A stretch of 38,296 bases of DNA, taken from Polaribacter sp. (GTDB lineage: Bacteria; Bacteroidota; Bacteroidia; Flavobacteriales; Flavobacteriaceae). Shown here in pieces: positions 1-38,296 of this stretch. Position 1 is the stretch's first letter, and each line of letters begins with the position of its first letter. The notes beneath the pieces are model-generated. The model was given only the letters and a program-made list of their open reading frames with translations. It was not told the DNA's origin and did not search any database. The position numbers were made by a program, and so were the translations under genes. Where the stretch lies: contig JANQTQ010000201.1 in the NCBI GenBank assembly GCA_030731625.1, positions 1 to 38,296 on the forward strand, read 5' to 3'.

Positions 1-74
1 TAGTTCCAGCAAACACTAATAAACCAACTATCAGCAAAAAAGGTCATTTTTCATTATTGAGGAAATAGAAAACT

Positions 75-2786
75 ATGAAAATTTATAGCACTTTACTTTT
101 TTTGCTACTAACTGTTTGCATAAGTGCTCAAAGAGAAGCTGATAACTGGTATTTTGGAAACAATGCTGGTCTAAATTTTTCAACATCTATGCCAACTGTT
201 ATTCAAGGCAGTAGTATTTTTAGTACAAAAGGATCTAGCGCTATATCAGACAAAAATGGGAATACTGTATTTTATAGTAATGGAACTTTTCTTAAAAACG
301 ATAAGAATTTTGATATTGCTACCACTTTTGGAGGATCAAATGGAGGACTTACTCAGTCCGCCATATTTATCCCAACAAATAATGAGCATATATATCATTA
401 TTTTACCATAAGTATTGAGTCTCAAAGCCCAGGTCCAGGAGGTCCAAATTTTGCCCCCGGGCTTTACCATTACATGTTAGATAAGAGACTTAATAATGGC
501 AATGGTGGTGTTATTCCACAAAGAGATTCACATTTAATAAACACAGGTGGAATGTCTGGAAAAATGTCTGCAATACATCATTCAGATGGAAAATCTATAT
601 GGTTAGCAGTTTTAGGAAATGAAACTAACCTAAATAATTCTTTTGATACTTTTTTTATTTATAAAATAAATGAAACTGATGTAAGCAACCCAATAATATA
701 TAAACTAGAAACCCCATTAGATTATGGTGATGGGGCTATTAAATTTTCTCCTGATGGCGAAAAATTAGTTTTGACTGGATATGAAAGAAAAGTAATTTTA
801 TTCGAATTTAATAAACAAGATGCTTCAATTAAAAAAGAAAATGAGTTTGGAACTTTTGTGGACTTAGGTGTTTGGGCTATTCCTTATGGAGTAGAGTTTT
901 CACAAGATTCCAAACTGTTATATTTGACTGGTGTTGATCAAAATAGTTTGACATATTTATTTCAGTTTGACATTGAAGAGACAGATTTAAATAAAATAAG
1001 AACGGAGCTCTATACTGACAACTCTATTATTCCTGGTGGATTACAAATTTCTTCTGACGGAAAAATATACATGGCAATTGCACAAAAATCTCAAGTAAAT
1101 AATCAAAGTAGTTATTTAGGAGTTATTAACTCCCCAACTACCATAGGGATTAGGAGTAATTATGATCATAATGCTATTAATTTAGAAGAAGGAAAATCAA
1201 TTAGAAGTCTTCCAAACTTTATTCAATCATATTTTAGAACGAGAATTTTAACTGAAAAAGGCTGTTTAAATAGTGATATTTTTTTTGAAGTTGATACGTA
1301 TGCAAACATTACTTCTGCTGAATGGGATTTTGGGGATGGTAACAAATCAACCGAAATTACGCCAAACCATATTTTTACAACCTCAGGTGAATTTAATGTT
1401 ACAGTAACTATTACCATAAATAATAGACAAATAACTGTTAACAAGAAAATAACTGTTTTCTCTCCACCAATAATTTACACTGATAAAAAAATAATTCAAT
1501 GCGGTATTAACAATGATGGCATTGATTATTTTAATTTAATGAATATAAATGATGAAATAACTGACAATAATTTAACTTATGAATTTGCTTTTTTTGAAAA
1601 CTCAATAGATGCTTTTAACAATAGTAATAAAATAGATGATCCAGAAAACTACCAAAACCTAAGTAACCCACAAACGCTATTTGCAAGAATTGTTAATCAA
1701 AACGGTTGTTCAAGTATTGCTGCTTTTTCAATAGAATCTGTTTTTGTTCAATTAGGAAATATTAATTCTATTTATACTTGTGAGGACTCTGATAATATTA
1801 TTGGAAATTCTGAAGGGCTTTTTAAATTGAGAGGTAAATTAGAAGAAATAAGAGAACAATTTAATATAAGTTCTACTTCAATAATTAGATTTTACAAAAG
1901 TCAAATAGATGCGCAAACTACAAACGACCAACTTCCTCTAAATTTTAATTCTCCAACAAGAATAATATGGGTAAGAGTAGATAACGATTTAAGTTGTGGA
2001 GGCATAGAACCTGTAAATTTAATTGTAAACTCTAATCAACCAATAAACCTACAAGACACTTATACAATATGTCACAAACCAGAAGAAAAACCTCCTGTTA
2101 TTGTTTCTGCAGATGCAAGTAATGATCGTTTTGAATGGAAAAATAGTACAGGTGCAGTTATAAGTACAGAAAAAGATTACACATTAAATACCATTGGCGA
2201 ATTTTCTTTAACAGTGTACAAATCTGAAAATGGTATTGCCTGTTCTGTTAGAAAAGATTTTGTAGTTGTAAATCCTGAAATAGCTGTTTTCTCTCAAATA
2301 GACGTAAATACAGAAGATGAAACGAACAACACAATTTCATTAAATGTTATTGGAAATAGCAATTATGAATTCTCTTTAGACAATACAAACTTCTCTGGAA
2401 ATGGAACCTCTTTCACATTTACAAATGTAGAAGCTGGTTTAAGAACAGTTTACGTAAGAGATATCAATAATTGCGAAGAACCAATTCAAACAAATGTTTC
2501 TGTGATTGGATTTAAAGAATACTTTACACCAAACGGAGATAATAACAATGATTTTTGGAATGTAAAAGGGTTGGATCCTGTTTTATTTAAATCTATAAAT
2601 GTGCGTATTTTTAATAGATATGGAAAACTCATTGGCTCTATAACAGATTTTTCTTCGCAAGGTTGGGACGGAAATTTTAACGGAAAACCAGCAGCTCCAA
2701 ATAACTATTGGTTTACAGCAAAAATTATAGATAAAGATGATAAAATAATTCAAGAATCTGGAAATTTTAGTTTGATTAGAAATTAA
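75..2786 (+). CDS. Secreted PKD-domain protein with T9SS type-B (gliding-motility-like) C-terminal sorting domain
   Basis: Signal peptide MKIYSTLLFLLLTVCISAQ; PKD motif SAEWDFGDGNKSTEITPNHIFTTSGEFNVTVT; C-terminus EYFTPNGDNNNDFWNVKGL...FNRYGKLI...WDGNFNGKPAAPNNYWF typical of type-B CTD. Confidence 0.9.
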   Translation: MKIYSTLLFLLLTVCISAQREADNWYFGNNAGLNFSTSMPTVIQGSSIFSTKGSSAISDKNGNTVFYSNGTFLKNDKNFDIATTFGGSNGGLTQSAIFIPTNNEHIYHYFTISIESQSPGPGGPNFAPGLYHYMLDKRLNNGNGGVIPQRDSHLINTGGMSGKMSAIHHSDGKSIWLAVLGNETNLNNSFDTFFIYKINETDVSNPIIYKLETPLDYGDGAIKFSPDGEKLVLTGYERKVILFEFNKQDASIKKENEFGTFVDLGVWAIPYGVEFSQDSKLLYLTGVDQNSLTYLFQFDIEETDLNKIRTELYTDNSIIPGGLQISSDGKIYMAIAQKSQVNNQSSYLGVINSPTTIGIRSNYDHNAINLEEGKSIRSLPNFIQSYFRTRILTEKGCLNSDIFFEVDTYANITSAEWDFGDGNKSTEITPNHIFTTSGEFNVTVTITINNRQITVNKKITVFSPPIIYTDKKIIQCGINNDGIDYFNLMNINDEITDNNLTYEFAFFENSIDAFNNSNKIDDPENYQNLSNPQTLFARIVNQNGCSSIAAFSIESVFVQLGNINSIYTCEDSDNIIGNSEGLFKLRGKLEEIREQFNISSTSIIRFYKSQIDAQTTNDQLPLNFNSPTRIIWVRVDNDLSCGGIEPVNLIVNSNQPINLQDTYTICHKPEEKPPVIVSADASNDRFEWKNSTGAVISTEKDYTLNTIGEFSLTVYKSENGIACSVRKDFVVVNPEIAVFSQIDVNTEDETNNTISLNVIGNSNYEFSLDNTNFSGNGTSFTFTNVEAGLRTVYVRDINNCEEPIQTNVSVIGFKEYFTPNGDNNNDFWNVKGLDPVLFKSINVRIFNRYGKLIGSITDFSSQGWDGNFNGKPAAPNNYWFTAKIIDKDDKIIQESGNFSLIRN

Positions 2787-2803
2787 TAATCTTTAACTAT
2801 CCG

Positions 2804-2811
2804 TATTTTTG
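2804..2811 (+). promoter_or_regulatory. Bacteroidetes-type -7 element (TAnnTTTG: TATTTTTG) immediately before the uvrB ATG
   Basis: CCGTATTTTTGCAACATGG; element ends 4 nt before the ATG. No TTTG at the ideal upstream spacing. Confidence 0.4.
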
Positions 2812-2815
2812 CAAC

Positions 2816-4804
2816 ATGGAATTTAATTTAGTATCAGAATTCTCTCCTACGGGAGACCAGCCAGAAGCAATAAAACAACTTACACAAGGAGTTTTATCTG
2901 GCGAAAAATTTCAAACTTTACTAGGTGTTACCGGCTCTGGAAAAACATTTACAGTAGCAAATCTTGTAAAAGAAGTACAAAAACCAACCTTAGTTTTAGC
3001 GCATAATAAAACACTAGCCGCTCAATTATACTCAGAATTTAAACAGTTTTTTCCTAAAAATGCTGTAGAATATTTTGTGTCGTACTACGATTATTATCAA
3101 CCAGAAGCCTATATTCCTGTAACAGGAACCTATATAGAAAAAGATTTATCTATTAATGATGATATTGAACGATTGCGAATTAGAGCCACTTCTTCTCTAC
3201 TTTCTGGTAGACGAGATGTTTTAATTGTAGCTTCCGTTTCTTGTTTATACGGAATTGGAAATCCCGTTGAATTTAAGAAAAATGTAATTCCGATTCAAGT
3301 AAATCAGCAAATTGCAAGAACAAAATTTTTACATCAATTGGTACAAAGTTTATATTCTAGAACCGAAGTAGAAATTAAAAGCGGGACTTTTAAAGTGAAA
3401 GGCGATGTCGTTACCATTTATCCATCTTATGGAGATCATGGATATCGAGTGCATTTTTTTGGTGATGAAATTGAAGAAATAGAATCTTTTGATTTAGAAA
3501 ACAATACAGTTATAGAAAGTTTTAATGAACTAACTATTTATCCTGCAAATCTGTTTGTAACTTCTCCGGATGTTTTACAAAATGCCATTCATCAAATTCA
3601 AGAAGATATGATGAAACAGGTAGATTATTTTAAAGAAATTGGCAAACATTTAGAATCAAAACGTTTAAAAGAACGTACAGAATTCGATTTAGAAATGATT
3701 CGTGAATTAGGCTATTGTTCTGGAATTGAAAATTATTCACGTTATTTAGATGGACGTCAACCAGGTACAAGACCTTTCTGCTTGTTAGATTATTTTCCTG
3801 ATGATTATTTAATGATTATCGATGAAAGCCACGTAACAGTTCCGCAAACACACGCAATGTATGGTGGCGATAGAAGTAGAAAAGAAAACTTAGTAGAATA
3901 TGGTTTTCGTTTACCTGCCGCTATGGATAATCGTCCTTTAAAATTTGATGAATTTGAAGCCATTCAGAATCAAACTATTTTTGTTTCAGCTACTCCGGCC
4001 GATTATGAATTGCAAAAAACAGAAGGTGTTTTTGTAGAACAAGTAATTAGACCCACAGGATTATTAGATCCAATTATTGAAATTAGACCAAGTTTAAATC
4101 AGATTGATGATTTAATTGAAGAAATTCAAATTAGAGTAGAAAAAGACGAACGAACTTTAGTAACTACTCTAACAAAAAGAATGGCAGAAGAATTGACAAA
4201 ATATTTAGCAAGAGTTGATATTCGTTGTAGATATATCCATTCTGATGTTGATACTTTAGAGCGTGTAGAAATTATGCAAGATTTGCGTAAAGGTTTGTTT
4301 GATGTTTTAATTGGAGTAAATCTATTAAGAGAAGGTTTAGATTTACCCGAAGTTTCATTAGTAGCCATTTTAGATGCTGATAAAGAAGGATTTTTAAGAA
4401 GTCATAGATCTTTAACACAAACCATAGGTAGAGCCGCGAGAAACGTAAATGGCTTGGCAATTTTATATGCTGATAAAATAACAAACAGCATGCAAAAAAC
4501 CATTGATGAAACGGATAGAAGACGTGAAAAACAAATTGCATATAATACTAAAAATAACATCACTCCTACTCAAATCAATAAAAAAATAGATGATACTTTA
4601 TCTAGAAGCGCTGTTTCTAGTTACCATTATGACAATGCAAAACAAGTTGCTGCAGAACAAGATTTACAATATTTACCAAAAGAAGAAATAGAAAAACGCA
4701 TACGAGACAAACGCAAGCAAATGGAAGCAGCTGCCAAAAGTTTAGACTTTATTGTTGCGGCAAAACTGCGTGATGAGATTGCCGTTTTAAAAGAAAGTTT
4801 GTAA
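2816..4804 (+). CDS. uvrB: Excinuclease ABC subunit UvrB
   Basis: Full-length 662 aa; Walker A GVTGSGKTFT, YYDYYQPEAYIP beta-hairpin, DESH box, C-terminal UVR motif. Confidence 0.98.
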   Translation: MEFNLVSEFSPTGDQPEAIKQLTQGVLSGEKFQTLLGVTGSGKTFTVANLVKEVQKPTLVLAHNKTLAAQLYSEFKQFFPKNAVEYFVSYYDYYQPEAYIPVTGTYIEKDLSINDDIERLRIRATSSLLSGRRDVLIVASVSCLYGIGNPVEFKKNVIPIQVNQQIARTKFLHQLVQSLYSRTEVEIKSGTFKVKGDVVTIYPSYGDHGYRVHFFGDEIEEIESFDLENNTVIESFNELTIYPANLFVTSPDVLQNAIHQIQEDMMKQVDYFKEIGKHLESKRLKERTEFDLEMIRELGYCSGIENYSRYLDGRQPGTRPFCLLDYFPDDYLMIIDESHVTVPQTHAMYGGDRSRKENLVEYGFRLPAAMDNRPLKFDEFEAIQNQTIFVSATPADYELQKTEGVFVEQVIRPTGLLDPIIEIRPSLNQIDDLIEEIQIRVEKDERTLVTTLTKRMAEELTKYLARVDIRCRYIHSDVDTLERVEIMQDLRKGLFDVLIGVNLLREGLDLPEVSLVAILDADKEGFLRSHRSLTQTIGRAARNVNGLAILYADKITNSMQKTIDETDRRREKQIAYNTKNNITPTQINKKIDDTLSRSAVSSYHYDNAKQVAAEQDLQYLPKEEIEKRIRDKRKQMEAAAKSLDFIVAAKLRDEIAVLKESL

Positions 4805-4887
4805 GTTTTTCATTTTAAATTACGCTTAACTTACTATATAAAGTATTGTAATAACAAGTTTAAAAAGAACACAAAATCTAAATAATT

Positions 4888-5796
4888 ATGAAATTTAACA
4901 ACATTTTAGAGACTATAGGTAACACACCAACAGTAAAATTATCTAAATTATTTCCGAACGCAAATGTGTGGATAAAACTAGAAAAAGTAAATCCTGGTGG
5001 AAGCATTAAAGACAGAATTGCCTTAGCAATGATAGAAGATGCAGAACAAAAAAACCTAATTACTAAAGATACCGAAATTATTGAGCCTACTTCTGGAAAT
5101 ACAGGTATAGGTTTGGCAATGATTGCCGCCATAAAAGGCTATAAATTAACCTTGGTAATGCCAGAATCTATGTCTGTAGAACGACGAGCATTGATGACTG
5201 CATACGGCGCAAATATTGTATTAACGCCAAAAGAATTAGGTTTAGGCGGCACAATAGCAAAAGCAAATGAAATGGTTGCCAATACTAAAAATGCTTGGAT
5301 GCCATCGCAATTTACAAATCCTTCAAATCCTGAAATCCATCGTACAACTACCGCTTTAGAAGTACTAAATGATTTTCCTGATGGACTAGATTATTTAATA
5401 ACTGGTGTTGGTACTGGTGGACATATTACTGGAATGGCAGAAGTTTTAAAAGAAAAATATCCTACTTTAAAAGTATTTGCAGTAGAACCTAACGATTCCG
5501 CAGTAATTTCTGGAGACAAACCCGGCCCTCATCCTTTGCAAGGTATCGGACCTGGCTTTATTCCCGAGACTTTTAATATTAAAATCATAGACGGCGCTAT
5601 TAGAATTACAAAAGAAGAAGCTTTTGCAGAAGTCAAAAACATTGCAAAATCCGAAGGTATTTTAGTAGGTATTTCTACAGGTGCATCATTAGCCGCTGTT
5701 AGAAAACAATTGCAAACTTTAAAAGGTAATGAAACGATCCTAACCATGAATTACGATACGGGAGAGCGTTATTTATCTATTGAAGGACTGTTATAA
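4888..5796 (+). CDS. cysK: Cysteine synthase (O-acetylserine sulfhydrylase), PLP-dependent
   Basis: [28 protein letters not shown] (PLP lysine), [26 protein letters not shown] motifs. Confidence 0.92.
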
Positions 5797-5900
5797 TTAT
5801 TAAGAACATCAATTTTACTGTTAAAAGAAACCGATTGTATTTTTAAGTTTCACATCGGATAAAATTAAATACAAATAAATAAGAGGCTTTAGCTGTAATT

Positions 5901-6121
5901 GCGTCAAGGAGGAACTTTGTCTCGCATCAGGCTGCAGTTCAACACGGGTCAAGGTGCAGTTTGTATCGGGTCAAGATGGATTTTTTAAAAGTACTAGTAT
6001 AGTTCGTTCAAAATACTAGTATAACCTATGAAAAGTACTAGTATATATTTTAAAAAAATCTAGTATTTTTACAATATAGTGAAGCAACCCTTAAATGCGG
6101 GATCAGTGCAAATCTTGTTTA
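5901..6121. repeat. Degenerate tandem array, ~10 units with 22-nt period (one unit 23 nt)
   Basis: Units: 5901 GCGTCAAGGAGGAACTTTGTCTC; 5924 GCATCAGGCTGCAGTTCAACAC; 5946 GGGTCAAGGTGCAGTTTGTATC; 5968 GGGTCAAGATGGATTTTTTAAA; 5990 AGTACTAGTATAGTTCGTTCAA; 6012 AATACTAGTATAACCTATGAAA; 6034 AGTACTAGTATATATTTTAAAA; 6056 AAATCTAGTATTTTTACAATAT; 6078 AGTGAAGCAACCCTTAAATGCG (poor match); 6100 GGATCAGTGCAAATCTTGTTTA. Confidence 0.7.
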
Positions 6122-6216
6122 AAGATATAAAAAAAAGGGAATTACAAGGTTCATCTTTATGAAAATAAATGAACTTTATAAAAATCTTGACAATTAAGTT
6201 TCAAATGCCTAAAATC

Positions 6217-6248
6217 AAAAAAACCAAGCAAATTTGCTTGGTTTTTTT
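6217..6248. terminator. Intrinsic bidirectional terminator downstream of guaB
   Basis: Perfect dyad AAAAACCAAGCAAATTTGCTTGGTTTTT flanked by A/T tracts. Confidence 0.85.
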
Positions 6249-6262
6249 GTCTAAGTTTTAAA

Positions 6263-7738
6263 TTATCTTCTGCTATAATTCGGAGATTCTTTTGTAATCA
6301 CCACATCATGTGGATGACTTTCATTAATTCCGCTAGCGGTAATTCTTATAAATTTACCCGTTTCTTTTAATGTTTCAATATCTTTTGCTCCACAATATCC
6401 CATTCCTGCGCGCAAACCTCCAATAAATTGATGAATACTTTCAAACAATTCTCCTTTATAAGGTACACGACCCACAATTCCTTCTGGAACTAATTTTTTA
6501 ATATCGTCTTCTACATCTTGAAAATAACGATCTTTTGAGCCTTGTTTCATGGCCTCAATAGATCCCATTCCTCTATAAGATTTAAATTTTCTTCCTTCGT
6601 AAATAATAGTTTCTCCAGGAGATTCTTTTGTACCCGCCAATAAAGAACCTAACATTACGGTATCTGCACCAGCAGCAATTGCTTTAGGAATGTCACCAGT
6701 ATAACGAATTCCACCATCAGCAATAACAGGAACACCACTTCCTTTAATGGCTTCTGCAACTTCTAAAACTGCAGAAAACTGAGGAAAACCAACACCTGCA
6801 ATAATTCTAGTTGTACAAATAGAGCCAGGACCAATACCAACTTTTATAGCATCTGCACCAGCAGCAACAAGAAATTGAGCAGCTTCTGGAGTTGCAATAT
6901 TACCTACCACTACATCTAAATTTGGAAATTTATCTTTTATTGCTCTTAAAACATTTACTACACCTTCTGTATGCCCATGAGCTGTATCAATTACAACAGC
7001 ATCTACACCAGCATTTACCAAAGCCTCTGCTCTTTCTACAGCGTCATTTGTTACACCTAAAGCAGCCGCAACTCTTAATCTACCAAAAGAATCTTTATTT
7101 GCAATTGGTTTTTGAGTAACTTTGGTAATATCTCTAAACGTAATAAGTCCTTTTAATTTATAATCTTTATCAACAATTAAAAGTTTTTCTATTTTATAAT
7201 TTTGAAGAATTTTCTCGGCATCTGCTAAAGAGGTTCCAACTGCTGCAGTAACCAAATTTTCACTTGTCATTATTTCAACAATTGGTCTATTACCATCATG
7301 TTCAAATCGTAAATCTCTATTTGTAACAATTCCTTTTAGAATTCCTTCATTATCAACAATAGGAATTCCTCCAATTCCGTGTTCCCTCATGTTATTTTTT
7401 GCATCAGAAACAACAGCAGTTAAAGGTAAAGTTACAGGATCTAAAATCATACCGCTTTCTGCACGTTTTACTTTTCTAACTTCTTGAGCCTGTTTCTCAA
7501 TAGTCATATTTTTATGTAAAACACCTATACCGCCCTCTCTAGCCATGGCAATAGCCAAAGCCGATTCTGTAACTGTATCCATAGCTGCGGAAACTATAGG
7601 AACATTAATTGTAATATTTCTAGTAAATTTTGTTTGAATACTTACTTCTCTTGGAAGTACTTTAGAAAAAGCAGGAACTAATAATACATCATCGTATGTT
7701 AGCCCTTCTCCTAAAATTTTGTTGTTGTGTGCTGTCAT
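6263..7738 (-). CDS. guaB: Inosine-5'-monophosphate dehydrogenase
   Basis: 491 aa; [13 protein letters not shown], two CBS domains, [17 protein letters not shown] catalytic loop, [11 protein letters not shown]. Confidence 0.98.
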
Positions 7739-7962
7739 GTTGCAATTAAGGTATAATTGCGAGCAAATTTACAACTTATTAATGAATTATAAGCTTTTCA
7801 TTTTTAAAATATTATAAAGACAATTATTTTAATATACTATTGTATTCTTTTCTAAAAAGAATATTGATAAATAATTTCACAAAAAACAAAACGTTATAAA
7901 GCCCAAATAAATAACAAAATGTTCGTTTTTTCTTGAAATTAAGACTCCGTATTTAACTTCTT

Positions 7963-10362
7963 TTAAATTTTAAACTCTAAAGTAATATAATAATTTCTGG
8001 GAGCAGAAGGTATAATTCCTGGTCCTGGATATCCTGTTGCTCTTCTTGTAAAGTAATTTTCGTTTAAAAGATTATTAATTCCGGTTTCTATTTTTGCAAA
8101 TTTGTATTTGTAAGAAGCCGAAAAATCTAAAATACCATATGCAGGAATTTCTCCTGTAACGCCACTTAAACTGCCACCAATTGCATTTGTTGCATCGGAA
8201 AATTGGCTAGATAAATAAGAGTATTGTAAGCTGCTTAAAAAGTTTTTATAGCCAAACCTTATACCCGTCTTAAGGTTGATATTTGGTATAAATTCAACTT
8301 CATTTCCAACGACTCCGTTTATTTGAGATTTGGTGTATTCTGATGTAATAAAAGAAGAATTTATAAAGTAATTAAGCACATATTCAGCATTATTTGTAAA
8401 AAGCTTTTTCAGATTAAAATCGATTAAACTTTCTATACCTAAAATTCTAGCATCACCAATATTCGCTCTTTCTGCTTTTCCATCTGCTCTAGTATAAATA
8501 TTGATTCTATCATTATAAAATAGCCCAAAAAAATTGGCATCATAAGAGAAAAAATTATCATAATTACCTCTAATTCCTGCATCAATAGTAAAACCGTTTT
8601 CATCAGTAATATTTGGTGAAATTTCAAAAGCAGGATTTGCTGTACTTATATCAGAAAAAGTAACCGACCTATAGTTTTGAGAAATATTACCATAAAATTC
8701 TACTGATTTATTTAGTTTATAACTTGAACCAATTCCTAATAAAATAAAATTTCTGATGTTCGTTTCCTCTTCATCGCGTAAATTTTCATTGATAACATTG
8801 CCAGCAGCATCTGTAATAATATCTTTTATAATTTCATCTCTTTCTGTTTTAATATACTCAAAACGAAAACCTGGTGTTATTGAAAAATCATCATTAATAT
8901 AAAAAATATTTTCTCCAAAAAGGGACATATTTAAGTTTGGAAAGATACTATTTGATTGATTTGGATAATTTGGATAATCATCTAATCTCAACTCAAAATC
9001 GGCATCAAAACCGTTAGAACCTGGTCCTTGTATATTGGTGTTATTGGCTTTGTAAAATTTTGTTCCGATTAAAAAAATAGATTTTTTATCAAAAATTTTA
9101 TAATTACTTAACAATCTCGTTTCAAATCCAAAATTTTTAAACGTTCCTTTAATCAAATCTCTTTCTGTATTTGGGTCAATTTGATTCACTCTATTGGTTC
9201 TAAATCCGATGGCATCTCTAGAAGCATCCAATCCAAAAAAGTTAAAAGAAAAATTTGTCTTCTCAGAAAAAGAATATTCCCATTTTAAGTTGTACAAAAA
9301 CCATTGAACCTGAAACCAATTACGTTCTCGATTACTTTGATTTGAGTCTTCTAAAAACATTAGATCTGTTAACCCTCCCGCTTGTTGTGCAACATAATTT
9401 AACCCCGTAAATTCTGCAGAGAGTTTGCTTTTATCATTAATCTGATATCCTATATGTGCAAAAACATTTTTAGATTCGAAGTTAGAATTTGGTCTAAATC
9501 CATTCCCTTTTTTGTAATTTAAGTAGGTGTAATAACTAAACTTTCCTTGTGTATCACTCAAACTCGTAAAATTAGTATACAAACCAAAACTACCTATTGT
9601 ATTTCTAAAAACTATTTCTTGATTTTTGGTTGGTTTTTTTGTGATAAAATTCACCAAACCACCAAATTGCGTTCCATATTGTAATGAAGCAGCTCCTCTA
9701 ATTACTTGAATTTCTTGCAACCCTTCGGAAGCTGGCGTGTAATAACTTTCTGGATACCCTAAAACATCTGCAGAAATATCATATCCGTTTTGGCGCGTAT
9801 TAAAATTTGCAGTTCTATTTGGATCTAAGCCTCTACCACCAATATTTAATTGCAAACCTGCATCGTCATTTTGATAAATATTTAAACCCGCAATTTGATT
9901 AAAAATTTGTCTGGCATTGTTCGACGCCAAATTTGCAGTAGATTGATTTATTAAAATAACTTCTGTCTTTTTACCAGCATAAATGGCTGTTCCTTCTACA
10001 TCTTGTAATCGTTTTAGTTCGAAGACTTTTTCTCTTCTTGTTGTAATTTGTATTTCAGATAATTCCTCTGAAAAAGGTTCTAAAACAATCTGAGCATTTT
10101 CATATCTATCAATCTTTAAATAAACATTTTTTATTTTATAATTTTCAATATAAAAAATTAACGGAATTTCTTTTTTATTTGTTGAAAATGTAAATTTACC
10201 TAAAGGATTTGTTTCTGTTAACAACCCCCCATTTTCACTGTAGATTTGTACTTTATCTAATGAACTATTTTTAGAATTTACAACCGTACCAGAAACTTTA
10301 TATTGACTAAAAATAACGGTTTGAAATAATAAGAGTAAGATGAATAATATTTTAAATTTCAT
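7963..10362 (-). CDS. TonB-dependent outer-membrane receptor (FecA-like) with carboxypeptidase-regulatory-like N-terminal domain
   Basis: ORF track starts at 10446, but the signal-peptide start MKFKILFILLLLFQTVIFSQ is at 10362. Plug motif GGRGLDPNRTANFNTRQNGYDIS, IQVIRGAASLQYGTQFGGLVNFITK; terminal LEFKI. Confidence 0.92.
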   Translation of the reverse strand: MKFKILFILLLLFQTVIFSQYKVSGTVVNSKNSSLDKVQIYSENGGLLTETNPLGKFTFSTNKKEIPLIFYIENYKIKNVYLKIDRYENAQIVLEPFSEELSEIQITTRREKVFELKRLQDVEGTAIYAGKKTEVILINQSTANLASNNARQIFNQIAGLNIYQNDDAGLQLNIGGRGLDPNRTANFNTRQNGYDISADVLGYPESYYTPASEGLQEIQVIRGAASLQYGTQFGGLVNFITKKPTKNQEIVFRNTIGSFGLYTNFTSLSDTQGKFSYYTYLNYKKGNGFRPNSNFESKNVFAHIGYQINDKSKLSAEFTGLNYVAQQAGGLTDLMFLEDSNQSNRERNWFQVQWFLYNLKWEYSFSEKTNFSFNFFGLDASRDAIGFRTNRVNQIDPNTERDLIKGTFKNFGFETRLLSNYKIFDKKSIFLIGTKFYKANNTNIQGPGSNGFDADFELRLDDYPNYPNQSNSIFPNLNMSLFGENIFYINDDFSITPGFRFEYIKTERDEIIKDIITDAAGNVINENLRDEEETNIRNFILLGIGSSYKLNKSVEFYGNISQNYRSVTFSDISTANPAFEISPNITDENGFTIDAGIRGNYDNFFSYDANFFGLFYNDRINIYTRADGKAERANIGDARILGIESLIDFNLKKLFTNNAEYVLNYFINSSFITSEYTKSQINGVVGNEVEFIPNINLKTGIRFGYKNFLSSLQYSYLSSQFSDATNAIGGSLSGVTGEIPAYGILDFSASYKYKFAKIETGINNLLNENYFTRRATGYPGPGIIPSAPRNYYITLEFKI

Positions 10363-10400
10363 TAAATTTAATTTTAATATTTTTAAAAACATAGTTGGAT

Positions 10401-11768
10401 CTAAATGCCATTTATTTCTATTTCTGATGAAAATGGAACAATCCAATCTTTGTGTTTAAAACTTTCTTTTTGTTTATATAAATCTATTTTAGGATTGATA
10501 AAAATAGTACTTAATCTTCCATTTAAAGCTACATAACTTTCCGCAAAAACTTGTACATTTTTATGACCTTGTTGTGTAAAATGATTTCCTAAAAAATGAG
10601 CATATTCTAAAATAAAATCTGGTTGATGACTCATTTGTTTTTCTTGAAAAGAGGTTAAAAAGTCTTTATTATCAACATAAAAATAGTTCTTAGTTTCTTT
10701 ATCAACAATTTTAAAAGTAGTAGCACCTGCTTTTTCCATTAACATTACTCTCCAAGAAAAACGATAACCTTCTTCTGTCCAAAATAATTCTCCTGGATAT
10801 AATATATAACGCCAAGGAAATATCAGTTGTATCAGTAAAAAAAAACCAAGAATTGATACTATAATTCTTTTCCTATTTTTAGAAAAAGTAAAATTTGTTA
10901 TCGTTTTTATTTCCTTTTTCTTCGGTAAAAACTTAGTAATTATTCTGATTATATTTTGATGAAAATCAGCATCAAAAAAAATAAATGCAGAAATAATCAT
11001 AATAAATGGAAACATGCCAATAGGAAATAAAACTCGGGTAAAAACATGAAAGAAAACCACTAAAAAAAATGCAAAAAACCTAGTTCTTTTATAGATTAAC
11101 AAAAACGGAATGGACAAATCATACAACATTCCTCCCCAACTCATTGCAAAATGAAACCACGTTTCTTGCATGAAAGAATTACCTATAAAGGGTAAATCGT
11201 ATTTAGATGGTAACCAGATTTTTAATGGCATTGCTCTTAACAACCAATCTGAATTTATTTTTGCCAAACCTGCATAGAAATAGACAATTCCTAAAAGTAA
11301 TTTTATGCTATCTATGGTCCATTTAGGAACTTGTACAAACTTTTTTTTATTAAAATAAGCATCTAAAGAAAAAGAGGCATTTGCTGGTAAAAATATCAAC
11401 AAAAAACTTAGTACACTTATAAAATAATAATGATTTAAATACGTGGTTTTATCCATCAATTCTATATACGTAAATGACAGAAAAAAAATACTAATTGCAA
11501 TTCTATATTTGTAGCCTAAAGAAATAAAAAGGGCCGAAATTCCGCAAATTGCAAATAATAAATACGTGTAATTTCCAAGAGGTTTAATCCAACTAAAACC
11601 ATCATAAGAAAAGAAAAATTTTGGTTGAATGTATAATTTATGAATCCAACCATTTGCCCAAAAGCGAATAATGCTTGCAAATAGCATCAACCCAAAAAAA
11701 CAACGAAAAACTGCCAAAGGAGCAATATTTGTTTGAGTTTTGAAATATTTTGAAATTAGGTTTTTCAT
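10401..11768 (-). CDS. HTTM-domain integral membrane protein (vitamin K-dependent gamma-carboxylase homologue family)
   Basis: 455 aa, multi-TM; APLAVFRCFFGLMLFASIIRFWANGWI, LSFTYIELMDKTTYLNHYYFISVLSFLLIFLPAN, VYFYAGLAKINSDWLLRAMPLKIWL. Confidence 0.85.
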   Translation of the reverse strand: MKNLISKYFKTQTNIAPLAVFRCFFGLMLFASIIRFWANGWIHKLYIQPKFFFSYDGFSWIKPLGNYTYLLFAICGISALFISLGYKYRIAISIFFLSFTYIELMDKTTYLNHYYFISVLSFLLIFLPANASFSLDAYFNKKKFVQVPKWTIDSIKLLLGIVYFYAGLAKINSDWLLRAMPLKIWLPSKYDLPFIGNSFMQETWFHFAMSWGGMLYDLSIPFLLIYKRTRFFAFFLVVFFHVFTRVLFPIGMFPFIMIISAFIFFDADFHQNIIRIITKFLPKKKEIKTITNFTFSKNRKRIIVSILGFFLLIQLIFPWRYILYPGELFWTEEGYRFSWRVMLMEKAGATTFKIVDKETKNYFYVDNKDFLTSFQEKQMSHQPDFILEYAHFLGNHFTQQGHKNVQVFAESYVALNGRLSTIFINPKIDLYKQKESFKHKDWIVPFSSEIEINGI

Positions 11769-11834
11769 TTTTAAATACTAAAAGTTACTCTCAAATTAAG
11801 AATAACTTTTAGCAATATTTAGTGTTTGCATTTA

Positions 11835-12938
11835 TTAATCGCCATCGGCATCAACATAATCTACGTTAATATTAAAGGCTTGTAACATATCAACTTTTAA
11901 TAAAATAACCACTTTTTGTAGTTCATCAAAAGAAAGAGTCATTTTTGTGTTATCAGAAATAACCTGATTATAAAAATTGGCATCCAAAGAATTTATTTGA
12001 GTTTTTGCGGCATTTAATTGGCTTATAATTTGTTCTCTTATATCTGTTCTTTCTAAACTTATTAAATACGTTGAAAAACTTTCTCCAGCATTTAAACTGT
12101 TGTAACCAATACCTTTAAAAAAATTTGTGACTGCATTTAAAGACTCAAGTGCTAATTCTTTAGAAATATCTTTATTATAAAATGCTTCCACTTTTTCTGG
12201 TAAAGGATTTGTAGAAAAATTACCAGCAGGAATTCCGAATTTATTTGCTCTTAACCCTTTTTCAAAATAAAAAATATAATCGTTTACCAATTTATTTACA
12301 GCACTTGTAGCTGTATTAGAAGTGCTATTTACAAAAGTATTTCTGTAAGTGTCCCAATCTAAAACTACTTGTTGTGTTAACCCATCCATTTGATTTAAAA
12401 CATCATTTACATATTTTTTATAACCCGTTGCTTTTGCATCTGTAGTATATTTTTCAATAATTTCAGCATCCGAATCTGCTAGTCCAAATAGCAAATAATC
12501 TAACGCAGGAAAACCTTGTGCATCTTGATAATTTACATTGTTTAAATCGTAATTTCCCGAACTAACATTTGCCTCCACATCTGCAACTGTTAAGGGATAA
12601 ATATTCATGTAAAACTTATATTGTAGCTCTTCTGCTTTGCCAATATCAAACATTTCTATTTGTTGCCAAACTTTATATGCGTTTATCCAAGAAGTTCTAA
12701 AAACATTTAATTTTGTTTGATTTGGAGTTGATGTAAAATCATTTCCAGTGGTTTTTAAAATTGTTAATTTAGCAGCAAAATCTTTCGTTGCAGGAATAAT
12801 AATATTGTCTGAAATGTTGATTAACATCTCTGTTCTATCAAAAGTATCAGTTATTATTGGCGTATCTGTTGAGCTTGATGAACTGCAAGAATTTAAAAAA
12901 GCCATTGACAAAATAAGTAATAATATTCTTTTAAACAT
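11835..12938 (-). CDS. Imelysin-family (peptidase M75 superfamily) lipoprotein
   Basis: Lipoprotein signal MFKRILLLILSMAFLNSC; imelysin-like TSWINAYKVWQQIEMFDIGKAEELQYKFYMNIYPL and GFPALDYLLFG. Confidence 0.85.
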   Translation of the reverse strand: MFKRILLLILSMAFLNSCSSSSSTDTPIITDTFDRTEMLINISDNIIIPATKDFAAKLTILKTTGNDFTSTPNQTKLNVFRTSWINAYKVWQQIEMFDIGKAEELQYKFYMNIYPLTVADVEANVSSGNYDLNNVNYQDAQGFPALDYLLFGLADSDAEIIEKYTTDAKATGYKKYVNDVLNQMDGLTQQVVLDWDTYRNTFVNSTSNTATSAVNKLVNDYIFYFEKGLRANKFGIPAGNFSTNPLPEKVEAFYNKDISKELALESLNAVTNFFKGIGYNSLNAGESFSTYLISLERTDIREQIISQLNAAKTQINSLDANFYNQVISDNTKMTLSFDELQKVVILLKVDMLQAFNINVDYVDADGD

Positions 12939-12968
12939 GTCTGTTATTTTTTAAAATAATTTGTAAAA

Positions 12969-14159
12969 TTAGTCAATAAATTGGGAAACCGTAAAATTAA
13001 ATTTAGATGCAATTGCCGTAGAAATTTCATCTATAGTTGTTTCAGATATATCCCAAAAGCCATTTCCACTAGACAATTGTACTAAATAATTATCTACTTC
13101 TGCTTTTGTTACATAAGGTACATTTGAAGATGGGTTTCTAGTAAATTGCAAACTATAAATAAACCCATAAGCTTCAGACAATGCATGAAATGCTCTTGCA
13201 TTATCTATTCCTAAATTTGCTTTCGATGCTTGTAAATAATAAACAGCTCTAACAGCAGGAATTAAAGAAATTTTTTCTTTAATAATATCAGCTTGTTCGT
13301 TTCTAACTATATAATTTTTTTGAACAATTGCAGCTCTTCCCTTTTTAAAAGCATTGTAAATATCTGACGCAAAAGTTGAAAAATTTGAGTTTCCATTTAC
13401 TCTTTCTAAATATTCGCTTAAAAATGAATCTACATCTAGAACAGGAGCTTCTATGTTTACTTCATTTCCATACAAATATCCAAAACCTTCATCCCATTTA
13501 TGTTCCATATTAGTGTAATTTTTTCCACTTACAAGCACTTCATTGTCATTTTCTTCTTGGTTTGATGCTTCATCTAAAACAGCAGGACTTAAATAGTTGT
13601 TTAAAATTTGGTCTATCATTAAAGCACCAAGTAATCCTTTTTTAATTAACTGGTCATATTCCATACCTTTAGCATTTACATATCTAATCGTTCCTCCGCC
13701 ACTTTGTTGGATTTGACCAGCAACTCCTTGAGAAGCAATTGAATTCCAATTCGGAAAAACTTCAGATACCTGATTAGAAATCCAACCATCAAAATCTGCT
13801 TTTATAGCATTTGAAGCTGTAGAATTCGTTAAAAAATAATCTGTAGAAGCGGCTACTTTACTACGTATGTTTTTATCTGATGCATTCAAGTTAGCATCTA
13901 AAAAATTAGTATCACCCTGATTATGAGCAAACATATTGCTTAACTCATTTTCCGTTTTTGTGTTCTCTTTTAGTGCAGCTCCAAAAGCTTCTGCCATTAA
14001 AATTCTTGTGGTTTGACCATTAAAATCTACTGTAGAATTTCCATTTCTATTAAAATTATAAGTTTCAGGAACTTCTAAATTTATATTTTCAAGATCTGAA
14101 TTATTACATGATATGAATGCTAACGTTGCTATTGCTATTACTAAGATTGGTTTTCTCAT
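12969..14159 (-). CDS. DUF4856-family lipoprotein
   Basis: Signal MRKPILVIAIATLAFISC; YNFNRNGNSTVDFNGQTTRILMAEAF and adjacency to imelysin, as in many Bacteroidetes. Confidence 0.8.
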   Translation of the reverse strand: MRKPILVIAIATLAFISCNNSDLENINLEVPETYNFNRNGNSTVDFNGQTTRILMAEAFGAALKENTKTENELSNMFAHNQGDTNFLDANLNASDKNIRSKVAASTDYFLTNSTASNAIKADFDGWISNQVSEVFPNWNSIASQGVAGQIQQSGGGTIRYVNAKGMEYDQLIKKGLLGALMIDQILNNYLSPAVLDEASNQEENDNEVLVSGKNYTNMEHKWDEGFGYLYGNEVNIEAPVLDVDSFLSEYLERVNGNSNFSTFASDIYNAFKKGRAAIVQKNYIVRNEQADIIKEKISLIPAVRAVYYLQASKANLGIDNARAFHALSEAYGFIYSLQFTRNPSSNVPYVTKAEVDNYLVQLSSGNGFWDISETTIDEISTAIASKFNFTVSQFID

Positions 14160-14162
14160 TTT

Positions 14163-14184
14163 TATTTAGATTAACTTTAAATAG
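14163..14184. promoter_or_regulatory. Dyad TATTTAGA-TTAACT-TTAAATAG, putative metal-regulator box 1
   Basis: Imperfect inverted repeat; a near-identical copy lies at 14234-14255. Confidence 0.5.
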
Positions 14185-14199
14185 TGTATTAATTTTCTG

Positions 14200-14230
14200 C
14201 AAATATACTACTCAAAATGAGTTTTACAAA
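14200..14230 (-). promoter_or_regulatory. Bacteroidetes promoter TTTG-N19-TATATTTG for the DUF4856-imelysin-HTTM-TonB operon
   Basis: Minus-strand -33 TTTG (14230-14227), 19-nt spacer, -7 TATATTTG (14207-14200); exact match to the TTTG-N19-TAnnTTTG consensus. Confidence 0.7.
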
Positions 14231-14233
14231 TAT

Positions 14234-14255
14234 TATTTAGATTAAATTTAAATAA
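14234..14255. promoter_or_regulatory. Dyad TATTTAGA-TTAAAT-TTAAATAA, putative metal-regulator box 2
   Basis: Second copy of the 14163-14184 dyad, immediately upstream of the -33 element. Confidence 0.5.
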
Positions 14256-14433
14256 TATTTCAAATAATTAATTATTCTGTAAATAGTAGTTTCTAAGCAG
14301 TTTAGAAAGTTTGCAAATAGAAAACGAGAAAGTTATTTTATTTTAAACTGATTTTTATTAAAATGAATACCATTATAAAATTAGAATAAAAACATACATT
14401 GCCTTCTTATTTTTTTCTGATTAAAATTTAAAA

Positions 14434-14467
14434 CAAAAAAACCAGTGAATCTAATTTCACTGGTTTT
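14434..14467. terminator. Intrinsic terminator downstream of the SDR gene
   Basis: AAAAAACCAGTGAA-TCTAA-TTTCACTGGTTTTT stem-loop with A/T tracts. Confidence 0.85.
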
Positions 14468-14512
14468 TAAAAAGTTCAACCAATTAAAAATTGATCGTAT
14501 AAAAGGATATAC

Positions 14513-15277
14513 TTAAATACCTAAAGCTTGTCCACCACCAACTTGAATAGTTTCAGCTGTAAGGAAAGCAGCATCTTTACTTGCCAAGAAAGAAACAACA
14601 CCAGCCACATCTTCTGGCTGACCTAATCTACCTAACATAATGCTGTTTGCCCAAGAAGCAAAAACTTCTGGCTTAGTTGCTTTAATTTGAGCATGAAAAG
14701 GAGTATCAATTGTACCTGGAGAAACTGCATTTACTCTAATACCATATTCTGCTAAATCTTTTGCTAATGCTCTTGTAATTGCATGAACACCTGCTTTAGA
14801 TGTACCATAAATACCTGCTCCTGGTCCACCTGCATTCCAACCTGCGTTAGAAGTATAGTTTATGATTGATGCATACTCACTTTTCTTAAGAAAAGGTATT
14901 GCTGCTCTTGAAGCAAAAAAAGTTGAATCAAGATTTAAAGCCATAACAAATCTATAAAATTCAGTTGTCATTTCTTCGAATCTAGATCTACCACCTAAAC
15001 CACCAGCATTATTAACTAATACATCAATTTTTCCGTATTTTTCTCCAATCTTATTGATATTTGCTGTTACTTCTTCATCTTTAGTAACATCAAAACCATA
15101 ATACTCAGCAGTGATACCTTCTGCAGTTAATTCTTTAACTCTTTCAGCTCCTGCTTCATCTTCAATACCGTTTAAAATAACAGTATAACCATCTTTACCT
15201 AATCTTTTTGCTACTGCAAAACCTATTCCTCCTGTAGCTCCTGTAATAACAGCTATTTTATTTTCTAATTTACTCAT
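14513..15277 (-). CDS. SDR-family oxidoreductase, probable 4-deoxy-L-erythro-5-hexoseulose uronate (DEH) reductase
   Basis: TGATGGIGFAVAKRLG Rossmann motif, NNAGGLGG, YGTSKAGVHAITRALAKDLA; linked to MFS and alginate genes. Confidence 0.8.
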   Translation of the reverse strand: MSKLENKIAVITGATGGIGFAVAKRLGKDGYTVILNGIEDEAGAERVKELTAEGITAEYYGFDVTKDEEVTANINKIGEKYGKIDVLVNNAGGLGGRSRFEEMTTEFYRFVMALNLDSTFFASRAAIPFLKKSEYASIINYTSNAGWNAGGPGAGIYGTSKAGVHAITRALAKDLAEYGIRVNAVSPGTIDTPFHAQIKATKPEVFASWANSIMLGRLGQPEDVAGVVSFLASKDAAFLTAETIQVGGGQALGI

Positions 15278-15310
15278 GACTTTATATAATTGTTTATTAT
15301 TCTTCTATTT

Positions 15311-16597
15311 TTATTCTACTGATTTTATTTCTCTCGCGAAATAATAAATTGCTCCTAAACCAAGTGGAACTGCTGCTGCAATTGCAACGAATATTGGTGT
15401 ATAAGAAAATTTCTCTTGTATAATTGGTACTAAAAAATTCATAAGAATTACAGAGAATACACCAACCATACCAGCTAAACCAGCTAAAGACCCTACTGAT
15501 TTACCACTAAATAAATCACTTGGTAACGTTTGTACATTTCCAATTGCAAACTGAAAACCAAATAATACAAAGAAAACAATTGCTACAAAACGTTCTGGTG
15601 AATCACCAAATAACACAGTTGCAACAAGTCCTAAAAACATGATAATACCACCAATTAAAATTGTATATTTTCTTCCCTTATCAATTGAATTTGTTTTCGT
15701 AATAATTTTTCCAGAAAATAATCCACCAGCAATACTACCAAGAGCTGCACCTACATAAGGAACCCAAGCAAACATACCTACTTCTTTTACATCAAAACCA
15801 TAAACGTCTGCTAAGTAAAGTGGCATCCAACCTACAAACAACCACCAAATTGGTTCCAAAAAGAAACGCCCCATAACAATTGCCCAAGATTCTTTATGAG
15901 ATAAAATTTGTTTTAAACTTAATCCTTTAGTTTCCGAAGTTGCTTCTTGGTCTGCTTTACTTTGACCTTCAATAATATGTTTTTGTTCTTCTTTTGTAAT
16001 CCAAGGATGCGTTTTAGGTCCTGATTTATTTACCAATAACCAAGGAATAATCCATAATAAACCAAATGATCCAATAATCATAAAAGTAGTTCTCCAACCA
16101 TAGGCAACAAATAAAGTTGCAATAAATGGTGGTGCAATTACAGACCCAATAGAAGCTCCTGCATTAAATAAACCTTGAGCAAATGCTCGTTCTTTAATTG
16201 GAAACCATTCTGCATTACTCTTAACACCTCCTGGCCAATTACCTGCTTCAGAAAGACCTAAAGTACTTCTAAAAATTGTAAGACCTACTAATCCTCTAAC
16301 AGTTGAGTGTAAAAATGAAGATAAACCCCAAACACCTATACTGATAACATATCCAATTCTGGTTCCAACCTTATCAAATAATTTACCAGAAAACAATTGA
16401 CCTAGTGCGTAAAACACCATGAAAATATTTAAAATTAAACCATAATCACTTTTGGTTAAACCCAATGATCCAGAAATAGAATCTGGTTGATCACTACTTC
16501 CCCACATTATTGCTAATGCACTTCTATCAATGTAATTAATTACAGTAGCTAAAAATATTAACCCTATGATAAACCATCTTAATCCTTTTACTTTCAT
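15311..16597 (-). CDS. MFS transporter, hexuronate/DEH-type (ACS family)
   Basis: 12-TM; ATVINYIDRSALAI, GLSEAGNWPGGVKSNAEWFPIKERAFAQGLFNAGASIGSV. Confidence 0.88.
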   Translation of the reverse strand: MKVKGLRWFIIGLIFLATVINYIDRSALAIMWGSSDQPDSISGSLGLTKSDYGLILNIFMVFYALGQLFSGKLFDKVGTRIGYVISIGVWGLSSFLHSTVRGLVGLTIFRSTLGLSEAGNWPGGVKSNAEWFPIKERAFAQGLFNAGASIGSVIAPPFIATLFVAYGWRTTFMIIGSFGLLWIIPWLLVNKSGPKTHPWITKEEQKHIIEGQSKADQEATSETKGLSLKQILSHKESWAIVMGRFFLEPIWWLFVGWMPLYLADVYGFDVKEVGMFAWVPYVGAALGSIAGGLFSGKIITKTNSIDKGRKYTILIGGIIMFLGLVATVLFGDSPERFVAIVFFVLFGFQFAIGNVQTLPSDLFSGKSVGSLAGLAGMVGVFSVILMNFLVPIIQEKFSYTPIFVAIAAAVPLGLGAIYYFAREIKSVE

Positions 16598-16788
16598 TAT
16601 TATTATTTAATTAAGGTGCTTAATAATCTAAAAACTAAATACTTAGCACGTTTTGCATCTAGTTTTGGCATTTAAATAAATCTTTATTAAACTATTTAAT
16701 AATTTATTTTATTGATAAGAACTTGTAAATTGTTCTATGTCTAGTAATAAATTATAAAATTATTATTCTTTAAAAATTAATTTATTTT

Positions 16789-17493
16789 TTATTTAATGTT
16801 ATAGCAATACTGATACAATTCTTTAAAATGTTCTTTCATTTTTAGTTTTGCTAATTGAGGATTTTGATCTTTAATGGCGTCATAAATAGCTTTGTGATCA
16901 GCTATTCCTCTTTTAGTTAAACCAATATCACAAACATGATGTTTTTTAAAATTGGTAATAATTCCTGGTGTTATAATCAGCATAAAAGTATTCATTGTAC
17001 TATTACCACATGCCTTAGCGATAGCTAAATGAAATAATAGATCTTCTTGAACTGCATCTTCACCATTTAAAACTTTACTATCATAAGCATCTAGTGCTTC
17101 TTTAATTTTAATTAAATCGTCTTCTGTTCTATTTGTAGCGGCTAATCCTGCTGTTTTTAACTCGAGTAAAATTCTAGTTTCTACCAAAGATCTAAAATCT
17201 GGTATTTCTAATCTTAAAATATCCTCAATCATACCATTTAAGGCTATTATACCTATGTTAGCTACAAATGTTCCACTTTGCGGAATAGAAACTAATAAAC
17301 CATAAAATTCCAACTTTTGTATTGCTTCTCTTAGAGCATTTCTAGACACTTCAAACTTTTCTGAAAGCATTCTTTCAGATGGTAATTTATCACCTGGTTC
17401 TAAATTCTTAAAATTTATTAAATCTCTTATTTTAGAAATAATTTCTTTTTGAAAGCTAGAACTATCCGATTTTGTAAGTGTCTCTAATTTCAT
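16789..17493 (-). CDS. FadR-subfamily GntR transcriptional regulator
   Basis: wHTH LEPGDKLPSERMLSEKFEVSRNALREAIQKLEFYGLL plus FCD domain LLFHLAIAKACGN. Confidence 0.92.
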   Translation of the reverse strand: MKLETLTKSDSSSFQKEIISKIRDLINFKNLEPGDKLPSERMLSEKFEVSRNALREAIQKLEFYGLLVSIPQSGTFVANIGIIALNGMIEDILRLEIPDFRSLVETRILLELKTAGLAATNRTEDDLIKIKEALDAYDSKVLNGEDAVQEDLLFHLAIAKACGNSTMNTFMLIITPGIITNFKKHHVCDIGLTKRGIADHKAIYDAIKDQNPQLAKLKMKEHFKELYQYCYNIK

Positions 17494-17556
17494 TTTTTTT
17501 GTATTTTATATATCTACAAATATAAAAAACTATTTAATGTTTGTACTTGTATTGAT

Positions 17557-17598
17557 TAACACACATTTCTAAAACTTTCATAATAGTAATGTGTGTTA
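17557..17598. other. Perfect 10-bp inverted repeat TAACACACAT-N22-ATGTGTGTTA
   Basis: Seen directly between the SusE-like stop and the gntR start. Confidence 0.6.
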
Positions 17599-17630
17599 TT
17601 CTTTTAAACAGTTTTTATTTTTACCTTGAA

Positions 17631-18578
17631 TTAATTTACAGGATATACTTTTACATTATCAACATACAATTCATCATTTGTAATTGCATACATCCAAATA
17701 GCTATTTCTCCTGTTGCATTTGATGAAAATACTTTTTTAACAACTTTAAAATTACCTTTACCATTTGCTTCGTCTCCAACAGTTTGAACTAAAGGAGTAC
17801 TAACTTCAGCGTCAGCTCCGTCATCATACCAACCATCTAAAATTTCAACGATAACTCTATCTCCTCCATTAATATCATCCTTATCTGTTTTAATTGCATA
17901 ACTATATTCTATAATATAGTTAGTATTTGGAGTAACCGTAATTGCTTGATAAGCAAATCTAGTAGAACTACTTAATAATGGTCCGGCAGATGTAGAACTT
18001 GTATATTTAGCGCCAGGTGTTTTAGAAGAACCAGAAGGTGTACCATCGTAATTTAGAGGATCTCCATCAGAACTAGCATTAAAAGCATTTGTATTTCTTC
18101 CTGTAAAGCTAGAAGGTTTCCAGTTACTTGTCCCTTCATCAAAATTTCCATTTAAAATTTCTGGATAAATTGAAGGTGGAACAATTGGTTCAATAACTTC
18201 TACGGTTGACGTAAATGTACTTATAACACCTAATTTATCTGATGCTGTTAAGGTTACTGAATAAATACCTTCACCTGGAAACGTATATTCTGCATCAAAA
18301 GTTGAAAACATATCTATCTCACCATCACCATCACTATCTAAACCAAAATCCCAAAGATAAGTAGTTGCACTTGTTGATAAATTTGAGAATGTATATGTTA
18401 AATAATCTGTAGTTACAGTAGCTTTAAAATTAGCTGCTGGTGGTGTTAAATCTGGCTTTGAATTTGCTTCTGGCAATTCAAATTCAAACAAATCACTACA
18501 AGATGTAAAAGTAGCGCCAACTAAAATTACAAACACAAATAGAAAGATTTGTGAAACTTGTTTTTTTATTTTTTTCAT
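17631..18578 (-). CDS. PKD-domain SusE/F-like surface lipoprotein with C-terminal carbohydrate-binding-like module
   Basis: Lipobox VGATFTSC; PKD ATTYLWDFGLDSDGDG...YTFPGEGIYSVTLTASD; C-terminal GNFDEGTSNWKPSSFTGR...AYQAITVTPNTNYIIEYSY...ELYVDNVKVYPVN; directly downstream of susD. Confidence 0.85.
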   Translation of the reverse strand: MKKIKKQVSQIFLFVFVILVGATFTSCSDLFEFELPEANSKPDLTPPAANFKATVTTDYLTYTFSNLSTSATTYLWDFGLDSDGDGEIDMFSTFDAEYTFPGEGIYSVTLTASDKLGVISTFTSTVEVIEPIVPPSIYPEILNGNFDEGTSNWKPSSFTGRNTNAFNASSDGDPLNYDGTPSGSSKTPGAKYTSSTSAGPLLSSSTRFAYQAITVTPNTNYIIEYSYAIKTDKDDINGGDRVIVEILDGWYDDGADAEVSTPLVQTVGDEANGKGNFKVVKKVFSSNATGEIAIWMYAITNDELYVDNVKVYPVN

Positions 18579-18598
18579 TTTTTTTGTTTTTAATTTAA

Positions 18599-20065
18599 TT
18601 AATTATACCCAGCGTTTTGTTTCATTACACCTTTACTCAAGTTTATTTCATTTTGAGGAATAGGTAATAATAAATCTGTTGTTGAAAAATTGAAACCGCT
18701 AGCACTCGCAAATACAGAAAGTTTTGATGGTGCTTCTCCAAATCTGATTAAATCAAATAATCTATGATTTTCAAAAGCAAACTCAACTCTTCTTTCTAAT
18801 AATAAAGCTTCTTTTGTAAGTTTTGATGGACGATCAGTAGCAGCATCAAAACCTGCTCTAACTCTAACCTTCATATAAGCATCAATTGCTTTTGTGTTTG
18901 AAGTTTCTGTACCACCAGCTAAAATAGCTTCTGACTCCATTAACAATACATCTGCATAGCGTAATACAATAAAATCATTACCCGCTAATTGTGGTAAACC
19001 TGTAAATGTTTGACCATCACTTCCTCCAGTTTCTCCATCAGGAAAAAATTTAGCTACTTGGTATCTTACGGTACCTCCAAAAAGTGTTAAAGGATCTGGT
19101 CTATAAGAATCAGCTATTCTATTTCCACCATTAGCATCAATTGCTGCTACGGCGTCGGTTGTAACATAATTAACACCACTAGTATTACCAACAGCATTCA
19201 TAAATTCTGCAGAAAATATTTGACTATTATCTTGTACATTACTATTGTAACCTATTACAAAAATAATTTCGTTACTACGTTCTGAATAAAACACATCATG
19301 GAAATTATTCTGCAAAGCATATTTATTACTATTTATAATTTCTTCACATAAAACTTGTGCCTTAGCATACTCTGGTGTATCTAAAGATAAATAAACTTTG
19401 GCTAATAAAGCTTGTGCAGCAACTTTAGATGCTCTTGTTTTATAAGGAAGATCTAAATAATTAACAGCTGTTAGTAAATCGCTAACGATTAAATCATAAA
19501 TTATACTTTTATCAACTCTTGTAAATTGAACTTCAGTCTCAGATGGAGAAATAACACGGTCTATTAATGGCAAATCACCAAATAATCTTACTAAATTAAA
19601 ATACGCGTACGCTCTTAAAAATTTTGCTTCTGCTTCAATTTTATTTGCTGCTGTTGCATCTTCAACAACACCAATATTAGCTAATACAACATTTGCTCTG
19701 TAGATAGCTTGAAAATAACTAGTATAATAATTTCCTACAAAGTTGTTTGTTGGCAATACATTTAAACTTTCAAGTTGACCTGCATCAGAAGCATCTTCTG
19801 AATCTGGACTTTTAGTACTTGTATTGTCACTTCGCATTTCTGTTACATAAAATTCCCATTGAACTCCATGATTATCATTTTTACTGTTACTATTAATTCC
19901 TTTAATAGCAGCGTAAACACCAATTAACCCCGTTTCTAATTCATCTGCATTAGAATAATAGTTATCGGTTGTAATAGAAGAGCTTGGCACAGGCTCTAAA
20001 AAGTCGCTACAAGAAAAGAATACATTTCCTATTAAAATTATAGCGATATATTTAAAATATTTCAT
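18599..20065 (-). CDS. susD: SusD/RagB-family glycan-binding lipoprotein
   Basis: Lipobox GNVFFSC; AEAKFLRAYAYFNLVRLFGDLPLI; ERRVEFAFENHRLFDLIRFG; LLPIPQNEIN. Confidence 0.96.
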   Translation of the reverse strand: MKYFKYIAIILIGNVFFSCSDFLEPVPSSSITTDNYYSNADELETGLIGVYAAIKGINSNSKNDNHGVQWEFYVTEMRSDNTSTKSPDSEDASDAGQLESLNVLPTNNFVGNYYTSYFQAIYRANVVLANIGVVEDATAANKIEAEAKFLRAYAYFNLVRLFGDLPLIDRVISPSETEVQFTRVDKSIIYDLIVSDLLTAVNYLDLPYKTRASKVAAQALLAKVYLSLDTPEYAKAQVLCEEIINSNKYALQNNFHDVFYSERSNEIIFVIGYNSNVQDNSQIFSAEFMNAVGNTSGVNYVTTDAVAAIDANGGNRIADSYRPDPLTLFGGTVRYQVAKFFPDGETGGSDGQTFTGLPQLAGNDFIVLRYADVLLMESEAILAGGTETSNTKAIDAYMKVRVRAGFDAATDRPSKLTKEALLLERRVEFAFENHRLFDLIRFGEAPSKLSVFASASGFNFSTTDLLLPIPQNEINLSKGVMKQNAGYN

Positions 20066-20096
20066 AATATTATTTGTTAAATCGTTTTAAAATTTA

Positions 20097-23000
20097 TTAA
20101 AAATCTAAATTTAAACCAAGAGATATAGTGCTATAAATTGGAGAACCACCTCTTTGATACCCATATTGTGTAGGGCTTGTTTTGTCTAATGCTTCTGGAT
20201 TCCATCCTGTATAATTAGCTGCAGTTATATACATTAAGTTTTGACCTGTTGCATACACATTTAATCCTGAAATACCAAGGCTGTCTAAAACATCTTGTGA
20301 AAAATTATAGCCAATATTTACATTTCTTAAAGCAATATATGATGCATCTTGAACAATACTATTTGTAAAATATTTGTCTACTAAAAACTCTTGATTAGGT
20401 GCTGATTCTAAAACTGTTCTATTGTTATTATTACTAAACAAATAGTGGTCAGCAATATTTCTTACTTCTGCCCCATGAGATCCTTGAAACATAAAAGAAA
20501 TATCAAAATTTCCAAGTTTAAAATCATTTGTAATACTCCAAATAAATTCTGGATAAGGGTTCCCTAAAACTGTTTTATCTTCACCATCTAAAACACCATC
20601 TCCATTTAAATCTTTTACATAAACCAAACCAGCTTCTGCACCAACATGTCTCCACGGTCTATCTCTATCTTCAAATTCTAATTCTTTATCTACCACATAC
20701 CCATAATATAATGATATTGGTTGACCTTCAAGATTAATCCATTCTGCAGGTCTACTAGGATCTAAACTTGTAATTTGACCATCTGAATCTGCAAAATCTA
20801 CTAACGTATTTTTATTCGTTGTTGCGATAAAAGATGTGCTCCATTTAAACTTTTCTTTACTAATATTTTTAGTTCTTATTTCAAGTTCCCAACCTTCGTT
20901 TTTAACTTCACCTAAGTTTACTAAAGCTCCTGTAAAACCTGTGGTAGATGATATTGGATTGTTAAGTAATAATTGATCACTTGTTCTTCTATACCAATCT
21001 AATGAACCAGATATTTTATTGTTAAATAAACCAAAATCTACACCTGGATTTATTTCAACTAAACGCTCCCATTTTAATTCATTATTCGCAATATTTACAG
21101 GAGAAAAACCTGCTTGAATACTACCGTCTACAGAATAACTAGAATTTGCAGCACCTAAAAGCGCTAAATGTGGATAATAATCTACCAAAATATTACCTGT
21201 ACTTAAAGTTGGCTCACTACCTTGTGCATCTGCATCTGTTGAACCAGTATTTAAACGGTCATTACCAGTAACACCATAACTAACTCTAAGCTTTAAATTT
21301 GTTACCGAATTACTATTTGAAAGAAAGTCCTCTTTAGCTATATTCCAACCAATAGAAGCAGCAGGAAAATTACCATATTTAGTTTCTGATCCAAAAATTG
21401 AACTTCCAGCTCTTGTTAAACTTAAAGAAGCTAAATATTTATCATCAAAAGCATAATTTACTCTTGAAATTAAGGCTACGTAACGTTTTTGCCATTCAAA
21501 ACCATCAAATTCAGAAATAGCAGTTGCGTTTGTAATTTGTTGCACTACATCGTTTGTATATCCTGTTCCTTTAAATCCTGAGTAGAAATAATTTCTACTT
21601 TCAAGTGAAGTACCCGCTGTAAAACCGATATCATGTTTACCAAAAGATTTGTCATAGTTAAAGAAATTATCTACAATAATATAATTTTCTTTTTGAGAGA
21701 TCTCTTGCATATAAGCATCTGTAATACTTTCTCTTGCTTGAGTCCCCATATAATCTATTCTCTTAGTATCATTATAAGAACCAGCAAGTGATGTTTTAAA
21801 ATTTAAATCATCTGTTATTTCATATTGTGCGTATAAACTACCAAATAATTGAAACTTTTTATCTGATCTATTTCGCTCTACAATTCTGGCATACGGATTT
21901 GCATTGTTACTATTACCAATATTTGTTAAAATATTATCAATAACACCATCTCCATCTAAATCAAAAATTGTAAAATGATCTTGTCTTGCATAATCACCAA
22001 CTTGCATACTTGCATAAGCACCGTTTGGATTTATATATTGAAGTGATTGTTCTGTATGATAAATAGGTAACCAAGGCTGATGTCTTGCTACGTTATGAAT
22101 ATTTTCTGAGAAACGTCTTCTATCAGTAAAAGTTGGGCTAAAATTAGCACCAATTTTAAATTTGTCACTTATTTTACTATCTATTTTTAATCTTACCCCT
22201 AATTTTTTATAATTATCTACTAACAAAACACCTTCGTCATTAGAATAATTTAAACTTACAGTAAATTTTGTTTTATCATCACCACCTCTAACTGATAATG
22301 CATGATTGGTAATTGTTCCTTGTTCAAAAAACACATCTTGCCAAGAACGATCTGTTCCTATTTGTAATTGTGCTTGCGTATATGGAGATAATTCTAAACC
22401 TAAAGCAGTTTGTTTATCTGCCCATCCTTGCGTTGTAAAACCATAAGCAGAGCTCTTTCTTGGAGTTTTTACACCTGTAAAAGTACTATAGTTAATTCTT
22501 GTTTTACCAGAAACACCAGATTTCATAGTAATCATTATAATACCATTAGAACCCTTTGGTCCAAAAACAGCAGAAGAAGCTGCATCTTTTAATATTTCAA
22601 ATGACTCAACATTATTCATATTTAATGAACCTAAGAAACTTGAATCTACAATTACACCATCAACAACTATTAACGGAGTAGAATCTCCAGCCATAGAACC
22701 AACACCTCTAATAGTAATCGTTGGTGCCGAACCTGCTTCTCCATCCGTTGCTTGGATGTTTACCCCAGATACCTGACCTATTAAGGCATCATCTACCCTA
22801 GATACTGCAATTTGATCTAGGTCATCATTTGTAACTTTAGAAATAGAACCTGTTAAGTGACTTTTTTTCTGTGTACCATAACCAATAACAACGATTTCAT
22901 CTAATTGACTAGCACTCTCTTCTAATATAACATTTATTGTTTTTTGATTTACTATAGCAACAGTTTTAGTAGCATATCCTAAATAAGAAAATTCCAAAAC

Positions 23001-23210
23001 TTGACCGGAAGCTACCTTTAAACTATAAACCCCGTCAAAATCTGTTTGCACACCCTTAGTAGTATTTAGGATTCTAATTGTCACCCCTGGCAAAGGAGTA
23101 TTATCGCTTTTAGAAGTTACAACACCTGTTATCGTAGATGTTGTTTGTGCATAAAAGCAAATGTTTACTAACATTACCATTAATAATGTTAATTTAAATT
23201 TTAATTTCAT
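20097..23210 (-). CDS. susC: SusC/RagA-family TonB-linked outer-membrane transporter
   Basis: 1037 aa; GVVTSKSDNTPLPGVTIRILNTTKGVQTDFDGVYSL, VVIGYGTQKKSHLTGSIS, DAASSAVFGPKGSNGIIMITMKSG. Confidence 0.97.
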   Translation of the reverse strand: MKLKFKLTLLMVMLVNICFYAQTTSTITGVVTSKSDNTPLPGVTIRILNTTKGVQTDFDGVYSLKVASGQVLEFSYLGYATKTVAIVNQKTINVILEESASQLDEIVVIGYGTQKKSHLTGSISKVTNDDLDQIAVSRVDDALIGQVSGVNIQATDGEAGSAPTITIRGVGSMAGDSTPLIVVDGVIVDSSFLGSLNMNNVESFEILKDAASSAVFGPKGSNGIIMITMKSGVSGKTRINYSTFTGVKTPRKSSAYGFTTQGWADKQTALGLELSPYTQAQLQIGTDRSWQDVFFEQGTITNHALSVRGGDDKTKFTVSLNYSNDEGVLLVDNYKKLGVRLKIDSKISDKFKIGANFSPTFTDRRRFSENIHNVARHQPWLPIYHTEQSLQYINPNGAYASMQVGDYARQDHFTIFDLDGDGVIDNILTNIGNSNNANPYARIVERNRSDKKFQLFGSLYAQYEITDDLNFKTSLAGSYNDTKRIDYMGTQARESITDAYMQEISQKENYIIVDNFFNYDKSFGKHDIGFTAGTSLESRNYFYSGFKGTGYTNDVVQQITNATAISEFDGFEWQKRYVALISRVNYAFDDKYLASLSLTRAGSSIFGSETKYGNFPAASIGWNIAKEDFLSNSNSVTNLKLRVSYGVTGNDRLNTGSTDADAQGSEPTLSTGNILVDYYPHLALLGAANSSYSVDGSIQAGFSPVNIANNELKWERLVEINPGVDFGLFNNKISGSLDWYRRTSDQLLLNNPISSTTGFTGALVNLGEVKNEGWELEIRTKNISKEKFKWSTSFIATTNKNTLVDFADSDGQITSLDPSRPAEWINLEGQPISLYYGYVVDKELEFEDRDRPWRHVGAEAGLVYVKDLNGDGVLDGEDKTVLGNPYPEFIWSITNDFKLGNFDISFMFQGSHGAEVRNIADHYLFSNNNNRTVLESAPNQEFLVDKYFTNSIVQDASYIALRNVNIGYNFSQDVLDSLGISGLNVYATGQNLMYITAANYTGWNPEALDKTSPTQYGYQRGGSPIYSTISLGLNLDF

Positions 23211-23345
23211 AATATTATTTTATGTTTAAAAATATAATTCATTAAATCATAATTGTGAATTTTTAAAAATATTTCAAAAGAGAATTGATTTTTTAAAAAA
23301 CACATTTATAATAAATACTAAAAATTGTTATGGTTAAATAATTAT

Positions 23346-23370
23346 TTGGTTAACCAAATTGGTTAACCAA
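23346..23370. promoter_or_regulatory. Double-palindrome operator (susC promoter region)
   Basis: TTGGTTAACCAA (23346-23357) and TTGGTTAACCAA (23359-23370), both perfect palindromes, centres 13 bp apart. Confidence 0.8.
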
Positions 23371-23552
23371 AAATAAATTATTTTATTTATAAAACAAAAA
23401 AAAATGTTAATTATTTTATAAAACCTTCATTATTAGTAGTAAAAAGGTTTCAATTTTGTTAAAAATATTTAAATCTATCAAATTAAGAAATGATAAAATT
23501 ATAAAATATTATAATAACTCTAATTTATACCCTTTATAAATATTGTTTCTTA

Positions 23553-23927
23553 TTAAGCTTTATCACCAAAATAAGATACTGCTCCTCCACTTAAAAAATC
23601 TTCTCTTACTGGACTAAAAGTGTCAATTAACATTCCTTCTTCTAGGCAAATTGCGCTATGCAGTAAATTAGGCTCAATGTAAACACCGTCTCCTGCTTCT
23701 ACAATTTTTTTCTCACCATTAATTTCAAATTCAAATTTACCTGAAACACAATAAGTAGCTTGTGTATGAAAATGTTGATGAGGAGAACCTAAAGCTCCTT
23801 TTTCAAATTTTACTTGAACCATCATAATTTGGTTGTCATAGCCCAAAAATTTTCTTGATACTCCTCCACCAAGAACTTCCCATTCCATATCTTTTGTAAT
23901 GATATACTTTTCGCTAAATCTATTCAT
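23553..23927 (-). CDS. kdgF: Cupin-domain protein, KdgF-like (unsaturated uronate linearisation)
   Basis: 124 aa cupin; GALGSPHQHFHTQATYCVSGKFEFEINGEKKIVEAGDGVYIEPNLLHSAICLEEGMLIDTFSPVREDFL. Confidence 0.88.
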   Translation of the reverse strand: MNRFSEKYIITKDMEWEVLGGGVSRKFLGYDNQIMMVQVKFEKGALGSPHQHFHTQATYCVSGKFEFEINGEKKIVEAGDGVYIEPNLLHSAICLEEGMLIDTFSPVREDFLSGGAVSYFGDKA

Positions 23928-23949
23928 TTTTTCTATTTTTATGATTAAT

Positions 23950-26226
23950 TTAATTGTAATAATAAGAACCTTTCCAATTATATTCTTTATTATCTATTGT
24001 AATTGTATGATTTTTTTCTTTTGAGTTATCCTTATTAGAAATAATTAAAACTTTAGTTTTTTTGTTTACCGTTGTAATTTGTACAGCCGTATAAGTATCT
24101 GTATCTAAAATAATTTTTAATTTTTCAATATTAGAATATGCATTTAATGCAAGTTCAGTAATAGGGCTATAACTACCATGAGATTCTATAACAGTAGCAA
24201 AAGTTGTATTCTGTGCATTTTTTCTTCTAATAATTAATGATGGTTCTCTTCTTAAATTATAATCTGGATCGTGGGCTCCTATTCTAGCCAATATTAATTC
24301 ATCAGAGGTATTAGATGTGGTTGTTAATGAATAAAATAAATTATTATTGATCCATGAGAACACACTATTTTCTGAAGAAGGATTTCCTAAACCTTCTTTC
24401 CATAAATGTTGATACCCATTCTTTGTTCCTAAACTTTCTAGCTGAGAAAATGATTTATAATCAAAATTTGCAGTTATAATTTGACCTAAATAAAAATACG
24501 GTAAATCATATTGATTTTTAGTTGCTGATTTCACTTTAAAAAGATCAACAATAAAAGGTTTTTCAAATTCTTCATCTTTGATGATTGCAAATGTTCTAAG
24601 CATTTCTGTACCAGGATACGCATTTACTTCTGTTGCACTTACAATTTTAATATTTGGATTTTTATCATCATAGAAATATAAATCTGAATGATGTTGGCTG
24701 CCTATTTCAAATTCACCTTTAAAATGATTTTCTTCATTTACAGAAAGTGTATTATGCGCAATGGTTTGTTTTGCCCACGTTTTATTTTCTTTTAAATAAT
24801 TTCCACCACCTTTCTGTTCAATGTTTACAAAACGTGACAATCCGTAATCTTGAATTATTTCATTTCCGTTTTCGTATAAAGAAAAAGATAACTTGTCATA
24901 ATGTCCATGACTAGATCCTTGAGAAGCATATTTAAAAACTAACTCTAAACTTTCGTTTCTTAAAATACCTACTCCGCCTTCATCGCCATTTCTTCCATCA
25001 GATAAATTAATAGATTTTTTTGTAAAATTCTTTTCTAAACCCTCTTTAATTCCGATGGCAATTGACAACCCTGTATCATCTAAAACAACTTGATCTTGTT
25101 TTTTGGCAATACTTAATAACTCAGGATTATTTCCACCATAATGATATGCTATATCCACCGCAGAAACCAATGCTGCTGTATAATATGACATTCCTTTTTG
25201 ACCATCGTTTAAAGGAAAAAATTCTCCATCAGCATCTGTTAAATTTATCAATGCATTCACAGCTTTTAATAAAACGCCATCTTTATACTCAAATATTTTT
25301 AATTCTGGTTTTACATTATGCATAGCCTGTGCAAAAATCAAAAACGGATACATTGCATATCGCTGATAATAAGGACCTTCATTATAATATCCATCTGGAG
25401 AAAATGGTTCATCTAAGTTACCAAAGAAACCTAATCTCTGTCCTTCAATTTTAATAAAACCACCATCATTATCTTTCATATCAGCAGTTAAATTGTCTGT
25501 TTTTAAACCATTTAAAGCATTTTCTAAAAGTTCATCATTATCCATCACTAAGGCAATCATACCTACAGCTACATTACCCCAAGTACTATGATTATGAACT
25601 CTATTAAAAAACTGTGGATTTCCTTCAGAAATAAACTTTGCAAAAGGTATAAATAAATCGTTCTCTAAAACGTCTCTTTCTTCTTTTGATAACCAATCAT
25701 AAATACAATCGTAAGCTTGAGCAGTATAAACTAACCAGTTTGAATCATTAAGACATTGCCAAAATAATTTACCTCTTGCATAAGATCTTGTTTGAGGATG
25801 AACTGGTAAAGTTGGATATAATTTTGCATACGCAAACAGCATGTCTTTTACATACGTTGCATATTTTTCATCATTTAAAATCTGATATAAAACGCCTGCC
25901 TTTTGCATTAATAAAAAGTTACTTTTATGTCTTTCATGGGTATAACCTCCAGAAAAATCTTGCGGAACGGGAACAAAAATACCTAACTCTATTTCTGCAT
26001 CCACTTCTGCTTTTGTTGTAGCTAATGATCTATCAAAAATTGGCACATTTCCTAAATGCTTTCTAATATTATTTACACCCTCTTTTGTTAATATTAATTT
26101 AGGATGAGCACCTTGTATTGCTACTTCTTTATTTGAAGTACTTTGAGATGTTGTTTTACAAGAAACTAAAAACATAAATACTATTAAAAATAGTACGTTT
26201 TTTGCTGTATTTTTTTTAAAATTCAT
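23950..26226 (-). CDS. PL17-family oligoalginate lyase (lipoprotein, heparinase II/III fold)
   Basis: Lipobox MFLVSCK; FNRVHNHSTWGNVAVGMIALVM, SPDGYYNEGPYYQRYAMYPF, SSHGHYDKLSFSLYENGNEIIQDYGLSRF. Confidence 0.92.
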   Translation of the reverse strand: MNFKKNTAKNVLFLIVFMFLVSCKTTSQSTSNKEVAIQGAHPKLILTKEGVNNIRKHLGNVPIFDRSLATTKAEVDAEIELGIFVPVPQDFSGGYTHERHKSNFLLMQKAGVLYQILNDEKYATYVKDMLFAYAKLYPTLPVHPQTRSYARGKLFWQCLNDSNWLVYTAQAYDCIYDWLSKEERDVLENDLFIPFAKFISEGNPQFFNRVHNHSTWGNVAVGMIALVMDNDELLENALNGLKTDNLTADMKDNDGGFIKIEGQRLGFFGNLDEPFSPDGYYNEGPYYQRYAMYPFLIFAQAMHNVKPELKIFEYKDGVLLKAVNALINLTDADGEFFPLNDGQKGMSYYTAALVSAVDIAYHYGGNNPELLSIAKKQDQVVLDDTGLSIAIGIKEGLEKNFTKKSINLSDGRNGDEGGVGILRNESLELVFKYASQGSSHGHYDKLSFSLYENGNEIIQDYGLSRFVNIEQKGGGNYLKENKTWAKQTIAHNTLSVNEENHFKGEFEIGSQHHSDLYFYDDKNPNIKIVSATEVNAYPGTEMLRTFAIIKDEEFEKPFIVDLFKVKSATKNQYDLPYFYLGQIITANFDYKSFSQLESLGTKNGYQHLWKEGLGNPSSENSVFSWINNNLFYSLTTTSNTSDELILARIGAHDPDYNLRREPSLIIRRKNAQNTTFATVIESHGSYSPITELALNAYSNIEKLKIILDTDTYTAVQITTVNKKTKVLIISNKDNSKEKNHTITIDNKEYNWKGSYYYN

Positions 26227-26380
26227 TTAATCTATGTGTTAAAACTATTCCTAAATATTATTCTCTATTCAATTTTACTTATGCTTAACTTATTACAACC
26301 TTAAATTTAAAACTAGTATGTAACTAATTCTATAAACACTTTAATTTTTATACAAATAAGATAAAAAACACAACTTAAAA

Positions 26381-26405
26381 TTGGTAAACCACTTTGGTTT
26401 ACCAA
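26381..26405. promoter_or_regulatory. Double-palindrome operator (PL17-kdgF promoter region)
   Basis: TTGGTAAACCAC (26381-26392) and TTGGTTTACCAA (26394-26405), centres 13 bp apart. Confidence 0.8.
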
Positions 26406-26597
26406 ATATAGCCTTATTTAAGTTTTTATCAAAAAAATAACTTAGAAATTTATAAAGTATAAAATTATAGTTGTGAATTTTAATTCAAAAAAAAGCAATT
26501 AATAATAACCTCTAACAAATAATTATGAAAACAATAGAGTTTACTACATACTATTGTTAAAAAATTAACTTTACTAATGTATAAAATTTAATTTTAC

Positions 26598-26632
26598 AAA
26601 AAAAGCCCATTTTAAAATAATGGGCTTTTTAA
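26598..26632. terminator. Intrinsic terminator downstream of the T9SS protein gene
   Basis: AAAAAAAGCCCATT-TTAAAATA-ATGGGCTTTTT. Confidence 0.85.
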
Positions 26633-26652
26633 GATAAAAAATATGATGCTAA

Positions 26653-27570
26653 TTACTCAATAATAACTTTTCTTGAACCTACAAGATCGTTACTAGTTAC
26701 TTTTAAAATATAAACTCCTTTTGATAATTTAGAAGTATCAATTCTGTCATTTGTTAATGAAGAAGCGCTTAAAACTTTTTTACCAATTAAATTAAACATT
26801 TCTACACCAGTAATGTTTTCATTTGAAGTAATTTGAATAAAGTTTTTTGCAGGATTAGGATATACGCTAATTTTAGATGAGAAAATATCATTTACAGAAG
26901 CAATTCCTCCTGTGTTAGTTAAAGATACTTCGTCAATTCTAATTTCAGAACTTCCATTAGACCAAGAATAACCTTTACCATCTGCATCTGCAGTAGTTGG
27001 TCTACCAATTCCTCTACCAAAAATAGCGATACTAGTATTATCACCTGAGTTAAAAGTTAACTCTCCTGTTCTATAATCTTTATCTCCAGGATGTGCAATA
27101 GTAGCAGAAACTAAATTATTAGAAGCATTTTCAACACTCGCAATTAAAGTGTATCCGAAACCAATAGATTTTCCATTAGCAGGATCTTCATAAGCAGGTG
27201 TATAACCAGAATCATAACCAGAACCTTTTAATATTCTCATTTCTAATGAAGAAGCTTCTGTAGCAGTAGCTTTATCATCAAAATTATAAACATAAGTAAA
27301 TTTGTAATTTGTATTTGCTAATACAGCAACTTCTTGATACATAATATCTGCTTCAAGATCATCAAATTTAGCACCGTAAGAAGTAGAAGAATTCCAAGAA
27401 GAAGACTCCAATTGATCTCCTAAATCTTTATTCATCCAACCTGTACAAGAACAAGCACTAGAACTACCCTCTCTAGTAAGAGGATCTAAAGTTGCATTAA
27501 TAACTGTAGGTTGTTGTGCAAATAAACTTGCACTTGCTATTAAAGCAGCAAAAAGTAATGTTTTTTTCAT
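26653..27570 (-). CDS. Secreted non-catalytic carbohydrate-binding-like protein with T9SS type-A sorting domain
   Basis: Signal peptide MKKTLLFAALIASASLFAQ; beta-sandwich-like YQEVAVLANTNYKFTYVY...EIRIDEVSL; C-terminal KISVYPNPAKNFIQI...GVYILKV...KVIIE. Confidence 0.88.
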   Translation of the reverse strand: MKKTLLFAALIASASLFAQQPTVINATLDPLTREGSSSACSCTGWMNKDLGDQLESSSWNSSTSYGAKFDDLEADIMYQEVAVLANTNYKFTYVYNFDDKATATEASSLEMRILKGSGYDSGYTPAYEDPANGKSIGFGYTLIASVENASNNLVSATIAHPGDKDYRTGELTFNSGDNTSIAIFGRGIGRPTTADADGKGYSWSNGSSEIRIDEVSLTNTGGIASVNDIFSSKISVYPNPAKNFIQITSNENITGVEMFNLIGKKVLSASSLTNDRIDTSKLSKGVYILKVTSNDLVGSRKVIIE

Positions 27571-27590
27571 AATTGTAAATTTAAATATTA

Positions 27591-27614
27591 ATTATTGATT
27601 ATTGATTATTGATT
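27591..27614. repeat. Heptamer tandem repeat (ATTATTG x3 plus partial) between operator and start codon
   Basis: ATTATTGATTATTGATTATTGATT. Confidence 0.75.
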
Positions 27615-27637
27615 GGTCAACCAATCTGGTTTCCCAA
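27613..27637. promoter_or_regulatory. Double-palindrome operator (T9SS-protein promoter)
   Basis: TTGGTCAACCAA (27613-27624) and CTGGTTTCCCAA (27626-27637, degenerate), centres 13 bp apart. Confidence 0.75.
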
Positions 27638-27716
27638 ATTTAAGTTTTTTTTTTGTATCCTCAAAGACTTTAACAAAAAATAATTTTAAAATTTGATTTT
27701 CAAATAGTTAAAAATC

Positions 27717-29942
27717 TTAATTAAGTGTAAAATTATCTAAAGGATTTATTTTTAAGGGATCTTTAATACTCCCTTTTATTGATGAATTCATGTAAAAAGA
27801 TTTATAAAATAAGGATTGGCAATACATTTTATCTTGTTCAATTTCCATGAAAAAATCTACTTTTTCATTGAATTCTATATCTGAATTCTTAATCTTTATT
27901 TTTTTAACGCCAAAAAAGAATATTTTATTTCCTTTTGATATCGTAGTATTTGCATCTGATTCGATAGTAGATTCATTTACTTTCCATCCTCCCACATTTG
28001 GATTCTTATTAGTTTCATCTAATCGATCATCAAATTTAGAAAATGGAAACAAAACTGTAATAAAATTAAAATATTTACTGTTATTTTTTGAAACAACAAT
28101 CCATTCTTTTCCGCGAGCTCCATCAGTTAAAATTGTATCAACTTTATGTAATTGATAAATATCCAAACCAGATCCATTTTGAAAACTTGAACGCAATAAA
28201 TTTGGGGAATTTTCTATACTAAAGTGTCCTTGCCAAACTTGTTTATAACTATGGTTTTTATCTGATGAGAAATTGTCTTTTACAATCCAAAAATCATTTT
28301 CTACATGTAGAACTTGTCTAGAATACTGTACTCCAACATTTTCAAATCCATCATGATTGCCTATAAAAACTTCTAACTCTTTCTCTTTTTGAAACGCAAC
28401 AACTTTAGGGTTTGGTAACTGCAAAAACTTACCAAAACCACTTCCTCCTTTATTAGATGCATACTTTTTACCTTGTAATTCATCATCAACCAATGCAACA
28501 TTTTTAGTCATTGAATTTTTAAATAATTCTAAATCACTTAAAGAATACCGCACTTGGTAATTTGGTAACACAACATTACCGTTTGCAAATGCTTGAATAC
28601 CCAACATATCGCCATGTTGATGATCTGGTTTTTTAGCATCTACGCCAGCTGAAATAACTAACATTTTATCGTTATTTCGCCAACCTTCTCTCATTATATA
28701 ATAACCCGTTTCAGGAAAACTAATAGAATTAAAACTCGGTTTTTCTTGTTGTATATTTTGTAAATTTTCTAACTGATTTTTACTCGTATACCAATACATT
28801 TTTTCGCTAACCTTATTATTTGCAAAATAACCGAAAGACTTATTTTCAAAAAGTAAATACCCTAAAGTAAGTGCTTCTGAAATATCATTTTTTTCTGCCC
28901 AAGGAGTGTCTGTATCATCAGAAAAAACAGGTGCAGATGTATCTGGAAAAGCAATTTTTGTTAAGGTTGTAAAAAGCGATTCTAATTTATTTTTCCAAAA
29001 ATCATCCACTTTAATAGTACTATTTTTAGCCAATTGATATACATAAAAATAATTACCAATATCGCTTATATGATAATGAACAGTTCTTTCAAATTGAAAT
29101 CCGTCTTCATTAATTTCTTTTCGTAAATGCTCTTCTAACAATTTCATGGAATGTGTATACCACAAATCTGTATCAACAAAATCTCTAAATAAAATAGATA
29201 TCATTGCTAAAGCCGATAAACCTCTTGTTTGATGATTGCCAGAATGAAATTCTTGATTTGTTTCAAATAAATTAGCACCATGTTGCAGCAAAGTTGCAAT
29301 AGTTGTTAATTGTTCTTCGTCTGAATATGCTTTTTCTCCTAAAAATAGATTGTGAATTTCTAACCAATTTAAAACCCTGTAACCCGATCTAAAAGCCTCA
29401 TAAACACCATTTCCATCTTCTATAGTTTCAAACTTATTTTGAGATAAAGCTATATTTAAAGACGTAACTTGTTCTGTAAAATAATCTATATATTGAGGAT
29501 CTTTTTGCTGATAAAAATATGAAAAAGCAATATCAACCATTTTATGTTGACGCGCTAAATGTCTTAACGCATAGGCATTTACCGCTTCTCCATTTTTGTA
29601 ATTAAAAGGTAGTTTCCAAACTGTATTTGCAGGAAATTTTTGTAAATGATCTACACCTCTTGAAATATGATTTGCTGACGCATTTGGATACAATTTAGTA
29701 TATTCTTCAAAACGATCATTTACCGTTTTGTAGTTATAAAAATATCTCTCAGAAAATTTTTCTCTAAAATAACTAGCTAATTTCTCTGTTGATATTTTAT
29801 CATTTTCTGAAACATTTTTTTTAGCTGTTTCAGTTAAGTAATGCTGTAGTTCTGTAATTTTTAAAACTTTAGTACTTGGTATATTTTGCCCGAATCCGAG
29901 AGTAGAAAAAAAAATTAAAAATAGCGTTTTTAGTAGTTTCAT
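27717..29942 (-). CDS. Heparinase II/III-family polysaccharide lyase (possible PL39/PL17-related alginate lyase)
   Basis: 741 aa, signal MKLLKTLFLIFFSTLGFGQ; EFHSGNHQTRGLSALAMISILF, EDGFQFERTVHYHISDIGNYFYVYQLA, KPDHQHGDMLGIQAFANGN. Confidence 0.82.
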   Translation of the reverse strand: MKLLKTLFLIFFSTLGFGQNIPSTKVLKITELQHYLTETAKKNVSENDKISTEKLASYFREKFSERYFYNYKTVNDRFEEYTKLYPNASANHISRGVDHLQKFPANTVWKLPFNYKNGEAVNAYALRHLARQHKMVDIAFSYFYQQKDPQYIDYFTEQVTSLNIALSQNKFETIEDGNGVYEAFRSGYRVLNWLEIHNLFLGEKAYSDEEQLTTIATLLQHGANLFETNQEFHSGNHQTRGLSALAMISILFRDFVDTDLWYTHSMKLLEEHLRKEINEDGFQFERTVHYHISDIGNYFYVYQLAKNSTIKVDDFWKNKLESLFTTLTKIAFPDTSAPVFSDDTDTPWAEKNDISEALTLGYLLFENKSFGYFANNKVSEKMYWYTSKNQLENLQNIQQEKPSFNSISFPETGYYIMREGWRNNDKMLVISAGVDAKKPDHQHGDMLGIQAFANGNVVLPNYQVRYSLSDLELFKNSMTKNVALVDDELQGKKYASNKGGSGFGKFLQLPNPKVVAFQKEKELEVFIGNHDGFENVGVQYSRQVLHVENDFWIVKDNFSSDKNHSYKQVWQGHFSIENSPNLLRSSFQNGSGLDIYQLHKVDTILTDGARGKEWIVVSKNNSKYFNFITVLFPFSKFDDRLDETNKNPNVGGWKVNESTIESDANTTISKGNKIFFFGVKKIKIKNSDIEFNEKVDFFMEIEQDKMYCQSLFYKSFYMNSSIKGSIKDPLKINPLDNFTLN

Positions 29943-30184
29943 ATTATTATTTTTAATTGCCTACAAAATGGCATTACTCTACAATTTGGTATCTTTTAAT
30001 AATACAAGCAATCCAAAAAACAGGTGTTTTTTGAATTACATATATCATATCTGAGGGACAATCTATATTTTTGCTGCTTTTGTTCTAAGTTAATTTTGCT
30101 GATGATTTTTTTGCCAATAGAACAAAAAACAGATATGCAATTAATTACAAATAATTTAAGAGACCTTTTAAAATCATATAAAAA

Positions 30185-30217
30185 AATCCTGCAAAGTTTA
30201 AAACCTTGCAGGATTTA
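30185..30217. terminator. Intrinsic terminator downstream of the PL6 gene
   Basis: AAATCCTGCAAAG-TTTAAAAC-CTTGCAGGATTT dyad. Confidence 0.8.
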
Positions 30218-30223
30218 CAATGA

Positions 30224-32524
30224 TTAATACATTAATTTTAATTTCAAATTTTGAACTATTTCTACAGAACCAGAATTAGTAATCGTATTATCTACAGGAG
30301 CTTGCCCTTTTTCTCCCCAAAGAGTTGCAATTACTTTAACAGGATTATTGTTAAACATATTATTTTTAAATTCTACATTTACAATACCTCTATTTTTAAT
30401 TAAGATTTTTTCTGATGATAATTTACCAGAGTTTGTTACTAAATTATTATCAAAAACCAAGTTACCTCCTATTGTAGATTCATCATAACCGCCTCTGTAA
30501 TAATCTAAAATAGTTTCTGATATATTAAAGAAAGTTGTTTTTGTAATTAATACAAACTCAGCATTATAATCTCCACCATCGTTTGTTTCTTTATTTAAGT
30601 TAATACCACTTAAACAATTTTTAATAGAAGAATTAGCTACAGAAATTGTATCTGCAAATGATCCTTTTGAAACTTCTAAAACCGCTTTAAAGTCTAAAAT
30701 CTCAGAATTATTGATAAATAAATTATAGGCTTTAGACATGTTTTTATCTAAAGTAGTAAATGCATTTTGGCTGTTATCTCCTTTAATAATTACATTTTCT
30801 AAACGCAAGTTCCCTTTTGGCTCCATTAAAAAAGCAGTATTTACTGATGTAAAATTAAGGGTTGCTTTGGTGTTTTTATCCGAAGAAACAATTTTAATTT
30901 CTTTGTTAATTGATATTGATTCAGAAACAGCGTATTCTAATGCACTTAATTCAATGATATCTCCAGATTTTGCATCTTTAATTGCTTTTGATAATTCTGA
31001 TGACGTTGCCACTTTAAAAATTGTTGCTTCAACTTTTACTTTATCTGATGAAAACCAAGTTGTACCATATTTTGTTTTATCAATTAAAACAGTTTTTGCA
31101 GCTACCGGATTTATAATTGCACCAATAGTATTTGCCGATGCTCTTTTTGCACCAAATAAATCTGAATGGATTTTATCAAAATTAAATCCATTATAAACTT
31201 CAGAAATATTAGCAGTTGGTACAAATAAATTTTCTGAAATTTTGTTTACAGTGAACTCTTGTTTTGTAATTCCGTCTGAAGTAACATCACTTTTATTTTC
31301 ATTATTGGTAATGTTGTTTTTAAAAGTAACACCGTCAACTTTGTCGTAATTATAAATAGGATATTCTGCTTTTGTAGCATTATAAATAGAATTATTAGAA
31401 AAAATGGTTCTTTCTGGTCTTGCAGAACGAATTTCAGAAGCTGGTAAAACATCACTTTTATCAACATTAGAACCTACACTAAAATACCAAGGCGTTGGGC
31501 AATCTACCCAAGAATTATAAGCAACAACAACATCTGTAACTTGATTATATCTATTTAAAGGAGATTTAGGTATTCCGTTCATTACAGCAATTGCAGCTCT
31601 AAATTCTTCTCCTTTTAATTTATAGAAATAGTTATTTGTAATCCAATGTCCTGTATTTACAACCCTTACACCTCCAATAAATTTAGAATTATCATTACCA
31701 ATAAAAACGTTTCCATCAATCGTTGCATAATTACCATGTCTTAAAACTAAAGAACCTTCACTTTCAAAGAAAACATTGTTTTTAAAAATATTAAAATTAG
31801 ATTTACTAGAAATTATTTCTACTTCACCATTACAACGATCAAATAAGTTGTTTTCTATGTTTGTATAAGAAGGCGTCATTGATGTTCCGCTATCACCTAT
31901 TTGTAAAGTTTCGCCATGAGGGCCACCTTTTCTTGGTCTTGGTCCAAAATGATTATTTATAATTTGATGATGATTATTAATATGCTCATTCCCTTTTAAA
32001 ACAACCATAACTGTTGGTCCAAAATTAGATTTCCCAGCAATATAATTATTACTTAATTCATTATTTTGCCCCCAAAATTCTACCCAATGATCAGAAACAT
32101 CTCTGTCTAATTGTGTAAACTCTTCTATAACACAATTGGTTACCTTAGAGTGAAAAGCAATTTTTTCATCATCAATTTTAAAACGGATTAAAGCTCTTGT
32201 TGGTGAATATCCATTTCTAAAATGAAGGTCTTTTACTACTAAATAAGTTCCTCCAATTTGCAAGTTTGATTTTCCTTCAATAAAAACTTTACCTGGCGTT
32301 TCTGCTCTTAAGGTTATTGGTTGTGCCTCAATCCCTTCTCCAAAAAACTCAATTTTAATGTCTGTATAGGTTCCGTCTTTAAGAACAATATCATCCCCTG
32401 CTTTTGCTTTCTGAATTGCTGCTGTTAACTCAGACTCATTACTTACTAAAATAGTATTTGTTACCTTTTCTTTACAAGAAACGAGTACTAAAAATAAACT
32501 GATAATTAAAAATGATTTGTTCAT
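30224..32524 (-). CDS. PL6-family (chondroitinase-B-like) alginate lyase, lipoprotein, two beta-helix regions
   Basis: Lipobox LFLVLVSCK; AAIQKAKAGDDIVLKDGTYTDIKI, HHQIINNHFGPRPRKGGPHGETLQIGDS, NNLFDRCNGEVEIISSKS; second repeat SELSKAIKDAKSGDIIELSALEY. Confidence 0.94.
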   Translation of the reverse strand: MNKSFLIISLFLVLVSCKEKVTNTILVSNESELTAAIQKAKAGDDIVLKDGTYTDIKIEFFGEGIEAQPITLRAETPGKVFIEGKSNLQIGGTYLVVKDLHFRNGYSPTRALIRFKIDDEKIAFHSKVTNCVIEEFTQLDRDVSDHWVEFWGQNNELSNNYIAGKSNFGPTVMVVLKGNEHINNHHQIINNHFGPRPRKGGPHGETLQIGDSGTSMTPSYTNIENNLFDRCNGEVEIISSKSNFNIFKNNVFFESEGSLVLRHGNYATIDGNVFIGNDNSKFIGGVRVVNTGHWITNNYFYKLKGEEFRAAIAVMNGIPKSPLNRYNQVTDVVVAYNSWVDCPTPWYFSVGSNVDKSDVLPASEIRSARPERTIFSNNSIYNATKAEYPIYNYDKVDGVTFKNNITNNENKSDVTSDGITKQEFTVNKISENLFVPTANISEVYNGFNFDKIHSDLFGAKRASANTIGAIINPVAAKTVLIDKTKYGTTWFSSDKVKVEATIFKVATSSELSKAIKDAKSGDIIELSALEYAVSESISINKEIKIVSSDKNTKATLNFTSVNTAFLMEPKGNLRLENVIIKGDNSQNAFTTLDKNMSKAYNLFINNSEILDFKAVLEVSKGSFADTISVANSSIKNCLSGINLNKETNDGGDYNAEFVLITKTTFFNISETILDYYRGGYDESTIGGNLVFDNNLVTNSGKLSSEKILIKNRGIVNVEFKNNMFNNNPVKVIATLWGEKGQAPVDNTITNSGSVEIVQNLKLKLMY

Positions 32525-32544
32525 AATACTTTATAATAATTTGA

Positions 32545-32824
32545 TTAATGTGTAATTGATAAATTGTAATATTTAATTCTAGAAAAAGCATTTGCTTCTG
32601 TAGATCTTAAATAATTACCTGCTTTATAATAATATTCAAATGGCCATTTTGCAAGACTTACATCTTTGTAATTATATGGCGTATCGTTATTTAATTGTAA
32701 CTCAATTTTACCTTTAGGTGCGGTAATTCTAAAATCGTAAGCATTAAAATCTTCATTAATTTCAACATGAAAATACAAATAAAAAGGAAATAAAGAGAAA
32801 TAAAAACCTGAATTTTCTATTCAT
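32545..32824 (-). pseudogene. PL7-family alginate lyase remnant: intact lipoprotein signal peptide fused out of frame to a PL7-like C-terminus
   Basis: ATG at 32824 encodes MNRKFRFLFLFISFLFVFSC then TGA; the +1 frame (ORF 32545..32778, TTG start) encodes VEINEDFNAYDFRITAPKGKIELQLNNDTPYNYKDVSLAKWPFEYYYKAGNYLRSTEANAFSRIKYYNLSITH, resembling PL7 C-termini (YFKAGNYxQ...FYxLxxxH). Confidence 0.75.
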
Positions 32825-32853
32825 TTAATTATTATTTTAAAGCAAATAAACGA

Positions 32854-32878
32854 CTGGTTTACCAAATTGGTTTACCAA
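32854..32878. promoter_or_regulatory. Double-palindrome operator (PL7 remnant / PL6 promoter)
   Basis: CTGGTTTACCAA (32854-32865) and TTGGTTTACCAA (32867-32878), centres 13 bp apart. Confidence 0.8.
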
Positions 32879-33111
32879 ATATAAGAACTAATTTTGGAAT
32901 AGGAAAAAATATTATTTTAATCTCTGATAAAGAGCAGAAAACACAATAATATAAAATAAATTAAGATGATTAAATCTGATAGAAAGATGTGTTAATGTAC
33001 TCATAATCACCACAAACAACATGAATCAAATAAAAATTTTAATTGATCACAATAGCAAAAAAGATAAGTTAATTTTATTTGATGAGGATCAGCAATTACA
33101 TTGAAATAAAA

Positions 33112-33144
33112 AAAACTTCCCATTAAATATTAGTAGGAAGTTAT
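33112..33144. terminator. Probable intrinsic terminator
   Basis: AACTTCC-CATTAAATATTAGTA-GGAAGTT with A tract on the left (T tract for minus-strand transcription). Confidence 0.6.
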
Positions 33145-33171
33145 AAATTTTAAAAAAAGTAATATAAATGA

Positions 33172-33609
33172 TTAAACAACAAACTGTTTTTTCATTACTT
33201 CATTAATAGAAAATACATCATATAATACATTTCTACTAGACCTCGTTGGTAATGATGTATAGTCTTGTTTATTGTCTTGAAAATTATTTAAAAATACAGC
33301 TAAGCCTGTTAAAGAATCTAACATATTTGATTTTAAATATACAATAAAATCAAATTCAGATTCGCTTAATAGCAATCTAGCACCAGATTTTATAGCTGCC
33401 TTTAGCCCTTTATCTAATTTTATATCTAAAATAGAAATATTCTTTTCTGATTTAAATTGTATTTTTTTTAAAAGATTTAATGTATTGTCTGAACTAGCAT
33501 TATTAACAAAACAAATTTTATTTGCATTAATATTTGCTAAGTATTCATTATCAAAGCTGCTAATTTCTGTTTCGTTATTCGAAAAAACAATAATTACTCC
33601 TGAATTCAT
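33172..33609 (-). CDS. Small GT2 (GT-A fold)-like protein, probably catalytically degenerate
   Basis: 145 aa; ANKICFVNNASSDNTLNLLKKI resembles the GT2 'VDDGSSDNT' motif; GLKAAIKSGARLLLSESEFDFIVYLKSNMLD resembles 'G...A...G...A.GD.ivflDaDl' with the DxD position replaced. Confidence 0.55.
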   Translation of the reverse strand: MNSGVIIVFSNNETEISSFDNEYLANINANKICFVNNASSDNTLNLLKKIQFKSEKNISILDIKLDKGLKAAIKSGARLLLSESEFDFIVYLKSNMLDSLTGLAVFLNNFQDNKQDYTSLPTRSSRNVLYDVFSINEVMKKQFVV

Positions 33610-33835
33610 TTAAATAGAATTTTATGCACTATTAAACCCAAAACAACAATTAATTATCATTATTGATAATTATTAACCATTAAGATTAATTATATGTAAC
33701 TAAAAATTAATTTTAAGGCTATTTTTTGGGTATTTATAGGATAAAAATATAAACTTTTGAAGTTGATTTTATTGATTTTCGTTCTGTACAATTTAACTGT
33801 AGACAAAATGCATTGTTACTATAGATGAAAAAGAA

Positions 33836-34537
33836 TTATAGTAAATCTAATCGTTTCATTAATTCTGGTCTTTTAGATCTGCTAACAGGAATTACGTCCT
33901 TTTTAATTAGCACACTATTATCTTCAATATCAATGATTTTTTTTATGTTTATAATAAAAGAACGATGAATTTTTAAAAATAAAGCATCTGGTAATTTTTC
34001 TTCAATTTTCTTTAATGTAGAATGAACCACATAATTTTTATCTTCTGTTTTTATATGAATATAATCTCCTTTTGCTTCTACTAAATAAATACTTGGTAAA
34101 TCTATTTTTATTAATCGTCTATCTATATTTACGTAGAAGTCGTTAGAATTATCTTGTGGTTTTATACTCGGTGAAGTTTTTTCTAAAATCTTATTCCTTG
34201 CTTTTGATATTGCTTTTTGAAAACGAGATAATTCGATAGGTTTTAACAAATAATCAATAATAAAGTCATATTCAAATGCTTCTATAGCAAATTTAGGATC
34301 TGAAGTGGTTAATATTATTTTAGGTGGATTTTTTAAAGATTTTATAAAATCTAACCCATTAAAACCAGGCATATGAATATCTAAAAATATTAAATCTACC
34401 TTGTTTTCATTTAAAAACTTCATTGCCTCAATGGCACTAGAAAACTCTTCAATAATACTTAACCCTTCAATATCATTGGCTAGTGTTTGAATTATAACCC
34501 TCGCCATTTTCTCATCATCAATAATAATGCTTTTCAT
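33836..34537 (-). CDS. LytTR-family response regulator (receiver + LytTR DNA-binding)
   Basis: IIDDEKMARVIIQTLA, LIFLDIHMPGFNGLDFIK, DYLLKPIELSRFQKAI; LytTR IYLVEAKGDYIHIKTEDKNYVVHSTLKKIEEKLP...FLKIHRSFIINIKKI. Confidence 0.94.
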   Translation of the reverse strand: MKSIIIDDEKMARVIIQTLANDIEGLSIIEEFSSAIEAMKFLNENKVDLIFLDIHMPGFNGLDFIKSLKNPPKIILTTSDPKFAIEAFEYDFIIDYLLKPIELSRFQKAISKARNKILEKTSPSIKPQDNSNDFYVNIDRRLIKIDLPSIYLVEAKGDYIHIKTEDKNYVVHSTLKKIEEKLPDALFLKIHRSFIINIKKIIDIEDNSVLIKKDVIPVSRSKRPELMKRLDLL

Positions 34538-34640
34538 AAAAATTTGTTGTTAAATTTAATATTTCTTTAAAACGGAAAATTAACAATTTAAAAACATGAA
34601 TTTAAGAAAAAAATAGATTTTTATAGCGTTTTTTTAAACT

Positions 34641-36359
34641 TTATTTTTTTATTGTAAAATAAAAGGTGGTGCCTTTATCTATTTCAGATTCTAACCAAAC
34701 TTCACCTTTATAAATATTTACAATTTTTTTTACAATTGATAGGCCAATTCCTGATGAATTCTGATCCTTTTTTAAAGATTGAAATATTTTAAAAATGCTA
34801 TCGAAATGCCTATCTTGAATACCAATACCATTGTCTTTAATTGAAAATTTATAAAAAGAGTTATAATCTTCAACATCAATATCTATAACACCATTTTCTT
34901 TATTATTAAACTTAATTGCATTGCCAATTAAATTTTGGAATAACTGTTGAAACTTCGTCTTATCTCCTTTTAAATTAGGTAATTTATTTAAAATATTGAT
35001 CGTAATATTTTCTGGTACGTATAATACAAGAATTAAATTTTTAATTAAAGAATCTAATTCTACCACTTCATCTTCAGAAACAACTGCATCTAAGCTAGAA
35101 TATTTTAAAATATCAGAGATTAAATTCTCCATTGTTTCTAAGGTAATTTCAATATCCTTAAAATTTTGGAGACTTGCTTCGTCAAATGCAGATAAATTAT
35201 CTATTTTTATCCATGTTGTCAAGGCTGCCAAGCTTCTAAGTGGAGATTTTAAATCGTGTGAAACTATATGAGCATATTCATGTAATTCTTCGTTACTCTT
35301 TTCTAACTTTTTTAAAAGTTCTATGTTTAAGGATTCTGTTTTTTTCCTTTCTCTTAAATTAATAGCACTTTTTATCTTAAAAGACACCAAATTAGCTATA
35401 TTTTCAATGGTATTTAATTGTTCTTTTTTAAAGTAATTCTCATTTTTATGTTCTGCATCAATTACAGCAATAACTTTACCTTCACTAATTATTGGTACTG
35501 TTATTTCTGATAATCTTCTTTCATCATCTAAAATATATCTTTGATCTTTGTCTGTATTTCCTATAATTTCTGCAACTCCTGTTTGTGCCACATTTCCAAC
35601 AATTCCTTTTCCAAATGGTATAATGACTTTGTTTAAAACTTGATTATCTGGTAGTGCTTTATTATGATACGCTGCAATTTGCTCTAACGCATTTTCTTGG
35701 TTATTTACTAAATATATAACACAGTCGTTTGTACCTAAATAAGTAGCAATACTACTCGATATCTCCCAAGCAATTTCATAAATATTTTCTTTTCCTAGAA
35801 TAGACTTCATGATATTATTAATCATATCAACAATTAAACGTTTTTCTCTTTCAACTGTTATATCTCTAATAATACCCTGCGCTGCTATCGGTTTTTTTAA
35901 TTTATCATAAATAATACTTCCATTAATATGTACCCATTTAACCTCTTTACTTTTGGTAATAATCCTTGCTGTATAATCCGTAAAATGCCCCGTTTTTACA
36001 AGCTGCGAAAAAGATTTCAATGCATACTCATGATCTTCGTTATAAATAAGTTTTTGAACATTTATTGGTTCTGAATGAAAGTCGTATCCAAAAAAACTTT
36101 CGGCTACGTCATTCATTTTTAGAACCTCCCCATGAAGATCTATAACAACATAAGAATCATTTATATTTTCAAAAACACCCTTTAATTGCGATGTTTTTTC
36201 ATCTAAAAGTTCAGCCAGTTTTATATTGGCTTTATTTAACTCTTGAGAAGCATAAAACAAATCAAGGGATTTCTGCTCTAAAATTAATTCTGCCTGTTTT
36301 CTTGCTTTTTTTTGTCTTTCTAAAGCCCTTTCAAGTATGTCTACTTTTTCTTGCTTCAT
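34641..36359 (-). CDS. PAS-GAF sensor histidine kinase with N-terminal coiled coil
   Basis: ERALERQKKARKQAELILEQKSLDLF coil; PAS NINDSYVVIDLHGEVLKMNDVAESFFGY; GAF; HisKA HIVSHDLKSPLRSL; HATPase GNAIKFNNKENG, DNGIGI, SSGIGLSIVKKI. Confidence 0.94.
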   Translation of the reverse strand: MKQEKVDILERALERQKKARKQAELILEQKSLDLFYASQELNKANIKLAELLDEKTSQLKGVFENINDSYVVIDLHGEVLKMNDVAESFFGYDFHSEPINVQKLIYNEDHEYALKSFSQLVKTGHFTDYTARIITKSKEVKWVHINGSIIYDKLKKPIAAQGIIRDITVEREKRLIVDMINNIMKSILGKENIYEIAWEISSSIATYLGTNDCVIYLVNNQENALEQIAAYHNKALPDNQVLNKVIIPFGKGIVGNVAQTGVAEIIGNTDKDQRYILDDERRLSEITVPIISEGKVIAVIDAEHKNENYFKKEQLNTIENIANLVSFKIKSAINLRERKKTESLNIELLKKLEKSNEELHEYAHIVSHDLKSPLRSLAALTTWIKIDNLSAFDEASLQNFKDIEITLETMENLISDILKYSSLDAVVSEDEVVELDSLIKNLILVLYVPENITINILNKLPNLKGDKTKFQQLFQNLIGNAIKFNNKENGVIDIDVEDYNSFYKFSIKDNGIGIQDRHFDSIFKIFQSLKKDQNSSGIGLSIVKKIVNIYKGEVWLESEIDKGTTFYFTIKK

Positions 36360-36898
36360 TAATTTTTATTTATAATAAATCGAACTTCTGTTCCATCTTC
36401 TTTAATTTTTTCTAAAATTATTTCAGCAGTACTCTTAAAATGTTGGAAAGTTTTATTCATTAACCCCAAACCAAAATGATGCATAGCTCTGTTAGATTTA
36501 TAAATCATAATTAAAGAATTTTCCTTTTTTTCTTGTACAATAAATGTTGGTAATTCCGCATCAGGATATATCTTTCTTACTTCAACATGTATATGATTTT
36601 CTATAGATGATAACATTTCTATTGGATCATTATAAGTTGCTAAAAGCCCGGGATAACTTCTTTCTATAACACTAAAAAAATGTTCGCCGTAAATCAGCAA
36701 TAAATCATCAATTGAAATTTTCGATTTACTACTTAAATGACTAACTAACTGCAACATTTCAGAAAAACTGTAAGTACCAATAGAAGTGTATACACCTTCT
36801 GATGCTAAAGTTGAATTAGAAATAATATCATCTACCATTTCTATACCAAATTTTTCTTCTACTAAATCTAAAAACTCTGTAAAAACTATTCCTTTCAT
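36359..36898 (-). CDS. H-NOX (heme-nitric oxide/oxygen binding, HNOB) domain protein
   Basis: MKGIVFTEFLDLVEEKFGIEMVDDII; GEHFFSVIERSYPGLLATYNDPIEMLSSIENHIHVEVRKIYPDAELPTF (proximal His region); YxSxR motif = YKSNR in MIYKSNRAMHHFGLGLM. Confidence 0.88.
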   Translation of the reverse strand: MKGIVFTEFLDLVEEKFGIEMVDDIISNSTLASEGVYTSIGTYSFSEMLQLVSHLSSKSKISIDDLLLIYGEHFFSVIERSYPGLLATYNDPIEMLSSIENHIHVEVRKIYPDAELPTFIVQEKKENSLIMIYKSNRAMHHFGLGLMNKTFQHFKSTAEIILEKIKEDGTEVRFIINKN

Positions 36899-37308
36899 TA
36901 TTTATGTATAAATTCGTTTAAACTCCAATATTTTAAAATTGCATTAATTTTAATTTCATAATCTTCATATTTTAAAGATTTTACAAGATAACCAGAAATT
37001 CCTAATCTATAACATTCTTTAATATCTATACTATTATTAGATGTTGTTAATACAATAATTGGAATATGTTTTAATTTAGGAATGTCATTTACACTTTTTA
37101 AAAAATCAATTCCATTTGTATCTGGCATATTCAAATCTAGTAAAATAATATCAGGAATACTAGTTTTTAATAAAGAAAGAGCTTCTTTACCATTAGATGC
37201 TAAAGAAATAATAAAACTACTAAATTCCGAAGAAATTGCTCTGTTAAATTTAATAACCTCTATTCTATCATCTTCAATTAATAAAATTTTAATTTTTTTT
37301 TGCAACAT
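36898..37308 (-). CDS. CheY/Rcp1-like stand-alone receiver domain
   Basis: ILLIEDDRIEVIKFNRAI, DIILLDLNMPDTNGIDFLK, IPIIVLTTSN, GYLVKS. Confidence 0.93.
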   Translation of the reverse strand: MLQKKIKILLIEDDRIEVIKFNRAISSEFSSFIISLASNGKEALSLLKTSIPDIILLDLNMPDTNGIDFLKSVNDIPKLKHIPIIVLTTSNNSIDIKECYRLGISGYLVKSLKYEDYEIKINAILKYWSLNEFIHK

Positions 37309-37427
37309 TTGACCTTTTATTTAATGAATCAAAGTTAAATCAAAAAAATAATAATAAAGATTTTAATGGATGAGCTTGTTTATTCTTTAGTTGAAATTCT
37401 ATTTTATAAAGATGAAGTAAAAAAAAA

Positions 37428-38132
37428 TTAATGACAACCTTTTATGGTTGTATCCACAGCATCCAAAACAGGTTCTAAAGGAGAAACAAAAGGAATTCCT
37501 AAACCTAAACCTCTTAAAATAAAAAGAGTACCAATAAGAACAACCATAATTGGGATTGCTTTTTGAATATTTTTTCTAAAGTTTCCTTTTGCAAAACTTC
37601 CTAAATAAACAACTGCAGTCATTAATGGGATTGTTCCTAAACCAAATAAAAACATATAAAGTGCTCCAGAAAACGCATTGGAAGTAGCTAATGCGCCAAA
37701 AATAGCCATGTAAACTAACCAGCAAGGTAAAAAACCGTTTAAAAAACCTATTGTAAAAAAAGTATCGTTTCCTTGCTTTTTAAGTTCTTTCCCTAAACTA
37801 TTTTTAATTTTAAAAATAATTTTACTAATATTTTTGGAAAAGCTAATTTTTTGGAAAATTTTTGGAAACAATACTACTAATATCATAGTTAAACCAACAA
37901 TTATAGATAATTGTTGCTGAAATCCGAAAAAATAAAACCCCTTACCTAAAAAACCAAAAAGCAAACCTATTAAACTGTAGGTAAACAATCTACCTAAATG
38001 ATAACTTACTATTTGAAAGAATCTTTTTACGGGTTTATTTCTATCTACTGGTAACATAAAAGCTATTGGTCCACACATTCCTATGCAATGAAAACTACCC
38101 AATAAACCAAATATAATTGCAGATAAAAACAT
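37428..38132 (-). CDS. Sulfite exporter TauE/SafE-family protein (UreH-like; cbb3 oxidase cluster type)
   Basis: GLLGSFHCIGMCGPIAFMLP, GFLNGFLPCWLVYMAIFGALATSNAFSGALYMFLFGLGTIPLM. Confidence 0.88.
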   Translation of the reverse strand: MFLSAIIFGLLGSFHCIGMCGPIAFMLPVDRNKPVKRFFQIVSYHLGRLFTYSLIGLLFGFLGKGFYFFGFQQQLSIIVGLTMILVVLFPKIFQKISFSKNISKIIFKIKNSLGKELKKQGNDTFFTIGFLNGFLPCWLVYMAIFGALATSNAFSGALYMFLFGLGTIPLMTAVVYLGSFAKGNFRKNIQKAIPIMVVLIGTLFILRGLGLGIPFVSPLEPVLDAVDTTIKGCH

Positions 38133-38296
38133 TAATATTCAATTTCTTCTTTAATTAAATATTCTTTATTGTTATATTTGAAAGCTATATTAATGTTCCA
38201 GCGACCATCTAATAAACGTTTCTCAGGCACGAGCAAATATGTATTAGAGATTGAAATAGGTATTTCAAAATCTAATTGTTTATTAGATGGTCTATA
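38132..38296 (-). CDS. fixH: C-terminal part of FixH-family cbb3-oxidase assembly protein (runs off the window)
   Basis: Manual translation of the reverse strand: YRPSNKQLDFEIPISISNTYLLVPEKRLLDGRWNINIAFKYNNKEYLIKEEIEY*; stop overlaps the SafE-like ATG by 1 nt. Confidence 0.7.
   Translation of the reverse strand, partial: YRPSNKQLDFEIPISISNTYLLVPEKRLLDGRWNINIAFKYNNKEYLIKEEIEY

Follow-up and report, generated by a model that had tools for sequence, protein, structure and literature searches.

In type II restriction-modification systems, the C proteins have a helix-turn-helix fold and about two palindromic C-boxes, whereas plasmid iterons are direct repeats about two helical turns apart which are bound cooperatively by protein. 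The genes of BrxR/CapW (WYL) regulators lie close to or divergent from defence genes. The array family described here is linked to a protein which belongs to HU-HIG (PF18291, HU/IHF superfamily) by profile and by fold, and the literature searched gave no description of a phased operator array for this family. Both the C-protein systems and this array family have a small DNA-binding protein, symmetric sites in front of its gene and adjoining restriction-modification genes; the array family differs by an HU fold, a phased array of about eight units and cargo of many types. With iterons it has in common the direct repeats at a spacing of about two helical turns and possibly cooperative binding, which we infer for the HU-HIG array; it differs by its chromosomal location upstream of a gene, its two unit classes and HU-HIG in place of a Rep protein, and no replication initiator (Rep) gene was evident beside the arrays from neighbour sequences and partial profile scans. 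The BrxR/CapW systems resemble it in where the regulator-type gene lies relative to the defence genes, yet they use an HTH-WYL protein instead of an HU fold, and one or two operators instead of a long phased array. The arrays are also distinct from CRISPR, as they consist of degenerate head-to-tail units of 22 nt without unique spacers, with the unit class conserved per array. Judged by eye, the array shows no integron attI/attC structure (GTTRRRY-type core half-sites, imperfect hairpin). In Rfam, no hit of the window (the entire analysed stretch of 38,296 nt from a Polaribacter draft genome) reached the gathering score; there were only weak hits below it.

Unit Structure of the Array

The original prediction described the segment 5901–6121 as about ten degenerate units in a 22-nt phase. 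The lag-22 autocorrelation of this segment is 0.508, compared with 0.270 ± 0.031 in dinucleotide-preserving shuffles, none of which reached the observed value (0 of 5000), and 22 is the strongest of all lags from 5 to 59, followed by 44. The phase is therefore real, although Tandem Repeats Finder picks up only the palindromic part of the array. The proposed division into two in-phase sub-families is confirmed by the relatives, which likewise have a distal GC/CAGTA half that shares its 22-nt phase with a palindromic half. The near-constant step holds for the overall phase, but the first step from 5901 to 5924 is 23 nt, as it is in the closest paralog on contig C85 of the same genome.

Using a family profile and row alignment with relatives, we assign four GC-richer distal units to positions 5900–5987 of the forward strand (GGGTCAAGGTGCAGTTTGTATC in the window, ACGCATCAGTATCTATTTTGTA in relatives), with the same layout on contig C85. 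Their rows start at 5900, 5922, 5944 and 5966, equivalent to 5901, 5924, 5946 and 5968 in the register used before. They are followed on the same strand by three palindromic units at 5988–6053, which are defined by sequence, repeats, family alignment and dyad covariation and carry TACTAGTA at 5992–5999, 6014–6021 and 6036–6043, exactly where it had been placed. The unit ATCTAGTATTTTTACAA at 6058, previously taken for a decayed palindromic copy, represents instead a distinct terminal unit of the family, which usually reads TTGTAGTATTTTTACAA. In the window it occupies 6054–6075 (forward strand) as AAAAATCTAGTATTTTTACAAT; it is kept family-wide as (T/A)TGTAGTATTTTTACAAA and forms the HU-HIG-proximal end in intact members. 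The family alignment closes the array at about 6075–6077, leaving eight units (5900–6075) instead of ten. The supposed units at 6078 and 6100 fall into a variable spacer of about 44 nt (2 × 22; 6076–6120, forward strand), which contains no array units and is kept in length, but not in sequence; in intact members, its counterpart lies within the leader that separates the array from HU-HIG. At 6121–6136 of the forward strand, alignment with relatives identifies AAAGATATAAAAAAAA as the counterpart of an AAAG(A/G)TACAAAA motif preceding the HU-HIG start codon. With its 22-nt phase and its distal, palindromic and terminal units, the stretch 5900–6075 belongs to the proposed family of HU-HIG operator arrays.

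Array Family and Linked HU-HIG Genes

A DNA search recovered array matches in 9 of 97 genomes, and four further matches in the draft genome itself bring its total to five copies. A profile built from 19 copies detected arrays in 31 of the 168 genomes of the genus Polaribacter, often several per genome. The copies share one architecture, usually with three to four distal units, three palindromic units (AATATACTAGTATATTTTACTA; three to four in intact members) and one terminal unit (AAAGTTGTAGTATTTTTACAAA), after which come about 44 nt of spacer lacking sequence conservation and the motif AAAG(A/G)TACAAAA. About half of the arrays are solo, and a small HU-HIG gene follows in about half. Two solo copies in genome G185 (L155 and L156) share 323 nt at 94% identity without homology of their flanks, which indicates that arrays are moved or duplicated; this pair showed neither evident terminal repeats nor a target duplication. 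Arrays also recur in several species at a trkH locus (L065, L071, L178, L181 and L257), in opposite orientations relative to trkH and with or without HU-HIG.

The gene following intact arrays codes for an HU-fold protein of about 132 amino acids. Five of these proteins scored 97 to 114 bits with PF18291 (E-values of 1e-28 to 1e-33), compared with a curated cut-off of 26.2, and an AlphaFold model with a pLDDT of 91.8 retrieved 4fmr (a Bacteroides protein) and HU and IHF chains as top structures in Foldseek. In Polaribacter, the ATG is usually located 62–76 nt after the last array unit. An array lies upstream of each of the 37 close HU-HIG genes examined, and a model-free scan of periods from 14 to 32 returned 22 as the best or tied-best period in 36 of the 37 upstream regions, which come from five genera. 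Outside Polaribacter, such arrays occur in Winogradskyella, Lutibacter, Aequorivita and Mesonia with an unchanged 22-nt step, but in some of them with different palindromes. The classes in the whole set are TACTAGTA, TTGTACAA, AWGTACWT in Lutibacter and TAGCGCTA in A. echinoideorum, and two classes co-occur within single genomes: P. glomeratus has one CTAG and one GTAC protein, while HU-HIG of P. filamentus is of the CTAG class. The earlier statement that the array is not an obvious promoter operator thus applies to the window position only, as HU-HIG genes directly follow the intact members. A phage origin was dismissed, as viral contigs contained no HU-HIG relative.

A Putative Operator for HU-HIG

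Several observations on the palindromes favour a protein operator. Their arms co-vary, with z-scores of 8.0 for C-G to G-C and 6.5 for A-T to T-A exchanges over 156 units, which are related and therefore do not represent independent events, and the symmetry disappears when the centre is shifted. Successive sites are spaced by exactly 22 nt in 96 of 110 pairs. The palindrome class tracks the HU-HIG tree with only 4 changes, compared with a mean of 10.4 after shuffling (0 of 200 as low), a match to which cis-linkage contributes, as it would by itself make the array class follow the tree. The most telling observation is the divergence between pairs: in a small, hand-chosen sample, six pairs of orthologs and close relatives that keep HU-HIG differed at 11 of 192 core positions (5.7%), but at 62 of 334 spacer positions (18.6%; p = 2e-5), whereas three pairs of solo orthologs showed similar divergence in cores (14 of 95, 15%) and spacers (20 of 168, 12%; p = 0.57). 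The constraint on the cores therefore goes with the presence of HU-HIG, and selection on solo arrays is unsupported by these three pairs. In mixed-class arrays, the symmetry is found within units (0.92) rather than between neighbouring ones (0.68), favouring dimer sites on DNA over RNA helices. The leaders of HU-bearing copies show a weak hairpin tendency (mean z of −0.9, p = 0.017); because of this weakness and its confinement to these copies, a conserved leader hairpin was discarded.

Among the three options offered by the original prediction (structured ncRNA, protein-binding array or relic), a protein-binding array is best supported, as a putative site, by dyad covariation, invariant helical phase, linkage to the gene of a DNA-binding protein and gene-dependent constraint. 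As judged from the sequences, we consider it probable that the array is a phased operator for HU-HIG, which controls HU-HIG and probably the adjacent cargo, and that the window array is an orphan copy. As 22 bp correspond to two turns, the units would be displayed on one face of the helix, where HU-HIG dimers may bind the palindromes cooperatively and form a bent or wrapped nucleoprotein complex. This complex would repress or tune the HU-HIG promoter in an autoregulatory manner and, in many loci, may also control the divergent gene on the distal side, which codes for restriction-modification, Gabija, type IV restriction or integron integrase functions. HU proteins usually show little sequence specificity in DNA binding, which counts against the operator reading, and control of cargo is not general, since no defence cargo accompanies several HU-HIG arrays (those with TrkH, typA or priA neighbours and those of Aequorivita and Mesonia). 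Proteins of the HU family are mainly seen as unspecific benders of DNA. If one subfamily has phased palindrome arrays of its own that evolve by compensatory change, it would represent a sequence-specific HU regulator, whose specificity could readily be tested with the different palindrome classes, two of which occur within single genomes.

Defence Genes beside the Arrays

The distal neighbours of HU-bearing arrays are mostly divergent (18 of 25), while the HU-side neighbours are housekeeping genes, and those to the right mostly end at the element. Among the distal genes are those for C5 methyltransferases, type IIG and type IV restriction enzymes and GajA, together with less certain PADLOC matches. 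Of 34 HU-bearing sites, about 15 have a PADLOC match within the first two distal genes, and four further sites carry an integron-type integrase or a Y1 transposase; the 34 sites comprise all HU-bearing ones with a readable distal side, and those in related species are not fully independent. The first PADLOC batches of distal neighbours were chosen partly by appearance, and the remaining sites were added for the quoted tally. As a control, the HU side yielded no PADLOC defence match in ten genes. AbiE and MzaB genes were found beside the solo arrays L150 and L151.

At the ttcA/SbcCD locus of three species (L270, L271 and L161), the array and HU-HIG are 90–98% identical, but the cargo is unrelated: a Gabija GajA gene, a set with a SMEK-domain protein and an AAA ATPase, and a RelA/SpoT-like set, the last being read from its sequence only. 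The swap point is fixed beside one conserved array (genomes G119, G120 and G044), with homology restarting at a single point about 140 nt outside of it, probably within the cargo leader. The defence-like cargo is exchanged here between SbcCD and the HU-HIG/array unit, and the junction has the conserved leader TTTCAACGATTTATAATCAACGTCAGCGAATTTCGTG. We tentatively suggest that HU-HIG and its phased array may form a plug-and-play control border for anti-phage systems, at which a sequence-specific histone-like protein would polymerise on a class-specific 22-bp array and set the expression of its own gene and of an inserted defence operon or integrase, the protein and its array specificity (CTAG, GTAC or GCGC cores) co-evolving. 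The family would point to bacterial immunity being under the control of an unstudied histone-like module. Because exchangeable defence cargo adjoins these arrays in marine Flavobacteriaceae, the arrays could help to find new defence genes and serve to study how such genes stay quiet until needed.

The joining of unrelated defence cargoes to the same array at one fixed point would also be expected if the array were a recombination or attachment site, at whose distal side an integrase inserts cargo with HU-HIG as a DNA-bending helper. The integron-type integrase found as divergent neighbour at several sites and the movement of solo arrays, exemplified by the G185 pair, fit this explanation. We nevertheless regard it as unlikely, because the two cargo junctions contain no att-type direct or inverted repeats, most such integrases of the genus have no adjoining array, and an operator, rather than an att site, should show the fixed distance to the HU-HIG start and the HU-HIG-dependent constraint.

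Solo Arrays and the Window Copy

The varied chromosomal sites of the arrays, the multi-copy genomes, the solo state of about half of the copies, the 323-nt duplicate and the lack of constraint in solo arrays could also be explained by a small mobile element consisting of HU-HIG and array, with MITE-like solo derivatives, which is maintained by its spread and has no regulatory role. However, no transposase, terminal repeat or target duplication was found, and the specific constraint on the palindromes of HU-bearing arrays, with compensatory change and class switching, argues against such an element, which we consider improbable and marginally less plausible than the attachment site.

The window array is flanked by cysK (4888–5796, forward strand; assigned from the ORF list and the sequence, with the gene name taken from the original prediction) and guaB (6263–7738, reverse strand), whose C-terminal part matches orthologs in 159 of the 168 genus genomes. 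Both genes have their 3' ends toward the array, just as stated before. A perfect hairpin with 17-nt arms and a T-run at 6216–6249, near the 3' end of guaB, is probably the guaB terminator. Of the 30 closest guaB loci inspected, only the one in this genome has cysK next to it. The place expected for HU-HIG (6137–6215, forward strand), directly downstream of the array, contains neither the gene nor a detectable remnant: eight HU-HIG genes align there no better than to shuffled sequences, while the paralog on contig C85, used as a positive control, scores 121 versus 31 and keeps a clear HU-HIG remnant. The same comparison removed a candidate remnant that had seemed plausible by eye (GGGAATTACAAGG). 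We therefore classify the window array, whose closest relative is this paralog (78% identity over 5891–6077), as most likely an orphan copy. We read it as being in decay, and the missing HU-HIG gene or remnant, together with two neighbours that both end at the array, suggests that it is probably without remaining function or at most a passive binding site. Since it is still well preserved, the loss of HU-HIG need not be old. The label of a relic thus suits this solo copy between two gene 3' ends, but the order and conservation of the architecture rule out a simple minisatellite. A further solo array of the same genome, on contig C157 (L055:1627–2921), has a full copy of a tsaE-like gene on one side and a shorter one on the other.

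Alternatively, solo arrays like that of the window might be active trans targets of HU-HIG, serving as nucleoid-organising or bridging sites. High-scoring arrays without HU-HIG do exist, as in the complete genome G016, which has a near-perfect solo array but gave no match to this HU-HIG subfamily. Yet the palindromes of orthologous solo arrays diverge as fast as their spacers, and the only close HU-HIG gene found in the 87%-complete draft genome, on contig C35, carries an array with TTGTACAA rather than TACTAGTA, which makes active trans targets quite improbable. Least credible of all is transcription of the array as a structured regulatory RNA, the ncRNA option of the original prediction, because the stable predicted fold of the window array (z of −4.2) follows automatically from repeated self-complementary palindromes, the symmetry of mixed arrays lies inside the units, and Rfam gave no match.

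Integrases and Other HU-HIG Loci

On contig C35 (L105/L183), HU-HIG is located at an SbcD-FKBP locus and adjoins a gene for a 114-amino acid protein. In P. glomeratus (L256), this gene accompanies a type IIG restriction enzyme, which is apparently absent at C35. More distant HU-HIG paralogs of the same genomes have no such array upstream, as judged by eye; four of them (L109, L110, L112 and L113) are preceded by another conserved non-coding region (GGTAACACTT ... AGCTTACCAA ...), which may represent a leader RNA or another operator.

The array was also considered as part of an integron-integrase element, which was rejected since most integrases lack an array. Integron-type integrases with an additional N-terminal stretch of about 90 amino acids were found in 32 of 57 genomes searched (L074–L091), including a copy on contig C85 (L053:1155–2309). 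The stop codon of the integrase gene is followed by an attI/attC-like site, ATATAACNAGTT, which thus lies at the other end of the gene and outside the array, and by cassette-like ORFs.
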